From Actinomyces ruminicola (GTDB taxonomy: Bacteria > Actinomycetota > Actinomycetes > Actinomycetales > Actinomycetaceae): DNA of 64,000 nucleotides. Made by a program: the position numbers and the translations under genes. Location of the stretch: assembly GCF_900103885.1 (NCBI RefSeq), contig NZ_FNIM01000009.1, positions 1 through 64,000 of the forward strand, written 5' to 3'. This document shows positions 1 to 64,000 of this stretch, piece after piece; within the stretch, counting starts at the first letter, position 1, and every line of letters starts with the position of its first letter. The notes under the pieces were generated by a model that saw only the letters and a list, made by a program, of their open reading frames with translations, was not told the DNA's origin and searched no databases.

Positions 1-45
1 GGCACGTAACTTCTACCGATCTGGGCACGTAACTTCTACCGATCT
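1..45. repeat. Two tandem copies of a 22-nt word at window edge
   Basis: Positions 1-22 and 24-45 are identical (GGCACGTAACTTCTACC followed by GATCT), giving a 23-nt period. The array is cut by the window edge, so more copies may lie upstream. Its layout resembles the elements at 15007-15069, 32915-33021 and 48194-48286, each of which also has one inverted copy. Here no inverted copy is visible downstream, so if the same layout holds it should lie upstream of the window. Confidence 0.8.
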
Positions 46-114
46 CGGGGAAGTAGCGGCCAGGGCGGGACGGTGGGACGGCGGGACGTCCTGGCCCGGG
101 ACCGAGCCGCCGCC

Positions 115-120
115 TATGCT
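115..120 (+). promoter_or_regulatory. Candidate -10 element of the HAD gene pair
   Basis: TATGCT is a good actinobacterial -10 hexamer. Transcription would begin near 127-129, giving a leader of about 60 nt before the GTG at 188. No convincing -35 is seen. A TTG at 128 would be a leaderless alternative start. Confidence 0.4.
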
Positions 121-187
121 GTGAGCGTTGTCTCAGCGTCCCTCGCGCATCGGCACTCGCATTGCCGACGCCGTCCAGGAGTCACCC

Positions 188-1138
188 GTGTCCGTATCGT
201 CTTCACCCGCTGGCCAGCCGACCGTCGGGCCGGCCCCGACCAGCCCGACGCCCGCCCTCCCTGCCGCCGACTCGCGACCTGGCGCATCTTCCGCACAGTC
301 CCGCATCATCCTGCTGGATGTGGACGGCACCCTGGTCACCTACGCCACCGAGCTGCCCGACTCGGCCGTCCGGGCGGTCCGCCGCGCCCGCGCCGCCGGG
401 CACCGCGTGTACGTGACTACCGGCCGCTCCCGCGCCGAGATGCCCGAGAAGATCTGGAGCATCGGCCTGGACGGCATGATCGGCGGCAACGGAGCCTATG
501 TGGAGGACCACGGCGAGGTGTTGCTGCACCGCCACCTGTCCCGAGACGACTGCGCCCGCATTGTCGGCTGGCTGCAGGCTCGGGGCCTTACCTTCTACCT
601 GGAGGCGAACTCGGGACTGTACGCGCCGCCGTCCTTCCCCGAACGCGCCCGCGCCGCAGTCCGCGCCTACGCCGCCGGAAAGGGGCGGGAGGACGCCGCC
701 GCCCTACAGGTCGCGGACGTGTTGCCCGGCCTGGTGCTCACCGAGGAGCTGACGCGCGAGGACATCAACAAGATCAGTTTCGTCCTGTCCGCCCCGGAGG
801 ATCTTGAGGCGGCCAGGCGCGCATTTCCGGAGCTGCTGGTGGGGTCCTGGGGCGGGCGCGGGCACGCCGCCCTGTTCGGTGATCTCGCCCTGCCGGCGGC
901 CAACAAGGTGGCGGCTATCGAACTGCTGTTGAGCCGTCTGGGCGCCTCCCCCGCCGAGGCGGTGGCCTTCGGCGATGGCGCCGTGGATCTGGAGATGTTG
1001 CGCTACTGCGGGGTGGGTGTGGCCATGGGCAACGCCGCCCCGGAGGTGAAGGCGGCCGCAGACCTGGTGACAGACGACGTCGAGGACGACGGCCTGGCCA
1101 AGGCCTTCGTGCGCCTCGGCCTGATTGAGGAGTTCTGA
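188..1138 (+). CDS. HAD-superfamily hydrolase (Cof type)
   Basis: This is a predicted cytosolic phosphatase of the haloacid dehalogenase superfamily, probably acting on a sugar phosphate or similar small phosphoester. Motif I is ILLDVDGTLV (nucleophile and acid/base aspartates near residues 44 and 46). Motif IV is AFGDGAVDLEML near residues 260-270, followed by the GVAMGNA segment typical of the Cof/YbiV subfamily. The GTG at 188 is chosen because AGGAG lies 6 nt upstream; a TTG at 128 would add 20 residues of low-complexity sequence. The next HAD gene begins 1 nt after the stop, so the two are surely co-transcribed. Substrate cannot be told from sequence. Confidence 0.9.
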   Translation: MSVSSSPAGQPTVGPAPTSPTPALPAADSRPGASSAQSRIILLDVDGTLVTYATELPDSAVRAVRRARAAGHRVYVTTGRSRAEMPEKIWSIGLDGMIGGNGAYVEDHGEVLLHRHLSRDDCARIVGWLQARGLTFYLEANSGLYAPPSFPERARAAVRAYAAGKGREDAAALQVADVLPGLVLTEELTREDINKISFVLSAPEDLEAARRAFPELLVGSWGGRGHAALFGDLALPAANKVAAIELLLSRLGASPAEAVAFGDGAVDLEMLRYCGVGVAMGNAAPEVKAAADLVTDDVEDDGLAKAFVRLGLIEEF

Positions 1139-1139
1139 G

Positions 1140-2042
1140 ATGCACCAGGACGGCATCCCCACTTCCGGACCGGGGCTCGGGGTCGACGTCGACGGAGAGG
1201 AGATCACCCTGCCCGCTCCCCCGGTGGGACGCCCGCCGGATCTGCGAGTGGTGGCGGTGGACATGGACGGTACCTTCCTGCGCACCGGCTCCACCTACGA
1301 CCATCCCCGCTTCACGGCCCTGCGCCGCCGCATGCGTGCCGCCGGGGTGCGCTTCGTGGTCGCCTCCGGCAACCAGGAGGCACAGCTGCTGAGCTTCTTC
1401 CCGGCCGCGGACGGCCTGGCTCCCGACGGGGTCGTCTCCGACAACGGCGCGATCGTCCTGGCCGACGGGGTCCGGATCCTGGAGACCTGCGCTCCCATGG
1501 GCGCGCTGGAGCGGGCACTGGCGGTGCTCGACGGCGGCGGACCGGCCTTCATCGCCTCCGGACCCGACGGCGCCTACCTGCGCCAGGCGGAGTCACCCGA
1601 GATGCGCGAGCTGCTGACCTTCTACCACCCCGACTACCGGTACGTCGCACGCACCACGGACATCAACGGCCAGCGGGTGTCCAAGATCGCCCTGGTGGAT
1701 GAGCGCGGCTTCGAGCAGGCCTTCCTGGACCGGCTGCAGGCTGCGCTGGGCGGGGCGATGGTGCCCGTGGTGTCGGGGCACGACAGTGTGGACCTGATCG
1801 TGCCCGGGCGGCACAAGGCCTCCGGCCTGGAGGTGCTGCTGGCGCACTGGCGACTCGGTCGGGGGCAGGTTGCGGCCTTCGGGGATTCCAGCAATGACGC
1901 GGAGATGCTGGCCTGCGTCGGCTACGGCATCGCCATGGGCAACGCCTCTCGGGTGGCCCGGGCCGCCGCCCGCTTCACCGCGCCCAGCAATGACGACGAC
2001 GGCGTGCTGGAGGTGCTGGAGGCCTGGTTCCCGGCGGACTGA
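1140..2042 (+). CDS. HAD-superfamily hydrolase (Cof type), second of pair
   Basis: A second predicted Cof-type HAD phosphatase of 300 residues. Motif I is AVDMDGTFLRTG (Asp 41 and 43); the C-terminal metal-binding motif is AAFGDSSNDAEML, followed by GIAMGNAS. It has the large C2-type cap between these motifs. The ATG at 1140 sits one base after the upstream stop, with GAGGAG 7 nt before it inside the upstream gene's end, so translation is coupled. Although neighbouring and of the same family, the two proteins are not close copies. Function beyond phosphoester hydrolysis is not inferable. The tRNA cluster lies immediately downstream on the other strand. Confidence 0.9.
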   Translation: MHQDGIPTSGPGLGVDVDGEEITLPAPPVGRPPDLRVVAVDMDGTFLRTGSTYDHPRFTALRRRMRAAGVRFVVASGNQEAQLLSFFPAADGLAPDGVVSDNGAIVLADGVRILETCAPMGALERALAVLDGGGPAFIASGPDGAYLRQAESPEMRELLTFYHPDYRYVARTTDINGQRVSKIALVDERGFEQAFLDRLQAALGGAMVPVVSGHDSVDLIVPGRHKASGLEVLLAHWRLGRGQVAAFGDSSNDAEMLACVGYGIAMGNASRVARAAARFTAPSNDDDGVLEVLEAWFPAD

Positions 2043-2056
2043 GCGCCGGAAGACAG

Positions 2057-2131
2057 TGGTGGGCGATACTGGGATCGAACCAGTGACCTCTTCCGTGTCA
2101 GGGAAGCGCGCTACCGCTGCGCCAATCGCCC
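2057..2131 (-). tRNA. tRNA-Val(GAC)
   Basis: The reverse strand folds into a cloverleaf with acceptor GGGCGAT/ATCGCCC, anticodon loop CTGACAC (GAC, Val) and T-loop TTCGATC. Discriminator A is followed by an encoded CCA (2057-2059). It is last of the Gly-Cys-Val cluster. Confidence 0.95.
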
Positions 2132-2132
2132 G

Positions 2133-2203
2133 AGGTGGGTACCGGATTCGAACCGGTGTAAACGGCTTTGCAGGCCGGTGCCTAACCTCTCGGCCAACCC
2201 ACC
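2133..2203 (-). tRNA. tRNA-Cys(GCA)
   Basis: Cloverleaf on the reverse strand with acceptor GGTGGGT/ACCCACC, anticodon GCA within CCTGCAAA, T-arm CCGGTTCGAATCCGG. CCA is not encoded. One base separates it from tRNA-Val. Confidence 0.95.
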
Positions 2204-2234
2204 GTTGAGAGGCTGGGAGGACCCGGCGCCTCGG

Positions 2235-2307
2235 AGCGGATGACGGGACTCGAACCCGCGACCCTCACCTTGGCAAGGTGATGCTCTACCAACTGAGCCA
2301 CATCCGC
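2235..2307 (-). tRNA. tRNA-Gly(GCC)
   Basis: Cloverleaf on the reverse strand with acceptor GCGGATG/CATCCGC, anticodon loop TTGCCAA (GCC), T-arm CGGGTTCGAGTCCCG. CCA is not encoded. First gene of the Gly-Cys-Val cluster. Confidence 0.95.
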
Positions 2308-2353
2308 ATATTCGTCGCTCGCGGGGTTCATGCGTTCCCCTGAGCGCGGCTGA

Positions 2354-2384
2354 ACCATAACACCCGTCCGGGGTCTTCAGGCAA
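2354..2384 (-). promoter_or_regulatory. Candidate promoter of tRNA Gly-Cys-Val
   Basis: Reverse strand: TTGCCT (2384-2379), 19-nt spacer, TATGGT (2359-2354), about 46 nt upstream of tRNA-Gly. The -35 matches those of the other two tRNA promoters in the window (TTGCCG at 2421, TTGCCC at 63011). The spacer is slightly long. Confidence 0.5.
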
Positions 2385-2420
2385 ATGCGCGCACGGTGAT
2401 CCACCTCACCGGCCCCGCGT

Positions 2421-2450
2421 TTGCCGGAAGGCCCCCATCACCGCTAATGT
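2421..2450 (+). promoter_or_regulatory. Candidate promoter of tRNA-Val(CAC)
   Basis: TTGCCG (2421-2426), 18-nt spacer, TAATGT (2445-2450), ending 12 nt before the mature tRNA. Confidence 0.55.
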
Positions 2451-2462
2451 CTGCACCGCACC

Positions 2463-2535
2463 GGGCGATTGGCTCAGGGGTTAGAGCGCCTCGTTCACAC
2501 CGAGGAGGTCACTGGTTCGATTCCAGTATCGCCCA
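2463..2535 (+). tRNA. tRNA-Val(CAC)
   Basis: Acceptor GGGCGAT/ATCGCCC identical to the Val(GAC) gene, anticodon loop TTCACAC (CAC, Val), T-arm CTGGTTCGATTCCAG. Discriminator A at 2535; CCA not fully encoded (CCG follows). Confidence 0.95.
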
Positions 2536-2545
2536 CCGGAAGCAC

Positions 2546-2581
2546 GTGAGGCCCCCGGACCGTCTGGTCCGGGGGCCTCAC
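2546..2581. terminator. Bidirectional hairpin terminator
   Basis: A perfect 16-bp stem (GTGAGGCCCCCGGACC with its complement) and a GTCT loop lie between tRNA-Val(CAC) and the convergent UDP-glucose pyrophosphorylase gene. It has no T-tract, as is usual in high-GC actinobacteria, and could serve both strands. Confidence 0.75.
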
Positions 2582-2624
2582 GCATCTACGGGTTCAAACG
2601 ATGCGGTGCTCGCAGGCGGGCGCC

Positions 2625-4004
2625 TCAGCCCACCCGGGCACCGTCCGCCACCGTACCGGGCGCGCCCTCCTCGGCCACGACCGCCTCTCCGGTGGCGACG
2701 ACGTCGGCCCCGAAGGTCCAGTCGCCCCGCACCGTCAGGCTGTTCGCCTCCCGGATGGAGGGAACCCCGTGCGGGAAGCGCGCCTCGAAGTCGGCGATCC
2801 GCTTGTAGTAGCGCGGGTCGAGGTCCACCACGCAGGCCCGCTCGGGGACCTGCTGCAGCAGCCCGTCGGCGTCGACCTCGTACACGTCCGAGCGCACCAG
2901 CAACAGGTCGTTGGTGGTCTTCACCGGCAGGAACCGGCTGCGCGGCACCTCCACCGCGGTGGCGCCGTCGAAGGCCTCCACGGCGGCGCCCATGGCGGTC
3001 TCCAGCTGGATGACCGGCGTGGAGTCCGGGTCGGAGGGATCCACCGTCTTGGTGTTGCGGATCAGCGGCAGGCCCAGGATGCCGTGACGCTCGGTGAGCG
3101 TGTCCCGCAGCACCTCCAGGTCGAACCAGAGGTTGTTGGTGTGGAAGAAGGGGTGGCGGAACTGGTCGGTGAAGTAGTGCATCTCCTCCGGCGGCGTCTG
3201 GGCGGTGTCGCGCAGGATGATGCGGCCGTCCGCCTTGCGCACCGCCAGGTGGCCGCCCTTGACGTCGGCGGGGGTGCGGCGGCACATCTCGGGCGCATAG
3301 GGGGCGCCGGAGGCGGCGAACCAGCCGGCGATGCGGGCGCTGGGGGCGGCGCCCAGGTTGTCCGAGTTGGAGGTCATCGCGTACTTGTAGCCCCGCTCCA
3401 GGAGTGCGTCGAGCACGCCGGAGGAGACCAGCGCCGTGTAGATGTCGCCGTGCCCGGGCGGGCACCACTCCAGGCTCGGGTCCGCCGGCCAGTCGACCGG
3501 GGTGAGGTCGTCGGCGCGCAGCTTGGGCTCGCGGTTCTGCAGGAAGTCCAGTGGGATGCCCTCCACCTCGATGCCCGGGTGGGCGGCGAGGGCGGCCAGC
3601 GTGTCCTCGCGGGTGCGGAAGGAGTCCATGAAGATCAGCGGCAGGGTGACGTCGTAGCGGGCGCGGGCGGCCATGACCTGGTCGACCAGCAGATCCAGGA
3701 AGGTCTTGCCGTCGCGCACGGGCAGCAGCGACTTGGCCCGATCCATGCCCATGGAGGTGCCCAGCCCGCCGTTGAGCTTGATCAGAACGGTCTTGCTCAG
3801 CGCCTCCCGGGCGGCGGCCTCGTCAACCTCGACGTCGTCGATGGAGTCGATGTCCGTGAGTGGCTCGATGGTGTCCTCGGGGACGAGTCCGGTGGCGCCC
3901 TCCTCGAGGGCCCGGTAGTAGTGGCTGAAAACATCAATGGCCTGCTGGGCGACGCCGGCGTCAAGCATCTTTGCCCGGGCGGCGGCCAATCCGGTGGTGC
4001 TCAT
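2625..4004 (-). CDS. UTP--glucose-1-phosphate uridylyltransferase, eukaryotic (UDPGP) type
   Basis: Makes UDP-glucose from UTP and glucose 1-phosphate for glycan and exopolysaccharide synthesis. The 459-residue protein belongs to the UDPGP family typical of eukaryotes and some actinobacteria, not the short bacterial GalU family. Diagnostic segments are the nucleotide-binding loop LNGGLGTSMGMDRAK (near residues 78-92), the uridine/sugar region HGDIYTAL, TSNSDNLGA, and NNLWFDL. The ATG at 4004 is preferred over a TTG two codons upstream because TAGCCT lies exactly 6 nt before it and no Shine-Dalgarno is present, suggesting a leaderless mRNA. The gene stands alone between a tRNA terminator and divergent DUF2339 genes. 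Confidence 0.93.
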   Translation of the reverse strand: MSTTGLAAARAKMLDAGVAQQAIDVFSHYYRALEEGATGLVPEDTIEPLTDIDSIDDVEVDEAAAREALSKTVLIKLNGGLGTSMGMDRAKSLLPVRDGKTFLDLLVDQVMAARARYDVTLPLIFMDSFRTREDTLAALAAHPGIEVEGIPLDFLQNREPKLRADDLTPVDWPADPSLEWCPPGHGDIYTALVSSGVLDALLERGYKYAMTSNSDNLGAAPSARIAGWFAASGAPYAPEMCRRTPADVKGGHLAVRKADGRIILRDTAQTPPEEMHYFTDQFRHPFFHTNNLWFDLEVLRDTLTERHGILGLPLIRNTKTVDPSDPDSTPVIQLETAMGAAVEAFDGATAVEVPRSRFLPVKTTNDLLLVRSDVYEVDADGLLQQVPERACVVDLDPRYYKRIADFEARFPHGVPSIREANSLTVRGDWTFGADVVATGEAVVAEEGAPGTVADGARVG

Positions 4005-4083
4005 GGACAAAGGCTATCCCACTGCGAGCAGGTCCCCTCACCAAAACCGTGACAGCACCGCGACAATCCCGGATCCTTGACTC

Positions 4084-6447
4084 ATGGATTCCCAAGCGCG
4101 TGCGCGACTCGACGAGCTGATCGAGCGCCTGGACGCCTTGGAGCGCAAGGTCGACGGTTTGGAGGGCAGGCTCACCCAGCTGTCATCCCCGCCGGCGGCG
4201 CCCCCGCAACCCGCCGGGCACCTGCCCGCCTCCCCGCATCCGAGGGTACCGGAGCCAGCGGAGGCCACCGCCGCGATGGCGACGACGCCGAGCGACGCCT
4301 TCGATCCCTACATATCGGATCCCTATGCGTCCCCACGCGCCCGGCAGCAGTGGCCGGCGCCCCCGCCGGGTGCGCCCAGCACCCCGGCCAGGGCACCAAC
4401 CGAGGCCTACGCAGCCCCGCAGCGGGAGGGGAACGTCGCTTCGTACCTGCTGTCCGGCGCGGCGGCGCTGCTGGTACTGCTGGCCGCGGTCAGCCTGATC
4501 GCGCTCGTTTGGGAGCAGATCCCCGACTCCTGGAAGGTCGGCGGCCTGGGCCTGCTCTCGCTGGGAATGGCCTCGGCAGGAACCACTCTCGCGGAGAGCA
4601 GGCCCCGCCAGCAGGTGGCGGCGGCCACGATCACCGGAACCGGTGGCGCGCTGGGGTTCGTAACCATCATCGGCGCGGTCCTGCTCATGGACCTGCCCGC
4701 CCCCGTGGCCCTGGTGCTGATGGCCGCCTGGGGGTTCGTGCTGCTGCTGGTGTCCTGGACGGCGCAGCAGTTCTTCACCGCCGTCGTCTCCACCCTCGGC
4801 GCCCTGGTGACGATCGGCTTCGCCTGCGTGCAGGCAGGCGCCGATCCCGGACAGGCGGCACTGGCATGGACGCTCGTGGGCGGCTACCTGATCGCTCTGG
4901 CGGCGGTATGTGCGCTGCTGCCGCATTACTCGCCGCGCATGCACCTGGCCGCATGGCTGCCCACCACCTCGATGGTGGTGACGGCCACGGCACTGGTGAT
5001 CGGGCCGGCCGGCCTGCTGTCCGCCGGGTCGCCGATCGGCGTGACGCTGCTGTGCCTGCCCGCCGTCGTTCTGCTGGTTCAGGCGCATCACTCGGGACGC
5101 CTGCTGTCGCGCGCGGCCGGACGCTACGCGGCCGCCTGGGAGTGGGCGGGCGTGGGCGTCGCCCTGGTTCTTGCCGTGCTGCGCTTCGGGCTGCACCCCG
5201 CGGCCGCCGCGGGCACTGGCAGCCTCACGGCCGTGGTGCTCCTGACCGCGGCGGTCGTTTCCACCGCAGCCCTGCTCCCCGACGGCGGCGAGACACCCTG
5301 GCCGCAGAACGTGGTGGGCGTGAATCTGGGGGCCCTGGTGGGCGTCGGGGCCGCCGCCGTTGCAGTGGACCCCCGGCTGCTCCTGCCGGCGGTGCTGGCT
5401 CTGGCACCTGCCTCCGCACCCTTAGTGCGCGGCGGGCGGAGTGCACCGGTGGCGGTGCTGCCCTCGACCGGACTGGCGGCGTTCGCGCTCGCCTCCGGAG
5501 CCCAGCCGGCCAGAGACACCGTGGCACTCGTGCTCGTGGCCGTCGTCGCCGCGATCGGCCTGGGCCTTTGGCTGGAGAGCCGACTGGCCGATCCGCCCGA
5601 CTCGCTTCCGGCGCGGACGCGGCGGCTGCGCACCGGCCTGCTGACGGCGGCGGCCTGGCTGATGACCGCCGATCTGGTGGTGGTGCTGCCGTCGTTGCTG
5701 AGGCTGCTGGCCCCGGACACCGTCGCCGCGCCGCTGTGGGCGGGAGCATGCGCCCTGGCGGTGTCGGGGCTGGGCCTGTTCACTCAAGGCTGCACCCCGC
5801 TCAAGCTGGTCTCGGGAGCAAGGGCCGGTGCCCTGGAGGGAGCAGGCGGCCCGCGTACCCCGCTGGTGCGCCAGGTCCCGGTCATAGCGAGGATAGGTTT
5901 CGGCCTGCTGGCTCTGCAGGCGGCCGCGACCCTTGCCGAGGCCGACTACCGGGCTCATTCCGCAGGAGGCGTGCCGGCGGCCGCTCCCCTGGTGGTGCTG
6001 GGCCTGGCACTCACCGTGGCCGGTGCCCGTCTCCTGCTGCCCTGGCTGGGACGCACGGGGGCAGCCCTGGCCATCGCCGTCCTCCAGAGCGCGGCACTGT
6101 GGTGGTCGGCGCTGATCCTCACCGGCGTTCCACCGACCTCCATGCTGGTGACGGCGCTGGTCCTGGCAAGCGGAACTGCGTGCATAGTGATTGGCTTCCG
6201 GGCGCGGGCGACCGCCCTGCGGCACTACGGTCTGACCCTCGTGATGCTGGTGGTGGTCAAGCTGGCGGTGCTGGATCTGGCCGACGGCAACTCGATCACT
6301 CAGATCCTGGCGCTGCTGGTAGCCGGCCTGGCCTGCTTCTGCCTGTCGCTGGCCTACAACCGGTTCGCTCACGAGCAGGCGCGCCGGGCCAGGCCCGGGC
6401 CGACTCGGGCGATGCCAGGACCGCAGGATCAACCACCCCCGCAGTAG
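4084..6447 (+). CDS. DUF2339 polytopic membrane protein, copy 1
   Basis: A 787-residue protein with a short N-terminal coiled coil (residues 1-32, LDELIERLDALERKV), a Pro/Ala-rich linker (about 37-115), then roughly twenty or more hydrophobic helices to the C-terminus. The pattern, especially the final [20 protein letters not shown] and ALLVAGLACFCLSLAYNRF segments, matches the uncharacterised DUF2339 membrane family. Function is unknown; a cell-envelope role is often guessed. The gene at 6562 is a tandem paralogue, and both share the leader CCGGATCCTTGAnTC immediately before ATGGA, so duplication included upstream DNA. GATCCT sits 6 nt before the ATG, compatible with a weak leaderless promoter; no Shine-Dalgarno is seen. 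Confidence 0.85.
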   Translation: MDSQARARLDELIERLDALERKVDGLEGRLTQLSSPPAAPPQPAGHLPASPHPRVPEPAEATAAMATTPSDAFDPYISDPYASPRARQQWPAPPPGAPSTPARAPTEAYAAPQREGNVASYLLSGAAALLVLLAAVSLIALVWEQIPDSWKVGGLGLLSLGMASAGTTLAESRPRQQVAAATITGTGGALGFVTIIGAVLLMDLPAPVALVLMAAWGFVLLLVSWTAQQFFTAVVSTLGALVTIGFACVQAGADPGQAALAWTLVGGYLIALAAVCALLPHYSPRMHLAAWLPTTSMVVTATALVIGPAGLLSAGSPIGVTLLCLPAVVLLVQAHHSGRLLSRAAGRYAAAWEWAGVGVALVLAVLRFGLHPAAAAGTGSLTAVVLLTAAVVSTAALLPDGGETPWPQNVVGVNLGALVGVGAAAVAVDPRLLLPAVLALAPASAPLVRGGRSAPVAVLPSTGLAAFALASGAQPARDTVALVLVAVVAAIGLGLWLESRLADPPDSLPARTRRLRTGLLTAAAWLMTADLVVVLPSLLRLLAPDTVAAPLWAGACALAVSGLGLFTQGCTPLKLVSGARAGALEGAGGPRTPLVRQVPVIARIGFGLLALQAAATLAEADYRAHSAGGVPAAAPLVVLGLALTVAGARLLLPWLGRTGAALAIAVLQSAALWWSALILTGVPPTSMLVTALVLASGTACIVIGFRARATALRHYGLTLVMLVVVKLAVLDLADGNSITQILALLVAGLACFCLSLAYNRFAHEQARRARPGPTRAMPGPQDQPPPQ

Positions 6448-6561
6448 GTGAGCGGCGCCCGTCTCCGACGGCTGTGGCCGCGTACTGGATGGTGTCCGCA
6501 GGGGTAGTACTGCCCACCGGCGTGGCGTGACTTCGCCCCACCGCTACCGGATCCTTGAATC

Positions 6562-8979
6562 ATGGACACCAACAGCGAACGGCTCGATGAGATCATCGGA
6601 CGCCTGGCCTCCCTGGAGCGCAAGGTCGACTGGGTGGCGGCCCGTGTGGCCCCCGACGAGACCGGTGCGCGCCGAAGGCCCGCCCCGGCGCCGTCACAGC
6701 CACGCCCCGCCCCGATGCAGCACACGCCGCCGCAGCCGCCCCCGGCACGATCCGTACCCGAAGCCTCCCCTGCGCGGCCGCGAACTCCGGCTCTGGCGAC
6801 GTATCCGCCAGTCGGGCCTGTGGCAAAGAAACCCGCCGCCTTGTCGCAGAACGGCCCGACGGCACCAGCCCCTCACGTTGGCGGCATGAGCGTCACCGGC
6901 GCCGGCCCACTCGCCACCCGGCCGCCCCAGCCCCAGCAGGAGCGCCGCCGGGAGGGGAACATCGGCCGGTACGTGCTGTCCGGGGCAGCCGCCTTTCTGA
7001 TCGTGTCCGCCGCAGTGAGCCTGATCGCCCTGGTCTGGGACCGGATTCCCGACGCCGTCAAGGTCGGGGCGCTCGGCGTCATCGCCGTCGCCATGGTCGC
7101 CTCGGGCACGATCCTGGTCAACCGGCGGGAGCGGCAACGGGTGACGGCGGCCACCCTCACGGGCACGGGCGGTGCGCTCGGCTTCGTCGCCGTAATCGGT
7201 GCCGCGCTGATCGCCGGCCTGCCCGGCGTCGCCGCCTTCGTACTCATGGTTGCCTGGGCCTTCGTGCTGCTGCTGGTCTCCTGCGCCACTGGCCAGTTCT
7301 TCACCGCGATCATCTCCATGCTGGGGGCGATGGTCACCGTCGGCTTCGCCACCTCGCAGGTGGCCGCCCACCCGGAGCAGGCGGCGCTGACCTGGATGCT
7401 GATCGACTGCTACGTCGTCGCCCTGGCAGTGGTGGCGGCCGCGGCGCCGCGGTTCACCCCGGGCATGCGCCTGGCGCCCTGGCTGCCGAGCACCTCCATG
7501 GTGGTGACGGCGACCGTGCTGCTGACCGGCCCGGCCCGGCTGTTGCTCGCCCAGCCACTGCCGGGGATCGTGCTGCTGACCGTGCCCGGCGCCGTGCTCC
7601 TGGTACAGACCCACCACTCGACGCGCCTGCTGGCCAGGGCGGGCGCAGGCAGCGTCATCGGCTACGAATGGGCGGCCGCCGGGATCGTCCAGGCGCTGGC
7701 GGTACTCCTGCTCGGATACGCCGAGGGCGTGACCGCATCCGCCCGCAACGGCATCGCCCTGGTCTTCCTGGCCCTGGCATGCGTGTCCACAGCGGGGTTG
7801 CTCCCCCGTACGAAGGCCCAGGAATGGATGCGCGCGGTCGCGCCCGTGAATCTGGGGACGGTGACCGGAATCGCGGCGACCGTCTTCGCGGTGAGTCTTG
7901 ACCTGCTGCCGACGGCGGTGGCGGCCACCGCACTGGCCGCCGTGCCCGTGGTGCGCCTCGGCCACAGCGCCCCCGTGATCCTGCTACCGGCGACTGGTGC
8001 GGCGGCGCTGGTCGCGGGACTGTCCCCCGCGCGCAGCACCCTGATGCTGACCGTGCTGGCGGTACTGATCGCCGTCGCCCCGACCGCGCCGTTGGAGGCG
8101 CTGCTGGCACCGCCGCCCCCGCAGTCGGGAGAGTCCGCGGATCGACCGACGTGGCTGGCCGGTGCGGCGTGGGCACTTGCCGCCGACCTGGTGCTGATCC
8201 TCCCCTGGCTGCTGGACCGCCTGCTCGGGGGCGCCGGCGGCGGAGAAGCGGGCCGGATGCCGGCACCGCTGCTGGCGGGTGCGGCGGCGCTGGGGCTGGC
8301 GGGCCTGGGCCTGTTCACCTCCAAGTGCTCCCCGCGCATCCTACTGTCTGGTCAGCGAGCCGGCCGTCTGGAGGGCGCTGCCGACCTGCGCACCCCGCTG
8401 CGCCCTGCCCCGCCGACACTGGCCTGGCTGGGAGACGCCCTGCTGACGATGCTCGGCGCAACGGTGCTGATGCGGGCCGACTCCCTGGGCTCACCGCTGC
8501 TGGAGGCGCCGCTGGTGGCCGTGGCGCTGGCGCTGGTGATCGTGGGCGGACGCATGCTGCTGCCCTGGCTGCGGCGTACCGGCGTCACCTTGGCGATCGC
8601 TGCGTCGCAGAGCTTGGCGCTGTGGTGGGCGGTGATGATACTGACCGGTGCGGCCGCAGCCTCGCTGCTGGTGACCGGCGTGGTGCTGGCGACCGGGACC
8701 GTGTGCATTGCCGTCGGCTTCCGGCTGCGGGCCGCCACGCTGCGCCACTACGGGCTCACCCTGGTGCTGCTGGTGGTGCTCAAGCTGGCGGTGGTGGACC
8801 TGGCCGGCCAGAACTCGCTCACGCGCATCCTGGCGCTGGTCGTCGCCGGAGTGGTGTGCTTCGGCCTGTCCCTGGCCTACAACCACTTCGCGCAGGAGCA
8901 GGCGGGGCAGGCGGCGCAGACAGGGCCCGGGGCGTCCCCGGTCAGCTCGCCGCTCGCCGCTGGGCCAGGATGTCCTTGA
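6562..8979 (+). CDS. DUF2339 polytopic membrane protein, copy 2
   Basis: An 805-residue paralogue of the preceding gene with the same plan: N-terminal coiled coil ([15 protein letters not shown]), a longer Pro-rich linker (about 33-130), and a multi-helix DUF2339 region with matching blocks such as [19 protein letters not shown] and [20 protein letters not shown]. The two copies are clearly related along their length but diverged, most in the linker. The 3' end overlaps the convergent uvrA gene by 38 bp, so the last twelve codons are antisense to the uvrA end. The start shares the CCGGATCCTTGA leader with copy 1. No function can be assigned. Confidence 0.85.
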
Positions 8980-11794
8980 GGTAGCGGCCCGTCCAGGAGC
9001 CCTCGGCAAGGGCGACGTCCTCCGGCGTGCCGGTGGCCACGACGGTGCCGCCGTCCTTGCCGCCCTCGGGACCCATGTCGATGATCCAGTCGGCGTTGGC
9101 AATGACATCCAGGTTGTGCTCGATCACCACCACGGAGTTGCCCTTGTCCACCAGCCCCTGCAGCACGCCCAGGAGCTTGCGGATGTCCTCGAAGTGCAGT
9201 CCGGTGGTGGGCTCGTCAAGCACGTAGATGGTGCGGCCGGTGGAGCGGCGCTGCAGCTCGGTGGCGAGCTTGACCCGCTGGGCCTCGCCGCCGGACAGGG
9301 TGGTGGCGGCCTGCCCCAGGCGCACGTAGCCGAGGCCCACCTCCACCAGCGTGTTCAGGTGGCGGGCGATGATGGGGGTGGCGGCGAAGAAGTCGGCCGC
9401 CTGCCTGATGGTCATGTCCAGGACGTCGGCGACCGTGGCGTCCTTGTAGCGGATCTCCAGGGTCTCCCGGTTGTAGCGGGCGCCGCCGCACACCTCGCAG
9501 GGCACGTACACGTCCGGCAGGAAGTTCATCTCGATCTTCAGGGTGCCGTCGCCCTTGCAGGCCTCGCAGCGGCCACCCTTGACGTTGAAGGAGAAGCGGC
9601 CGGGGCCGTAGCCACGCACCTTGGACTCGGGCACGGAGGCGAAGATCTTGCGGATGTGGTCCCACACGCCGGTGTAGGTGGCCGGGTTGGAGCGCGGAGT
9701 GCGGCCGATGGGCGACTGGTCCACGTGCACGACCTTGTCCAGGTTGTCCAGGCCGCGCACGGTCTTGTGCCGCCCGGGCACGCCGCGGGCCCGGTTGAGG
9801 CGGTTGGCGAGCACCTGGTAGAGGATCGAGTTGACCAGGGAGGACTTGCCGGAGCCGGAGACGCCGGTGACCGCGGTGAACACTCCCAGCGGGAAGGTGA
9901 CGGTGACGTCCTTGAGGTTGTTCTCGCGGGCGCCGACGACGGTCACGGCCTTTCCCCTGACGGGCTTGCGGCGGTGGGCGGGAATCTCGATGGCGCGGCG
10001 GCCGGAAAGGTAGTCGCCGGTGATGGAGCCGGGGGCGTCCAGCAGGCCCGCCACCTCACCGGCGTAGACGACCTGGCCGCCCTTCTCCCCCGCCCCGGGG
10101 CCGATGTCCACCACCCAGTCGGCCGAGCGGATGGTCTCCTCGTCGTGCTCGACGACGATCAGGGTGTTGCCCAGGTCCCGCAGCCGCTCCAGGGTCTCGA
10201 TGAGGCGGCTGTTGTCCCGCTGGTGCAGGCCGATGCTGGGCTCGTCGAGCACGTAGAGTACGCCGACGAGGCCGGAGCCGATCTGGGTGGCCAGGCGGAT
10301 GCGCTGCGCCTCGCCGCCGGAGAGGGTGGCGGCGCCCCGGGACAGGCTCAGGTAGTCCAGGCCGACGTCGACGAGGAAGCCCAGCCGGGCGGCGATCTCG
10401 TTCAGGACGCTGCCGGCGATCTGGGCGGCCTGGCCGCTCAGCTCCAGGCCCGCCAGGAAGTCCCGGCACTCACTGATGGACAGATCGCACAGCTGGGCGA
10501 TGGACTTATCGCCCACGCGCACGGCCAGCACCTCCGGCTTGAGCCGGGCACCGTGGCAGACCGGGCACGGGACCTCCCGCATGTAGCCCTCATAGCGGTC
10601 CTTGGACCATTCGGACTCGGTCTCGTCGTGCTTGCGCATGACGTAGTTGAGGGCCCCCTCGAAGCCGGTGGAGTAGATGCGCTCACGCCCCCAGCGGTTG
10701 CGGTAGCGGACCTTGATCTCGAAATCCTTGCCGCGCAGGATCGCGTCCTTGGCGCGCTCGGGCAGGGCCCGCCAGGGGGTGTCGACGTCGAAGGAGAGCT
10801 CCTCGCCGAGCGCCTGAAGCTGCCGGGTGAAGTACTTCTGGTGGCTGGCCCAGGGGGCCACGGCGCCCTCGGCCAGGGTGAGTTCCTCGTCGGGGACGAC
10901 GAGCTCGGGGTCCACCTCCAGGCGGCTGCCGATACCGGTGCAGGCGGGGCACGCGCCGTAGGGGGCGTTGAAGGAGAAGGTGCGCGGCTCCATCTCGTCC
11001 AGCTGGAGCGGATGCTCGTTGGGGCAGGCGCGCTTCTCGGAGTAACGGTGCTCGCGGCCGGGATCGTCCTCGGCCAGGTCCACCAGGTCGATGATGACCA
11101 GGCCGTCCGCCAGGCCCAGGGCGGTCTCCACCGAGTCGGTCAGGCGCTGGCGGATGCCCTCGCGCACCACCAGCCGGTCGACCACGACCTCAATGTTGTG
11201 CTTGAGCTTCTTGTTCAGGGCGGGCACCTCCCCCAGGCGGTGGGTGGCGCCGTCGACGCGGACGCGGGAGAAGCCGCGGCCCTGCAGCTCGGCGAACAGC
11301 TCGGTGTACTCGCCCTTGCGGCCGCGGATCACGGGGGCGAGCACCTGGAAGCGGGTGCCGTCCTCCATGTGGCGGATGTGGTCGACGATCTGCTGGGGCG
11401 TCTGGGAGGAGATGACGGCGTCGCACACGGGGCAGTGCTGGACGCCGGCGCGCGCGTACAGCAGGCGCAGGTAGTCGTAGACCTCGGTGACGGTGCCGAC
11501 CGTGGAGCGGGGGTTGCGGGAGGTGGACTTCTGGTCGATGGACACGGCCGGGGACAGGCCCTCGATGAAGTCAACGTCGGGCTTGTCCATCTGGCCGAGG
11601 AACTGGCGGGCGTAGGAGGACAGCGACTCCACGTAGCGGCGCTGCCCCTCGGCGAAGATCGTGTCGAAGGCGAGAGAGGACTTGCCCGAGCCGGACAGCC
11701 CGGTGAAGACGATCATCTTGTCGCGCGGGAGATCAAGGCCGATGCCCTGGAGGTTGTGCTCGCGGGCGCCACGGATGATGAGGGAGTCGTTCAC
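8942..11794 (-). CDS. uvrA: Excinuclease ABC subunit A
   Basis: DNA-damage recognition ATPase of nucleotide excision repair; works with UvrB (encoded at 20217) and UvrC. The 950-residue protein has two ABC modules: Walker [10 protein letters not shown] near the N-terminus and GVSGSGKSS in the second half, two LSGGEAQR signatures, and zinc-binding CxxC pairs (CPVC, CPAC, CEAC, CEVC). The longest frame begins at a GTG at 11854, but a LexA box and a -10 element lie between 11803 and 11841, so the GTG at 11794 (product starting with [13 protein letters not shown] after the initiator) is the likely start. That start lacks a Shine-Dalgarno and sits 8 nt after TACACT, as in leaderless genes. The C-terminus overlaps the convergent DUF2339 gene. 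Confidence 0.95.
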
Positions 11795-11802
11795 GGGGTC
11801 AG

Positions 11803-11841
11803 AGTGTAGGGCCAAGGACCCGTCTTCGTACACCCGTTCGA
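11803..11841 (-). promoter_or_regulatory. uvrA promoter with LexA (SOS) box
   Basis: Reverse strand reads TCGAACGGGTGTACGA (11841-11826), one mismatch from the actinobacterial SOS consensus TCGAAC-N4-GTTCGA, and then TACACT (11808-11803) as -10 element 17 nt downstream. The box covers the expected -35 position, so bound LexA would block RNA polymerase. The -10 lies 8 nt before the GTG at 11794. Confidence 0.7.
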
Positions 11842-12019
11842 CTGCGTGGGACACGGTCTTTGCCCCCGGTCGCAGTCACTTCGGGCTGCGACGGCGTCGG
11901 CACCGCCATCCATGCGGAGCGGCTCCGCGCGCCGGGCCGGTTTCGTGCCAGCTCACGCCTATCGTTGACCTGGCACACAGACGGTGCCGCATCCCCGACC
12001 AGTGACAACGGATCTCCTC

Positions 12020-12751
12020 ATGACCGCGCAACCGTCATCTGTGATTCCACAGCCCGGCACCGAGCCAGTGCTTGCGGTTCAAGGCCTCACCGTCTCCTTC
12101 GGAGAGCGCACCGTCCTAGACGCCCTGGATCTGACTCTGCAGGCAAGCAGCACCACCGCGCTCATCGGCCCCTCCGGCTCCGGCAAGAGCACCCTGCTGT
12201 CCGCCATCCTCGGACTGCTGCGCGCCGACGCCGGCTCCATCACCATCTGCGGCGAGGCCATGCAGGCCGGCAACAGCGCCAGCACCGCCCGCATCCGCCG
12301 CGAGCACATCGGCATGGTCTTCCAGGACGGCTACCTCATCGATGAGCTGACCCCCGTGGAGAACATCATCGTGCCAGCGCTGGTGGCGGGCGTGCCCGCC
12401 ACCGACGCCGAGGAGCGCGCCCACGCGATCCTCGCCGAACTGGGACTTACCGTGCAGGAGCGGGCCACCTCCTCCTTCTCCGGCGGTGAGCGCCAGCGCA
12501 TCGCCATCGCCCGCGCACTCATCAACTCCCCACAATTGCTCATCGCTGACGAGCCCACCGGCTCGCTGGACCCCGCCAACCGGGACCGCGTCATGGACAC
12601 GCTGGTCTCCCTACCGCAGCAGCTGGGCTGCGCCATCCTGCTGGTCACCCACGACCCCGTGGTTGCACAGCGCGCAGATCATGTCATGGCGCTGGCCGAC
12701 GGGAAACTGACCGCGACGGTTCACCAGTCCGGGCAGGCGGCGGGCCGATGA
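12020..12751 (+). CDS. ABC transporter ATP-binding protein (MacB/LolD type)
   Basis: Cytosolic ATPase of 243 residues that drives the FtsX-type permease encoded next to it. Walker A is GPSGSGKS (residues 50-57), the Q-loop is MVFQDGYL, the signature is FSGGERQR, Walker B is LLIADEPT, and the H-loop is VTHDP. This set is typical of the three-component export and lipoprotein-release (MacB/LolD/FtsE-like) class. The start ATG at 12020 is chosen because the ABC fold begins about fifteen residues later; a GGAT is the only weak ribosome-site candidate. The stop overlaps the permease start (ATGA at 12748), so translation is coupled. Substrate unknown: antimicrobial peptide or lipid-linked cargo are possibilities. 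Confidence 0.9.
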   Translation: MTAQPSSVIPQPGTEPVLAVQGLTVSFGERTVLDALDLTLQASSTTALIGPSGSGKSTLLSAILGLLRADAGSITICGEAMQAGNSASTARIRREHIGMVFQDGYLIDELTPVENIIVPALVAGVPATDAEERAHAILAELGLTVQERATSSFSGGERQRIAIARALINSPQLLIADEPTGSLDPANRDRVMDTLVSLPQQLGCAILLVTHDPVVAQRADHVMALADGKLTATVHQSGQAAGR

Positions 12752-14964
12752 ACCGCCGTCTGCTGTCCGGTCTGCTGCGCATCGGCACCAGCCTGCGGCA
12801 CTCGGAGTCCCGGCTGCTCGCACGTACTCAGACCGTGGCGTTGTTCCTGGGGACCTGTCTGCTGTGCCTGAGCCTGGCCGGCCTCGCACTGACCTGGTTC
12901 GGGGATGCCCTGCACCGGGAACGCGCCGAGTCCATTGCCCCGCAGCTGTGCGACGCGCAGGAGGCCACCGTCCTGTACCGCTTCGGCGGGTTCACCCAGG
13001 TGAACAACCGCCCGGCCACCGTCATCGTCATCTCCCCGCTGAGCCACGACGCCCCGCTGCCTCCCGGCGTTGCAGAGTGGCCGAAGCCCGGCGAGGCCGT
13101 GGTCTCCCCCGCCCTCGCCCGGGACCTGACCGGCGAGTTGGAGGGGCTGTTCGGCCCCGTCTCAGCTCAGATCGGCCTGGACGGCTTGGAAGTGCCGCAG
13201 GAGAGGCGCGTGTACCTGCGCCCGACCGAACAGGCACTCAACGCGGATGCGATGGAGCCGATCTGCGGCTTCGGCGCCACGATTGAGGGTGGCGCCTACG
13301 CAGGCTCAGGCTCGCTGAACGCCTCGCCCGTGGCGGAGGTCCTGCTGCTGGTGGCCGGGGTGCTGCTCCTGCCCGGCCTCGGCGCAACCGCCTCCGCCTC
13401 CTCGCTGCGCGGGGAGGAGAACCGGCGGCGTATCACTGCCCTGGTGACCTCCGGCCTGCGCCGCCGTGACCTGGCGGTTATCGACCTGGCGGAGACCTGG
13501 CCGGGAATGCTAGGCGGCTTTGTGCTCGCGGGGGCGCTCACCGGCGTTGCCATGTGCATGGATGTGCGCGTGCCCTGGGTGGACGCCTGGTTCCCGGCCG
13601 CGGATACGCGGCGGTTGGCCGCCCCCATTGTTGCCGCACTGCTGATCGGCGCGGTGCTCGCCGTCACCATTGTGTTGCTCGGCCGCGGGCACGGCCGCCA
13701 GGCAACAGCGCCCCGGCGGCGTCACCGTCGCTGGAAAAAAGCCAGCCCGTCGCTGCTGCTCATCTGCGGCTTGCTTCTGGCAGTTTGGTTCCCGTTGTGG
13801 AATCCATCCTCCATACTCAAGCAGTTCGCATATGCGATCGGCGTGTTGGTCACCGTGTTGGCGCTGCCCGGCGTGGTGACGGCGCTGTCCGCCTGGTGCG
13901 GTCGAATGCTGGCCCGCTGGGGCTACCGTCGCGGTCACGCCGGGCGCCTGATCGCGGGCCGCCAGTTGGTGTCCTTGTCCAAGGCCAGTAGCCATCTGGC
14001 ACTGGCGATGACGCTGGCACTGCTGGCCGGAGGCCAGATCCAGCTGTGGGCAAGTTCCATGTCCCCGCAGTACTTCGAGTCGGTAGAGACACTGGACAGG
14101 TGGGGTGAGAAAGTCGCCGTCCTTGACCATCTGGATGCGGCCGCTGCTCCCGAGGATCTGGTTGCGCTCCTGCCCGATGGTGTCGATGCATTCTCGGCCG
14201 GAACCGACTTCGACGAGGCGGACGCGGCCGACACAGAGCCGATGCCCCATATCGAAGCCAGCTGCGAGCTGCTGTCCTCCTGGGGTCTGGAATGCGCCCA
14301 GCAGCAGGTCTCGGCCACCGAACTGTTGACGAACGTTCCCGTCCTCGGGCAGGTGTACGAACTCGCCGGTGCAACCGACATTGAGATCACTCCGACGGCC
14401 GCCCCCGGCCAAATCATGCGCGGTTACGAGACCGGCAGCGGCGTTTACCTCATGTCGGTGAACGGCGCGGACCTAGATATGCGCAGGATCGAGCGGATGC
14501 TGCACGCCAATGCCCCTGGTGTGCAGGTGTTTTGCCAGCCGCAGGAGTGGATTACCGCCGGTCAGGTGCAGTACATCCGCTCCCGCTGGACCGTGACCCT
14601 GGGCGCCGTGGGGCTGTCGGTACTGGCGATCGTGCTCGGGCTGGCACTGGCGCATGACTCCGCGCGCGCCGCCCGCAACCTGGCGTCTGTGGGGGCCCTG
14701 TCCGGTTCGGTGTCATGCGCGGCCTCGACGGCCCGCTGGCGCACCGGCGTGATCGTGCTCGTGTCCGGCGTGACCGCGACGGTCCTCTACCTGATTCTGC
14801 CCCTAGGCCAGGCGAGAGTTGCCACGAACAATGACAGTGTCCTGTGGCGTCCCAGTCCGGCCTACGCGGCCGTCTGCTTGGCGATTACGATGCTGGTAGC
14901 TGCCGTTGCCAGCATCAGCGCGGCGCGTGCCACCGGACGTGCCACCCGCCGCTGGCGCCCCTGA
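12748..14964 (+). CDS. FtsX-family ABC transporter permease
   Basis: Integral membrane partner (738 residues) of the preceding ATPase. It begins with a transmembrane segment near residues 30-50, then an extracytoplasmic region, a hydrophobic helix group around residues 190-310, another membrane pair near 335-375, a second extracytoplasmic domain (about 425-600), and a final three-helix FtsX-like bundle ending in RATGRATRRW. This layout matches large MacB/BceB-like actinobacterial permeases. The ATG overlaps the ATPase stop by 4 bp. No dedicated regulator or accessory gene adjoins the pair, so substrate cannot be inferred. The repeat element at 15007 follows, separating it from a convergent gene. 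Confidence 0.85.
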   Translation: MNRRLLSGLLRIGTSLRHSESRLLARTQTVALFLGTCLLCLSLAGLALTWFGDALHRERAESIAPQLCDAQEATVLYRFGGFTQVNNRPATVIVISPLSHDAPLPPGVAEWPKPGEAVVSPALARDLTGELEGLFGPVSAQIGLDGLEVPQERRVYLRPTEQALNADAMEPICGFGATIEGGAYAGSGSLNASPVAEVLLLVAGVLLLPGLGATASASSLRGEENRRRITALVTSGLRRRDLAVIDLAETWPGMLGGFVLAGALTGVAMCMDVRVPWVDAWFPAADTRRLAAPIVAALLIGAVLAVTIVLLGRGHGRQATAPRRRHRRWKKASPSLLLICGLLLAVWFPLWNPSSILKQFAYAIGVLVTVLALPGVVTALSAWCGRMLARWGYRRGHAGRLIAGRQLVSLSKASSHLALAMTLALLAGGQIQLWASSMSPQYFESVETLDRWGEKVAVLDHLDAAAAPEDLVALLPDGVDAFSAGTDFDEADAADTEPMPHIEASCELLSSWGLECAQQQVSATELLTNVPVLGQVYELAGATDIEITPTAAPGQIMRGYETGSGVYLMSVNGADLDMRRIERMLHANAPGVQVFCQPQEWITAGQVQYIRSRWTVTLGAVGLSVLAIVLGLALAHDSARAARNLASVGALSGSVSCAASTARWRTGVIVLVSGVTATVLYLILPLGQARVATNNDSVLWRPSPAYAAVCLAITMLVAAVASISAARATGRATRRWRP

Positions 14965-15006
14965 TGCGGTCCTTCGGCGCCTCCTTGAGCACACAGGAAT
15001 GCAAAA

Positions 15007-15069
15007 CACGACCTCGGGGTACGTTCCACGACCCCGGGGTGGTCGTGATCTGTACCCCAGGGTCGTGGA
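15007..15069. repeat. Two-plus-one inverted repeat element (GTACCCC...GTCGTG word)
   Basis: CACGACCTCGGGGTAC (15007-15022) and CCACGACCCCGGGGT (15026-15040) are near-identical direct copies 20 nt apart; GTACCCCAGGGTCGTGGA (15052-15069) is an inverted copy differing at one or two bases. The inverted copy can pair with either direct copy, giving alternative hairpins. It lies between two convergent genes and may act as a terminator. Same layout as 32915-33021 and 48194-48286. Confidence 0.75.
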
Positions 15070-15112
15070 GTGCGCGTACGGCACTAGCAACAGCCATGAT
15101 GAGCCGCCCCTG

Positions 15113-15924
15113 TCAACGGTTGATCAGGAACACCGGTTGTCGTGAGTGCGAAGAGCTGTCGACGAGCACATAGCCGATTCCGTCCAGGCAGAAATTCGCG
15201 ATCCCAACACTTCCGTCCTCCGGATAGACCTCCGCGGCGCCCTCGCGCGCGGGGCCTATGGGGTGTGAGTCGGCGTAGGCCTGCACCGCGTCGATGGGGT
15301 CTACCACCTCCAGCGCGGTGTCGAGCTGGAGCACCAGGTGCCAGTTCCCGCCATCGGTGAGAGCCATATCGGGGTGCAGCAGCACCGCGGGCCCATTCGC
15401 CGTCCAGTAGGGAAGGCCGCCGACCTTGGTCTGGAGCGCGAAATTGAAGTCGTGCGGGTATGCGCTGTCCTCGGGCATCGCGTTATGCCGGGCATCGAAG
15501 AAGGCGGGTTCGAGGGACGCATCCACGCCGTCGTCATGCACGCGCCACCGCCGTGCCCACAGCTCGAGCAGCACCGGAGTGCCCGCTGGCGCAGGAGCCG
15601 CTGTGTCACTCAGATCGCCGAAGTCGACCAGCGCGACACAGTTGCAGCCCGTGTCCGGCTCCCAGAAGGAGCAGATGCTGTACCGCTCGCACTTGAACAC
15701 GAACATCGCCTGATCCGCCGACAGGTGAGGCAGCTGCGCGGACTCCCCCGCCTGGAGGAGGAAGGACATCGGCAGACCGCACTCGGCGCACAGCGGCCAG
15801 CTCCTGTCGGTGGGCCACCCGAGCGGCAGGCCCCCACATTCACGACCTCGCGGGGAACTGGGGACTGCGGCGCCTCGATGGTCCACTCGGGAATACGACT
15901 CTGTACGGCACCGAGCGTAGCCAA
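15113..15924 (-). pseudogene. DUF1963-like protein with apparent frameshift
   Basis: The main frame encodes LPLGWPTDRSWPLCAECG, a Cys-rich segment with CSFWEPDTGCNC, and a C-terminal LQLDT...GYVLVDSS region, resembling the DUF1963 (YwqG-like) family of unknown function. The natural N-terminal continuation, VQSRIPEWTIEAPQSPVPRE then VVNVG, lies in a different frame and joins at a run of five C (15831-15835; G on the coding strand); one extra base there would fuse the two. The unshifted frame can be extended to 16234 but only as antisense to the YciI gene, so that start is unlikely. Either the gene is broken, or the run is a sequencing error, or a shorter protein starts downstream. Confidence 0.5.
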
Positions 15925-15982
15925 TCAAGGACGCGAATCCCGAAGGCCGACGTCCGGGACGCTTGGTGGCTAGGCTGGCGGC

Positions 15983-16267
15983 ATGAGCAAGATCTTCGCC
16001 GTCGAGTACCACTACGTCACCGACCAGGACGAGGCCATGGCCGCCCTCCGCCCCACCCACCGCGCCTTCAACGCCGCGCTGGCCGAGCAGGACCGACTGC
16101 TGGCCGCCGGCCCCTACGTGGGCACGCACGACGCGCTCATCGTGGTGCGCGCCGACGACGCCGCCGGCGCCCTGGCCCTGCTGGAGGAGGACCCCTTCAA
16201 CCGGGAGGGCTTCATCGCCGAGCGCATCCCCCACGAGTGGAACCCGGTGATCGGCGTCCTGTCCTGA
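15983..16267 (+). CDS. YciI-family protein
   Basis: A 94-residue YciI-like protein (dimeric alpha/beta barrel, ferredoxin-like fold). Conserved features are the N-terminal IFAVEYHYV strand, the RPTHRAF segment holding the conserved His, LLAAGPYVG and the C-terminal DPFNREGF motif with WNPVIG. YciI proteins are small, mostly uncharacterised cytosolic enzymes; some relatives have hydrolase or dehydrochlorinase-like activity. TAGGCT at 15971-15976 lies exactly 6 nt before the ATG, with no Shine-Dalgarno, suggesting leaderless expression. The gene lies between the broken DUF1963 gene and a convergent P-type ATPase and appears to be monocistronic. Confidence 0.9.
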   Translation: MSKIFAVEYHYVTDQDEAMAALRPTHRAFNAALAEQDRLLAAGPYVGTHDALIVVRADDAAGALALLEEDPFNREGFIAERIPHEWNPVIGVLS

Positions 16268-16301
16268 GGGCCGGAGCCGGCGCCCACCGCCCGCGCCCGG
16301 C

Positions 16302-18791
16302 TCAGTTCACCAGGCCCCGGGCGTGCAGGTACGCCACCAGGCGCGGGCGCAGCAGGTAGACCGCCTCGATGCCGGCCACGGCGGCGGCGGAGACAGCCAG
16401 GATGATCCACCAGGTGGTCGCCGTCGGCCACGCCAGCAGGAAGAAGGCGCGCACCACGGGCACGAACACGCCCAGCACCGCGATGCCCGCCATCGCCGCC
16501 ACCAGGCCGAGCCGCCACCCCAGCAGCGGCCGGGCCGTCAGCGTCAGCAGCCACAGCCCGGAGCACACCAGCACCAGCGTGGCGCCGGTGGTCACCTGCT
16601 CGCTCGAAACCCCCACGGCCACCAGCCAGGTACGGACCGCCAGGGTGGCGCAGCCGGCCACCAGCCCGGCGGGCACCGCCAGGGTCAGCACCCGCCCCAG
16701 GAAGCCGGCCCGGTAGCGGCGGCTATTGGGCGCCAGTGCGAGGATGAAGGCCGGGATACCGATCGTCAGCGAGGACACGATCGTCAGCTGCCGCGGCAGG
16801 AACGGGTAGGCGATGGCGGTCAGGGACACGACCACGGCTATCAGCGAGGCATAGACGGTCTTGGCCAGGAACAGGGAGGCGATCCGCTCGGTGTTGGCCA
16901 TGACCCGCCGTCCCTGCGCCACCACGCCCGGCAGGGCGGAGAACTCCCCCTTGAGCAGCACCAGGCGGGCCACCGCCTTGGTAGCGGGCGCGCCGTTGCC
17001 CATGGCGATGCCCAGGTCGGCGTCCTTCAGAGCCAGGGCGTCGTTGACGCCGTCGCCGGTCATGGCCACCACCCGGCCCCGGCTGCGCAGCGCCCGCACG
17101 AAGGCGCGCTTCTGCTCGGGAGTCACCCGCCCCAGCACGCTCGCGCCCTCCAGGGCGTCGGCCAGACGGGCGGCCTCCGGCCCCTCCGGGTCCGCCTCCT
17201 GCGGCAGGGTGCGGGCGTCGACGGCGACCGGCTCCCCGCCGTCCGGGCCGGTCACGCCCGCCCGGCGGGCGACGGCGGCCACCGTGTCCGGGTTGTCCCC
17301 AGAGATCACCTTGACCTCCACTCCCTGCTGCCGGAAGTAGTCCAGGGTCTGGGGGGCGTCGGGGCGAATCTCCTCGGCCAGCACCACCAGCGCCGCGGGC
17401 TCCAGGCCGCCGGGCAGCAAGTGGTCGTCGGCGCCGGTGCCGCAGGACTCGCCTGAGCGCGCCAGCGCCACCACCCGGGCGCCGTCGACGGCGCGCTCGC
17501 GTACCCGCGCCAGCGCGGCCTCGGCTCCGGGAGTCCTGGCCAGGACGATCTCGGGGGCGCCCAGCACCCAGGTGACGTCGTCGTAGCGGACGGCCGACCA
17601 CTTGCGGCGGGAGGAGAAGGGCACGGCGGCCTGAACCGCGCGGGCCCCGGCCGCGGCGGCCTGCTCCCCCAGGTACCGCTGATCCGCCAGTCCGCGGGCG
17701 ATGGCGACGGCGGTGGCGTTGGGGTCCTCGCCGTCGCTGAGTGCGGCCAGTGCCTCCAGCACCTCCCGCACCGGGGCGGCGCCGTCGGGGGCGGTGACCT
17801 CCTCCAGGCGGATGGCGCCGGTGGTGATGGTGCCGGTCTTGTCCAGGCACAGGGTGTCCACGCGGGCCAGCACCTCCACGGCTGGCAGCTCCTGCACCAG
17901 CACGTTGCGGCGGGCCAGCGCCAGGGAGGCGGTGGCGAAGTTGACGGAGGTGAGCAGCACCAGGCCCTGCGGCACCATGCCGATCACGCCGGCGATTCCG
18001 GCGACCAGCGCGACGCGCCACTGCCCGGAGGTCAGAGCCTGCGCCACGCCGCCGTTCTGCCGCAGCTGCGACCACACCAGGAGCAGCGCCACAGGCACGA
18101 TCACCCAGGAGATCCAGCGCAGCACCCGGTTGGTGCCCTCCTGCAGCTCGGAGGTGACCACCGAGTAGCGGCGGGCCTCCCGGGCCAGCCGGCGGGCGTA
18201 GGCGTCGGCGCCGACCGCGGTGGCGCGTACCAGGGCGGTGCCGGCGGTGACGGTGGTGCCGGACATGACCCGGTCGTCGGTGTCGGGGCGCACCGGGTCG
18301 GACTCGCCGGTGAGGATGGACTCGTCCACCTCCAGGTTGTCGCTGGTCAGCACCACGGCGTCGGCGGGTACCTGCTCGCCGCCGCGCAGCCGCAGCACGT
18401 CGTCGAGCACCACCGCGGCCACGTCCACGTCCTGCTCGACACCGTCGCGCAGCACGTGGGCGCGCGGCGCGTCCAGCACGGACAGGCGGTCCAGGGCCCG
18501 CTTGGCGCGTACCTCCGCAATGGTGCCGGTGGCCGTGTTCAGCAGCAGCACGAAGCCGAACAGGGCGTCCTTCCAGGAGCCGAACAGCAGGATCAGCACC
18601 AGGGCGGCGCCCAGGATGGCGTTGAAGACCGTGAAGACGTTGGCGCGCAGGATCGCGGCGGCCGAGCGGGAGGTGGTGTCCCGGTAGGCGTTGGTCTTTC
18701 CGGCGCGCACGCGCTCGGCTACCTCGCCCGCCGTCAGCCCGGACGTATCCAGAGTCTCAGCGGGCGCGGTCGTGGTGGGTGTTCTGGTCAC
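16302..18791 (-). CDS. ctpE: P-type cation-transporting ATPase, CtpE-like
   Basis: Membrane cation pump of 829 residues. The phosphorylation motif is CLDKTGT (Asp 317), the actuator motif TGES is near 161-164, and the hinge TGDGVNDALALKDADLG is intact. Membrane motif GMVPQGLVLLTSVNFA before the phosphorylation domain and the VLVQELPAVEVLARVD block resemble mycobacterial CtpE, reported as a calcium-uptake ATPase; ion choice here is inference. Roughly ten hydrophobic helices are seen. The GTG start has CATGCT exactly 6 nt upstream and no Shine-Dalgarno. The TerC gene on the same strand ends upstream at 18852, so both are metal-related neighbours though each has its own promoter signal. Confidence 0.88.
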   Translation of the reverse strand: MTRTPTTTAPAETLDTSGLTAGEVAERVRAGKTNAYRDTTSRSAAAILRANVFTVFNAILGAALVLILLFGSWKDALFGFVLLLNTATGTIAEVRAKRALDRLSVLDAPRAHVLRDGVEQDVDVAAVVLDDVLRLRGGEQVPADAVVLTSDNLEVDESILTGESDPVRPDTDDRVMSGTTVTAGTALVRATAVGADAYARRLAREARRYSVVTSELQEGTNRVLRWISWVIVPVALLLVWSQLRQNGGVAQALTSGQWRVALVAGIAGVIGMVPQGLVLLTSVNFATASLALARRNVLVQELPAVEVLARVDTLCLDKTGTITTGAIRLEEVTAPDGAAPVREVLEALAALSDGEDPNATAVAIARGLADQRYLGEQAAAAGARAVQAAVPFSSRRKWSAVRYDDVTWVLGAPEIVLARTPGAEAALARVRERAVDGARVVALARSGESCGTGADDHLLPGGLEPAALVVLAEEIRPDAPQTLDYFRQQGVEVKVISGDNPDTVAAVARRAGVTGPDGGEPVAVDARTLPQEADPEGPEAARLADALEGASVLGRVTPEQKRAFVRALRSRGRVVAMTGDGVNDALALKDADLGIAMGNGAPATKAVARLVLLKGEFSALPGVVAQGRRVMANTERIASLFLAKTVYASLIAVVVSLTAIAYPFLPRQLTIVSSLTIGIPAFILALAPNSRRYRAGFLGRVLTLAVPAGLVAGCATLAVRTWLVAVGVSSEQVTTGATLVLVCSGLWLLTLTARPLLGWRLGLVAAMAGIAVLGVFVPVVRAFFLLAWPTATTWWIILAVSAAAVAGIEAVYLLRPRLVAYLHARGLVN

Positions 18792-18851
18792 TGGCTCAGC
18801 ATGTCCTACCCGACGCGGAACTTCCTGGGAGACTCCCAGCGTGTCCGCGGC

Positions 18852-19922
18852 TCAGGCACCGGACTGCGCCGTCACCGCGGTCTCCTGATGCGTACCGACC
18901 TCGGGGGCCTTTCCCGCGGCCGCGCGCCCCTCCCGGCGCGAGCGCCGCCGGGACACAAGCATGGAGGCGGCCACGGTGATCAGGATGACCACCACGATGA
19001 AGCCGAGCGAGAAGCCGATGTCCGGCTCGGGGATGACCTCCCAGGGCTCACCGCCGTTGATGAACGGCAGCTCGTTGGTGTGCAGCGCGTGGTTGACCAG
19101 TTTGAGGCCAATGAACGCCAGGATGGCGGCCAGCCCGTAGTGCAGGAAGATGAGCCGGTCCAGCAGCCCGTCGATGAGGAAGTACAGCTGGCGCAGGCCC
19201 AGCAGGGAGAAGGCGTTGGCGGCGAAGACCAGGTAGGGCTCGCTGGTCAGGGAGTAGATCGCCGGGATCGAGTCGACGGCGAACATGACGTCCGCGGTGC
19301 CGATGGCGATCACGCACAGCAGCATCGGGGTGATCATGGTGCGACCGGCGTGCCGGTGAATGAGCTTGCCGCCGACGAAGCCGTCAGTCATGGGCACCAC
19401 CTTCGCCACCAGGCGCACAAGGCCGGTGGGATGGTACTCCTCGTCCTCGTGCGCGTCGGGCTCCTCCACGCCTTCAAGGGCCTGGGAGAGGGCGGTCCAC
19501 AGCAGCCAGGCGCCGAACAGGTAGAACACCCAGGAGAAGTTCGCGATCAGGGCGGCGCCGGCCATGATGAAGGCGAAGCGCAGCACCAGGGAGATGATGA
19601 TGCCGGCCAGCAGCACCTCCTGCTGGTACTTCCGGGGCACCCGGAAGGCGGCGATCATGATGACGAAGACGAAGAGGTTGTCGATGCTCAGCGCCTTCTC
19701 GGTGATGTACCCGGCGAAGTACTCCTGGCCGTAGGTGCTTCCCCAGACGGCCCAGACGATACCGCCGAATACCACGGCCATGGCGATGTAGCCGATGGAC
19801 CACTGGGCGGCCTCTTTGAGGGTGGGCTCGTGGGGGGTGCGCACGTGACCGACGATGTCGATCGTGATCATCGTGATGATGATGGCGGCCAGGGCGAGCC
19901 AGCCGAGGGCGTGGACATCCAC
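18852..19922 (-). CDS. TerC-family membrane protein (candidate Mn2+ exporter)
   Basis: A 356-residue integral membrane protein of the TerC/Alx family with about nine helices. Family hallmarks are ALSIDNLFVFVIM and the later DVMFAVDSIPAI, each carrying membrane-embedded acidic residues, plus LGLRQLYF. Several members export manganese. The GTG at 19922 is chosen because GGAGG lies 8 nt upstream and because the upstream ATGs (19988-19991) fall inside a riboswitch. The protein therefore begins with VDVHALGWLALAA. The C-terminal tail after about residue 325 is basic then polar and cytosolic. Regulation is by the yybP-ykoY leader described separately. Confidence 0.92.
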   Translation of the reverse strand: MDVHALGWLALAAIIITMITIDIVGHVRTPHEPTLKEAAQWSIGYIAMAVVFGGIVWAVWGSTYGQEYFAGYITEKALSIDNLFVFVIMIAAFRVPRKYQQEVLLAGIIISLVLRFAFIMAGAALIANFSWVFYLFGAWLLWTALSQALEGVEEPDAHEDEEYHPTGLVRLVAKVVPMTDGFVGGKLIHRHAGRTMITPMLLCVIAIGTADVMFAVDSIPAIYSLTSEPYLVFAANAFSLLGLRQLYFLIDGLLDRLIFLHYGLAAILAFIGLKLVNHALHTNELPFINGGEPWEVIPEPDIGFSLGFIVVVILITVAASMLVSRRRSRREGRAAAGKAPEVGTHQETAVTAQSGA

Positions 19923-19930
19923 TACATGTA

Positions 19931-20111
19931 CCTCCGGTACGGTCTGGTACCGGAGGTCTCCTCCCGCCAGGGCGCGGATCGCGCTCATCATCTGGCCTGC
20001 GACGCCGGGGGCCGGGGCTGCCGCGGTGCGGTGCCGTTCCGGTCCGCCGTGATGACGACGTCGCCGTTGCTGGGAGTACTCCCCTCCGTATGGGCTTGTA
20101 CGCCGAGTCTA
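19931..20111 (-). promoter_or_regulatory. yybP-ykoY (Mn2+) riboswitch with SD-sequestering platform
   Basis: On the reverse strand a -10 element TAGACT (20111-20106) precedes the aptamer (20088-19951). P1 is CGGAGG (20088-20083) pairing with CCTCCG (19956-19951). The 5' arm is followed by GGAGTA and the 3' arm is preceded by AGA, as in the yybP-ykoY consensus; an internal GTCGTCATCACGG also fits. The 3' P1 strand starts CCTCCGGTAC, which is perfectly complementary to GTACCGGAGG (19940-19931), containing the terC Shine-Dalgarno, with a 6-nt loop. Ligand-stabilised P1 and the SD-blocking hairpin are mutually exclusive, so metal should switch translation on. Confidence 0.75.
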
Positions 20112-20216
20112 GCGCCCGCAGCAGGCGGCCCCGCTACCCCACGGCGCCCCGAAGCGGTGTGTTCTTGCCGACGCCGCCGCGCGGGGGTGGTCCCGACACG
20201 GCCCGGCGCGGCCGCC

Positions 20217-22313
20217 TCAGGCGGTGGCCCGCATGTCCCGCAGCTCCTTCTTCAGGTCCTGAATCTCGTCGCGCAGCCGGGCGGCCAGCTCGAAGTGCAG
20301 GTCCTCGGCGGCCGCGTGCATCTGCGCGGTCAGCTCCTCGATCAGCCCGGCCAGGTCGCTCTGCGCGGCCCCGGCCAGCTTCTCGCGCACGGTGGCCTCG
20401 GCGGCCCGCTTGCGGCGGGAGACGACCTGCTTCTCCTCGTGCCCGCGGTAGCCGCCGGCCAGCAGCTCGGCGGTGTCGACGTCCTCACGGGCGAGCATGT
20501 CGGTGACGTCGGCGATCTTCTTCCGCAGCGGCTGCGGGTCGATGCCGTGCTCGGCGTTGTAGGCCAGCTGCTTGGTGCGGCGCCGTTCGGTCTCCTCGAT
20601 GGCCGCCGCCATGGCGGGGGTGACCTGGTCGGCGTACATGTGCACCTCGCCGGAGACGTTGCGGGCCGCCCGCCCGATCGTCTGGATGAGTGAGGTGGCT
20701 GAGCGCAGGAAGCCCTCCTTGTCGGCGTCGAGGATGGCCACCAGCGACACCTCCGGCAGGTCCAGGCCCTCGCGCAGCAGGTTGATGCCCACCAGCACGT
20801 CGAACTCGCCCAGCCGCAGCGAGCGAAGGATCTCCACGCGGCGCAGCGTGTCTACGTCGGAGTGCAGGTACTCCACCCGTACGCCCCTGTCGGCCAGATA
20901 CGTGGTCAGGTCCTCGGCCATGCGCTTGGTCAGGGTGGTGACCAGGACCCGCTCGTGCTTGTCCACCCGGCGGCGGACCTCCTCGAGCAGGTCGTCGATC
21001 TGGCCCTCGGTGGGCTTGACCACGATCTTGGGGTCCACCAGCCCGGTGGGACGGATGATCTGCTCGACAACGCCGTCGGAGCGTCTGGTCTCGTACTCGC
21101 CGGGGGTGGCGGACAGGTAGACGGTCTGCCCCACCCGGTCCTCGAACTCGGCGAAAGTCAGCGGCCGGTTGTCCAGCGCGGAGGGCAGCCTGAAGCCGTG
21201 CTCCACCAGGGTGCGCTTGCGGGAGGCGTCGCCCTCGTGCATGGCGCCGATCTGAGGGACGGTCACGTGGGACTCGTCGATCACCAGCAGGAAGTCCTCT
21301 GGGAAGTAGTCCAGCAGCGTGTTGGGCGGCGTGCCCGGGGAGCGGCCGTCAATGTGCATCGAGTAGTTCTCCACGCCCGCGCAGGTGCCGATCTGACGGA
21401 GCATCTCCAAGTCGTAGGTGGTGCGCATGCGCAGCCGCTGCGCCTCCAGCAGCTTGCCGTCGCGCTCCAGGACGGCCAGGCGCTCGGCCAGCTCCTCCTC
21501 AATGCCGGCGATGGCGCGCTCCATGCGCTCGGGCCCGGCCACGTAGTGGGAGGCGGGGAACACGTAGACCTCGTCCACCCGGTCGATGACGTCGCCGGTG
21601 ACCGGGTGCAGCGTCGCCAGGGCGTCGATCTCGTCGCCGAAGAACTCCACCCGGATGGCCAGTTCCTCGTACATGGGGATGATCTCGACCGTGTCGCCGC
21701 GCACGCGGAAGGTGCCGCGGGTGAAGTCGACGTCGTTGCGGGTGTACTGCATGGTGACGAAGCGGCGCAGCAGTTCGTCGCGGTCGATCTGCTCCCCCAC
21801 GTGCAGCGGGGTCATGCGGTCGACGTACTCCTGGGGGGTGCCCAGGCCGTAGATGCAGGAGACGGAGGAGACCACCACCACGTCGCGCCGGGTGAGCAGC
21901 GAGTTGGTGGCGGAGTGACGCAGCCGCTCGACCTCGTCGTTGATGGAGGAGTCCTTCTCGATGAAGGTGTCCGTCTGGGGGACGTAGGCCTCCGGCTGGT
22001 AGTAGTCGTAGTAGGAGACGAAGTACTCCACCGCGTTGTTCGGCAGGAGCTCACGGAACTCGGCGGCCATCTGGGCGGCCAGGGTCTTGTTGGGCTCCAG
22101 GATGAGGGTGGGGCGCTGCACCTGCTCCACCAGCCAGGCGGTGGTGGCCGACTTGCCGGTGCCGGTGGCCCCCAGCAGCACGATGTCCTTCTCCCCCGCG
22201 TTCAGGCGCTCGGTCAGCTCGGCGATGGCGGCGGGCTGGTCGCCCGAGGGGGTGTAGGGGCTGATGACCTCGAAGGGCTTCTCGGCGCGACGCAGGTCGG
22301 TGACAGGACGCAT
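20217..22313 (-). CDS. uvrB: Excinuclease ABC subunit B
   Basis: DNA helicase-like subunit of nucleotide excision repair that receives damaged DNA from UvrA and recruits UvrC. The 698-residue protein shows Walker A GATGTGKS, the beta-hairpin region [20 protein letters not shown] (residues near 90-110), DExH-type VIDESHVT, the QTIGRAARN motif VI, and a C-terminal UVR domain ([20 protein letters not shown]). Length is normal. The ATG has TAGCCT exactly 6 nt upstream and no Shine-Dalgarno, so it is probably leaderless. The coaE-uvrB neighbourhood is conserved in actinobacteria. Confidence 0.97.
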
Positions 22314-22319
22314 GGGACC

Positions 22320-22350
22320 AGGCTACGTCGTACCTACGACGTGTTCGAAG
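22320..22350 (-). promoter_or_regulatory. uvrB promoter with possible LexA half-site
   Basis: Reverse strand: TTCGAA (22349-22344), 18-nt spacer, TAGCCT (22325-22320), then six bases to the ATG. TCGAAC at 22348-22343 is one perfect half of an SOS box; the partner half is poor, so LexA control is only a possibility. Confidence 0.4.
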
Positions 22351-22356
22351 CACACC

Positions 22357-23088
22357 TCAGGCGGGCGTCGTGCGCTGGTCGCAGCCGCCCCACTCCACGG
22401 CGGTGAAGCCGCGGCGGACCGGGCCGGAGATCAATTCCTGCTCGGGCACCGGATCGGCGGGGACGTCACCGATCACCAGGTAGACGCGGATGAAGACCTC
22501 AGGGGTGAGGGGCTCGCCGTCGGTCGTGAAGCTGTAGGCGGCGATAGCCGCGTGCTGCTCGGCGGCGAAGGTGATGAGAGCCTCGTCGGTGGTCTGAATC
22601 CTCGGGCCCCAGAAGGTGATGAGCTCGGCGGCCTCACGCTCGGTAAGCCCCAGCAGGGCGAGCTTGTCCTCCAGGAAGGCGGTGGCCTCGTGCGCCCGGA
22701 CCACGAAGCCCTCGGTCTGTGTCATGGGTGCGGGGTTGACGCCCTCCCAGAACAAGTAGGGGTAGCTGCGCGCCTGGGCGTCGGTGAGGGTCCCGTCGGG
22801 GCTGGCGGTGACCTGCCAGCTCACGCCCGTGGATGTGGCTGCCGGCTCGGGATAGGTGAAGGTCAGTTCGCCGGCGTAGGCCAGCTCCACGTCCACGGTG
22901 GCCTCTTGGGGCGGGTATAGGTAGAGCACGGGCTTTTCGTCCGCAGGCAGTTCCGTCTGCCGGTCACGGTGACCGCGATCGTCTTCACGATCGTCCTGGT
23001 CGGCGGTGGCGCAGGCCGCCAGGCCGCCGATAAGGGTCGTTGAGGTCAGCGCGAGGGCTGCTCGTCGGGTCAGAAGCGGAGCGCGCAT
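22357..23088 (-). CDS. Uncharacterised lipoprotein, YLYP/YLFWEG family, copy A
   Basis: A predicted secreted lipoprotein of 243 residues. The signal peptide is MRAPLLTRRAALAL...GGLAAC with lipidation at Cys 26; the RR pair before a hydrophobic stretch could permit Tat export. After a charged linker the mature domain begins KPVLYLYPPQEATVDVELAY and contains WQVTASPDGTL, SYPYLFWEG and a C-terminal FTAVEWGG. I recognise this motif set only as a widespread uncharacterised extracellular domain. GGAAGGA lies about 9 nt before the ATG at 23088. It is paralogous to the lipoprotein at 23877, with coaE between them. Function unknown. Confidence 0.8.
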   Translation of the reverse strand: MRAPLLTRRAALALTSTTLIGGLAACATADQDDREDDRGHRDRQTELPADEKPVLYLYPPQEATVDVELAYAGELTFTYPEPAATSTGVSWQVTASPDGTLTDAQARSYPYLFWEGVNPAPMTQTEGFVVRAHEATAFLEDKLALLGLTEREAAELITFWGPRIQTTDEALITFAAEQHAAIAAYSFTTDGEPLTPEVFIRVYLVIGDVPADPVPEQELISGPVRRGFTAVEWGGCDQRTTPA

Positions 23089-23190
23089 GGCGGGATTCCT
23101 TCCTTGGTCCATTACCGGACGGCCCGGTCGGGGGCTGGCAATGAGGCTATTGCGCCCGCGCGGGTATCCCTATGGGGAGCACTTCCCGGC

Positions 23191-23841
23191 CTACGCGGTG
23201 GAGAGCCGCTGCCAGAGCTCCTCTACGGCCCGCGCCAGCTCTTCCCGGGTGCCGGAGTTGGGCAGCACCACGTCGGCGACGGCGCGCCGCTCGGCATCGG
23301 AAGCCTGCGCGGCGATGCGCGCCAATGCCTGCTCACGCCCCAGACCGCGGCGCTCCAGGCGGTCCAGCCGGGTCTCCGGGTCCGCCTCGACCACGACGAC
23401 GACGTCGAACATGCCCTCCATCTGCCCCTCCACCAGCAGGGGCACGTCGTAAACGGCCACCTGGCCGGCCGGCACGGACTCCAGGCGCGCCCAGGCCTCG
23501 GCGGCCACGAGCGGCAGCAGGATCTCCTCCAAGCGGGCGCGGCGCAGCGGGTCCGTGAAGACGATCCGTCCCAGGGCGGCCCGGTCCAGGGCGCCGTCGG
23601 CATCCAGCAGCTGCTGCCCGAACTCGGCCGCCACGGCAGCCAGGCCCTCGGTGCCGGGTGCTACCACCTCCCGGGCGATGGCGTCGGCGGACACGACCAC
23701 GGCTCCCTTTGCGGCTAGCAGGCGCGCGACCTCCGACTTGCCGGCGCCGATACCGCCGGTCAGCCCCACGTACAGGGCGCGTCCGGTGGGTCGGGGGCGT
23801 CGCGGGCTGCGGGAGGCGGCGTTGGACATGGCAATGCTCAT
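23191..23841 (-). CDS. coaE: Dephospho-CoA kinase
   Basis: Catalyses the last step of coenzyme A synthesis, ATP-dependent phosphorylation of dephospho-CoA. The P-loop is GLTGGIGAGKS (residues 26-36); substrate-binding segments include VVSADAIAREVV and the lid region FTDPLRRARLEEILLPLV, then VPLLVEGQMEGMFD and RLDRLERRGL. About 216 residues from the ATG at 23841, which has CATGAT 6 nt upstream (weak leaderless -10); an in-frame ATG at 23829 is an alternative. In many actinobacteria coaE adjoins uvrB and rpsA; here lipoprotein genes have been interposed on both sides. Confidence 0.93.
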   Translation of the reverse strand: MSIAMSNAASRSPRRPRPTGRALYVGLTGGIGAGKSEVARLLAAKGAVVVSADAIAREVVAPGTEGLAAVAAEFGQQLLDADGALDRAALGRIVFTDPLRRARLEEILLPLVAAEAWARLESVPAGQVAVYDVPLLVEGQMEGMFDVVVVVEADPETRLDRLERRGLGREQALARIAAQASDAERRAVADVVLPNSGTREELARAVEELWQRLSTA

Positions 23842-23876
23842 GACGACATCATGCCCGTCTTGTCCCGCTCGCATGG

Positions 23877-24578
23877 TTAGAGCTCGGTCCCGCCCCATTC
23901 CACCACGGTGAAGCCGGTGCGCCGTGGCGGCACGGGCAGCTTCTGCTCGGACACAGGATCGTTTGGAACCGGACCGATGACCAGGAACAGGCGGATGACC
24001 ACATCCGGAATGATCTCCTGCCCAGCAGCATCGCTGAACGTGTAGCGGGCCATGGTCGCGTACCCCTCGGTGGCCACCGTGACCAGGGCCCGTTCACGAG
24101 CGGCAAGCCGGGGCGCCCAATAGGTGATCAGATCCGTTGCCTCCGAGTCGTTGAGTCCCGTGGCATCCGCCAGGCTCTCCAGGAACTGGTTGGCCTCAGC
24201 CGCCGCGACCACGGTCCCGGCATCCTGTGTCAGGGTCCGGCGTGGGTGCCCTTCCCAGAACAGGTACGGGTAGGTGCGCCCAGAGGAGTCGGTAAGTACG
24301 CCGTTGGGGCTCGCAGTCACCTCCCACTCGACCCGGCCGTCGCTCGTTGGCGCGTCGGGGTAAAGGTGGGTGAGCTGGCCGTCGTAGTCGAGACGGACGG
24401 TCAGATCCGTTGCGGTCACGGGATAGAGGTACAGGACCGGCTTCTCGGCCTTCTGGTCTGCTACGCAACCCGCCAGCAACGCTGCGCCCGAGCCGCCCAG
24501 ACCGAGCAGTGCCGCGCCGAGAGCTGTGCGCCGGGCGACCCCCGGTTTGCGGCCGTGCGCGCGATGCGGTGCGGTCAT
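23877..24578 (-). CDS. Uncharacterised lipoprotein, YLYP/YLFWEG family, copy B
   Basis: A 233-residue predicted lipoprotein paralogous to copy A. The signal region contains ARRTALGAALL (Tat-like twin arginine) and a lipobox ending LLAGC at Cys 38. The mature domain repeats the same landmarks: KPVLYLYPVTATDLTVRLDY, WEVTASPNGVL, TYPYLFWEG, VIRLFLVIGPVPNDPV and the final FTVVEWGG. Identity with copy A is obvious but far from complete, so the duplication is old. AGGAG lies 5 nt before the ATG. It ends 35 nt before coaE on the same strand. Function unknown. Confidence 0.8.
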   Translation of the reverse strand: MTAPHRAHGRKPGVARRTALGAALLGLGGSGAALLAGCVADQKAEKPVLYLYPVTATDLTVRLDYDGQLTHLYPDAPTSDGRVEWEVTASPNGVLTDSSGRTYPYLFWEGHPRRTLTQDAGTVVAAAEANQFLESLADATGLNDSEATDLITYWAPRLAARERALVTVATEGYATMARYTFSDAAGQEIIPDVVIRLFLVIGPVPNDPVSEQKLPVPPRRTGFTVVEWGGTEL

Positions 24579-24653
24579 TTGTACTCCTAGCCGTAGGATG
24601 CGAATACGTAATTCGTCGCGTGTTACAGGACACCCTAACGTCCGGGCGGGGCA

Positions 24654-26369
24654 CTATTGGCCGGTTTCGGGCGCCTGTGCGGGATCGGCGCGGTGGCGCC
24701 CACCCCGGCCACGGCCGTAGGGGGCGATCGCCTCCTCGACCGCCTGGACGCGCGCGAGGACGCCCTCCGGCGGCGTCTTGGAGCAGTCGAGCTGCTCGCG
24801 GCAGCGTTTGCATGCCTCTCGTGCCGCCGCCGCCCGGGAGTGGTCCTCCGCCGCCCCCGCCGCCAGCCGCTCAGCGAGAATCGCCAGGGCCAGGCAGCTC
24901 GTCTCCGGACGTCCCACCGCCTCCACCAGGGTCCCGATACGCTCACCGACACGCCCCATCGGCCAGGTGTCCATCAGCTCGCCCATCCGCTCGCAGTGGG
25001 TGGCGGTGGCGGCCCGGTCACCGCGCACGTGGGTGGCGCGGGCAGCGGTGGCCAGGCTGGCGCAGGCCAGCTCCACCCACCCCTGCGACAGGCACAGTTC
25101 GGTGGTATCCAGAGCCTCCCGCTCGGCGCGCTCGTCGGCTCCCAGTTCCAGCAACAGGCGGGCGAAGGCGATACGCAGATCGACGATCGCCTCCAGCTGG
25201 GAATCGTCGGTTTCCTCGCTCAGCGACCGGCTGATGGTCTCCGCTGTGACCAGCGCCCGCTCGCGCACCGCCTCCAGACCGTAGCCGCGAGCGAGCACCA
25301 GCAACTGATTGACGTTCTTCAGCAGGGTCTTTCGACTCGTCGCTCCGCGCGCATCGGCGGGTCCGGTAACGGTGCCGTAGGAGCGGGCGGCCAGGCCGGC
25401 CGCCTCGGCTGCCATGCGGGACTCCGTCCGGTAGGAGATGGCGTTGTTGCCGTTGCGCCCATCGAAGCGGGCCGCCAGGGCGCGGGCGAAGGCGGTAACG
25501 GCGTCGTAGGCGTGGACGACCGTGTCCCAGCCGGTGACGGCGGGCGGGGCTGCCCAGGGATTGTCCCAGCGCAGCGAGGAGCCGATGGCGTTGGAGCCGT
25601 ATCCGGCCCGATTGGCCTCCCGGAGCACCAGGCTCACGCCGACGGCCGCATTGAGCAGGCTCCAGGCGCTGGCCTCATCCGTGACGGCGTCGGTGTGGCG
25701 CAGCCGGGCGAGGCCCCGCTCCCATTGGCCGGACAGCCCCAGGTACTCCAGCTCGTCGCCCAGCAGCCGCAGCCGCAGGGCCGTGGGTATGTCCACCTGC
25801 CCCAGCGCCGCCAGGGCGTCCTCGGCCTCGACCCGCCGCCGCTGCGCCAGGTAGGGCAGCAGGCTGGCCGCCAGTCCCAGGGCGGTGGCCGCCGGATCCG
25901 CGTCTGGACGGGTAGGGACCGCCGTGGTGGTGCGGATGACGCCCGAATAGTCGCCGTGTATGCGGGCGGTGGCCAGGGTGGCGTCCACATCCACGGTGTC
26001 GAAGGAGAACAGGCGAGCCACGCGCAGGTGCTCCAGGGCGTCATCCCGCTGGCCGTAGTAGGCGTACAGCTCCACCTCGGCGTAGCGCAGCGGTAGCGCG
26101 GATAGGCCGGCATGTCGCCGCAGCGTGCGGCAGGCCGCGATGGCAGCGTCGATTTCGTCCCGCATCCGGGTGGGATCCTCCCCCAGTCCGGCCAACCAGG
26201 TGCGGTCGACAGCGGCCAGTGCCTCCGCGCCGGGTACGGCTGAAGCGGACATCGCTTCGGCGTCGGGAGGCGTATCCACCACAAGCTCGTAAATGCGCTG
26301 CTGCGCCCGCGGGCTGCGCGGGTCACCGGCATCCCGGATCAGGGCGGCGAACTCGTCCCAGGTAGTCAT
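24654..26369 (-). CDS. All-helical (TPR-like) protein of unknown function
   Basis: About 571 residues, Ala/Leu/Arg-rich and apparently all helix, with repeated helical hairpins such as ALEHLRVARLFSFD, LRLLGDELEYLGLSGQWERG and ACASLATAARATHVRGD that look like tetratricopeptide units. No signal peptide, membrane segment or catalytic motif is seen. The C-terminus is basic (GRGRGGRHRAD). Three ATGs (26381, 26372, 26369) compete; GGGAG lies 5 nt before the last, which is chosen. It follows rpsA after a strong hairpin, so it may need its own promoter. A scaffold or protein-interaction role is plausible only by analogy with other helical-repeat proteins. Confidence 0.65.
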   Translation of the reverse strand: MTTWDEFAALIRDAGDPRSPRAQQRIYELVVDTPPDAEAMSASAVPGAEALAAVDRTWLAGLGEDPTRMRDEIDAAIAACRTLRRHAGLSALPLRYAEVELYAYYGQRDDALEHLRVARLFSFDTVDVDATLATARIHGDYSGVIRTTTAVPTRPDADPAATALGLAASLLPYLAQRRRVEAEDALAALGQVDIPTALRLRLLGDELEYLGLSGQWERGLARLRHTDAVTDEASAWSLLNAAVGVSLVLREANRAGYGSNAIGSSLRWDNPWAAPPAVTGWDTVVHAYDAVTAFARALAARFDGRNGNNAISYRTESRMAAEAAGLAARSYGTVTGPADARGATSRKTLLKNVNQLLVLARGYGLEAVRERALVTAETISRSLSEETDDSQLEAIVDLRIAFARLLLELGADERAEREALDTTELCLSQGWVELACASLATAARATHVRGDRAATATHCERMGELMDTWPMGRVGERIGTLVEAVGRPETSCLALAILAERLAAGAAEDHSRAAAAREACKRCREQLDCSKTPPEGVLARVQAVEEAIAPYGRGRGGRHRADPAQAPETGQ

Positions 26370-26400
26370 CATCACTCCCATGGTCGGTGGCTTTGCGTGA

Positions 26401-26436
26401 TCGGGGCCCGTCCACCTGGTGGTGGACGGGCCCCGA
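26401..26436 (-). terminator. Hairpin terminator after rpsA
   Basis: A perfect 16-bp stem (TCGGGGCCCGTCCACC and its complement) with a 4-nt loop lies 57 nt beyond the rpsA stop. No U-tract follows. Confidence 0.75.
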
Positions 26437-26493
26437 GCGTGCTTGTTCATCGGCCACGTCGGCCGATGCGAGCGGCCGCCTGCGCGGCCGGTC

Positions 26494-27945
26494 TCAGTTG
26501 CCGGTCAGCTTCTCGCGCAGTGCGGCGAGCGCCTCGTCGGAGGCGAGAGTGCCGGTCGCCTCGGGCTGGGCCGAGGAGAAGGAGGTGGCGTCCGCCGGAG
26601 CGGCCTCGCCCTCCTCCTGGTCCTCCTCCAGGGCGCGGGCGACCTGGGCCTTGTGAGCCTCCCAGCGGGCCTGCGCGGCCGCGTACTCGGCCTCCCAGGC
26701 CTCCCGCTGCGCCTCGTAGCCCTCGAGCCACTCGTTGGTCTCCGGGTCGAAGCCCTCGGGGTACTTGTAGTTGCCGTTCTCGTCGTACTCGGCGGCCATG
26801 CCGTACAGCGACGGGTCGAAGTCCTCGGAGTTGGGGTCCACGCCGTCGTTGGCCTGCTTGAGCGACAGGGAGATGCGGCGGCGGTCCAGGTCGATGTCGA
26901 TGACCTTGACGAAGACCTCATCGCCGACCTTGACGACCTGCTCGGGCAGCTCCACGTGACGCTGGGCCAGCTCGGAGATGTGCACCAGGCCCTCGATGCC
27001 GTCCTCCACGCGCACGAACGCGCCGAAGGGGACCAGCTTGGTGACCTTGCCGGGCACGACCTGCCCGATGGCGTGCGTGCGGGCGAAGGCCTGCCACGGG
27101 TCCTCCTGCGTCGCCTTGAGCGACAGCGAGACCCGCTCGCGGTCGAAGTCGACGTCGAGCACCTCGACGGTGACCTCCTGGCCGACCTCGACGACCTCGG
27201 AGGGGTGGTCGATGTGCTTCCAGGACAGCTCGGAGACGTGGACCAGACCGTCCACACCACCCAGGTCCACGAAGGCACCGAAGTTGACGATGGAGGAGAC
27301 CACGCCCGTGCGGACCTGGCCCTTCTGCAGGGTCTGCAGGAAGTTGGTGCGGACCTCGGACTGGGTCTGCTCCAGCCAGGCGCGGCGGGACAGGACCACG
27401 TTGTTGCGGTTCTTGTCCAGCTCGATGATCTTGGCCTCGAGCTCGCGGCCGACGTAGGGCTGCAGGTCGCGGACGCGGCGCATCTCCACCAGGGAGGCGG
27501 GCAGGAAGCCGCGCAGGCCGACGTCGAGGATGAGGCCGCCCTTGACGACCTCGATAACGGTGCCGGAGACGACGCCGTCCTCCTCCTTGATGCGTTCGAT
27601 GGTGCCCCAGGCGCGCTCGTACTGGGCGCGCTTCTTGCTCAGCAGCAGGCGACCCTCCTTGTCCTCCTTCTGGAGGACCAGGGCCTCGATGTCGTCGCCG
27701 ACGGAGACGATCTCCTCGGGGTCGACATCGTGCTTGATCGACAGTTCACGAGCGAGGATGACGCCCTCGGTCTTGTAGCCGATGTCGAGGAGGACCTCGT
27801 CGCGGTCAACCTTGACAACGGTGCCCTCGACGATGTCGCCGTCGTCGAAGTACTTGATGGTCTCGTCGACGGCGGCGAGGATCTCCTCGGTCGAGCCGAT
27901 GTCGTTGACGGCGACCGGGGCGGGGCTGGGCGTGGTTGTGGTCAT
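26494..27945 (-). CDS. rpsA: 30S ribosomal protein S1
   Basis: RNA-binding ribosomal protein that helps recruit mRNA. The 483-residue protein carries four S1 (OB-fold) repeats, with the repeats marked by IVEGTVVKVDRDEVLLDIGY, VSGTVIEVVKGGLILDVG, RTGVVSSIVNFGAFVDLGG and VPGKVTKLVPFGAFVRVEDG. The shorter four-domain form and an acidic tail (EEDQEEGEAAPADA) are usual in actinobacteria. GGAG lies about 10 nt before the ATG. A 240-bp gap separates it from polA upstream. With leaderless transcripts apparently common here, S1 dependence of individual mRNAs may differ. Confidence 0.97.
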   Translation of the reverse strand: MTTTTPSPAPVAVNDIGSTEEILAAVDETIKYFDDGDIVEGTVVKVDRDEVLLDIGYKTEGVILARELSIKHDVDPEEIVSVGDDIEALVLQKEDKEGRLLLSKKRAQYERAWGTIERIKEEDGVVSGTVIEVVKGGLILDVGLRGFLPASLVEMRRVRDLQPYVGRELEAKIIELDKNRNNVVLSRRAWLEQTQSEVRTNFLQTLQKGQVRTGVVSSIVNFGAFVDLGGVDGLVHVSELSWKHIDHPSEVVEVGQEVTVEVLDVDFDRERVSLSLKATQEDPWQAFARTHAIGQVVPGKVTKLVPFGAFVRVEDGIEGLVHISELAQRHVELPEQVVKVGDEVFVKVIDIDLDRRRISLSLKQANDGVDPNSEDFDPSLYGMAAEYDENGNYKYPEGFDPETNEWLEGYEAQREAWEAEYAAAQARWEAHKAQVARALEEDQEEGEAAPADATSFSSAQPEATGTLASDEALAALREKLTGN

Positions 27946-28188
27946 TGAGTAGTTGCTCCGAATATGGACAGAAGGGTCGGGTGAATAGATGCCACACGTC
28001 CCCCGCCGCGCGGACCGGCCCGGACCAGTGCCGCGCCACGGCTGGCCGCCTTTGAACGGCGCCCAGGGGCGTGCGCGTCAGACCATACCAGCACGTTCCC
28101 AATCCGTGACTTGTGGGCGTGTCACAAACCCGGCCCACATTCACGTGGAATATCTCACCCCTGTGTCTCTGAACACGCCACCACCGGC

Positions 28189-30966
28189 TCAGTGAGCGGC
28201 GGCGCGCCAGTTGGTGCCGCGGCCCACGGATACGTCCAGGGGCACGGAAAGCTCGGCCGCGCCGCCCATCCGGGCACGCACCATTTCCTCGACGGCGTCG
28301 GCCTCCCCCGGGGCGATCTCCAGCAGCAGCTCGTCATGGATCTGCAGCAGCATGCGGGAGCGCAGGCCCGCCGCGGTCAGGCTCTCGGCGACGTCGACCA
28401 TGGCCTGCTTGACGATGTCGGCCGCGCTGCCCTGGATGGGGGCGTTCAGGGCGGCGCGCTCGGCCATCTCCCGCCGCTGCCGGTTGTCGCTGTTCAGGTC
28501 GGGCAGGTAGCGCCGACGGCCGAACATGGTCTGCGTCCACCCGTCGCGGCGGGCCTGCTCGACCACGTGCTCCAGGTAGTCGTGCACCCGACCGAAGCGG
28601 GCGAAGTAGGCCTCCCGCAGCCCGGCGGCCTCGGCGGTGTCCACCCCCAGCTGGCGCGCCAGGCCGAAGGTGGACAGCCCGTAGGCCAGCCCATAGCTCA
28701 TGGCCTTGACGTGGCCGCGCTGCTGGGGGGTCACCTCGTCGATCCCGATGCCGTGGACCATCGCCGCCACATAGCGGTGCAGGTCCTCCCCGGAGCGGAA
28801 GGCCTCGATCAAGGCCTCGTCGCCGGACAGGTGCGCCATGATGCGCATCTCGATCTGCGAGTAGTCGGCGGTCAGCAGGCACTCGTAGCCGTCGCCGACG
28901 GTAAAGGCCTCGCGGATGCGCATGCCCTCCTCGGTGCGAGCGGGGATGTTCTGCAGATTGGGGTCGGTGGAGGACAGCCGGCCGGTGGCGGCAATGGTCT
29001 GCTGGAAAGTGGTGTGGATGCGGCCGTCGGGCGCGATCGCCTTGCGCAGCCCCTCCACGGTCTGCCGCAGCTTGATGGCATCGCGGTGCTCGAGCAGGTG
29101 CTCCAGGAAGGGGTGACTGGTCTTGACATACAGGGAGGCCAGGGCGTCGGCGTCAGTGGTGTAGCCGGTCTTGGTGCGCCGCGTCTTGGGCATCTTCAGC
29201 TCGTCGAAGAGCACGGTCTGCAGCTGCTTGGGACTGGACAGGTTCAGCTCGTGCCCGGCGGCCGCGAAGGCGCCCTCGGCGGCGTGGGTCACCCGGGCGT
29301 CGAGCTCGGTCTGGCGCGCCGCCAGGACGGCGTCGTCGACGGCGATGCCGGCATCCTCCATCCCCGTCAGGGTCGCCGCCACCGGCATCTCCAGGTCGGT
29401 GTACAGGTCGAGGACGCCGCGCTGACGCATCTGCTCCTCCAGGGCCCGCTGCAGGGGCAGGAGCACGGCCGCCCGGCGGGCGGCGGCGAGCGCGGTGGCC
29501 GCGGGGGCGTCGTCGGCGAGGGACTCGAGGTCGAAGGCGCTCTGCGGCTGGTCGTCCTGCGGTGCGGACAGCGCCTCCAGATCGATGCCGAGCCACCGCT
29601 GCGCCAGCGAGCCGACGTCGTAGGAGCGCTGCTCGGGGCGGCACAGGTAGCCGGCGAGCGAGGGATCGGCCGCCACGCCGTCCAGGTCGATGCCGCGGGC
29701 GTGCAGGGCGTGCCAGGACCCCTTGGCATCGGCAACGACCTTGGGCCGGTCGGCGTCGGCCAGCAGTGCGGTCAGGGCCTCCTCGTCGGCCGGGTCGAGC
29801 AGGGACAGGTCGGCGACGAGGGCGGCGGCGCCGTCGGAGAGGGCGATCATGGTCGCATCGCCCTGCCCGGGCCGCATGACGCCGACGACGTCCAGCCCGA
29901 TCGGGGTGACGGGCTCGCGGGGCGGCAGGTGGGTGCCGAGCCACTGCCCTACGTCTCCGGGGGCGACGTCGTGGCCGACCGCCGCAATGGTGACGGCCTC
30001 CAGGCGGGCGGCGGGCGAGTCGGTGTCGGTACCGGCGCCTCCGGCGTCTGCGAAGGGCAGGATCCGCTCGGAGCGGTGCTGCAGGTTGCGGAACTCCAGC
30101 GCATCCATGATGCGGGCGAGCGCCTCGCGGTCGGCCCCGGTGAGCTTCAGGTCGGCGGCGGGATCGATTCCCAGGTCGAGATCGGTGAGCAGATGGTTGA
30201 GACGGCGGTTGCGCAGCACGTCGTCGAGGTGGTCGCGCAGGGACTGGCCGGCCTTGCCCTTTATCTCATCGGCGTGGGCGATGACGCCGTCCAGCCCGTC
30301 GTACAGGCGGATCCACTTGGCGGCGGTCTTGGGGCCCACCCCGGGCACGCCCGGCAGGTTGTCGGAGGTCTCGCCGACGAGCGCGGCCAGGTGCGGGTAG
30401 CGCTCCGGGGCCACGCCGTAGCGCTCCTCGACCTCCGCCGGGGTCATCCGGCGCAGCGTGGACACGCCCTTGATCGGGTACAGGACGGTGCACCGGTCGG
30501 TGACCGTCTGGAAGGAGTCGCGGTCCCCGGAGCACACCAGCACCTCCATGCCCTCCCGCTGCCCCTGGGCGGCGAGGGTGGCCAGGATGTCGTCGGCCTC
30601 GTATCCGGGCGAGGTCACGGTGGGCACGCCCATGGCCTCCAGCACGTCCTGCAGCAGCTCCACCTGGCCGGCGAAGGCCGGCGGGGTCTCGTCGCGGGTG
30701 CTCTTGTACTCGGCGTACTCCTGGGTGCGGAAGGTGCCGCCGGGCAGGTCGAAGGCGACGGCGACGTGCGTGGGCCGCTCCTGCTCGAGCAGGGACAGGA
30801 ACATTGATACGAAGCCGTAGACCGCATTGGTGGACTGCCCGGTCGTGGTGGTGAAGTTCTCGACCGGCAGGGCGTAGTAGGCGCGGAAGGCCATGGAGTG
30901 CCCGTCGATCAGGAGGAGCCGCCCGGCGGCGTCCGGGGCGGCGGGGCTGGTCTCGGTGGTGCTCAC
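28189..30966 (-). CDS. polA: DNA polymerase I
   Basis: Repair and Okazaki-fragment polymerase of 925 residues. The N-terminal 5' nuclease domain (about 1-320) has LLLIDGHSMAFRAYYALP and SPGYEADDILATLA. The middle domain corresponds to the 3'-5' exonuclease but lacks the usual acidic ExoI motif, so proofreading is probably absent, as in other actinobacteria. The polymerase domain has motif A DYSQIEMRIMAHLSGD, motif B RGHVKAMSYGLAYGLS and motif C QIHDELLLE. The GTG at 30966 is supported by TAGGCT exactly 6 nt upstream; no Shine-Dalgarno. A divergent thioesterase starts only 17 bp away. Confidence 0.97.
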   Translation of the reverse strand: MSTTETSPAAPDAAGRLLLIDGHSMAFRAYYALPVENFTTTTGQSTNAVYGFVSMFLSLLEQERPTHVAVAFDLPGGTFRTQEYAEYKSTRDETPPAFAGQVELLQDVLEAMGVPTVTSPGYEADDILATLAAQGQREGMEVLVCSGDRDSFQTVTDRCTVLYPIKGVSTLRRMTPAEVEERYGVAPERYPHLAALVGETSDNLPGVPGVGPKTAAKWIRLYDGLDGVIAHADEIKGKAGQSLRDHLDDVLRNRRLNHLLTDLDLGIDPAADLKLTGADREALARIMDALEFRNLQHRSERILPFADAGGAGTDTDSPAARLEAVTIAAVGHDVAPGDVGQWLGTHLPPREPVTPIGLDVVGVMRPGQGDATMIALSDGAAALVADLSLLDPADEEALTALLADADRPKVVADAKGSWHALHARGIDLDGVAADPSLAGYLCRPEQRSYDVGSLAQRWLGIDLEALSAPQDDQPQSAFDLESLADDAPAATALAAARRAAVLLPLQRALEEQMRQRGVLDLYTDLEMPVAATLTGMEDAGIAVDDAVLAARQTELDARVTHAAEGAFAAAGHELNLSSPKQLQTVLFDELKMPKTRRTKTGYTTDADALASLYVKTSHPFLEHLLEHRDAIKLRQTVEGLRKAIAPDGRIHTTFQQTIAATGRLSSTDPNLQNIPARTEEGMRIREAFTVGDGYECLLTADYSQIEMRIMAHLSGDEALIEAFRSGEDLHRYVAAMVHGIGIDEVTPQQRGHVKAMSYGLAYGLSTFGLARQLGVDTAEAAGLREAYFARFGRVHDYLEHVVEQARRDGWTQTMFGRRRYLPDLNSDNRQRREMAERAALNAPIQGSAADIVKQAMVDVAESLTAAGLRSRMLLQIHDELLLEIAPGEADAVEEMVRARMGGAAELSVPLDVSVGRGTNWRAAAH

Positions 30967-30983
30967 CGTGACAGCCTAAGGGC
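30967..30983. promoter_or_regulatory. 17-bp divergent intergenic region with superimposed -10 elements
   Basis: The polA -10 (TAGGCT, reverse strand 30978-30973) and the thioesterase -10 (CAGCCT, 30972-30977) overlap over five base pairs, each placed six bases before its own start codon. Both transcripts would be leaderless, and polymerase cannot occupy both promoters at once. Confidence 0.5.
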
Positions 30984-31508
30984 ATGAAAGACCAGCATCA
31001 CGCATCCGCCTCCGCGGATGTGCCCGTAGCCTTCCCCGCCAAGTCAGCGCGTCCCTTCCCGGTGCCGCGGCCGTCCGGCTCCGCAGTGTCGGCGACCAGT
31101 GCCCTGGGGACCTCCGGGCTGGCGGACGCCGAGGCCGGCACGCTCATGTCCACGCTGCGCATGGAGTTGGAGGAGCGCTCGGCCGAGCACACGGTGGTGC
31201 GCATGCCGGTGGACGGCGCCCGGCAGGTCACCGGGGTGCTGCACGGGGGCGCCAACGCGGCGCTGGTGGAGACGGCGGCCTCGGTGGCGGCGCGGGAAGC
31301 GGCGCCCGCGGGCACGGCCCCGGTGGGCACGGACCTGCAGGTCAGCCATCTGCGGCCGGCGCGGCGCGGCTGGGTGACCGCGGTGGCCACGCCGCTGCAC
31401 CGCGGGCGGCGCACCGCCGTCTACCGGGTGGAGGTAAGCGACGAGAATGGGCGCGTCATTGCGCACGGCACCTTGCGCTGCCTGTACGTGGAGGTAGACG
31501 GGTCCTGA
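30984..31508 (+). CDS. PaaI-family hotdog thioesterase
   Basis: A 174-residue single hotdog domain protein predicted to hydrolyse acyl-CoA thioesters. The N-terminal 45 residues are a Pro/Ala/Ser-rich tail; the hotdog fold starts near MSTLRMELEERSAEHTVVRM. The signature GVLHGGANAALVETAAS contains the conserved HGG turn and the catalytic acid equivalent; LQVSHLRPARRGWV follows. The family includes phenylacetyl-CoA thioesterase and menaquinone-pathway DHNA-CoA thioesterases, and neither can be chosen from sequence. A thioesterase near polA/pdtaR is a recurring actinobacterial arrangement. The ATG is 6 nt after CAGCCT without a Shine-Dalgarno. Confidence 0.88.
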   Translation: MKDQHHASASADVPVAFPAKSARPFPVPRPSGSAVSATSALGTSGLADAEAGTLMSTLRMELEERSAEHTVVRMPVDGARQVTGVLHGGANAALVETAASVAAREAAPAGTAPVGTDLQVSHLRPARRGWVTAVATPLHRGRRTAVYRVEVSDENGRVIAHGTLRCLYVEVDGS

Positions 31509-31558
31509 GCCGGAGCCGCGCCCTGCCCGCGCGGACGGCGGACAGTCCAGTACTCCCT

Positions 31559-32170
31559 TCAGGACTCCTTCTTGGCGCCGCCGACCTGCTCGATGACGGC
31601 GTCGGCGACCTCGCGCATGGTCAGGCGACGGTTCATGGAGGTCTTCTGCAGCCAGCGGAAGGCCTCGGGCTCGCTCAGGCCCATCCGCTCCATGAGCAGG
31701 CCCTTGGCGCGGTCCACCCGCTTGCGGGTCTCGAAGCGCTCCTGCAGGTCGGAGATCTCGGCCTCCAGGGAGCGGATCTCCTCGTGCCGGGACATGGCGA
31801 TCTCAATGGCGGGGATCAGGTCCGCCGGGGTGAAGGGCTTGACGACGTAGGCCATGGCCCCGGCGGCGCCGGCGCGCTCCACCAGTTCGGTCTGGGAGAA
31901 GGCCGTCAGCATGACCACGGCGCAGCCGTGCGCGTCGATAATGCGCTCGGCGGCGGTGATGCCGTCCAGCACCGGCATCTTCACGTCCATGACGCACAGG
32001 TCGGGCTCGTGCTCGTCAGCGAGACGGATCGCCTCCTCGCCGTTCGCGGCCTCGGCGACGACCTCGTAGCCGGCATCGGTCAGGGTTTCGACGATGTCAA
32101 GGCGGATGAGAGTCTCGTCCTCGGCGACAAGGACTCTGCGGGACTTGGAAGTAGCGGACTCGTTGCTCAC
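31559..32170 (-). CDS. pdtaR: ANTAR-type response regulator, PdtaR-like
   Basis: A two-domain regulator of 203 residues. The receiver has the acidic pair in VAEDETLIRLD, phosphoacceptor Asp 62 in CVMDVKMPVLDG and Lys in VVKPFTPADL. The C-terminal ANTAR domain (about 135-195; RVDRAKGLLMERMGLSEPEA and AFRWLQKTSMNRR) binds dual-hairpin RNA antiterminators. It is the orthologue type of mycobacterial PdtaR (Rv1626), normally phosphorylated by the kinase PdtaS, which is not in this window. The GTG at 32170 has TAGGAT exactly 6 nt upstream and no Shine-Dalgarno. Its promoter overlaps that of the divergent tRNA. Confidence 0.93.
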   Translation of the reverse strand: MSNESATSKSRRVLVAEDETLIRLDIVETLTDAGYEVVAEAANGEEAIRLADEHEPDLCVMDVKMPVLDGITAAERIIDAHGCAVVMLTAFSQTELVERAGAAGAMAYVVKPFTPADLIPAIEIAMSRHEEIRSLEAEISDLQERFETRKRVDRAKGLLMERMGLSEPEAFRWLQKTSMNRRLTMREVADAVIEQVGGAKKES

Positions 32171-32236
32171 GCCCCGATCCTAGTATGCTTGCGGACGTCG
32201 TGAGGCCCGCACGCCGCCCCGCGTGTGAGCCAACGC

Positions 32237-32310
32237 GCCTCCGTAGCCCAATTGGCAGAGGCATCCGACTCAAAATCGGAGGGTTGTGGGTTCGAGTCCC
32301 ACCGGAGGTA
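32237..32310 (+). tRNA. tRNA with CAA (Leu) anticodon and short variable loop
   Basis: A 74-nt cloverleaf: acceptor GCCTCCG with CGGAGGT (first pair G-U), D-arm GCCCAATTGGCAGAGGC, anticodon arm TCCGA-CTCAAAA-TCGGA, five-base variable region GGGTT, T-arm GTGGG-TTCGAGT-CCCAC, discriminator A. The anticodon is CAA, so it reads UUG (Leu), yet leucine tRNAs are class II with a long variable arm, as the one at 62847 has. CCA is not encoded. TATGCT at 32184-32189 is a candidate -10. Confidence 0.85.
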
Positions 32311-32312
32311 CG

Positions 32313-32353
32313 GATTCGCCCGGAACCGCAACGAAAGCGGCTCCGGGCGATTC
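32313..32353 (+). terminator. Hairpin terminator after tRNA(CAA)
   Basis: GATTCGCCCGGAACCGC pairs with GCGGCTCCGGGCGATTC (17 positions, two mismatches) around a 7-nt loop, 2 nt after the tRNA; a pyrimidine-rich GTCTATTCTGTCT follows. Confidence 0.7.
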
Positions 32354-32914
32354 GTCTATTCTGTCTACTCCCATCGAAAACCGGCTCTTCCGGTTTGAGG
32401 GTGTGGTGCGGGTGCCGTTGTGATCTCCAGGGTGGTGTGGCCGCTGGTGCTGGAGTCGGTGGTTGGCGTGGTCGGTGGGGGTGCTGAGTGGCGTTGTTCA
32501 GGCTCCCGCGTGGTGGGTCTGCACACTCCTGGAGTGGGCCCCGAGGCGGTATCCGCGTGATTGTGCGGACTCGACCTGCGACCCGGGTGTCGTGACACTG
32601 CTCTCGTGTGCAACGAGCCCCTCGTTGCACACCGGAGCAATACCTCCGGGTTCGGACCCGGAAGCAACTTCCGCTTGTTTCCAGGAGAAACCACGAACAA
32701 GGCGGGTTTGCTCGGCCGGGTCTGGCGTGCAGACCCGGTCTCGCCGGCCCGGCCGCGTCGGCCAGCGTGAGGCGCCGGACCGGATGTGGTACCACCGAAC
32801 ACGGTACCCAGCCACAGTCGGCCTCGGCCGCGAGGTGTCGGAGGTGGCCGACACCATCCACCACATCCCCCGAACCAGAGAGAACCGGTTTGGGTGGGCC
32901 GGCGGGGTTGGTTC
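32354..32914. other. Structured non-coding gap, hairpin-rich
   Basis: No convincing gene lies here. Short frames on both strands have no recognisable domain and no ribosome site. Strong hairpins are packed between 32585 and 32850: a perfect 12-bp stem with CCC loop (32606-32617/32621-32632), CCGGGT-TCGG-ACCCGG (32646-32661), CCGGGTCTG-GCGTG-CAGACCCGG (32716-32738), and GGTACC arms (32788-32793/32803-32808). They could be an unrecognised structured RNA or a pile-up of repeat elements. I do not recognise tmRNA, RNase P RNA, 6S or SRP RNA in it. Confidence 0.5.
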
Positions 32915-33021
32915 GAGGACGTGGGTTAGCCCGCGACAACGTGGCCCGGCCCTCCACAACGCCTCCCGGCAGGGCGTCCTCGACGGCTAACCCACGTCCT
33001 GGAGGCCTAACCCACGTCCTC
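32915..33021. repeat. One-plus-two inverted repeat element (CTAACCCACGTCC word)
   Basis: GAGGACGTGGGTTAGCC (32915-32931) is inverted relative to GGCTAACCCACGTCCT (32985-33000) and a second direct copy GGCCTAACCCACGTCCTC (33004-33021). The two direct copies are 20 nt apart. Either can pair with the inverted copy. The element lies between the convergent tRNA(CAA) and pyk transcription units. From 33022 to 33185 nothing else is seen. Confidence 0.75.
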
Positions 33022-33185
33022 AAGCGCCCCCACGCCACCCCCCTGTGCCGAAACCATCACACCCTCAAACCCGCAGCACCACTGAACTGTTAAGGACTCA
33101 GGTCTGACCTCGCCGCTACACCTGCGAACCGGAGGAGCCAGCTCACCACATTCTTGCCGGATGCCCGCCGGTGCGCACAACACAA

Positions 33186-33224
33186 GTGTGGCCCTGTAGC
33201 GCACTGTGCGTTACCGGGCCACAC
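33186..33224 (-). terminator. Hairpin terminator after the pyk-linked small gene
   Basis: An 18-position stem with two mismatches (arms starting GTGTGGCCC and ending GGGCCACAC) and a 3-nt loop lies 2 nt beyond the stop at 33227; the reverse strand then reads TTGTGTTGTG. Confidence 0.7.
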
Positions 33225-33226
33225 GG

Positions 33227-33539
33227 TCAGTGCGGGGCAGTGGTCCTGCCGTTCGCAGGGTGAGGACCGAACCGGGCCAGCTGCTCCTGCCTGCGCTGCC
33301 GCCGCCATTCCCTGATCAGAATGACGTTGAGGACGATCAGACACACCAGCGTGACGTTGGCGAACAGCCACAGCCAGTTGTGGTTGGCCGGTAGCTGCTG
33401 CGGGTCGAATCCGTGCACTTCCGCACGGTTGACCGTCTCATTGTCGGCGATGGACCACAGGGCGCAGAAAACCGACGACGCTGACGTCGAGAAGGATCAG
33501 TGCCCTAACAGCCAGCCTGTAACGCGATCTCAGCTGCAA
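33227..33539 (-). pseudogene. Small two-helix membrane protein, apparently frameshifted
   Basis: Nine bases after the pyk stop, a frame beginning at TTG 33539 reads LQLRSRYRLAVRALILLDVS then VVGFL, a first membrane helix. A second frame continues CALWSIADNETVNRAEVHGF and, further on, NHNWLWLFANVTLVCLIVL with a basic tail REWRRQRRQ, a second helix. The two are offset by one base around a run of four A (33468-33471; T on the coding strand). Joined, they give a plausible membrane protein of about 100 residues. A GTG at 33418 could instead start a 63-residue one-helix protein. The terminator right after the stop supports a real gene. Not recognised. Confidence 0.4.
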
Positions 33540-33548
33540 CAGTACTCG

Positions 33549-34979
33549 TCACACCCGGTAGTCGCTGCGCTCGCCCACGGTGTGCACGCGGATGGAGTTG
33601 GTGGAGCCGGGCGTGCCCGGGGGCATGCCGGCGACGATGATCACTTCGTCGCCGGGCTGGGCCAGATGCTTGGCCTGCAGCACCTCATCCACCTGGTCGA
33701 CCATGTCGTCGGTGTGCTTGACCTCGGGGACCTCGTAGGTCTGTACACCCCAGGAGACGGACAGCTGGTTGCGGGTGGAGCGCAGCGGGGTGAAGGCGAG
33801 CAGCGGGATGGTTGAGCGCAGGCGGGACAGGCGGCGCGCCGTGTCACCGGACTGGGTGAAGGTGACCAGGTAGGTGGCGTCCAGCTGCTCACCCATCTCG
33901 GCGGCCGCGCGGGTGATGGCGCCGCCCCGGGTCTGCGGGTAGGAGCCCAGCGGGGCGATGCGCTCGCCGCCGTTCTCCTCCACGTTCTCGATGATGTTGG
34001 CCATGGTGCGCACGGCCTCGATCGGGTAGGCGCCCACCGAGGTCTCCCCGGAGAGCATGACGGCGTCGGCGCCGTCCAGGATCGCGTTCGCGCAGTCGGA
34101 GGCCTCCGCCCGGGTGGGGCGCGGGTTCTGGATCATCGACTCCAGCACCTGGGTGGCAACGATCACCGGCTTGGCCTGGCGACGGGCGAGCTCGATGGCG
34201 CGCTTCTGCACCAGTGGCACCGCCTCCAGGGGCATCTCCACGCCGAGGTCTCCGCGGGCAACCATGATACCGTCGAAGGCGGAGACGATGTCCAGCAGGT
34301 TCTCCACGGCCTGCGGCTTCTCGATCTTCGCGATCACCGGGATGCGCACACCGACCTCGTCCATGATCTCGTGGACGTCCTTGATGTCTTCGGCGTTGCG
34401 GACGAAGGACAGGGCGATCAGGTCGGCACCGATCTTCAGGGCCCAGCGCAGGTCCTCGCGGTCCTTCTCGCTCAGGGCGGGGACGGACACGGCCACGCCC
34501 GGCAGGTTGATGCCCTTGTGGTTGGAGACGTAGCCGGGCACCTCCACGCGGGTGACGACGTCGGTGTCGGTGACGGCGGTGACGCGGACGGCCACATTGC
34601 CGTCGTCGATCAGCAGGCGGTCCCCGGGGCGGCAGTCACCGGGCAGCCCCTTGAAGGTGGTGGATACGCGCTTGACCGTGCCCAGGACGTCGTCGGTGGT
34701 GATGGTGAACTCGTCGCCCTTATTGAGCATGACCTTCTGGTCGTCGACGAAGTTGCCCAGGCGGATCTTCGGCCCCTGCAGGTCCACGAGGATGGCGACG
34801 GCGCGGCCCGAGGCCTCGGCGGCGGCGCGCACGCGGGCGATGACCTCCTCCTGGTCCTCGGCGCGGCCGTGGGAACGGTTGATGCGGCACACGTTCATGC
34901 CGGCGTCCACGAGCGCCTGCACCTGCTCAGGAGAGTCGGTGGCGGGCCCAAGGGTGCATACGATCTTCGCTCTGCGCAT
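33549..34979 (-). CDS. pyk: Pyruvate kinase
   Basis: Glycolytic enzyme transferring phosphate from phosphoenolpyruvate to ADP. The 476-residue protein has KIVCTLGPATDSPEQ and NVCRINRSHG at the N-terminus, the active-site stretch IAKIEKPQAVENL, the signature IMVARGDLGVEMPLE and the MLSGETSVGAYPIEAV region, and a C-terminal regulatory domain. In most homologues the second motif is RxNFSHG; here it is INRSHG. The ATG has TAGGCT exactly 6 nt upstream and no Shine-Dalgarno. It lies downstream of lgt, as in mycobacteria. Confidence 0.96.
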   Translation of the reverse strand: MRRAKIVCTLGPATDSPEQVQALVDAGMNVCRINRSHGRAEDQEEVIARVRAAAEASGRAVAILVDLQGPKIRLGNFVDDQKVMLNKGDEFTITTDDVLGTVKRVSTTFKGLPGDCRPGDRLLIDDGNVAVRVTAVTDTDVVTRVEVPGYVSNHKGINLPGVAVSVPALSEKDREDLRWALKIGADLIALSFVRNAEDIKDVHEIMDEVGVRIPVIAKIEKPQAVENLLDIVSAFDGIMVARGDLGVEMPLEAVPLVQKRAIELARRQAKPVIVATQVLESMIQNPRPTRAEASDCANAILDGADAVMLSGETSVGAYPIEAVRTMANIIENVEENGGERIAPLGSYPQTRGGAITRAAAEMGEQLDATYLVTFTQSGDTARRLSRLRSTIPLLAFTPLRSTRNQLSVSWGVQTYEVPEVKHTDDMVDQVDEVLQAKHLAQPGDEVIIVAGMPPGTPGSTNSIRVHTVGERSDYRV

Positions 34980-35050
34980 GGGGCAAGCCTAAATGACTCC
35001 CGGCCCGAGCACGAGCAACCGACGCACTCACCTCCGGGTTGGGACCGTGA

Positions 35051-35917
35051 TCACCGCTGCTCGCAGGTGATCTCATCGTGCAGCGGACGGCGCGAGACGA
35101 CGACGAAGCACACCAGCCCGACCAGGAAGATGAGGATCGAGGTCCACACGTTCAGCCGCAGCCCGGCGATCAGCTGGGCGTCGTCGATGCGCAGGCACTC
35201 GATCCACACGCGCCCGGCCGTATACACCATCAGGTATGCCCACAGCAGCCGCCCGCCCACGGCCCCGTCGCGCCGACGCAGCCGCCGCTCCAGCCAGATC
35301 AGGAAGGCGGCGCCGGCCAGGTTCCACAGCGCCTCGTACAGGAAGGTGGGGTGGAACAGGGTGCCGGATGCGTAACCGGCCGGCAGGTGCGCGTCGTCGA
35401 TCCGCAGCCCCCACGGCAGCGTCGTCGGGGAGCCGAACAGCTCCTGGTTGAACCAGTTGCCCAGTCGGCCGATGGCCTGCGCCACCAGCAGCGCCGGGGC
35501 GACGGCGTCGGCGAACGGCGCCCAGCGCAGCCGTCGGCGGCGCAGCAGCCAGGCCGCGGCCAGGGCGCCGAAGAAGATGCCGCCCCACACTCCCAGCCCA
35601 CCGCGCCAGATCTGCGGGATGAGCGCAGGGTTGCCGTGCGCGCCGAAGTAGGCGTCCGGCGAGGTGACCACGTGGTACAGCCGGGCGCCGACAATGCCTG
35701 CGGGCACCGCCATCAGGGCGACGTCGAGGACCTGGTCCGCTTCCCCGCCGGCGGCGCGGTAGCGGCGGTCGGTCCACCAGACGGCGACGAACACCCCGGC
35801 GAGTATGCACAGGGCATAGGCGCGCAGCGGGAACGGTCCCAGGTGCCACACCCCGCGGGCGGGGCTGGGGATGGAGGCCGCCAGTACGGCGGCCGGGGCG
35901 AGCGGGGTAACGGGCAC
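35051..35917 (-). CDS. lgt: Prolipoprotein diacylglyceryl transferase
   Basis: Membrane enzyme that adds diacylglycerol to the lipobox cysteine of prolipoproteins, the first step in maturing lipoproteins such as those encoded at 22357, 23877 and 49572. The 288-residue protein has about seven helices, the essential GARLYHV, the signature AIGRLGNWFNQELFG and the later FLYEALWN and GRVWIECLRID. The GTG start directly follows the TAA of the trpC-like gene (TAAGTG), so translation is coupled. In actinobacteria lgt normally follows trpC-trpB-trpA; trpB and trpA are missing here. Confidence 0.96.
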   Translation of the reverse strand: MPVTPLAPAAVLAASIPSPARGVWHLGPFPLRAYALCILAGVFVAVWWTDRRYRAAGGEADQVLDVALMAVPAGIVGARLYHVVTSPDAYFGAHGNPALIPQIWRGGLGVWGGIFFGALAAAWLLRRRRLRWAPFADAVAPALLVAQAIGRLGNWFNQELFGSPTTLPWGLRIDDAHLPAGYASGTLFHPTFLYEALWNLAGAAFLIWLERRLRRRDGAVGGRLLWAYLMVYTAGRVWIECLRIDDAQLIAGLRLNVWTSILIFLVGLVCFVVVSRRPLHDEITCEQR

Positions 35918-36742
35918 TTACGGCGCCTCTCGGTGGGTTGCGGGAAGGAGCGCCGGATGGCTGCCGGCGGCGACCAGTTCGGCGACGAACTGCTGGGGAT
36001 CGGCGGAGCGGATGACGGCCTCGCCGACGAGCACGACGTTGGCGCCGGCGCGCGCGTAGCTCATGACGTCGTGGGGGCCGCGCACCCCGCCGGCGGCGAT
36101 GCGGGTGATGGAGGCGGGCAGTACCTCGGCGACCCGCTCGAAGCGGGAGCGGTCTACCTGCCGGGTCTGCGGATCACGGGCGTCGACGGCGACGAAGCGG
36201 GCACCGGCACGCGCAGCCGCCAAGGCCTCCGCCCGCGAGTGTGCCTCGACCACCGCCGCCATGCCCAGGGAGTGGGTGCGTTCGATCAGCGACTCCAGGA
36301 TCAGGGGCTCCAGGCGGGCGTCCAGCATGAGCAGGTCGGCGCCGTGGGCGCGGGCCTCGTGCACCTGGTAGGGGGTGACCACGACGTCGTTGACGAGCAC
36401 CGGCACATCGACAGCGGCGCGCACGGCATCAAGATCGGCCAGGCGCCCGTGGGAGCGCACGGGCTCGGTGACCACGGAGACGCAGGCGGCCCCACCGGCG
36501 GCGTAGAAACCCGCCAGGATGGCCACGTCCCCGATGCCGGACAGGTCCGCGAAGGTGGCGGTGGCGCGTTTGACCTCGGCGATCACCGACACCGCCCGCC
36601 CCTCGCCACGCAGGGCGGCGACCGCATCACGGCACGCCGGGGCCGCACGCACGGCCTCCTTGAGCGCTTCGAGCGGGACGCGTCGTTCACGCGCCGCCAC
36701 GCAGGCGCGCGCCGTGGCGGCAAGCTCTTCGAAGCCGTTCAC
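35918..36742 (-). CDS. TrpC-like protein lacking catalytic residues
   Basis: A (beta/alpha)8 protein of 274 residues clearly related to indole-3-glycerol phosphate synthase. Retained: EVKR (Glu51/Lys53 equivalents), VVEAH (Glu159 equivalent) and the phosphate-binding GGVRGPHDV and VLVGEAV. Lost: the catalytic Lys110 motif RKDF is VNDV, the Asn180 motif VNxR is VDAR, and the ESG motif (Glu210-Ser211) is AGG; SSPS is ATAT. Numbers are those of the Sulfolobus enzyme. It is unlikely to make indole-glycerol phosphate. The GTG at 36742 lies 8 nt after the hisI stop with GGGGG upstream; an ATG at 36769 is possible. It sits in the usual trp locus between hisI and lgt. New function unknown. Confidence 0.8.
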   Translation of the reverse strand: MNGFEELAATARACVAARERRVPLEALKEAVRAAPACRDAVAALRGEGRAVSVIAEVKRATATFADLSGIGDVAILAGFYAAGGAACVSVVTEPVRSHGRLADLDAVRAAVDVPVLVNDVVVTPYQVHEARAHGADLLMLDARLEPLILESLIERTHSLGMAAVVEAHSRAEALAAARAGARFVAVDARDPQTRQVDRSRFERVAEVLPASITRIAAGGVRGPHDVMSYARAGANVVLVGEAVIRSADPQQFVAELVAAGSHPALLPATHREAP

Positions 36743-36749
36743 CCGACGA

Positions 36750-37184
36750 TCACCCCCTACGCGCCTCATGGTTCCCGGCGGAGGGCCGCTCAGGCAAATC
36801 GGTCCGGCAGGAGGGACGCTCTCCCACCGCCGCGCCCAGGTCTCCTCCGGCCTCGAAGCAGGTGCGCGTCCCGGTGTGGCAGGCGGCGCCGACCTGGTCC
36901 ACCTCGACCAGCAGCGCGTCGCCATCGCAGTCCAGGGACACGGCCTTGACGTACTGGTAGTGACCGGAGGTGTCGCCCTTGCGCCAGAACTCCTGCCGGG
37001 AGCGCGACCAGTAGGTCACGCGCCCCTCGGTGAGGGTGCGGCGCAGGGCCTCGTCGTTCATCCAGCCGACCATGAGCACCTCGCGGGTGTCGTACTGCTG
37101 GACCACGGCGGCCACCAGGCCGTTGGCGTCCCGCTTGAGTCGGGCGGCGAGTTCGGCAGGCAGGGGCGCGGGTGAGGCAGTCAC
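36750..37184 (-). CDS. hisI: Phosphoribosyl-AMP cyclohydrolase
   Basis: Third step of histidine synthesis: opens the adenine ring of phosphoribosyl-AMP. The 144-residue single-domain protein has the family core [30 protein letters not shown], the metal site [14 protein letters not shown] and CHTGTRTCF. The separate pyrophosphohydrolase HisE is not fused. The GTG at 37184 has GAGAAT 6 nt upstream and no Shine-Dalgarno. The C-terminal 25 residues beyond the conserved core are polar and variable. It lies upstream of the trpC-like gene with 7 nt between stop and start, so they share a transcript. hisF is about 1 kb upstream. Confidence 0.95.
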
Positions 37185-37228
37185 CGGTCAATTCTCGCAC
37201 GGTCTGGGCATTCTCCAGACGCCCCCGC

Positions 37229-37681
37229 TTATCCGGCCGGGCCCAGGAGAGGATTCAGGTATGCCCACATGCCCGGCAGGTTGCGCGCCACCGCGAAGAG
37301 GCCGGCCACTGCGAAGACGACCACGGCCTCCCGCGCGGTCAGCAGGGGGCGGGGAGCACCACGACGACGGCTGATGAGCCAGCGCGCCAGCACCGCGGCC
37401 CCCAGGGCCAGCACCATCAGGGCGAAGGGGTTGTAGCCGCACGCCGAAGTCAAGTCACCGTGCATGAGCGCGCGGGTGGCACGGGTGCCTCCGCACAGCG
37501 GACACCAGTAGCCGGTCATGCGGTGCATGATGCACAGGTCCACTCCGTCCCGCCCCAGGAGCCTGGAGCCGATGATCAGCGCGCCGGGCAGGCAGGATAC
37601 GGCGGCCGCCGCGCCCATCAGGGCGCGGCGGCGCTTGTCGGAGTCACAAGCGGCTCCAGCAGGAATACGGGTACAGGTCAC
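37229..37681 (-). CDS. DUF2752 membrane protein
   Basis: A 150-residue protein with three predicted helices (about 22-42, 85-105, 118-138) and the DUF2752 signature WCPLCGGTRATRALMHGD at residues 59-76. The family is uncharacterised. DUF2752 genes are commonly found in the his-trp-lgt region of actinobacteria, matching this place. The GTG at 37681 lies 12 nt after the stop of the DUF4190 gene, suggesting they are co-transcribed. The two Cys in the signature could bind metal or form a disulfide, but this is a guess. Confidence 0.82.
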   Translation of the reverse strand: MTCTRIPAGAACDSDKRRRALMGAAAAVSCLPGALIIGSRLLGRDGVDLCIMHRMTGYWCPLCGGTRATRALMHGDLTSACGYNPFALMVLALGAAVLARWLISRRRGAPRPLLTAREAVVVFAVAGLFAVARNLPGMWAYLNPLLGPAG

Positions 37682-37693
37682 AGGTGCACCGGG

Positions 37694-38101
37694 TCAGTTG
37701 TTGAGCACGCCGGTGACCATGCCCGTGGAAAGGTTGATGATCGTCCACACAATGGACAGCCCGCCCAGGACAATGCCCGCGATCGCCATGCCCTTGTTGG
37801 TGGCGCGGCCCTCGTTGGCGGCCTGCATGCCGAGATAGCCCAGGATGATCGCCGGAATACCGGTGAACAGCCCGCAGCACACCGAAGCGATGCCAAGTCC
37901 CAGCGCCCAGCCGCCGAGGTTGTTCTTCTCGGTCGACATCCCCATGGGGTTCATGCCGTAGCCGGCGGGCTGGTTGTAATTGGGGCCCTGGTACTGCGGG
38001 GGCTGGCCGTTGTTGGGATAGCCCTGGTACTGCGGGGGCTGGCCATTGTTGGGATAGCCCTGATTGTTCCCGGGATTCTGGTTGGGGTCATAGTTGGTCA
38101 T
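37694..38101 (-). CDS. DUF4190 membrane protein with Tyr/Gln/Asn/Pro-rich N-terminus
   Basis: A 135-residue protein. The N-terminal half (1-55) is low complexity, with two copies of GYPNNGQPPQYQ; the C-terminal half has two hydrophobic helices of DUF4190 type (LGGWALGLGIASVCCGLFTG and GMAIAGIVLGGLSIVWTII). Such proteins are common small envelope proteins in actinobacteria with no assigned function; the disordered N-terminus is probably cytosolic. AGGAAAGG lies 7 nt before the ATG. It precedes the DUF2752 gene by 12 nt. The near-exact nucleotide repeat encoding the PNNGQPPQYQ units could vary in copy number. Confidence 0.82.
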   Translation of the reverse strand: MTNYDPNQNPGNNQGYPNNGQPPQYQGYPNNGQPPQYQGPNYNQPAGYGMNPMGMSTEKNNLGGWALGLGIASVCCGLFTGIPAIILGYLGMQAANEGRATNKGMAIAGIVLGGLSIVWTIINLSTGMVTGVLNN

Positions 38102-38194
38102 AGATACGCCTTTCCTAGGGTGTCACGAATCGTAACATGGGTTCAGCCTGCACCCCATGGGGAGGACTCCCCCACCGGGCAGGCGCCGCGTCGC

Positions 38195-38968
38195 TCAGCG
38201 CACGGGGTGGCCGGAGGCCCGCAGCGCATCCTTGGCCTGCTGGATGGTCATGGTGCCATAGTGGAACACGCTGGCGGCCAGCACGGCGTCGGCGCCGTGA
38301 TCGGCGGCGGCGGCGAAGTCCTCGGGACGGCCGGCGCCCCCGGAGGCGATCAGCGGAATGCGCACCGCACGGCGCACGTCGTCGAGCATCTCCAGGTCGA
38401 AGCCACCGGTGACGCCGTCGGCGTCCATGGAGTTCAGCAGGATCTCGCCCGCACCGAGCTCTGCGGCGCGCGCCGCCCAGGACACGGCGTCAATGCCGGT
38501 GGAGCGGGTGCCGCCGTGGGTAGTGACCTCGTACCCGGACGGGGTGATCACGCCCGGCGGGCAGCGGCGGGCGTCCACGGACAGGACCACCACCTGGTTG
38601 CCGAAGCGGGAGGCCACCTCAGTCAGCAGCTCCGGACGGGCGATGGCGGCGGTGTTGATGCCGACCTTGTCGGCGCCGGCCCGCAGCAGGCGGTCGACGT
38701 CGTCCACGCTGCGCACCCCGCCGCCGACGGTCAGCGGTACGAACACCTGCTCGGCGGTGGTGGATACAACCTCCAGCATGGTGGCGCGTCCCTCGGCGGA
38801 GGCGGACACGTCCAGGAAGGTGATCTCGTCGGCGCCCTGGGCGTCGTAGCGGGCGGCCAGCTCCACCGGGTCTCCCGCATCGCGCAGGCCGGTGAAGTGC
38901 ACGCCCTTGACCACCCGGCCGTCCTTGACGTCCAGGCACGGGATCACGCGCACGGCAACAACACTCAT
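38195..38968 (-). CDS. hisF: Imidazole glycerol phosphate synthase cyclase subunit
   Basis: Closes the imidazole ring in histidine synthesis using ammonia delivered by HisH, which is not encoded here. The 257-residue (beta/alpha)8 protein has the catalytic aspartates in [12 protein letters not shown] (Asp 13) and VLSVDARR, plus the GGGVRSVDD and IASGGAG phosphate-binding loops. It is the last gene of the trmI-arc-dop-pup-pafA-FKBP run; its ATG lies 2 nt after the FKBP-like stop. That places a histidine enzyme under the pupylation operon's control, or at least read-through. Downstream DNA to 38102 holds nothing evident. Confidence 0.96.
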
Positions 38969-38970
38969 GA

Positions 38971-40317
38971 CTAATGCTCCTCCGGGTCGTTCCCGTCAAC
39001 TGGTGCGGCTGCGGCCGGCTGTGCCGCTTCGGGGCTGGGGGTCACCCGGACGATGCCTTCCCCGGCATCCGGTGTGGCCCCTTCAGTGGGGGACGAGGTG
39101 GCCTCGGTGAGCGTGCCGTCGGCGGCGACGGCAAGGATGTCGATAACCACCGCCAGCGCGTCCTCGCCGGCGGCCTGGTCCGCCGGCAGCGCCAGCACGA
39201 TCCGGCTGCCCACGGTGACATCCACGAGCTGCTGGGCGATGCCGGACATGGTGTTGGACATGTCGATCGTGCCGGGTACGGTCGTGACGCCGTAGCTGGA
39301 GGTGCCCGGGCTGGAATCGGACCAGTTGACGAAGGCGTAGCGGGCGATGATGACGTCGCCGGAGTTGATCTGCTGTCCCGTGCCGTCCACCAGGACGGAG
39401 GCGGCGGCCCGAGTGGGAGCGCTCAGGCCGTCGATGGACAGGGAGACGGTGCCGTCGTCGGCGAAGGCGACCGTGGGCATGCCGTCGGCGGGTCCCCGTT
39501 CCTGCCCCGAGGCGGTGGTCGGCAGCACGTCGACGACGGTGATCTCGGTGGTGACGGCGCCGTCGGCGGCGGACACGGGGGCTCGCAGCACCAGGCGGGA
39601 GCCCTCGGTAGCCCCGGTGACGGTCTCTGCAAGAACCTCACCGAGTGCGGAGGCGTTGACGGTGCCGCGGTAGATGCGCACGCCGGTGGGGGTGCCGGTG
39701 GTGTTCGCCCCGCTGGTGCCGGAGAAGGTGGAGACCGACAGCAGCACGGCGTCACCGGCGGACAGGGCGCGGCCGTCGCCGTTGATCAGCGTGTCGGAGG
39801 TGACGGAGGTGGCGGGAGCGAGCGGAATGCTCAGAGAGACGACCGGGACGGAGCCGACCCGGCCGGCTACCTCCATCACTGCGTCGATCGGGGCGTCCGC
39901 CGCGGTTGCCTGGCTGGTGGCGGCGCTCGTCGCCTCGCCGCCGTGGCCCAGGCGGGAGACGACGACGGGCACCAGCACGATCGCGGCCACGACGACGGCG
40001 GCCAGTACGACGGCGACGCGTCCACGGGGTCGGGGCCGTCCCAGGGCGGCGCCGATGGCGCGCTGGGCCCCGGTGATGGTCGGCGGCTCCTCCTTGGTCT
40101 CCGGAGCACCGGTCAAAGAGCTGACGGCCGTGGGTATGCCGGGGCCGCCGTCCACGTGCACGACCGCCGGAGGCGGCGCCGCGCCGTGCTCCTCAAGACT
40201 GTGCTGGCGGGCACGCTCGAACTCCCGCTCGAGCTCGCGCAGCTGGCGGCGGGTCAAGGGCTTGCCGTCCGGCCCCGAGGCGGGCACGGGCGTGGTCTCA
40301 TCGGCGTAAGGACTCAT
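38971..40317 (-). CDS. Membrane-anchored protein with degenerate FKBP-like repeats
   Basis: A 448-residue protein with a basic, charged cytosolic N-terminus ([16 protein letters not shown]), a single membrane helix near residues 97-120, and a Thr/Ala/Gly-rich extracytoplasmic part. Two segments resemble FKBP-type prolyl isomerase folds: [21 protein letters not shown] and [20 protein letters not shown], each followed by a [10 protein letters not shown]-like strand, but the aromatic active-site residues of FKBPs are not evident. FKBP-type lipoproteins next to pafA are common in actinobacteria; this seems a divergent version. Its ATG overlaps the pafA stop (ATGA), so it belongs to the operon. 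Enzyme activity is doubtful. Confidence 0.7.
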
Positions 40318-41780
40318 GGGCTGCTAATGAGTATGCCAGAGCGCGGCGGCTCTGGGTCCTCCATGGCGGCCAGCAGTGCGTCCACGCGCGCGTCGACGGC
40401 GGCGAAGGGGTCGCGCAGGGCGACCGGCCGGGAGTGGCCGTCGTCGAGCTTGAGGTTCACCCAGTCGACGGACAGGTCGCGACGCAGGTCCTCGGCGCGG
40501 GCGACGGCGGCGCCGCGCAGGCGGGCGCGGGTGGTGGCCGGCGGCGTGTCGACGGCGGCGCGGCAGGCGGGCTCGTCGACGATGCGGGCCAGCAGCCCGG
40601 CTGCCTCGAGCCGGAGGCGCAGTCCGTCGGTGGGGTCGACGTCGTGGTAGGCCAGGGCCAGGCGGGCCACGCGCGGGTCGTCCAGGCCGGTGCCGGCGCG
40701 CTGGGCGTAGCGGGTCAGCAGCTGGTGCTTGGCGGCCCAGTCCAGCTCGGTGGCCACCGGTGCCGGGTTGCCGGAGCGCACCGCCTCCAGGCCGCGCTCC
40801 CACAGGTCCAGGACGCGTCGGTGGGCGTCGGTCAGGTCCAGCTCGGCGTCGGCGTGTGCGCGCACGCGCTCGAGGTGCTCGGCCTGCAGGTCAACGGGGG
40901 TGATGGTGCGCCCGTCGGCCAGCTCGAGGCGCACCGTGCCGGTCAGGTCGTGGCAGGTCTCGCGGATGGCCCGCATGGGGTCGGCCAGGCGCAGGTCGCT
41001 CAGGTCGCCGCCGGCCTCCAGGTACTCCAGCAGCAGGTCCATGGCGCCGACCTTGAGCAGGGTGGAGCCCTGGGCGATGTTGGAGTCCCCGACGATCACG
41101 TGCATGCGCCGGTACTTCTCCGCGTCGGCGTGCGGCTCGTCGCGAGTGTTGATCAGGGGCCGGGAGCGGGTGGTGGCCGAGGAGACGGCGTCCTCCATCT
41201 GGTCGGCGCGCTGGGAGAAGACGTACCGGGCGGGGCGGGTGCCGACCGGATCGGTGAGGATGTGGCCGGCCCCGACCAGGATCTGCCGGGTGACCAGGTG
41301 CGGGACCAGGGTGCGGGCGTCGTTCCAGAAGTCGCCGCGGCGGCGCACCAGGTAGTTCTCGTGGCAGCCGAAGCCGTTCCCCTCGGCGTCGAGATTGTTC
41401 TTGAGCAGGTGGATGCGGCCGGGCACCTCCTGGGCGGCCAGGCGGGTGTTGGCCTGCCGGGCCAGGTCGGCCATGATGAGCTCGCCGGCCCGGTCCTGGG
41501 CTAGCAGGTCGGTCAGGCGATCGCATTCGGCGGTGGCGAACTCGGGATGGGAGCCGACGTCCAGGTACAGGCGGGCGCCGCCGCGGGTGAAGACGTTGGA
41601 GGAGCGGCCGCGGGCGATCAGGGGGGCGAACAGCTCCCGGGCGGCATGGTCGGCGTCCAGCGGCGGGGGCCCGCCGTTCGTGGAGGCGCAGGTGATGCCG
41701 TACTCGGTTTCGACGCCGATGATCCGCCGGGCGGGGGCGCGGCGGCCGACGGGGTTGGCCGGGCAGGCCTGCACCCTCAC
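40314..41780 (-). CDS. pafA: Pup--protein ligase
   Basis: ATP-dependent ligase that joins the C-terminal glutamate of Pup to lysines of target proteins. The 488-residue protein has the glutamine-synthetase-like core of PafA: IIGVETEYGIT, RSSNVFTRGGARLYLDVGSHPE, LKNNLDAEGNGFGCHENYLV, TTRSRPLINTRDEPHADAEK and VIVGDSN. About 18 residues precede the usual N-terminus. The GTG start overlaps the pup stop (GTGA). In most proteasome-bearing actinobacteria prcB and prcA lie between pup and pafA; here the genes touch. Confidence 0.95.
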   Translation of the reverse strand: MRVQACPANPVGRRAPARRIIGVETEYGITCASTNGGPPPLDADHAARELFAPLIARGRSSNVFTRGGARLYLDVGSHPEFATAECDRLTDLLAQDRAGELIMADLARQANTRLAAQEVPGRIHLLKNNLDAEGNGFGCHENYLVRRRGDFWNDARTLVPHLVTRQILVGAGHILTDPVGTRPARYVFSQRADQMEDAVSSATTRSRPLINTRDEPHADAEKYRRMHVIVGDSNIAQGSTLLKVGAMDLLLEYLEAGGDLSDLRLADPMRAIRETCHDLTGTVRLELADGRTITPVDLQAEHLERVRAHADAELDLTDAHRRVLDLWERGLEAVRSGNPAPVATELDWAAKHQLLTRYAQRAGTGLDDPRVARLALAYHDVDPTDGLRLRLEAAGLLARIVDEPACRAAVDTPPATTRARLRGAAVARAEDLRRDLSVDWVNLKLDDGHSRPVALRDPFAAVDARVDALLAAMEDPEPPRSGILISSP

Positions 41781-41959
41781 TGCCCGCCCTTCTGGACGAA
41801 GCCCTGGACGAAGGCGGCGGCGTTTGTCTCCAGGACGGCGTCGATCTCGTCGAGGATCTCGTCAACGCCGGCGGTCTGCGTCTGCCCGGAGCCGACGGCC
41901 GGCGCCGGGTCGGGGACGGCGGGCTCGGGGGTGGGCTGGATCTGTTCGTTGAGGCTCAT
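41777..41959 (-). CDS. pup: Prokaryotic ubiquitin-like protein Pup
   Basis: A 60-residue, mostly disordered modifier. The C-terminal half has the ARC-binding amphipathic helix (EILDEIDAVLETNAAAFVQG) and the end is QKGGQ. The terminal Gln must be deamidated to Glu by Dop before ligation. The N-terminus is Pro/Gln/Glu-rich. ATGA overlap with the dop stop and GTGA overlap with pafA make it tightly coupled to both. A single lysine is present, three residues before the end. Confidence 0.97.
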   Translation of the reverse strand: MSLNEQIQPTPEPAVPDPAPAVGSGQTQTAGVDEILDEIDAVLETNAAAFVQGFVQKGGQ

Positions 41960-43716
41960 GGGCGTGACTGACTTTCTGAGTCTTCCGGTTCTGCGGGGGT
42001 GACGGCATCTTGGACGGCGCCCAGGATACGTGCCAACTCGGCGTCCGAGACGGTCACGGCGTCGGGCAGGGGCAGTCGCAGCAGCTCGGCGTGCCCGGGA
42101 ACGTCCAGCACGAGGCTGGTCCAGGAGGCGGCGACGACGGCGGCGTGGTTGGCGACCGCCGTGCCGCGGACGGCGGCGCGCGTGCCGGCGGGCGGACGGT
42201 CGGCGGCGGCCTCGATCTCGGCGTCGGTGGTCAGTCTACGGGTGCGGCCGGCGGCGATGAGCCTCTCGGCCAGGCCGCGCCCGGCGCGCAGGTCGGCCCA
42301 CTGGATGTCGGCGGCCGCCAGGCGCGGATCGTCCCAGCCGGTGCCGGAGCGCGCGCGCAGTCCCTCGCACAGCTGGAGCTTGGCGACCCATTCCACCAGC
42401 TGCGCGGCTCGGGCGGTGGCTTCGGCCTGGGCGGGGGTGCCCCGGGAGGCCGCGTAATCCTCGAGCGCGGCGAGCGTCTCCTCCCACAGCGCGAGCGCCC
42501 GGGCGGTGGCCAGGCCGACGTATTCAGCCCCGGTTCCGCCGTAGTCCTCGCGCAGGGCAGCGGCGATGGCCTCCAGGTGGGCGCGTTGGATCTCCAGCGC
42601 GGTCAGCCGGCCGCGGGCGGTGGCGAGCGCGTAGGTGAGGGCGGGGTCGTGAGACATGGCCCAGTGCTCCTCGACCGGGTCGGCGGTGATCCGCAGGTCC
42701 GTGAGGGCGCCGAGGCCCTGGCCGCGGTCGTGGGCGCGCTCCAGGTACCACAGCAGCAGGCTCGTGGTGGCGACCTTCAGGTAGATGGGTACGTCGAAGC
42801 GGTTGGCGTCGCCGTTGATCACGTGCAGGCGGCGGAAGCGGGCGGCGTCGGCGTGCGGCTCGTCGCGGGTGTTGACAATGGGCCGGTTGAAGGTGGTCTG
42901 CAGGGCGATGTCGGTGCCCACGTAGTCGGCGCGCTGGCTGATCTGGAAGCCGGGAGTCTCGCTGCGCTGCCCGATGCCGACCCGCCCGGCCCCGGCGAAC
43001 ACGGGCCGGGTCACCAAGAACGGGATCAGGGCGGCGGCCAGGGTCTCGAAGGGCAGCTCGCGGCGCACCAGGTAGTTCTCGTGGGAGCCGTAGGCGGCGC
43101 CCTTGCCGTCGACATTGTTCTTGTACAGGACGATCTCCCCGTCCTCCGGGTCGAGGGCGGCCATGGCACGGCGGGCGATCACTTCGCCGGCGCGATCCCA
43201 CACGAGGGCGTCGTGGGGGGTGAGCACCTCCGGGGAGGAGTACTCGGGGTGGGCGTGGTCGACGTACAGGCGGGCGCCGTTGGTCAGCACGGCGGTGCTG
43301 GCCTGCGGCAGGGCGGCCTCGGCGGCGCTGGGGCGCGGCCGGCTGCCCCACGGGGCCGGTGGGACGTCCCCGGAGGGGGCGGGCCGGGCGGGGTCGTCGG
43401 TGAGCTGGCTGGGGTGGGCGGCAGCGCGCTCCAGGCGGCCGCCGCGCAGGTCCGCGAGCGGGTCCTCACCCTCGTAGTCCCAACGGACGGCCTCCCGGGT
43501 GCCGGCGTCGGGGCGTGCAATGGCGCCGTAGGCGGCGACGATCCGGCTGGCCATGACCACCGAGTTGGCGTAGGGGTTTCCGGGCTGCAGCACCCCGAAC
43601 TCGGTCTCCAGTCCGACCGGGCGCCGCAGCGGGGCGAAATGACCGGTGCCGGTCGCCCCGCGGTGAGAGGCCCGTGCGGTTGCTTCGGCTGTCTCGGGCT
43701 GCGGTGATGCGCTCAT
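41956..43716 (-). CDS. dop: Pup deamidase/depupylase
   Basis: Deamidates Pup-Gln to Pup-Glu and removes Pup from substrates. Homologous to PafA, with Dop-type features: VGLETEFGVLQPG, VRWDYEGEDPLAD, TNGARLYVDHAHPEYSSPE, YKNNVDGKGAAYGSHENYLV, GFQISQRADYVGTDIA and TFNRPIVNTRDEPHAD. At 586 residues it is longer than the usual ~500; the extra length is an Ala/Pro-rich N-terminal tail and an insertion near residues 95-135 (SQLTDDPARPAPSG region), where other Dops have the flexible Dop-loop. The start ATG overlaps the arc stop (ATGA), and the end overlaps pup. Confidence 0.95.
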   Translation of the reverse strand: MSASPQPETAEATARASHRGATGTGHFAPLRRPVGLETEFGVLQPGNPYANSVVMASRIVAAYGAIARPDAGTREAVRWDYEGEDPLADLRGGRLERAAAHPSQLTDDPARPAPSGDVPPAPWGSRPRPSAAEAALPQASTAVLTNGARLYVDHAHPEYSSPEVLTPHDALVWDRAGEVIARRAMAALDPEDGEIVLYKNNVDGKGAAYGSHENYLVRRELPFETLAAALIPFLVTRPVFAGAGRVGIGQRSETPGFQISQRADYVGTDIALQTTFNRPIVNTRDEPHADAARFRRLHVINGDANRFDVPIYLKVATTSLLLWYLERAHDRGQGLGALTDLRITADPVEEHWAMSHDPALTYALATARGRLTALEIQRAHLEAIAAALREDYGGTGAEYVGLATARALALWEETLAALEDYAASRGTPAQAEATARAAQLVEWVAKLQLCEGLRARSGTGWDDPRLAAADIQWADLRAGRGLAERLIAAGRTRRLTTDAEIEAAADRPPAGTRAAVRGTAVANHAAVVAASWTSLVLDVPGHAELLRLPLPDAVTVSDAELARILGAVQDAVTPAEPEDSESQSRP

Positions 43717-45395
43717 GCCTGCTCCTTGTCGGCGGCCGGGGCGGTTGCCGCACGGGCGGGGGCCGTCGGCGTCGGCTGGAGGCGGTGCACCGCGCGGATG
43801 GGCTCGCCGCGGTGGCCGACGACGCGGCTTACGGACTCCGGTCCGGCGGCGGTGATCTCCTCGTTCTGGCGGGCCTCGACGGCGACCGCCTCCAGCAGCC
43901 GGCGAGTGGACAGGCCGCCGTCCCCGCCGGCGAGCTCGTCCTTGATGGCGGCGGTCTTGGCACGGGCCACGATGGCGGCCAGCATGGCGCCGGAGACGAA
44001 GTCGGCCAGGTGCAGCGTCTCGCGCTCGCCGGAGGCGTAGATGACCTCCAGGACGGCCTTGTCGGGGGTGCGGGCGTACAGGTCGGCGACGGCTGCGCGC
44101 CGCATGGCCGTGGCGGCGGCCTCCCGGTCGCCTCCGGCCGCCGCCAGTTCCGTCGGGTCCAGGGGCAGGTCGGAGCGCAGGTGCTTGCCGAGGACCTCCG
44201 CAGCACCTTCGGCGTCGGGACGGTCGATGCGGATCTTGACGTCGAAACGGCCGGGCCGCAGGATCGCCGGGTCGATCATGTCCTCCCGGTTGGAGGCGCC
44301 GATGATGACCACGTTGTTGAGCGACTCCACGCCGTCTATCTCGGTTAGCACCTGCGGGACGATCATGGTCTCCACGTCGGAGGAGACACCGCTGCCGCGG
44401 GTGCGGAACAGGGCCTCCATCTCGTCGAAGAAGATGACCACCGGCCGGTCCTCGGCGGCGACCTTGCGGGCCTGGTCGAAGATGGCGCGGATCTGTCGCT
44501 CGGTCTCACCGACGAACTTGCTCAGCAGCTCCGGCCCCTTGATGTTCAGGAAGGCGGCGTCGCGCGCGCCGGCGCCCGTGGAGCGGGCCAGGGAGGTGGC
44601 CACGGCCTTGGCGATCAGGGTCTTGCCGCAGCCGGGCGGGCCGTACAGGAGCATGCCCTTGGGGGCCTGCAGCCCGTAGCTGCGGTACAGGTCGGGGTGG
44701 GCGAAGGGCAGTTCGAGGGAGTCCCGGATCTGCTGGATCTGCGGGCCCAGGCCGCCGATGTCGTCCCAGGACACGTCCGGGGTCTCGGCGACCACCAGCT
44801 GCTGGACACTGGTGCGGGCGATGCGGGCGGTCACCAGGTCGGCACGCAGGTCGGCGGCCAGGGTGTCGCCGGGACGCAGCGCGGCGGCGTCCAGGTGCCC
44901 GGCCAGGCGCACCACCCGGGTGGCACCGGAGCCGGTGGTGACCAGGGCGCGTGCGGCGGGCGCAGCCGTGGCCTCGGCATTGGCGTCAGCGGCGGCATCG
45001 GCCAGCACCTCGTCCAGGGTGACCGCCTCCCCGGTGTCGGGGGCGGGCAGGGCGTCGACCACCAGCATCTGGTCGTTGACGGCCACGCGCTGTCCCACGC
45101 TCAGTTCGGCCGCCTGCAGATCGGGGTGCAGCCCCAGCCGCAGGTGGCGTCCGCCCAGGGACACCTCGGCCTCGGCGGGGCCGGGCAGGCCGGTGAGTAG
45201 TCCCAGGGTTACCGGCGGGCGGGTGACGGCGTCGAGCTGCGTGCCGAGCTCGGCGATACGCTCGCGGGCAGCGTTCAAGGCCGTCACAAGGCGCTCGTTC
45301 TTGGCCGAGAGGCTGACGGCCTCCGCGCGTGCCTCGCGCAGCTGGTGGCTGGTGAAGTCGCGGGCAGGCATGCCCAGGGGCTGGGATTCACTCAT
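43713..45395 (-). CDS. arc: Proteasome-associated AAA+ ATPase ARC (Mpa) without docking tail
   Basis: Ring ATPase that binds Pup-tagged proteins through its N-terminal coiled coil (about 15-60, QLREARAEAVSLSAKNERLV), followed by tandem OB domains and a AAA+ domain with Walker A GPPGCGKT, Walker B VVIFFDEMEALF and arginine-finger region RPGRFDVKIRIDRPD. The C-terminus ends ARAATAPAADKEQA and lacks the GQYL (HbYX-type) tail that opens the 20S gate in Mpa. It probably unfolds pupylated proteins without a proteasome, as proposed for Corynebacterium. ATG 45395 has GGAG 7 nt upstream and overlaps the trmI end by 8 bp. Confidence 0.93.
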   Translation of the reverse strand: MSESQPLGMPARDFTSHQLREARAEAVSLSAKNERLVTALNAARERIAELGTQLDAVTRPPVTLGLLTGLPGPAEAEVSLGGRHLRLGLHPDLQAAELSVGQRVAVNDQMLVVDALPAPDTGEAVTLDEVLADAAADANAEATAAPAARALVTTGSGATRVVRLAGHLDAAALRPGDTLAADLRADLVTARIARTSVQQLVVAETPDVSWDDIGGLGPQIQQIRDSLELPFAHPDLYRSYGLQAPKGMLLYGPPGCGKTLIAKAVATSLARSTGAGARDAAFLNIKGPELLSKFVGETERQIRAIFDQARKVAAEDRPVVIFFDEMEALFRTRGSGVSSDVETMIVPQVLTEIDGVESLNNVVIIGASNREDMIDPAILRPGRFDVKIRIDRPDAEGAAEVLGKHLRSDLPLDPTELAAAGGDREAAATAMRRAAVADLYARTPDKAVLEVIYASGERETLHLADFVSGAMLAAIVARAKTAAIKDELAGGDGGLSTRRLLEAVAVEARQNEEITAAGPESVSRVVGHRGEPIRAVHRLQPTPTAPARAATAPAADKEQA

Positions 45396-46455
45396 ATTCC
45401 TGCTCCTGCGGGCCGGGCAGGCCCGGCTCAACCGGGGTGGCGTCCTCGGGCTGCTTGGCCCGGCAGTCGCGCAGCACCCGGCGGACCTTGCGGTCGGTGC
45501 TGGTGCGCTCCCCCACGTCCTGTTGCGTCCAGTAGCCGGCGTCGTCGTAGGCGCCGCGGGCCGGCGGGCGCTTGCGGGTCAGCGGGGCGGAATCAGCGGC
45601 GAGGCGGCGCGCGGAGACCAGGAAGCCGGTGTGGGCGACCATGCGGTGGTCGGGTCGTACCGCCAGCCCGTCCACGTGCCAGCCGCGTACCGCAGACTCC
45701 CAGGACTCGGGCTCGGTGAAGCATCCCGACTGGCGCAGTGCCTCCACCGTGCGCGACAGCTGTGGGACTGTGGCCACGTAGGCGAGGAATACGCCCCCGG
45801 GCACCAGCGCGCGGGCGGCGGCGGTGATGTTCTCCCAGGGGGCGAGCATGTCCAGCACCACGCGGTCCACGCTCGCGTCCGCAACGTGTGCGGCCACGAC
45901 GTCGGCGAAGTCGCCGGTGCGCAGCTCCCAGGCGGGGTGGTGCCGACCGAACCAGGCGTCCACGTTGGAGGCGGCGATCGCGGCGAAGTCCTGGCGCCGC
46001 TCGATGGACAGCAGGTGGCCTTCCTCCCCAATCGCGGACAGCAGGCTCATGGTCAGGGCGCCGGAGCCGACGCCGGCCTCCAGCACGCGAGCACCGGGGA
46101 AGATGTCCGCGAAGGCGACCACCTGGCCGGCGTCCTTGGGGTAGACGACCTGGGCACCGCGCGGCATGGACAGCACGTAGTCGGCCAGCAGGGGGCGCAG
46201 CAGCAGCAGCTCGTGCCCGGACTCGGTGGTGATGACCGTGCCCTCGTCGCGGCCGACCACGTCGCGGTGGTAGAAGCTGCCGCGCTGGGACTGGAAGAAG
46301 CCGCCGGGGTCGAGCACGAAGGTGTGCTTGCGTCCCTTGGAGTCGGTGACCTGCACGCGTTCGCCGTAGCGGAAGGGGCCGCGGCGCCCGGCCTGCCCCA
46401 GCACCTGCTGAGTGGCCACGCGCGGCTGCACGGTGGGATTGGTCTGCTTGCTCAT
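45388..46455 (-). CDS. trmI: tRNA (adenine-58-N1)-methyltransferase
   Basis: SAM-dependent enzyme making m1A58 in the tRNA T-loop. The 355-residue protein has an N-terminal beta domain (YGERVQVTDSKGRKHTFVLDPGG), the family motif FQSQRGSFYHRDVVG, the SAM-binding GARVLEAGVGSGALTMSLL and catalytic-region VVLDMLAPWE. It heads the pupylation operon, as its homologue Rv2118c lies near mpa in mycobacteria. TACACT lies 8 nt before the ATG with no Shine-Dalgarno, so the whole operon may start as a leaderless mRNA. The C-terminal extension after about residue 275 is basic then Pro/Glu-rich. Confidence 0.94.
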   Translation of the reverse strand: MSKQTNPTVQPRVATQQVLGQAGRRGPFRYGERVQVTDSKGRKHTFVLDPGGFFQSQRGSFYHRDVVGRDEGTVITTESGHELLLLRPLLADYVLSMPRGAQVVYPKDAGQVVAFADIFPGARVLEAGVGSGALTMSLLSAIGEEGHLLSIERRQDFAAIAASNVDAWFGRHHPAWELRTGDFADVVAAHVADASVDRVVLDMLAPWENITAAARALVPGGVFLAYVATVPQLSRTVEALRQSGCFTEPESWESAVRGWHVDGLAVRPDHRMVAHTGFLVSARRLAADSAPLTRKRPPARGAYDDAGYWTQQDVGERTSTDRKVRRVLRDCRAKQPEDATPVEPGLPGPQEQEYE

Positions 46456-46492
46456 CGGGCCCGAGTGTAGTGAGCCCCGGCGACGGTGGCGT

Positions 46493-46706
46493 TACGCTGT
46501 CACCGGCGCCTGCCACCGCGGGCGCCGACCCGGTTGCACGAATTGCACGGTCCGGAGGAAGTCCGGATGGCGCCGCTCCCCCACGGGGCCCGCACAATCA
46601 GGCGCTCGTCACCGCGGTCCTGCGACGATTCGGGCACGTGCCCAGCCGCCGCGGGGCCAAGGACTCCAGTTGCACCGGGTGCGTATTCGCACCCGTAGGA
46701 GTCCTC
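46493..46706 (+). promoter_or_regulatory. Promoter and structured leader of the YjdF-like gene
   Basis: TACGCT (46493-46498) is a plausible -10, giving a leader of about 200 nt. Stems include GGCGCC arms (46505-46510/46521-46526), TCCGGA arms (46551-46556/46562-46567) and GGGTGCG-TATT-CGCACCC (46677-46694). Outside the last, GGACTCC (46661-46667) pairs perfectly with GGAGTCC (46698-46704), which contains the ribosome binding site AGGAG, so initiation could be switched by refolding. yjdF genes elsewhere have a riboswitch; whether this RNA is related I cannot tell. Confidence 0.45.
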
Positions 46707-47153
46707 ATGTCCCAACCCACCCATCACACGTCGGCGGAGAGCAGCGTCTACTTCGACGGCCAGTTCTGGGTACTGGTCCTGACCATCGCCACCGGCGGCC
46801 GCCTCTACGCCACCCGCCAGGTGCTCGGCGCCCTGCCCAGCGACGCCGAGCTGTACGCCTGGCTGCTCGCGCACGGCGGCGAGCTGATCGATGCGGCCCT
46901 GGCCGGCCCCGGAGTCGAGGCCGCCTCTCGGAACGGGACGCGGCGCGTCAATCCCGAGCGCGCCGCCCGCGAGGCGGCCCAGCAGGCGTCCCGGCACGCG
47001 CCGTCGACGGCGTCGCAGGAGGCGCTGGCGCGGGCACGCGAGGAGCAGGGCACCGCGCGCTCCCGGGCGTCGGCCGCCTACCGGCGTCGCCGCGAGCAGG
47101 AGCGCTACGAGCAGCGCCGTCGCCGGGCCAAGCAACGCCACCGGGGTCACTGA
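46707..47153 (+). CDS. YjdF-family (DUF2992) protein
   Basis: A 148-residue protein. The N-terminal segment SSVYFDGQFWVLVLTIATGG, followed by YATRQVLGALPSDAELYAWLL, is the DUF2992/YjdF signature. The C-terminal half is an Arg/Ala/Gln/Glu-rich helix (ARAREEQGTARSRA, RRRREQERYEQRRRRAKQR), which may bind nucleic acid or fold into a coiled coil. In Firmicutes yjdF is controlled by a riboswitch responding to aromatic heterocycles; function is unknown. ATG 46707 is preferred over an upstream start at 46470 because AGGAG lies 5 nt before it. Its stop is one base from the convergent methyltransferase stop. Confidence 0.8.
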   Translation: MSQPTHHTSAESSVYFDGQFWVLVLTIATGGRLYATRQVLGALPSDAELYAWLLAHGGELIDAALAGPGVEAASRNGTRRVNPERAAREAAQQASRHAPSTASQEALARAREEQGTARSRASAAYRRRREQERYEQRRRRAKQRHRGH

Positions 47154-47154
47154 C

Positions 47155-48021
47155 TCAGTTCGGCCGGTGGGCGACGACGGCGAGCTGCAGCGGCAGCATG
47201 TCACGCAGCGCCGGATCAATGAAGCGGTAGCCCTGCGGGCAGCGCTCCATGAGCTCGGGCCAGCGGCACCAGGCGGAGTAGCGGGTCTCGGTCACCTCGT
47301 CTAGCACCAGGCCGGCATCGAGCAGGGCGGTGAGGATCTCGCCGACGCCGTGGTTCCACTGGTGACTGACCGGGTGGGTGACGACGGGAGCACCGTCGGC
47401 GGCCTCGATATAGGAGCCCTCGTCCTCCCAGGTCATGGGGTCGGTGCGCTGGAAGTACGGCTCGTGGAGCGTCAAACCATGAGTGGTGTCATCCCCCACT
47501 GCCTGCAGGATCGGGTGGTCGTCACGCAGTACCAGGCGACCCGCCGGTCGCAGCAGTGAGGCGATGACGCGGGCCCAGGCCGCCACGTCCGGCAGCCAGC
47601 ACAGCACCCCCAGGGAGGTGTAGACGAGGTCGAAGTCCCCCGCCAGCGCCCGCCGGGCGTCGTAGACGTTTGCCTGTACGAACTCGATGTCGGCGCCGGC
47701 TCTCCCGGCGATGGACCGGGCACGGCGCAGCGACTCGCCCGACAGGTCCAGCCCCACCACCCGGTGGGCGCCCAGCCGGATCAGGCTCACCGTGTCCAGG
47801 CCGAGGTGGCATTGGAGGTGGACGACGTCCATGCCGCTCAGGTCGCCCAGGCGCTCGCGGTCTGGGGCTATTTCAGCCGTGATAGCGGTCGGGGAGGCGA
47901 GCAGTTCTGCAATGCCGTAGCCGCTGGCCTCATGCAGCACCGCGCGATCGTCCCAGTTGGCGCGGTTGTCGGCGAAGTAGCGGTCGTTGGCGTCGCGGGC
48001 AACTGGATCGACGTCGGTCAT
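47155..48021 (-). CDS. SAM-dependent methyltransferase (class I)
   Basis: A 288-residue class I methyltransferase. The SAM-binding motif is VVHLQCHLGLDTVSLIRLGA with acidic VVGLDLSGESLRRAR after it; FDLVYTSLGVLCWL is motif IV. The N-terminal YFADNRANWDDRA segment is shared with a group of small-molecule methyltransferases widespread in actinobacteria. Substrate unknown. The ATG has TATGCT exactly 6 nt upstream and no Shine-Dalgarno. It is monocistronic between the convergent YjdF-like gene and the repeat-bearing gap after the M50 protease. Confidence 0.88.
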   Translation of the reverse strand: MTDVDPVARDANDRYFADNRANWDDRAVLHEASGYGIAELLASPTAITAEIAPDRERLGDLSGMDVVHLQCHLGLDTVSLIRLGAHRVVGLDLSGESLRRARSIAGRAGADIEFVQANVYDARRALAGDFDLVYTSLGVLCWLPDVAAWARVIASLLRPAGRLVLRDDHPILQAVGDDTTHGLTLHEPYFQRTDPMTWEDEGSYIEAADGAPVVTHPVSHQWNHGVGEILTALLDAGLVLDEVTETRYSAWCRWPELMERCPQGYRFIDPALRDMLPLQLAVVAHRPN

Positions 48022-48193
48022 GGCAGCAGCATAAGCGGCGCTTCGTGTTTGAGGATGCGGCGATGTTGCCTGCGATTGGGTCGGGTGCTGGCGGCGTTCG
48101 TGGCAGCGCGCAGCGCCGTAGGTTTTGGCCGGGTGCTCCGCACGCGTGCTTGGGCTGCGAGGTGGGGCCGGCGGTGTGCCCGTGCCCGGGGTC

Positions 48194-48286
48194 GTCTACT
48201 ACGCCGGTTAGGGCTCTAGTACGCCGGTTAGTTGTCTGTTAAAGGGCTCTGGAGCCTACAGCACAGGTCTAACCGGCGTAGCAGAC
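48194..48286. repeat. Two-plus-one inverted repeat element (CTACGCCGGTTAG word)
   Basis: GTCTACTACGCCGGTTAG (48194-48211) and GTACGCCGGTTAG (48219-48231) are direct copies 20 nt apart; CTAACCGGCGTAGCAGAC (48269-48286) is an inverted copy that pairs with the first over 18 positions with one mismatch. AGGGCTCT also occurs twice (48210-48217, 48243-48250). On the reverse strand the order is one inverted then two direct copies, as at 32915. The rest of the 352-bp gap (48022-48193, 48287-48373) shows nothing but the methyltransferase -10. Confidence 0.75.
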
Positions 48287-48373
48287 ACCGAAGGGGCGTA
48301 CCCAACGCCACCTCCCCAAGGCCCGCACCCCATGCCTCAACGCGCCAATGCCCGCGCAGTCCCCCTCCCGGGC

Positions 48374-49489
48374 TCAGCGGGCCCCGGTGGGGACGGCGCC
48401 GGCGACGCGTCCCCCTTCCACCAGCACCAGCCACCGAGAGACCGTGCGCGCCCGCGCCAGGGCATCTGCAGCCGGCTGCCCGGTGGCCCGGGTCGTGACG
48501 GCGGCCGCCGGCAGCACGGTGCATACCTGGCTGACCGCTACCGCGGCGGCGTCGGGCAGGCCGGAACGCTCCAGCTCGGCTAGGGCGGGGGCGTCGAGCG
48601 TGCCCAGGATCCGGGAGCCTTCAGCGACGAGTACAAGCCCGGCTCCGGCGTCGAGCTGCTCACGCGCGGCGGTCAGGGGCGTGTCAGCGGGGACGACGGC
48701 AACCGGACGGGTCAGGGTGCGCAGGTCGAGTCGGGCGGCGGCGCGGGTGCCTCGGCCCAGGCCGAGGACTCGCCAAGAGGTGGTGGCGATGGGCCCGGCG
48801 ATCATGACCGCCAAGAACAGGCTGAAAGTGTCTGGCTGCCTGCCAGCCAGCAGCGGCGCCAGAATCCAGCGCCAGGCGACGCCGCCGACCACGATCAGCC
48901 CACCGACGGCGGCCAAACGCTGACCAAGAACGCGCCGGCCGGTCAGCTGCTCGACCAGTGCGGCCAGCGCGTGTCCGCCGTCGAGCGGCAGGCCCGGCAG
49001 GGCGTTGAAGACGGCCAGGGCGAGGTTGACCCAGGTCAGCGCCCACGCCGCAACGAACACGGGTGCGGACTCGATCCGGTCCAGCAGGCCGTGCCCGACG
49101 GCCCACAGCGTCAGGTTCGCGGCCGGTCCGGCCAGGGAGGTGATCACGTCCTTCCAGGGGCGCCACCGGCTGGAGGGGCCGAAGCTGGTGCGCCCGCCCC
49201 ACAGGTACAGCTCGTAGCGCACCGGCCGGCGCCCCAGCAGCGTGCCGGCCGCGCCGTGGGCGAGTTCGTGCATCAGGACACTCACCCCCACGCCCAAGAC
49301 CGTGGCGGCGACCGTGCCGAGCACGGTGATGGCCCCATGGCCGGCAAGTGCGGAGGAGACCACCGGGTACCAGCTGCCGGCGATGAGCAGGCCCAGCAGG
49401 AGCGAGGTGGGGGCGACGACGACGGGCGCGCCGCCGAGCGTGAACAGCGTCCAGGAGTCCGAACGGCGTCGGGCGACAGGTGCGGTCAT
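48374..49489 (-). CDS. Site-2-type M50 metalloprotease with CBS region
   Basis: Intramembrane zinc protease of 371 residues. The zinc motif is MHELAHG (His 74, Glu 75, His 78) and the third ligand lies in NALPGLPLDGGHAL. Six helices are predicted; a cytosolic C-terminal part (about 240-371) looks like a CBS pair (VVPADTPLTAAREQLD). Such Rip3-like proteases cleave membrane-bound regulators, substrate unknown. In mycobacteria and relatives M50 and RecB-like genes are often found near trmI/mpa; here a sugar transporter separates it from the RecB-like gene. The ATG has TAGGGT 6 nt upstream and no Shine-Dalgarno. Confidence 0.92.
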   Translation of the reverse strand: MTAPVARRRSDSWTLFTLGGAPVVVAPTSLLLGLLIAGSWYPVVSSALAGHGAITVLGTVAATVLGVGVSVLMHELAHGAAGTLLGRRPVRYELYLWGGRTSFGPSSRWRPWKDVITSLAGPAANLTLWAVGHGLLDRIESAPVFVAAWALTWVNLALAVFNALPGLPLDGGHALAALVEQLTGRRVLGQRLAAVGGLIVVGGVAWRWILAPLLAGRQPDTFSLFLAVMIAGPIATTSWRVLGLGRGTRAAARLDLRTLTRPVAVVPADTPLTAAREQLDAGAGLVLVAEGSRILGTLDAPALAELERSGLPDAAAVAVSQVCTVLPAAAVTTRATGQPAADALARARTVSRWLVLVEGGRVAGAVPTGAR

Positions 49490-49571
49490 GCGCCGACCCT
49501 ATCGGCGGGCGCTGCGTAAACGACTCGCACCTTCACAGAAGTCGGTTGCTGATCCAGCCCCTAATTCGCGG

Positions 49572-50507
49572 TCAGCCGTCTGAGTCGAGCGTGTCGATGT
49601 TGTCGGCCGTGATCCATACCGCCTCGGTGTAGTTGACGGCCTCGACCGTCTCGCCCTTAATTAGCTTGTCCATGGTGTCGACCGCGAGTCGTCCGATGCC
49701 GGCCGTGTCCTGGGAGACAGTGCCGGCCATGCCACCGTTGCGGATGGATGCAACGCCGTCGTCCGTGGCGTCAACGCCGGACACATGCACGTCACCCTGT
49801 TCGCCAGCATTGGTCAGTGCCTTGAGTGCGCCCAACGCCATCGAGTCGTTCTGCGCGACAATCGCATCGATACGGGTGCCGGTGGACAGCCAGTTCTCAG
49901 TGACGGTGAGTGCCTGGGCAGTGTCCCAGTTGGCGGTCTGCTCCAGGACCACGCTCACGCCCGGATGCTCCGCCAGCACCGCGTCGTAGCCCGCTTTGCG
50001 CTGCAACTGCCCGTCCGATCCCATGGGGCCGTACAGGACGGCGATCGCACCCTCCTCACCGATCGCCTCAATGACCTTCTCCATCTGCAGTTTGCCCGCA
50101 GCGGTGTCATCCCCGCCGATGTAGGAGGCGGCCCGTTCCTGCTGCTCGGCCTGCTGCACGATGGTAGCGATCGGAATCTCCGCCTCATTGGCCGCCTTGA
50201 GCCCCGGCGCGATGCCCTCCTTGGAAACGGGTTCGACCAGGATGCCGTCGTACCCCTGTGCGACGGCGGACTCGATCTGGCTGATCTGCGTGGCTGCGTC
50301 GCTGTTGCCGTCAAAAACGGTCACCGTGATACCGAGCTCCTCGCCCTCGGCTACGGCCGAGTTGGCTACCGTCGTGGTGAACGAGTTGGTCATATGACTC
50401 ATCACCAGTGCGATCCGCAAGCGTCCGTCGGTCGCGCCGAGTGTGCAGGCCGAGACCATGGACGCGGCCACCATCAGCGCACCGAGAACGGCTACTACGC
50501 GCTTCAT
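49572..50507 (-). CDS. Sugar ABC transporter substrate-binding lipoprotein (RbsB type)
   Basis: Binds sugar outside the membrane and hands it to the permease. The signal peptide ends MVAASMVSAC with lipidation at Cys 21, as expected in a Gram-positive. The mature 290 residues are a periplasmic-binding-protein type I (LacI-like) fold: IALVMSHMTNSFTTTVANSA, VAQGYDGILVEPVS, IDAIVAQNDSMALGALKAL and VHVSGVDATDDGVASI. Ribose, galactose or similar sugars are possible. AGGAGAAG lies 4 nt before the ATG. Last gene of the operon, 36 nt after the permease. No kinase, isomerase or repressor gene accompanies the cassette. Confidence 0.9.
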   Translation of the reverse strand: MKRVVAVLGALMVAASMVSACTLGATDGRLRIALVMSHMTNSFTTTVANSAVAEGEELGITVTVFDGNSDAATQISQIESAVAQGYDGILVEPVSKEGIAPGLKAANEAEIPIATIVQQAEQQERAASYIGGDDTAAGKLQMEKVIEAIGEEGAIAVLYGPMGSDGQLQRKAGYDAVLAEHPGVSVVLEQTANWDTAQALTVTENWLSTGTRIDAIVAQNDSMALGALKALTNAGEQGDVHVSGVDATDDGVASIRNGGMAGTVSQDTAGIGRLAVDTMDKLIKGETVEAVNYTEAVWITADNIDTLDSDG

Positions 50508-50543
50508 AGTTCTTCTCCTGTTCGCAGTGTGATACCGGGCGGC

Positions 50544-51503
50544 TCAGCTACGCCGCCGCGCCTTGACGTCCAGGAGCACCGCCGCCACGATGATGGCGCC
50601 CTTGACCAGCCGCTGGAAGTTGGCATCGATCCCGAGGATGTCGAGCCCGTTGGCGATCACCGCAATCATCAGTGCCCCGATGAGCACCCCGGAGGCCCGA
50701 CCGCGCCCGCCGGACATGGACACGCCCCCGATAACGACGGCGGCGATTGCATCCAGCTCGTATGAGTCGCCCGCCGTGGGCGAGCCGCTGATCGTACGCG
50801 AGGCGAGCAATACCCCGCAGAAGCCCGCCAGCAGGCCGGCGATGACGAAGACCGACACCTTGGATCGCTTGACGTCGACGCCGGAGACCTCGGCAGCGAC
50901 CGGATTGCCGCCCACGGCGTAGACGCGCCGGCCGTATACAGTCCGGCTCAGTACAAAGGCGCATATTGCGAAGATGACCACCAGATAGATCGCCATCACC
51001 GGGAAGCGCCCGATCTTCGCGCTGGCGACGGCCTCGAAAGTGGCTGACACGTTGAAGACGGGGGCACCGCCCGAGACGATCAGCGCAAGCCCACGTACCG
51101 CGGTCATGGTGCCCAGGGTGACGATGAATGAGGGGATCGCGCCATAGGCGACGCCCACTCCGTTGAGCAGTCCCACCAGCGCGCCCACTGTCAGAGCCGC
51201 GAGGATCGGCACCACGACCGGATACTCACCGGGGTGCGCCAGCATGGCGGCGACCACTCCGGCCAGCGCGATGGTAGAGCCGACCGACAGGTCGATCTCC
51301 CCGGAGATGATGACGTACATCATCCCCATTGCGAGTATGCCGTTGATCGTGGTCTGGACCAGGATCAGCAGCACATTGTTCACGCTGAGGAAGTGGTGCC
51401 CGGGAGACACCAGCCACAACGCGAAGACCAGGGCCATGAATACGACCAGGATCCCCGCGTCGCGGACGGACCAGCCTCTGAGCCTTTGCATAACAGCATT
51501 CAT
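50544..51503 (-). CDS. Sugar ABC transporter permease (RbsC type)
   Basis: Inner-membrane channel subunit of 319 residues with eight to ten helices. Family blocks include SVNNVLLILVQTTINGILAM, VIISGEIDLSVGSTIALAGV, FIVTLGTMTAVRGLALIVSG and the cytosolic coupling region AVGGNPVAAEVSGVDV, then LDAIAAVVIGGVSMSGGRGR. All match RbsC/AraH-type permeases. The ATG lies 3 nt after the ATPase stop, with AAGGA 6 nt upstream inside the end of the ATPase gene. It acts as a homodimer with the two-domain ATPase and the lipoprotein encoded downstream. Confidence 0.93.
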   Translation of the reverse strand: MNAVMQRLRGWSVRDAGILVVFMALVFALWLVSPGHHFLSVNNVLLILVQTTINGILAMGMMYVIISGEIDLSVGSTIALAGVVAAMLAHPGEYPVVVPILAALTVGALVGLLNGVGVAYGAIPSFIVTLGTMTAVRGLALIVSGGAPVFNVSATFEAVASAKIGRFPVMAIYLVVIFAICAFVLSRTVYGRRVYAVGGNPVAAEVSGVDVKRSKVSVFVIAGLLAGFCGVLLASRTISGSPTAGDSYELDAIAAVVIGGVSMSGGRGRASGVLIGALMIAVIANGLDILGIDANFQRLVKGAIIVAAVLLDVKARRRS

Positions 51504-51506
51504 GAT

Positions 51507-53000
51507 TCATCCTTCGAATCGCGAGGCGAGCTCCATGATCGCCTCCTGTGAGAATTCGGAGCGTTCCAGCATTCCAGTGCAGCGGCCCTCTGCCAGCACC
51601 ATGATTCGATCGCTGAGCCCAATCAGCTCCCCCATCTCGGAGGAGATGAGGATGACCGCCCTGCCCTGTTCAACCAGGTCGCCGATCAGCTCGTAGATGT
51701 CGCGTTTGGCGCCAACGTCGATGCCGCGGGTGGGCTCGTCGAAGATGACTACATCGGGCTGCATCAGCATCCATTTGGCCAGTACGACCTTCTGCTGGTT
51801 GCCGCCGGACAGTTCCACGACGTACTGGTTCGGTGAGGTCGCCTTGACTTGCAGCGACTGCATGTAATGACTCACCGTTCGCCGTTCCCTCCGGGGAGAT
51901 ATGAGGCCGCCGGGGAACAGCCTTTCCAGGGAGGGCAGTGTCACGTTCTCCAGCACCGTGCCACCCAGGTTCAGGCCGGTGCGCTTGCGGTCCTCGGTGA
52001 TCAGGGCCATGCCGTGCCCGATGGCGTCGGCGGGCCGCTTCAGGTGCACCTGAAGACCGTCGCGCAGCACCGTGCCGCCCGAGTGCCGCCCGAATCCGAA
52101 CAGCGACTCCACCAACTCGGATCGGCCCGCGCCCACGAGCCCGCCAATGCCGAGGATCTCGCCGCGGTGCAGCGTCAGGCTGACGTCGTGCACCCGGCTC
52201 GGTACGCTCCAATGGCGCACCTCCAAGACGGGCTCCCCCACAGACACCTCCCGCTTGGGGAAGACGTCGTCGATACTGCGACCAACCATGTACCTGATCA
52301 AGGCGGCATCGTCGAATTCGGACGCATCGCCGGTGGTTACGTGCCTGCCGTCGCGCAGCACCGTTATGCGATCGGCAATGCGGAAGATCTCCTCCATCTT
52401 GTGGGAGATGTAGATGATGCCGACCCCTGCGTCTCGCAGACGCCGGATCTGTGCGAACAGGTTCTCGGCGTCATCCTCGGTGATCGCGGAGGTTGGCTCA
52501 TCCATGATGACGACCCGCGCCTGGGCGGACAGCGCTTTGGCGATCTCGACCTGCTGGCACTGTGCGACGGACAGTTCGCGCATGTAGGCATCGACCGGCA
52601 GTTCGGCCTCCATGGACTTCAGCAGCTCGACTGCCTCCCGACGCATGCGCCGCAGGTCCACCAGCCCCAGGGAGTTGCGCGGTTCACGACCGATGAAGAT
52701 GTTCTCGTACACGCGCATGTCCAGCACCGGGTTGAGCTCCTGGTGGATCATGGCGATTCCCAGGTCCATCGCCTGGCGGGGCGAGCCGATGCGCACCGGG
52801 CGGCCGTCTATCAGCACCTGACCGGCGTCGGCTCGCAGGACGCCGATGAGGATCCGCATCAGGGTCGACTTCCCGGCACCGTTCTCCCCCATCAGTGCGT
52901 GCACCTCGCCGCTGCGCAAGTCGAGGGACACGTCGTCCAGGACCTTGGCCCCCGTGAAGGACTTGGCGATCGAACGCGCCTCCAACACCACCTCGTCCAT
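51507..53000 (-). CDS. Sugar ABC transporter ATP-binding protein (RbsA type)
   Basis: ATPase with two fused ABC domains, 497 residues. Domain 1 has Walker A GENGAGKS, Walker B VVIMDEPTSAI and a degenerate signature LSVAQCQQVEIAKAL. Domain 2 has a degenerate Walker A region GLVGAGRSE, an intact signature LSGGNQQKVVLAKWM and Walker B VVIFDEPTRGIDVGAK. This asymmetry is normal for RbsA/MglA. ATG 53000 is chosen because AAAGGAG lies 5 nt upstream; a longer frame to 53033 overlaps the leader. First gene of the operon, with a consensus sigma-A promoter upstream. Confidence 0.94.
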   Translation of the reverse strand: MDEVVLEARSIAKSFTGAKVLDDVSLDLRSGEVHALMGENGAGKSTLMRILIGVLRADAGQVLIDGRPVRIGSPRQAMDLGIAMIHQELNPVLDMRVYENIFIGREPRNSLGLVDLRRMRREAVELLKSMEAELPVDAYMRELSVAQCQQVEIAKALSAQARVVIMDEPTSAITEDDAENLFAQIRRLRDAGVGIIYISHKMEEIFRIADRITVLRDGRHVTTGDASEFDDAALIRYMVGRSIDDVFPKREVSVGEPVLEVRHWSVPSRVHDVSLTLHRGEILGIGGLVGAGRSELVESLFGFGRHSGGTVLRDGLQVHLKRPADAIGHGMALITEDRKRTGLNLGGTVLENVTLPSLERLFPGGLISPRRERRTVSHYMQSLQVKATSPNQYVVELSGGNQQKVVLAKWMLMQPDVVIFDEPTRGIDVGAKRDIYELIGDLVEQGRAVILISSEMGELIGLSDRIMVLAEGRCTGMLERSEFSQEAIMELASRFEG

Positions 53001-53035
53001 AGCCGCTCCTTTGCGTAGACGATTCTGTGACAAAA

Positions 53036-53064
53036 AGCGTAGGTCCCACAGTTTGTCCTGTCAA
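53036..53064 (-). promoter_or_regulatory. Consensus sigma-A promoter of the sugar ABC operon
   Basis: Reverse strand: TTGACA (53064-53059), 17-nt spacer, TACGCT (53041-53036). Transcription should start near 53029, giving a leader of about 30 nt. It is the best -35/-10 pair in the window. No clear operator palindrome is seen, and no LacI-type regulator is encoded nearby. Confidence 0.75.
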
Positions 53065-53191
53065 TAGGTTCATGTCGGGGTCTGTTCCGGTGTCCACAGG
53101 GGCGGCTCACGACAGGGGGCGAGGCGGTGGCTGTGGACGGCCAACCGTCCAAGTCCCATTCATGTCGCCGGGCGGCGGTAGGTTCGCCCAC

Positions 53192-54169
53192 ATGAGTGAG
53201 CACCCCAGCCGGCCCGACGCCGCACCCGCCGTGACGACCAAGGTCGATGCCGTACCGCCCGCCGACGGCGTGCGCCCCACGGGCCCTGGTGACTCCGCCC
53301 GTGCCACGGGTCCCGGAGGGTGCGGCAACCGTCGCGGCTCGGGGCGCACCGCGCTGTCGCCGTCGCGGGCCAAGGACTTCATGCAGTGCCCGCTGTTGTT
53401 CCGCCTGCGCACCGTGGACCGTATCCCGGAGCCCGGCTCCCTGGCCACCCATAAGGGAACGCTCGTGCACGCGATCCTGGAGCGGCTCTACGACCTGCCG
53501 GCCCGCGAGCGCACCCGCGAGGCCGCGCTCGCGATGCTGCCCGGCCAGTGGGAGGCGCACCGGGAGAAGAACCCCGCAGTGATGGCCCTGTTCGCGGACC
53601 CCGCCCAGGTCGACCCCTGGCTGAATGAGGCCCGCGAACTGGTCGGCGCCTATTTCCAGCTGGAGAACCCCACGCGGCTGGAGCCGGCCGAGCGGGAGCT
53701 GTTCGTGCAGGCGGAGACGCGCGACGGGCTGCTGCTGCGCGGCTTCGTAGACCGCCTGGACGTGGCCCCTAACGGCGCCATGCGCGTGGTCGACTACAAG
53801 ACCGGGCGCTCCCCGGGCCCGCGGTTCCAGGAGGAGGCGCTGTTCCAGATGCGCTTCTACGCCCTGGTGCTCTGGCGTCTGCGCGGACGGGCCCCATCAC
53901 GCCTGCAGCTCGTCTACCTGAAGGATGGCCGCACCCTCACCCACGATCCGCGGCTTCCCGAGCTGGAGACCACCGAGACCAAGCTGGCTCGCATCTGGGA
54001 CGAGGTGGAGGACTGCGCCGCCGCGGGCGAATTCGCCCCGCGCCGTTCCCGCCTGTGCGACTGGTGCGCCTACCACGCCCAGTGCCCGGTATTCGGCGGG
54101 ACCACTCCCGAACTGCCCGCCGACGGCGTCGAACGGCTGCTCACCGCCAGGCGCGCACCCGCGGCGTAG
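53192..54169 (+). CDS. RecB-like PD-(D/E)XK nuclease with Fe-S cysteines
   Basis: A 325-residue nuclease-like protein of the RecB/Cas4/AddB-type family. It begins LSPSRAKDFMQCPLLFRLRT (first cysteine), continues HKGTLVHAILERLY, and has the active-site signature LRGFVDRLDVAPNGAMRVVDYKTGR with the Asp and the DYK motif. Near the end CDWCAYHAQCPV supplies three more cysteines, so a 4Fe-4S cluster is likely. Orthologues (mycobacterial Rv2119 type) adjoin trmI. ATG 53192 is favoured since TAGGTT lies 7 nt upstream; the frame is open to 53027 but without a ribosome site. Role in DNA repair is inferred. Confidence 0.88.
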   Translation: MSEHPSRPDAAPAVTTKVDAVPPADGVRPTGPGDSARATGPGGCGNRRGSGRTALSPSRAKDFMQCPLLFRLRTVDRIPEPGSLATHKGTLVHAILERLYDLPARERTREAALAMLPGQWEAHREKNPAVMALFADPAQVDPWLNEARELVGAYFQLENPTRLEPAERELFVQAETRDGLLLRGFVDRLDVAPNGAMRVVDYKTGRSPGPRFQEEALFQMRFYALVLWRLRGRAPSRLQLVYLKDGRTLTHDPRLPELETTETKLARIWDEVEDCAAAGEFAPRRSRLCDWCAYHAQCPVFGGTTPELPADGVERLLTARRAPAA

Positions 54170-54302
54170 GCGCGATCCCGACCGGGCAGTCTCGCAAAGT
54201 GATACGCCCTTGGCGCGCAGTCGCCGACCGCGCCTAGCATCTCGGCCACGGCCCCCATTAACAGTCGGCGGCCGCCGTCAATCGCAATCCCCTGCACGGA
54301 AG

Positions 54303-54395
54303 ATGAATCTCATGAGCTCCCAGATCGCAGCCCGCAACCTTCGCGCCCGGCGCGGAGCGTGTTGCTGCATGCTCGACCTGGCCAGGGCTCAGTGA
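54303..54395 (+). CDS. Cys-Cys-Cys leader peptide (candidate cysteine attenuator)
   Basis: A 30-codon frame reads MNLMSSQIAARNLRARRGA, then CCC, then MLDLARAQ and stop. Three consecutive cysteine codons (TGT TGC TGC, 54360-54368) are unusual in a protein with few other Cys. The next gene is a thiosulfate importer followed by TusA. Polycysteine leader ORFs upstream of sulfur genes act as cysteine-responsive attenuators in mycobacteria; that parallel is the basis of this call. A second ATG at 54312 could be the start. TAGCAT near 54236 is a candidate -10. The segment 54170-54302 otherwise holds nothing clear. Confidence 0.6.
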   Translation: MNLMSSQIAARNLRARRGACCCMLDLARAQ

Positions 54396-54607
54396 GGCAG
54401 CACTCGAATACGCATACCCTGCTTCTTCCCCCGGCCCGCCGACGCCGCGGCACGCGCCGGTAGGCACCCCTGGTCAGGCCTCAGCCCCTTTCCCCACAGT
54501 CGCGGGAGGGTTACGCCTGTGGCCGACGGCGCATTACGCCGAAGCAGTCGCCCCACCTGCGTCCTTTACCACCAGACCGCCCTCGGCGGTCGGACCAAGG
54601 ACTTCCA
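54396..54607 (+). promoter_or_regulatory. Leader between Cys-peptide and tsuA, possible attenuator
   Basis: This 212-nt gap has inverted repeats that could be antiterminator/terminator or SD-masking structures: CCACAG with CTGTGG, CGGCG-CATTA-CGCCG, and GACCGCC-CTC-GGCGGTC (54575-54591), the last just before the tsuA ribosome site AAGGA. No U-rich run follows any stem, so Rho-dependent or translational control is more likely than intrinsic termination. Confidence 0.4.
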
Positions 54608-55717
54608 ATGATTCTCACCGGACTAATCGTCGGCGGCCTCCTCGGGCTTGTGCTCCAACGCGGCCGCTTCTGCATCACCGGCGCGTTCCGAGACCTGTGG
54701 GTCTCCGGCTCCTGGCGGTGGATGACTGCCTTCCTGCTGGCCGTAGCCGTGCAAGCCGTCGGCGTCGTCATGCTCACGGCGACCGGCACCATCGCACCGG
54801 AGGTGCCCACGCTGTCGGTCGTGGCGACGGCGGTCGGCTCCCTGCTCTTCGGCGTCGGCATCGTACTGGCCGGAGGCTGCGCGACCGGCACCTATTACCG
54901 GGCCGGGGAGGGCCTGGTGGGCTCCTGGTTCGCGCTCGTCGCCTACGCCCTCACGGCGGCGGCCTCCAAGACCGGCGTCCTGGCGCCGGTGACTACGTGG
55001 GTCAAGGGCCTGTGGACCACCGAGCTGACCACCCTCCCGGCCACCGTCGGCCTGCCCGACTGGACCGGCGTGCTCGTGCTGGCGGCAGCCGTTGCCCTCC
55101 TGGTGCGGTGGCAACGCCGTCTTGCCGCCGCCAAGCCCGCGCCCCTGCAGCTGACTCCTCAGCGCACGGGATTGAACCACCTGTTGTTCGAGCGCGCCTG
55201 GAATCCGCTGGTCACCGGCGCGCTGGTCGGGCTGGTGGCGATCATCGCCTGGCCGGCCTCCTGGGCGAGCGGACGGCCGGACGGGCTGGGGATCACCACG
55301 CCGTCGTCGAACCTCGTCGGCCTCCTGGTCACCGGCGATTACGACCGGCTCGACTGGGGCGTGCTGCTGGTACTCGGCATTCTCATCGGCTCCCACCTCA
55401 GCGCCCGTGCGGCGGGAGAGTTCCGCGTCCGCGTCCCCTCCGCCACCGTTATCCGCCGCTCTATCGCCGGCGGCGTGCTCATGGGCGTGGGCGCCGCCTG
55501 GGCCGGAGGCTGCTCCATCGGCAATGCCCTGGTGCAGACCTCCCTGTTGTCCTGGCAGGGCTGGACCGCGCTCGTCTTCCAGGTTCTAGGCGTGGGCGCG
55601 AGCGCATACGTCACCCTCATCCGGCCCCGCAACCGGCGCCGCGCCGCACGTGCAACCGCGGCCTCACCGGCACCTGAGCACGCAGGAGAATCCGCGGGCG
55701 CGCTGGTGGCGAGCTGA
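54608..55717 (+). CDS. tsuA: Thiosulfate/sulfur importer, YeeE/YedE (TsuA) family
   Basis: Integral membrane protein of 369 residues with ten or more helices. Conserved YeeE family blocks surround membrane cysteines: LQRGRFCITGAFRD, GIVLAGGCATGTYYRAGEG and GAAWAGGCSIGNALV. In characterised YeeE these cysteines relay thiosulfate across the membrane, and a TusA-like partner (YeeD) assists. The TusA gene 47 nt downstream fits this. AAGGA lies 6 nt before the ATG. Expression is likely governed by the upstream Cys-rich leader. The C-terminal 40 residues are basic then Ala/Pro-rich and cytosolic. Confidence 0.92.
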   Translation: MILTGLIVGGLLGLVLQRGRFCITGAFRDLWVSGSWRWMTAFLLAVAVQAVGVVMLTATGTIAPEVPTLSVVATAVGSLLFGVGIVLAGGCATGTYYRAGEGLVGSWFALVAYALTAAASKTGVLAPVTTWVKGLWTTELTTLPATVGLPDWTGVLVLAAAVALLVRWQRRLAAAKPAPLQLTPQRTGLNHLLFERAWNPLVTGALVGLVAIIAWPASWASGRPDGLGITTPSSNLVGLLVTGDYDRLDWGVLLVLGILIGSHLSARAAGEFRVRVPSATVIRRSIAGGVLMGVGAAWAGGCSIGNALVQTSLLSWQGWTALVFQVLGVGASAYVTLIRPRNRRRAARATAASPAPEHAGESAGALVAS

Positions 55718-55764
55718 GCCCGCACCCTGGTCATCCCATCCCACTCGCAGAAAGGAACATGAAT

Positions 55765-55986
55765 ATGCGCACCGTGTTGGAGACCGAGGGCCTGGTCTGC
55801 CCGTTCCCCGTCATGGAGGCAGAGGAGGCTATGGCCGACCTGACCGACGGAGACGAGCTGGTCATTGCCTTCGACTGCACCCAAGGCACCCAGTCCCTGC
55901 CCGCCTGGGCGGCTGACAACGGCTACACCGTCACCGAGTTCACCAAGACCGGTGAGGCCTCCTGGAGCATCACCGTCCGCAAGTAG
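55765..55986 (+). CDS. TusA-family sulfur carrier
   Basis: A 73-residue sulfur-transfer protein. The family motif CPFPVMEAEEAM near the N-terminus supplies the persulfide-carrying Cys 12 (CPxP), followed by DLTDGDELVIAFDCTQGTQS, which replaces the usual DxG region and adds a second Cys. It likely takes sulfur from the YeeE-type importer next door. ATG 55765 is chosen over 55759 because AAGGA lies 8 nt upstream instead of 2. It is last of the operon; a strong hairpin follows 8 nt after the stop. Confidence 0.9.
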   Translation: MRTVLETEGLVCPFPVMEAEEAMADLTDGDELVIAFDCTQGTQSLPAWAADNGYTVTEFTKTGEASWSITVRK

Positions 55987-55994
55987 TCGCACGC

Positions 55995-56040
55995 CGCCCC
56001 GCCTCCCGCCTCGTCGGCCGACGGCGCGGGAGGCGGGGCG
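55995..56040 (+). terminator. Hairpin terminator of the tsuA-tusA operon
   Basis: CGCCCCGCCTCCCGC pairs perfectly with GCGGGAGGCGGGGCG (15 bp) around a 16-nt loop. No T-run. Confidence 0.7.
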
Positions 56041-56092
56041 CGCCGTCGTCGGCCTGCGCCGCCCGGCGCGGTCCAGGCCATACGGTTGGCCC

Positions 56093-57070
56093 ATGGAACA
56101 CAGGAGGCTCGGGCGCACCGGGCTGCGCGTCTCAGCGATCGGGCTGGGCACCATGACCTGGGGCCGGGACACCGATGAGATCGAGGCCAAGGATCAGCTG
56201 GAGATCTTCCTCGACGCCGGCGGCACCCTGCTGGACACGGCCGCCTCCTACTGCGAGGGCGCCTCGGAGGAGGTCATCGGAGGCCTGCTGGCCGGGACGG
56301 TGGACCGACGTGACGTGGTGCTGGCGTCCAAGGCCGGTGTGCGCACCTGGCGCACAGGTGAGCGTTCAACGGCGGCCGACGCCTCCCGCGGCACCCTGCT
56401 GGACACCCTCGACGACTCGCTGGCACGCCTGGGCACGGACCACCTGGACCTGTGGCTGGTGCAGGTCCCGGACGCGACTACTCCGCTGGAGGAGACCGCC
56501 GACGCCCTGCGCACCGCGGTGGCCTCCGGCCGCGCCCGATATGTGGGCGTGTCGAATCATCCGGCCTGGGCGAGCGTGCACATAGCCGACCTGCTGCGCG
56601 AGGCGGGCGGACCCGGCATGGCCGCGGCGGAGGTGGAGCACTCGCTGCTGGCCCGCGGGATCGAGCGGGAGCTGGTGCCGGCGGCGGGCGGGCTCGGCTT
56701 CGGCGTCATCGGCTACGCGCCGCTGGGACGCGGAGTGCTGACCGGCAAGTACCGGGCCACCACTCCCCCGGACTCCCGTGGTGCCTCCCCGCACCTGCGC
56801 TCCTACGTGGCGCCCTACCTGGGTGAGCGGCATCAGGGCGTCGTGGAGGCGGTGGCTACGGCCGCCGTGGGCCTGGACCGCAAACCGGTGGAGGTCGCCC
56901 TGTCCTGGGCGCGCGACGCCGAGGGAATCGCCTCCACCATCGTGGGGGCCCGCACCCCGGGCCAGCTGCGCGGCGCCCTGGCGGCTGAGGATCTGGTCCT
57001 GCCGGTGCAGATCCGCCATGCCCTGGACGAGGTGACGGCCCCCGAGGTCGGCTACCCCGAGCGCTTTTGA
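56093..57070 (+). CDS. Aldo/keto reductase with altered catalytic tetrad
   Basis: A 325-residue NADPH-binding aldo/keto reductase. The fold is evident from RRLGRTGLRVSAIGLGTMTWG, the active-site segment LLDTAASYCEGASEEVIG (Asp and Tyr of the tetrad), VLASKAG (Lys), YVGVSNHPAW and the NADP-binding AEGIASTIVGARTPGQL near the end. The tetrad His, normally in DLxxxHxPD, is Gln here (DLWLVQVPD), so activity may be low or changed. TACGGT sits exactly 6 nt before the ATG and there is no Shine-Dalgarno, indicating a leaderless, separately transcribed gene. Substrate unknown. Confidence 0.9.
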   Translation: MEHRRLGRTGLRVSAIGLGTMTWGRDTDEIEAKDQLEIFLDAGGTLLDTAASYCEGASEEVIGGLLAGTVDRRDVVLASKAGVRTWRTGERSTAADASRGTLLDTLDDSLARLGTDHLDLWLVQVPDATTPLEETADALRTAVASGRARYVGVSNHPAWASVHIADLLREAGGPGMAAAEVEHSLLARGIERELVPAAGGLGFGVIGYAPLGRGVLTGKYRATTPPDSRGASPHLRSYVAPYLGERHQGVVEAVATAAVGLDRKPVEVALSWARDAEGIASTIVGARTPGQLRGALAAEDLVLPVQIRHALDEVTAPEVGYPERF

Positions 57071-57091
57071 GCGTCTGCCCCGCCGCGCCGG

Positions 57092-57421
57092 TCAGCCCTC
57101 GTAGTCGTCCTCGTCGACCTCACGGTCGTCGTAGTCGTCGTAGTCGTCCTCGTCCACGTCTTCATCGTCGTAGTCGTCGTCGACGCCCTCGTCCTCATCG
57201 TCCTCCGCTTCGTCGTCCTCCTCGGAGTCGAAGGCGTCGAAGGGCAGTTCTATGCCGTAGGCGGTGAACAGAGCGTCGTCATAGGTGAAGAAGGCGTCCT
57301 GAAGCGCGTCCTCCGCCGCAACGACGGCCGGGGAGGCCTCATCGCCCGTCGCGGCGGCGTCCAGGTGCGCCTCGAGGGCGGCAATGAGTCGGTTGAGCGC
57401 TGACCGCGGATCGTTCGTCAT
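57092..57421 (-). CDS. Small protein with highly acidic tail
   Basis: A 109-residue protein. The N-terminal half is helical (DPRSALNRLIAALEAHLDAA) with a conserved-looking LQDAFFTYDDALFTAYG; the last 45 residues are almost only Asp, Glu and Tyr (EEDDEAEDDEDEGVDDDYDD). Similar short proteins are common in actinobacteria and sometimes labelled primosomal, without evidence known to me. The tail might mimic DNA or bind cations. ATG 57421 is chosen over the longer frame because TATCCT is 7 nt upstream. It is convergent with the aldo/keto reductase. Confidence 0.75.
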   Translation of the reverse strand: MTNDPRSALNRLIAALEAHLDAAATGDEASPAVVAAEDALQDAFFTYDDALFTAYGIELPFDAFDSEEDDEAEDDEDEGVDDDYDDEDVDEDDYDDYDDREVDEDDYEG

Positions 57422-57475
57422 GTGGGCAAGGATACCGGCTCGACCCTGAGGCGCGTCCACCGCCGAGGCCACGAT

Positions 57476-59539
57476 CTAGTTCAGTCCCCGGCGCTGAAGC
57501 AGCGGGGCGATCTCCGGGTCGCGACCGCGGTAGGCACGATAGGAGACCAGCGGATCGCGGGAGTCCCCGCGGGAGAGGAACTCGCTGCGGAAGCGTTCCC
57601 CGGCCCAGCGGTTGAGTCCGAAGTCGCCTTCCTTACCGCCCTCGCCGTCGGTGCGGAACCAGTCGGTGGTGTCCGCGTCCATGACCTCACTCCAGATGTA
57701 GGCGTAATAGGCGGCCGCATATCCGCCGCCGAACACGTGGGCGAAGTAGGTGCTGCGGTAGCGGGGCGGGACCAGCGCGTCGTCAATGCCGGCGGCGGAC
57801 AGGGTGGCATGTTCGAAGGACTCGACCGCGGCGACGTCGGCGGGCACGTCCTCGGGTCGTAGTGTGTGCCAGGCCTGGTCGAGCAGGGCGGCCCCCAGGT
57901 ACTCGGTGGTGGCGTACCCCTGCCCGAAGGCTCCCTGACTGCGCAGCTGCTCGGCGAGCGAATCGGGCAGCTGCGCACCGGTGTCCACGTGGCGGGCGTA
58001 GGAGGCGAGGACCTGCGGGTGCAGGGCCCACTTCTCGTTGACCTGGGAGGGGAACTCCACGACGTCTCGGGGCACGTTGGTTCCCGACGCGCTGGGCCAG
58101 CGGGTGTCGGCGAACAGGCCGTGCAGGGCGTGGCCGAATTCGTGGAAGGCGGTGATGACGTTGTCCCAGGTCAGCAGGGTGGGGCCGGCCTCCGGCTTGG
58201 TCAGGTTCAGGCAGTTGATGACCACCGGCCTGCGCCCGGTCAGGTGGCTCTGCTCCACCAGGGAGTCCATCCAGGCGCCGCCGTGCTTGCCCTCGCGGGC
58301 GTAGTAGTCGCCGACGAACAGCCCCAGCAGGTGCGCGTCGGGGCCCTCGCTGTCGCGCACCTCCCAGACCCGCACGTCCGGGGCGTACATGTGGGCGGCC
58401 AGGTCGGGGCGCTCGTGGAAGGTGATGCCATAGAGCCGGGTGGCCGCATAGAAGACGCCGCGCTCGACGACGTTGTTCAGCTCCAGGTAGGGGGCCAGGG
58501 TGGCGTCGTCGATGCCGAAGCGCTCCTTGCGCTCGGCCTCCTCGTAGCGGAGCCAGTCGGCGGGGCCGAAGGCCTCACCGGGAAGGGTGTCCGGGTCTGC
58601 GGCCATGCGGGCGGCGTAGGTCTCGGCGTCGCGGCTGGCGTTCGCCATGGCCGGAGGCACCAGACGGGTGAGCAGCTCGCTTACGGCCTGGCTGGTGCGG
58701 GCGGCGGACTCGGCGGCGACGACGGCGGCGTGGTGGGGGTAGCCGAGCAGCCGCGCCCGCTCGGCCCGCAGCCCGGCCTCCTCCAGGACGATGGCCCGAG
58801 TGTCGTACTCGCCGGAAAGGCCGCGGGAGAGGGACCGGTTAAGCAGGGCAACGCGCTCGGCGTGAGTGGTGGTGGTGACCAGGGCGGGGGTGGCGGTGAA
58901 GTTCTCGACTCCGGCCGCATGCATGGCCTTGGTGGACAAGGTGCCGAAGCGGGTCGATAGGGCGCTCAGGCGGGCGTTAATGGCGCGCAGCCGGTCTGCG
59001 TCCGGACCGGTCAGGGCGACGCCGTCGCGTTCGAACTCCTCCACGGCCAGCCGGATGCAGCGGGCGGTCTCGGCGTCGATCACCTGCCCGTCGGCGTCCA
59101 CCGGGGTCTGGGCGGGGGTGTCCTGGGCGGCGGCGCGCACCTGCTCGTCTAGAGCCTTGAAGCGCCGGTAGATGCGCTCGTCGAGGCTGTAGGCATCCTC
59201 GTGCGCGGCCAGGTCGGGAGCCAGGTTCTCCTCGAGCGCATCCAGCTCCGGGGAGTCGGTGGCCGAGGTCAGGGCGTACAGCACGGTCAGAGCGCGTCCC
59301 AGCAGCTCGCCGCTGCGTTCGACCGCGGCGACGGTGTTCTCCACGGTCGGGACGGCGGGGTCGGCGGCGATCGCCTCCCACTCGGCGCGCTGGGCCGCCA
59401 TGCCGGCGCGTACGGCGGGCTCGATGTCCGCGGGCGCGACGGCGGCGAAGTCGGGCAACTCCAGGTCAAGCTCCCAGGGGCGGGCGAAGGGGCTGGTCTC
59501 GGGAAGGGCGTCCACCACTGCCGGAGTCGACTCGGTCAT
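57476..59539 (-). CDS. M3-family zinc peptidase (Dcp/oligopeptidase type)
   Basis: Cytosolic zinc metallopeptidase of 687 residues that degrades small peptides. The zinc site is FHEFGHALHGLF, with the third ligand Glu in VEFPSQVNEKW; YGITFHERPDLAAHMYAPDV and SLVEQSHL flank the site. The C-terminal FGGGYAAAYYAYIWSEVMD block is diagnostic of M3A enzymes (Dcp or oligopeptidase A). Full length. No signal peptide. CAATAT lies exactly 6 nt before the ATG, no Shine-Dalgarno. The gene follows the small acetyltransferase by 4 nt, so they may also share a transcript. Confidence 0.94.
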   Translation of the reverse strand: MTESTPAVVDALPETSPFARPWELDLELPDFAAVAPADIEPAVRAGMAAQRAEWEAIAADPAVPTVENTVAAVERSGELLGRALTVLYALTSATDSPELDALEENLAPDLAAHEDAYSLDERIYRRFKALDEQVRAAAQDTPAQTPVDADGQVIDAETARCIRLAVEEFERDGVALTGPDADRLRAINARLSALSTRFGTLSTKAMHAAGVENFTATPALVTTTTHAERVALLNRSLSRGLSGEYDTRAIVLEEAGLRAERARLLGYPHHAAVVAAESAARTSQAVSELLTRLVPPAMANASRDAETYAARMAADPDTLPGEAFGPADWLRYEEAERKERFGIDDATLAPYLELNNVVERGVFYAATRLYGITFHERPDLAAHMYAPDVRVWEVRDSEGPDAHLLGLFVGDYYAREGKHGGAWMDSLVEQSHLTGRRPVVINCLNLTKPEAGPTLLTWDNVITAFHEFGHALHGLFADTRWPSASGTNVPRDVVEFPSQVNEKWALHPQVLASYARHVDTGAQLPDSLAEQLRSQGAFGQGYATTEYLGAALLDQAWHTLRPEDVPADVAAVESFEHATLSAAGIDDALVPPRYRSTYFAHVFGGGYAAAYYAYIWSEVMDADTTDWFRTDGEGGKEGDFGLNRWAGERFRSEFLSRGDSRDPLVSYRAYRGRDPEIAPLLQRRGLN

Positions 59540-59543
59540 GCGC

Positions 59544-60188
59544 TCATATTGCCACGGGCTCCGGCCCGTCCCAGGGGGCGGCCGGCTCACGCGGCTCATG
59601 GGCCAGCAACGAGCCGGTCCACTCGTCATAGCTGCGCCCGTTCTTGCGGAAGACACCGCGGCGGCGTCCTTCGCGGACGAACCCGAGCCGCCATGCCGTC
59701 CTCCAGGACGCCCAATTGGGCGCCCCGTCATCGATCAGACATGCCCATCCCAGGACGGGCAGAGCGAAGGGGCCGTCGGGATCGAATAAGAGCTCAATGA
59801 CGGCGGCGAGAGCGCGATGCATCGTGCCGCGGCCGCGGGCGTCCGGGGCAAGCCAAAAGCCGATCTCGCCGCGTCCGCTATCCGTGACCAGGACGCTGAG
59901 CATGCCTACCAGACGAGGGCTCACAGGCTCGGTGGCATCGAGTTCGCGGACGCCCCAGGTGTAGATCCGACCCGCGTCCCAGCCCGGCGCGACCACATCC
60001 TCTATGAAGTCGACAGCGTCCTGTCGCGCGTATGGCGTGGGGATGGTGGTCCATCTCTGAATGTCCGGGTCCTGGCACACCTCCGCGATGCGGTCGGTAT
60101 CGGAGAGTGTAGGAACCGACAACACCAGCGCAGGCAGGTCGACGCCGTCGCGGCGTGCGGCAGGAATCCGAATGTCGAGGGGCTGCAT
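59544..60188 (-). CDS. GNAT-family N-acetyltransferase
   Basis: A 214-residue GNAT protein, RimJ-like in layout. It opens IRIPAARRDGVDLPALVLSV, has DIQRWTTIPTPYARQDAVDF typical of the RimJ/RimL group, and the acetyl-CoA loop GFWLAPDARGRGTMHRAL. NWASWRTAWRLGFVREGRRR ends the domain. It is a paralogue of the N-terminal half of the next gene (both begin MQP, with matching WTT.P.xY and PNWASWR blocks). TAGGCT lies exactly 6 nt before the ATG. Substrate unknown: ribosomal protein N-terminus, antibiotic or metabolite. Confidence 0.88.
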   Translation of the reverse strand: MQPLDIRIPAARRDGVDLPALVLSVPTLSDTDRIAEVCQDPDIQRWTTIPTPYARQDAVDFIEDVVAPGWDAGRIYTWGVRELDATEPVSPRLVGMLSVLVTDSGRGEIGFWLAPDARGRGTMHRALAAVIELLFDPDGPFALPVLGWACLIDDGAPNWASWRTAWRLGFVREGRRRGVFRKNGRSYDEWTGSLLAHEPREPAAPWDGPEPVAI

Positions 60189-60251
60189 GGCATGAGCCTA
60201 CGCGGCACCGCGCCTACCGCACCGGACGGCGGCGGCTGCGTCCCAGGGCCC

Positions 60252-61403
60252 TTAGAGCCCGAGTACGCCCTGGACGTCTGGGGGGAAGAAGCCGGGCCCC
60301 TTGAGGACCTTGCCGTCCGCCCGATAGACCGGCCTGCCGTCCTGCCCGAGCTTGGACATGTTGGAGCGCTGTACCTCGGCCAGCACCGCAGCCAAGTCGA
60401 TGCCGGTCTCCAGGGCCATGCCGTAGATGACATACACCAGGTCCGCGAGCGCGTCCGCGGCCTCGACCGTGTCGCGGCTGCCGTCGTCGGCGGCCACGGC
60501 ACGCCGGTAGGCGGACTCGATCTCGCTGCGTGCCGCCCGCCCGTAGACAGCGCCGGTCAGCTCGGCGAACTCCTCGGCGATCAGGCTCATGCGCATGTGC
60601 AGGCTCTCGCGGTCCAGGCTCGGCCCGTCGGTCTGGATCGGCAGGCCGTAGGTGGAGTGGAAGCGGCGCACCAGCGCCTCGGGGTCGTCCCCCTCGCGCT
60701 CCCCAACGGCGTCGGCAGCCACCAGCGGGGTGGCGGCGCCGTGGGTGTGCGAGGAGCCCGCGACCTGCCCGCCGACGGTGACCGGACCGTCCCAGGGGGC
60801 CACGGGGCGCCGCGGGTCGGCGGGCAGGAGCGTACCCACCCAGCCGTCGTGCAGGACGCCGTCGTTGGCGAGGAAGGAGCGCACCCGCCCCTCCCGGCGG
60901 AAGCCCAGCCCCCAGGCCACGCGCCAGGACGCCCAGTTGGGCACGCCGTCGTGAATGTCGCAGCGCCAGCGCAGGGCGGCTGCACGCAGGGGCCCGTCCG
61001 GGTCGAAGGCGGTCTCGATGACTGCCCGGGCGGCCCGGGAGACGGTACCGCGGCCGCGGGCCTCGGGGGCCAGCCAGTAGCCGATCTCCCAGGTGCCGTC
61101 CGGCTGCCCGGACACACCCATCATGCCGACCAGGACGGTCCCGTCGTCATCTTCGACCTCGCGCACGGCCCAGTTCAGGTCGTTGCCGGCATCCCAGCCG
61201 TCGCGCACGATACGGCCGATGAAGTCCTGCGCGTGCGCGCGGGTGTACCCCCGGGGCACGGTGGTCCACTCCTGGATGTCGGGGTCCTGACAGATCTCCG
61301 CCACGCGGTCGACATCCGCCTCGGTAGGGATCGACAGCAGGAGTTCGGGCAGGTCGACGCCGTTGCCGGAGGCGGCGGGCACACGGATCTCGAAGGGCTG
61401 CAT
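60252..61403 (-). CDS. GNAT acetyltransferase fused to MazG-like NTP pyrophosphohydrolase domain
   Basis: A 383-residue fusion. Residues 1-205 are a GNAT domain paralogous to the preceding gene product, with GYWLAPEARGRGTVSRAA as acetyl-CoA loop. A linker (about 206-245) is Gly/Ala/His-rich. Residues 246-383 form an all-alpha NTP-pyrophosphohydrolase (MazG/PRA-PH-like) domain: RMSLIAEEFAELTGAVYG supplies the EExx(E/D) metal ligands and DTVEAADALADLVYVIYGMA the second EExxD-like site. The final KVLKGPGFFPPDV is typical of phage- and actinobacterial single-domain homologues. TAGGCT lies 6 nt before the ATG. The fusion suggests linked acyl and nucleotide chemistry; I know of no tested example. 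Confidence 0.82.
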   Translation of the reverse strand: MQPFEIRVPAASGNGVDLPELLLSIPTEADVDRVAEICQDPDIQEWTTVPRGYTRAHAQDFIGRIVRDGWDAGNDLNWAVREVEDDDGTVLVGMMGVSGQPDGTWEIGYWLAPEARGRGTVSRAARAVIETAFDPDGPLRAAALRWRCDIHDGVPNWASWRVAWGLGFRREGRVRSFLANDGVLHDGWVGTLLPADPRRPVAPWDGPVTVGGQVAGSSHTHGAATPLVAADAVGEREGDDPEALVRRFHSTYGLPIQTDGPSLDRESLHMRMSLIAEEFAELTGAVYGRAARSEIESAYRRAVAADDGSRDTVEAADALADLVYVIYGMALETGIDLAAVLAEVQRSNMSKLGQDGRPVYRADGKVLKGPGFFPPDVQGVLGL

Positions 61404-61442
61404 GAAACGAGCCTACCGGCGTACTGGCTCGGAGGGTTGCAG

Positions 61443-62738
61443 TCAGGCGCGAGCGGGCTCCCCCGCGGCGTTGGGGCGCGGCCCCCGGCGCAGGGCCGGC
61501 CAGCTCAGCAGCAGGATGATCCCGCCGAGCAGGCCGTAAAGGAGCGCCACCCAGGTGCCGTGGGCGTCGGCGAACCAGCCGACAATGGGCGGGGCGATGA
61601 GCATGACTACGCGCGCCAGCCAGGACACGATCGTCAGTCCCATGCCGGGGCGCAGACCCGGGATGTCGTCGGCGGCCGCGTACGCGACCGGCACCGCCAC
61701 CGCGCAGCCGGCGCCGGAGATCACCATGCCCACCAGCGTTCCCGGAACCGATCCGGCCAGCAGGGCTGCGCCCATGCCGAGGGCGACCAGCGCTCCCCCG
61801 CCCGCAATCACCCTGCGGGCGCCGAGGCGGTCGATGACCGCGTCTCCCAGCAGCCGCCCGACGATCATGGTGGTCTGCAGGCACACCAGTCCCATACCCA
61901 CCATGCCGGCCGCGGCCCCCTGCTCGGTCAGCAGCAGGGAGGACCAGTTGCCGGTGACATCCTCCGGGAACATGGCGGCGGCGCACATGAGCCCGAGTAC
62001 CACCACGAGGGTCAGGGTCAGTGCGCGGGAGGGCGAGGTCACCGGTGCGGTGGCGGCGGCGTCCGGGTCTACATCGACAGGTGCGGTGATGGTGCCCGCA
62101 CCGGCGGCGGCGTCCTCGGCGGCGTCTGCCAGGCGGCGGTCGTCGGCGTCGGGGCCCTTGATGGTCCAAGGCATCGCCGCGCCGGAGACGACGGCGAGCA
62201 GCGCGAGTACACCGGCCATGTGGATCTCCACCGGAACTCCGGCCCCGGCCATCGCCTGCCCCGTGGTGGCGCCGAGCACCGCGCCGAGCGACCAGGCGGC
62301 GTGGAAGCTGGTGATGATGGAGCCGCCCCAGCGGCGCTCCACGCGCAGGCCGTGGGCGTTCTGGGCGACGTCGACGATGGCGTCGGTGCCACCAACCCAG
62401 GCCATGCACAGGGCGAAGACGATCCAGGAGTCGGCCATGCCGGCACCGAGCAGGCCGACCCCCAGAATGATCATGCCCAGGCAGGCCACCCGGGCGGAGG
62501 TGAAGCGGGTGATCAGCCAGGAGGCCGCCAGGCCGGCGACGAGCGCCCCGATGGAGTTGAACATGACTGCCTGACCGAAGGCCGCCTTGTTGATGCCCAG
62601 ATGCTCCAGGATCTCCGGATAGCGCGGCACCAGGTTGGAGAATCCCAGCCCGTTGGCCAGAAACATCAGGTAGACGGCGATGCGGGCCTTGATGACGGCG
62701 GGCAGGCGCCCGCGTCCGGAGGGGGCATCGGTGGTCAC
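61443..62738 (-). CDS. Major facilitator superfamily transporter
   Basis: A 431-residue membrane protein with twelve predicted helices in two halves, separated by a central acidic loop (about 195-235, ADDRRLADAAEDAAAG). Helix 1 contains YLMFLANGLGFSNLVPRYPE; helix 4-5 region has CMAWVGGTDAIVDVAQNAHG, as in YbjJ/fucose-permease-like MFS proteins. Substrate unknown. The frame is open to 62873 across tRNA-Leu, but GTG 62738 is chosen because AAAGGA lies 5 nt upstream. Located downstream of the tRNA on the same strand. Confidence 0.87.
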   Translation of the reverse strand: MTTDAPSGRGRLPAVIKARIAVYLMFLANGLGFSNLVPRYPEILEHLGINKAAFGQAVMFNSIGALVAGLAASWLITRFTSARVACLGMIILGVGLLGAGMADSWIVFALCMAWVGGTDAIVDVAQNAHGLRVERRWGGSIITSFHAAWSLGAVLGATTGQAMAGAGVPVEIHMAGVLALLAVVSGAAMPWTIKGPDADDRRLADAAEDAAAGAGTITAPVDVDPDAAATAPVTSPSRALTLTLVVVLGLMCAAAMFPEDVTGNWSSLLLTEQGAAAGMVGMGLVCLQTTMIVGRLLGDAVIDRLGARRVIAGGGALVALGMGAALLAGSVPGTLVGMVISGAGCAVAVPVAYAAADDIPGLRPGMGLTIVSWLARVVMLIAPPIVGWFADAHGTWVALLYGLLGGIILLLSWPALRRGPRPNAAGEPARA

Positions 62739-62846
62739 GGCGGTGCGGTCCTTTTCGGGGCTAGGGCTCTCGAGATGACGAGTAGACGGAGATGTTGCGG
62801 ATATGACTAGGGGCCGCGACCCGTTGGCCGCGGCCCCTGCTGGGGG

Positions 62847-62934
62847 TGTCCGAGGGGGGACTTGAACCCCCACGCCCTTTTAATCAGGCACTAGCACCTC
62901 AAGCTAGCGCGTCTACCTATTCCGCCACTCGGAC
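62847..62934 (-). tRNA. tRNA-Leu(GAG)
   Basis: An 88-nt class II tRNA: acceptor GTCCGAG/CTCGGAC, anticodon loop TTGAGGT (GAG, Leu), long variable arm GCCTGATTAAAAGGGC, T-arm GGGGGTTCAAGTCCCCC, discriminator A. CCA not encoded. Confidence 0.95.
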
Positions 62935-62981
62935 TTGTCGTCACCGACGCCGGGCACAGCCCGGCACTGCTGACGCACGAA

Positions 62982-63011
62982 AGTTAACACGCTCCGGGCC
63001 AGAGCGGGCAA
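62982..63011 (-). promoter_or_regulatory. Candidate promoter of tRNA-Leu(GAG)
   Basis: Reverse strand: TTGCCC (63011-63006), 18-nt spacer, TTAACT (62987-62982), about 48 nt upstream of the tRNA. The -35 matches the other tRNA promoters here. Confidence 0.55.
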
Positions 63012-63066
63012 ATCCGCCCCGGGTGCCGTGCGTCACAGCCGCGGCGGCGGGGAGCACAACTCCCAC

Positions 63067-63939
63067 TCACAGCGGGGCGACGGCGATCCTGGTCCCCAGC
63101 GACACCGACTCCCCCGGCTCCAGGCGGGTGGCGCTGTCCCCGACGACGGCGCTCTCCACGCACAGCATGGAGGCGAATTCGTCGCCGTCCATGTCCGCCA
63201 GCGCGGCGGCACCGGCACTCCACGGGTTCCACACCACGGTGTTGCGGGCGCGCACGCCGGTGACGCGCACGCGGCGGCCGTAGGCCGGATCGCTGACGGT
63301 GACCGGTGAGCCGGAGGCGTAGACCCGGTCCGTCTGTCCCGTGATGCGCAGCGCCCCGCGCTGCACCTGGTCGGCCCGGCCGGTCACCTTGTCCAGGTAA
63401 TGGACCCCGTCCAGGCCACTCACCTCCACGGCCGTCACGTCGCCGACCGCCAGGTAGGTGTGCAGGGCGGCCTCCACCGGGTGGTCCGTGGGAGCGTCGG
63501 CGCTGCGGCGCAGGGAGAGCGTGAGGGCGAGCTCCTCTCCCACGCTCACCGAGTACAGCGCCGCGATGCCATCGCGCTCAAGCGTGAACAGCGCCTGCAC
63601 GGCGCCGCCCGGCTGCGGCTCCACGCTGCGCAGCTGCCAGGGTGAGACGCGCCCCCAGCCGTGTGCGGGCCGCCGGTCACCGCTCACGCCTGCCCCGAAC
63701 CAGGGCAGGCACAGCGGCACGCCGCCGCGAATCGGGGCCACGGCGTCGAACACCGCCCGCCGCGAGGTGAAGATGACGGGCCTGCCGCCGCGCGGCGTCC
63801 AGGCGGTCAAGTGCGCTCCGTGCAGGTAGATCTCGGCGCTGCCCGCGGGGGCGTCGATGAGCAGTCTCGGCTGGCCGCCCCGCCCCGGAGTCAGGGCCGC
63901 GGTCCGCGGCAGGCGGGGGCGCGTGGTGTCTGTGTCCAT
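63067..63939 (-). CDS. D-hexose-6-phosphate mutarotase (aldose 1-epimerase family)
   Basis: A 290-residue galactose-mutarotase-fold protein of the YeaD/YMR099C group, interconverting anomers of hexose 6-phosphates. Signature parts: AEIYLHGAHLTAWTPRG, RGGVPLCLPWFG, PAHGWGRVSPW (first active-site His), EAALHTYLAVGD (second His) and the catalytic Glu in SMLCVESAVV. ATG 63939 is chosen; TAGCGT lies 7 nt upstream with no Shine-Dalgarno. A GTG three codons earlier is possible. Last gene of the window; 63953-64000 holds no feature. Confidence 0.9.
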   Translation of the reverse strand: MDTDTTRPRLPRTAALTPGRGGQPRLLIDAPAGSAEIYLHGAHLTAWTPRGGRPVIFTSRRAVFDAVAPIRGGVPLCLPWFGAGVSGDRRPAHGWGRVSPWQLRSVEPQPGGAVQALFTLERDGIAALYSVSVGEELALTLSLRRSADAPTDHPVEAALHTYLAVGDVTAVEVSGLDGVHYLDKVTGRADQVQRGALRITGQTDRVYASGSPVTVSDPAYGRRVRVTGVRARNTVVWNPWSAGAAALADMDGDEFASMLCVESAVVGDSATRLEPGESVSLGTRIAVAPL

Positions 63940-64000
63940 AGACGCCACGCTAGTAGGCTGGCCCGCGTCCGCAAGTGAGAGCGAGCCAGATAAAACATGT

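Follow-up and report, generated by a model that had tools for sequence, protein, structure and literature searches.

The window analysed here, a 64,000-nt stretch of Actinomyces ruminicola DNA, contains a predicted thiosulfate uptake unit on the forward strand. Its first gene, tsuA (54608..55717, +), encodes a YeeE family thiosulfate importer and matched the NCBIfam TsuA model with an E-value of 2.4e-107 at 359 bits, which is below the curated cut-off of 645, and the Pfam Sulf_transp model at 318.7 bits (cut-off 27). The second gene, tsuB/yeeD (55759..55986, +), encodes a TusA-like sulfurtransferase; its scores were 105.8 bits against the NCBIfam YeeD model, below the cut-off of 147.5, and 60.1 bits against Pfam TusA (cut-off 28.6). 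A tsuB match lies 3' of tsuA in 48 of the 50 loci examined, and the other two, which carry distant tsuA homologues (L079 and L080), showed no tsuB match behind tsuA. Among the best 80 of 563 candidate loci, the closest named tsuA is that of A. glycerinitolerans (91% identical), followed by those of other Actinomyces. A plasmid origin was rejected on the lack of any match in the plasmid collection. An ORF at window positions 53027-54169, which we take to resemble a PD-(D/E)XK/RecB-type nuclease gene, precedes the leader unit described below; the same gene lies 5' of a tsuA remnant in another genome (locus L023 of G016), where the tsuA N-terminus and the leader are lost and the remnant is followed by a tsuB tail in another frame.

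Upstream of tsuA, the frame 54303-54395 encodes MNLMSSQIAARNLRARRGACCCMLDLARAQ followed by a stop, with Cys codons at 54360-54368 and a distance of 212 nt from the stop to tsuA. The earlier note had read this as a 30-codon, three-Cys frame preceding tsuA and a TusA gene; the frame, the Cys codons and the gene order stood, and the start at 54303 gave way to the inner, conserved ATG at 54312. Since relatives keep that ATG together with a GGA-type ribosome site, and the outer ATG is missing at its place in several of them (L003, L004 and L006, all of the same clade as the window), 54312 is very probably the true start. The leader ORF so defined, MSSQIAARNLRARRGACCCMLDLARAQ and a stop (54312..54395, +), has 27 codons, with the putative regulatory Cys codons at positions 17-19 (54360..54368, +; Cys19 at 54366-54368), and is preceded by the ribosome-binding site GGAAG (54298..54302, +), in keeping with the GGAG, GGAAG or GGA found before the conserved ATG in Actinomyces leaders. 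A cysteine attenuator is expected to include a short ORF that carries conserved Cys codons and has a start and a ribosome site of its own, and such an ORF appears to be present; the genes downstream, tsuA and tsuB, are of the sulfur- or cysteine-supply type that such an attenuator would control.

A three-Cys frame is common in this GC-rich window and not rare by itself: 16 runs of three Cys codons occur over the six frames, seven of them behind a possible start, and, counted from the earliest start available, two other such frames are 46 and 41 codons long, compared with 156 codons for the leader frame (27 from the conserved start). Because these frames arise by chance in this DNA, a single sighting was insufficient and conservation had to decide. 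tsuA was detected in 24 of 59 relatives, including 23 of the 37 genus genomes, and in 44 genomes of a family set of 200; the two sets combined gave 30 Actinomyces genomes that have tsuA or a remnant of it, and the tsuA match was partial or split in six (G006, G012, G016, G018, G200 and G212). Comparison of the frame and its Cys codons among relatives, the check on which the earlier note had made itself dependent, came out in its favor. The leader was present in 29 of the 30 genomes, read directly in 28 and found by profile in G006 (G166, with a match at a contig start, was left out of the upstream reading), and the only genome without it, G016 (L023, G016:C25), carries a decayed tsuAB remnant. 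Cys19 is invariant in the 15 non-redundant leader peptides of alignment A1, together with Met1 and Leu23 as the only other such residues. A profile of the leader gave one strong match (E at most 2.6e-9), located at tsuA, in 22 of the 23 tsuA-bearing genus genomes, with best E-values reaching 1.5e-14 and the next match in any genome at 0.007, and revealed a leader in none of the 14 tsuA-less genus genomes; as the profile was built from leaders of the genomes searched, its strong matches there are largely by construction, whereas the absence elsewhere is not. Judged from these genomes, the leader frame is conserved and tied to tsuAB. A chance frame inside a conserved upstream region, for which the abundance of three-Cys frames would leave some room, is contradicted by the 29/30 conservation, by the profile E-values, with no strong match in tsuA-less genomes, and by the invariant Cys19, and is in our judgment extremely improbable.

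Most of the leaders read are 27 codons long, and the peptides are 26–96% identical to that of the window. Omega-like values of 0.85 in the window's clade (few changes), 0.50 in the largest clade and 0.31 in a third clade (few changes) suggest a moderate amino-acid constraint on the peptide. The conserved length, and the constraint seen in two clades, would also suit a functional small protein, e.g., a metal- or sulfur-binding partner of TsuA, rather than a sensor. Such a role seems improbable, however, with no more than three residues invariant and with variation in the C-terminal part: a one-base deletion right after the Cys codons in L011 alters the C-terminus, with the usual C-terminal frame lost and Cys19 and the RNA helix described below retained, and L032 has a tail that differs from those of the others. 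In addition, it is the nucleotides of that helix that covary, and the tsuA leaders of other genera have Cys in common but no sequence by profile.

A putative promoter, TTGGCG-N19-TAGCAT (54210..54240, +; -35 at 54210-54215 and -10 at 54235-54240), is suggested by clade conservation. The pattern TTG[G/A]C-N19-TA..AT is retained in all five sequences of the window's clade, and another clade has TTGC-N17/18-TACAGT or TACATT; no such pattern was made out in the sequences beyond those two clades, and in a promoter consensus scan no site reached the threshold. In the clade of L007–L015, L028, L029 and L033, a GGTTGACAACC-like palindrome (with variants) is conserved downstream of the putative -10, about 30–45 nt 5' of the leader ATG, and could be an operator.

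An unguided covariation scan of 19,800 six-pair windows, performed on 17 representatives of the 27-leader alignment, ranked one helix first, referred to here as helix P. Its 5' strand, CCTGGCCAGGG (54377..54387, +), lies within leader codons 22-26, and its 3' strand, CCCTGGTCAGG (54468..54478, +), is an element ending in C[C/T]AGG that sits 73–83 nt past the leader stop in the window and was aligned in 26 of 27 sequences, being lost in L032. Shifted versions of helix P filled the top six places of the scan, with scores of 1.25 to 0.44, and the next window scored 0.04. A second scan, made after re-alignment without L032 (18 representatives of 26), ranked helix P first again at 0.93 versus 0.53 for the next, with L005, L021 and L031 misaligned at the element. 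L032 was left out of both scans because its leader tail and element differ, and it is absent also from the competing-helix search and the forced-helix folding; it was counted in the best-pairing, shuffle-covariation and masking measures. L076 (G200) was left out of alignment A2, since its leader peptide equals that of L003.

On A2, 86.8% of helix P cells were paired versus 81.5% in shuffles, 21 cells were changed on both sides versus 8.7, and the covariation score was 0.286 versus 0.204; none of 500 shuffles, which do not keep relatedness, was as high in any of these three. Sliding helix P by 1–3 columns in six versions reduced pairing to 14–61%, and all six fell below it on these three measures. 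The two remaining measures of the five were no better than shuffles (52/500 for pairs with a double change and 403/500 for further pair types), and single-sequence scores of helix P were mostly no better than shuffles. Helix P was the best-scoring pairing in 22 of 27 sequences, and another pairing outscored it in L008, L013, L017, L018 and L032. Analysis of competing structures revealed a helix that uses the helix P 3' strand in 9 of 11 sequences of one clade and in L013 and L021; a general competitor was rejected on account of this limited occurrence.

Where it is the best-scoring pairing, helix P starts 9–11 nt downstream of the first nucleotide of codon 19, and in L021 the pairing reaches further back. 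Going by ribosome footprints, a ribosome whose A site holds the Cys19 codon would have its leading edge at this distance. A cysteine attenuator is expected to contain a conserved RNA structure placed for reading by a stalled ribosome, and helix P is such a structure.

We consider, with a probability of roughly 75% on comparative grounds, that the leader acts on tsuAB as a cysteine-responsive attenuator mediated by the ribosome. Translation would start from the leader's own ribosome site; with ample Cys-tRNA the ribosome would run to the stop, passing over the helix P 5' strand, and with scarce Cys-tRNA it would stall at Cys17-19, with helix P at its leading edge. The choice of fold would then set tsuAB expression, most plausibly by exposing the ribosome site of tsuA or by denying Rho access to the C-rich leader, and thiosulfate import would go up when cysteine is short; both this sign of regulation and the step from helix P to output are what we infer. 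Granted an attenuator, the likelier arrangement is that the stall permits helix P and that helix P is the ON fold; the converse, in which helix P is part of an OFF fold that the stalled ribosome disturbs, is possible and comes second. Taken as an account of the whole locus, this sign variant, with helix P as the OFF fold prevented by a ribosome stalled in the Cys codons, appears unlikely. In its favor, unconstrained folding mostly forms helix P (mean pairing of 0.65 across 26 sequences), and the first pairs lie where a ribosome holding Cys19 in its A site would have its edge. However, of the roughly 10 pairs of helix P, a ribosome positioned at Cys17-19 would reach no more than the first few, and forcing helix P does not raise masking of the tsuA site.

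This masking concerns a stem adjoining the tsuA ribosome site, which the earlier note had pointed out and which is indeed there: GTCCTT (54561-54566) pairs with AAGGAC (54597-54602) around GACCGCC/GGCGGTC, and the hairpin (54561..54602, +) is predicted to mask the site. The tsuA ribosome site of the window was unpaired at 0.08 versus 0.66 in shuffles (p 0.005), with p-values of 0.005–0.095 across the window's clade, and over 27 sequences it was unpaired at 0.38 versus 0.57 in shuffles. The masking is weak or absent outside two clades, and it is not present in L021 or L032; it does not simply follow the state of tsuA, since L021 is split and unmasked, L032 whole and unmasked, and L006 split and masked. 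Folding of the whole leader with ribosomes at the start, the Cys codons or the stop, or with helix P forced or blocked, hardly shifted the masking: the mean unpaired value of the tsuA site was 0.37 versus 0.35 (Wilcoxon p 0.03), a difference too small to matter. Footprint and forced-helix folding was rejected as proof of a switch because no consistent effect emerged. No intrinsic terminator was found at the locus, and searches with Rfam covariance models gave no match around the leader of the window (E values up to 1 considered), no match at the tsuA leaders of L001 and L010, and nothing relevant in ten selected loci.

The untranslated leader (54396..54595, +) is C-rich and G-poor, with a (C-G)/(C+G) skew of 0.21 that lies at the 97.6th percentile of the window, and is a possible Rho-binding region. 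The skew was positive in 39 of 39 leaders (mean 0.22; these are related, not independent), compared with 0.00 on average for 12 further upstream regions within the window, one of which reached 0.2 or more (0.25). Together with the lack of a detected intrinsic terminator and of a folding switch at the tsuA ribosome site, this skew raises, as a variant of the output step, a Rho-type attenuation in which the leader would only set Rho loading on the C-rich untranslated 200 nt and masking would be incidental. Rho was also suggested for the cys leaders of Mycobacterium by Seliverstov et al. 2005, who call the prediction weak (PMC1262725). We hold this variant tentatively: skew is no test of Rho, the control of 12 regions is small and includes the one at 0.25, and in the window's clade the tsuA ribosome site is masked more than expected by chance.

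A second cysteine leader precedes cysK in the same genome. The cysK gene of this genome (G000; TIGR01139, 395 bits, cut-off 351) follows a leader frame with a GAGGAGG site that encodes MTAMSVMRVMSPCCCQCR and a stop (G000:C14:93800-94083; L137, L248), and a leader frame of this type occurs at 29 of the 30 cysK loci fetched from 36 genus genomes with cysK, L141 being without it. A bulged hairpin, conserved almost to the base, starts at the cysK leader stop; a double change is present in 3 of its 18 pairs, and covariation says little for a hairpin that is near-invariant. Eight cysK loci searched gave no Rfam match to it. A covariance model of the hairpin matched in 35 of 37 genus genomes (not in G013 and G019), each time within about 400 nt upstream of cysK when positions were compared by eye, and also, at the corresponding position, in one other family (G044, E 2.7e-4); because 29 genomes gave the model, the independent finds are only six further genus genomes and G044. 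In the window's own genome, the cysK helix starts 8 nt downstream of the first nucleotide of the final Cys codon. The tsuA and cysK leaders are independent, as several genomes with the cysK leader are without tsuA. A cysteine leader on cysK and a covarying helix after the Cys codons of the tsuA leader fit cysteine attenuation, and the earlier proposal of such attenuation for a thiosulfate uptake operon finds support at the level of comparative genomics in leader conservation, helix P and the cysK leader. metNIQ of the same genome was dropped as a third target, no Cys leader having passed the filter in 5 kb around metQ.

Outside Actinomyces, a candidate leader containing Cys was seen at 11 of the 20 tsuA loci of other genera viewed upstream; two of these candidates, at L034 and L043, are weak. 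The NCBIfam model NF042934 scored over its cut-off of 27 before tsuA in L039 and L040, from two genomes of a sister genus (32.9 and 31.5 bits), and the tested leaders of other genera had no sequence in common with the Actinomyces leader by profile. The survey of named genomes covered the best 80 of 563 candidate tsuA loci, 67 of them outside Actinomyces, and used a fixed leader filter that misses one-Cys leaders. Within these 80, 6 of 36 actinobacterial loci outside Actinomyces passed (shuffles 1.5, at most 3), as did 2 of 29 Firmicutes loci (shuffles 0.5, at most 2) and neither of two proteobacterial loci; among the six actinobacterial passers, those of Oceanitalea, Brevibacterium and Tessaracoccus alone were leader-like by inspection. 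The tsuA leader of Brevibacterium luteolum (L022/L186), MFRLHLFSRRVIDLMYVCTCGCCS, resembles the Ms4527A family below its cut-off (17.5 bits versus 45). Given the patchy occurrence in the filter counts, the leader was rejected as a general feature of tsuA and is a feature of lineages; tsuA leaders have perhaps been acquired more than once.

A wider reading, for which we see the chances as about even, is a ribosome-sensed cysteine regulon of Actinomyces, in which cysK and, where present, tsuAB would carry unrelated leader peptides with Cys codons about 8–11 nt before a conserved helix (long-range at tsuAB, and a structured RNA without Rfam match at cysK), so that Cys-tRNA alone, without a repressor common to both, would coordinate the uptake of thiosulfate sulfur with its use. 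The proposed tsuAB attenuator would itself carry cysteine-sensing attenuation over to the uptake of inorganic sulfur through TsuAB and to Actinomyces as a genus. The natural compensatory changes of helix P would offer a handle on the output step of actinobacterial cysteine leaders, and the cysK leader of Actinomyces would be a second, more conserved RNA for such work.

Candidate cysteine leaders were described by Seliverstov et al. 2005 for cys operons of Mycobacterium and P. acnes and for cbs of B. longum; Actinomyces naeslundii is in their genome list, and section 6 of the paper gives no cysteine leader for it (PMC1262725). Those leaders and the Actinomyces leader share runs of Cys near the stop of a short ORF and have no conserved terminator; the former belong to other genes and species, and no conserved hairpin was found in them (PMC1262725), whereas the Actinomyces tsuA leader has a covarying helix. 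The metL leader of S. lividans, MSTTSDRTPATEATTTPGARCMCRRMCAF, which precedes metNIQ and is described as leaderless in PMC8079986, is of similar length and has a similar Cys/Met/Arg-rich end, but scored -10.9 bits against the Actinomyces leader profile, no better than shuffles. Homology of the Actinomyces tsuA leader to the leaders of other genera, to cysK leaders or to metL was rejected on profile scores at the shuffle level, and the resemblance among these leaders is thus one of composition. The window's leader peptide matched no NCBIfam or Pfam family; in it and seven other Actinomyces leaders, neither NF042934, NF042936 and NF042933 nor the Ms4527A and Ms5788A models gave a match, and NF042934 ('putative leader peptide', cis_reg_atten) was over cut-off in none of the 37 Actinomyces genomes searched. 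Titles and abstract starts among the literature matches listed, with subscription journals thinly covered, contained no report of these leaders.

In mycobacteria, polycysteine leaderless sORFs reportedly exert translation attenuation of cysteine and sulfur genes, and a ribosome stalled in the Cys codons of these leaders prevents the OFF fold. PMC13236596 and PMC9094748 mention the polycysteine-sORF result of Canestrari et al. 2020. The mycobacterial sORFs and the Actinomyces leader are both short ORFs with Cys codons 5' of cysteine or sulfur genes, and they differ in two respects. The former are leaderless, according to the title of the paper, whereas the latter has a ribosome site and promoter-like sites upstream, so that, by sequence only, its transcript would not start at the start codon of the short ORF; and the target of the Actinomyces leader, unlike those of the mycobacterial sORFs, is thiosulfate import. 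As far as can be told from the DNA, the Actinomyces leader would work like the mycobacterial polycysteine leaders while standing outside that leaderless set.
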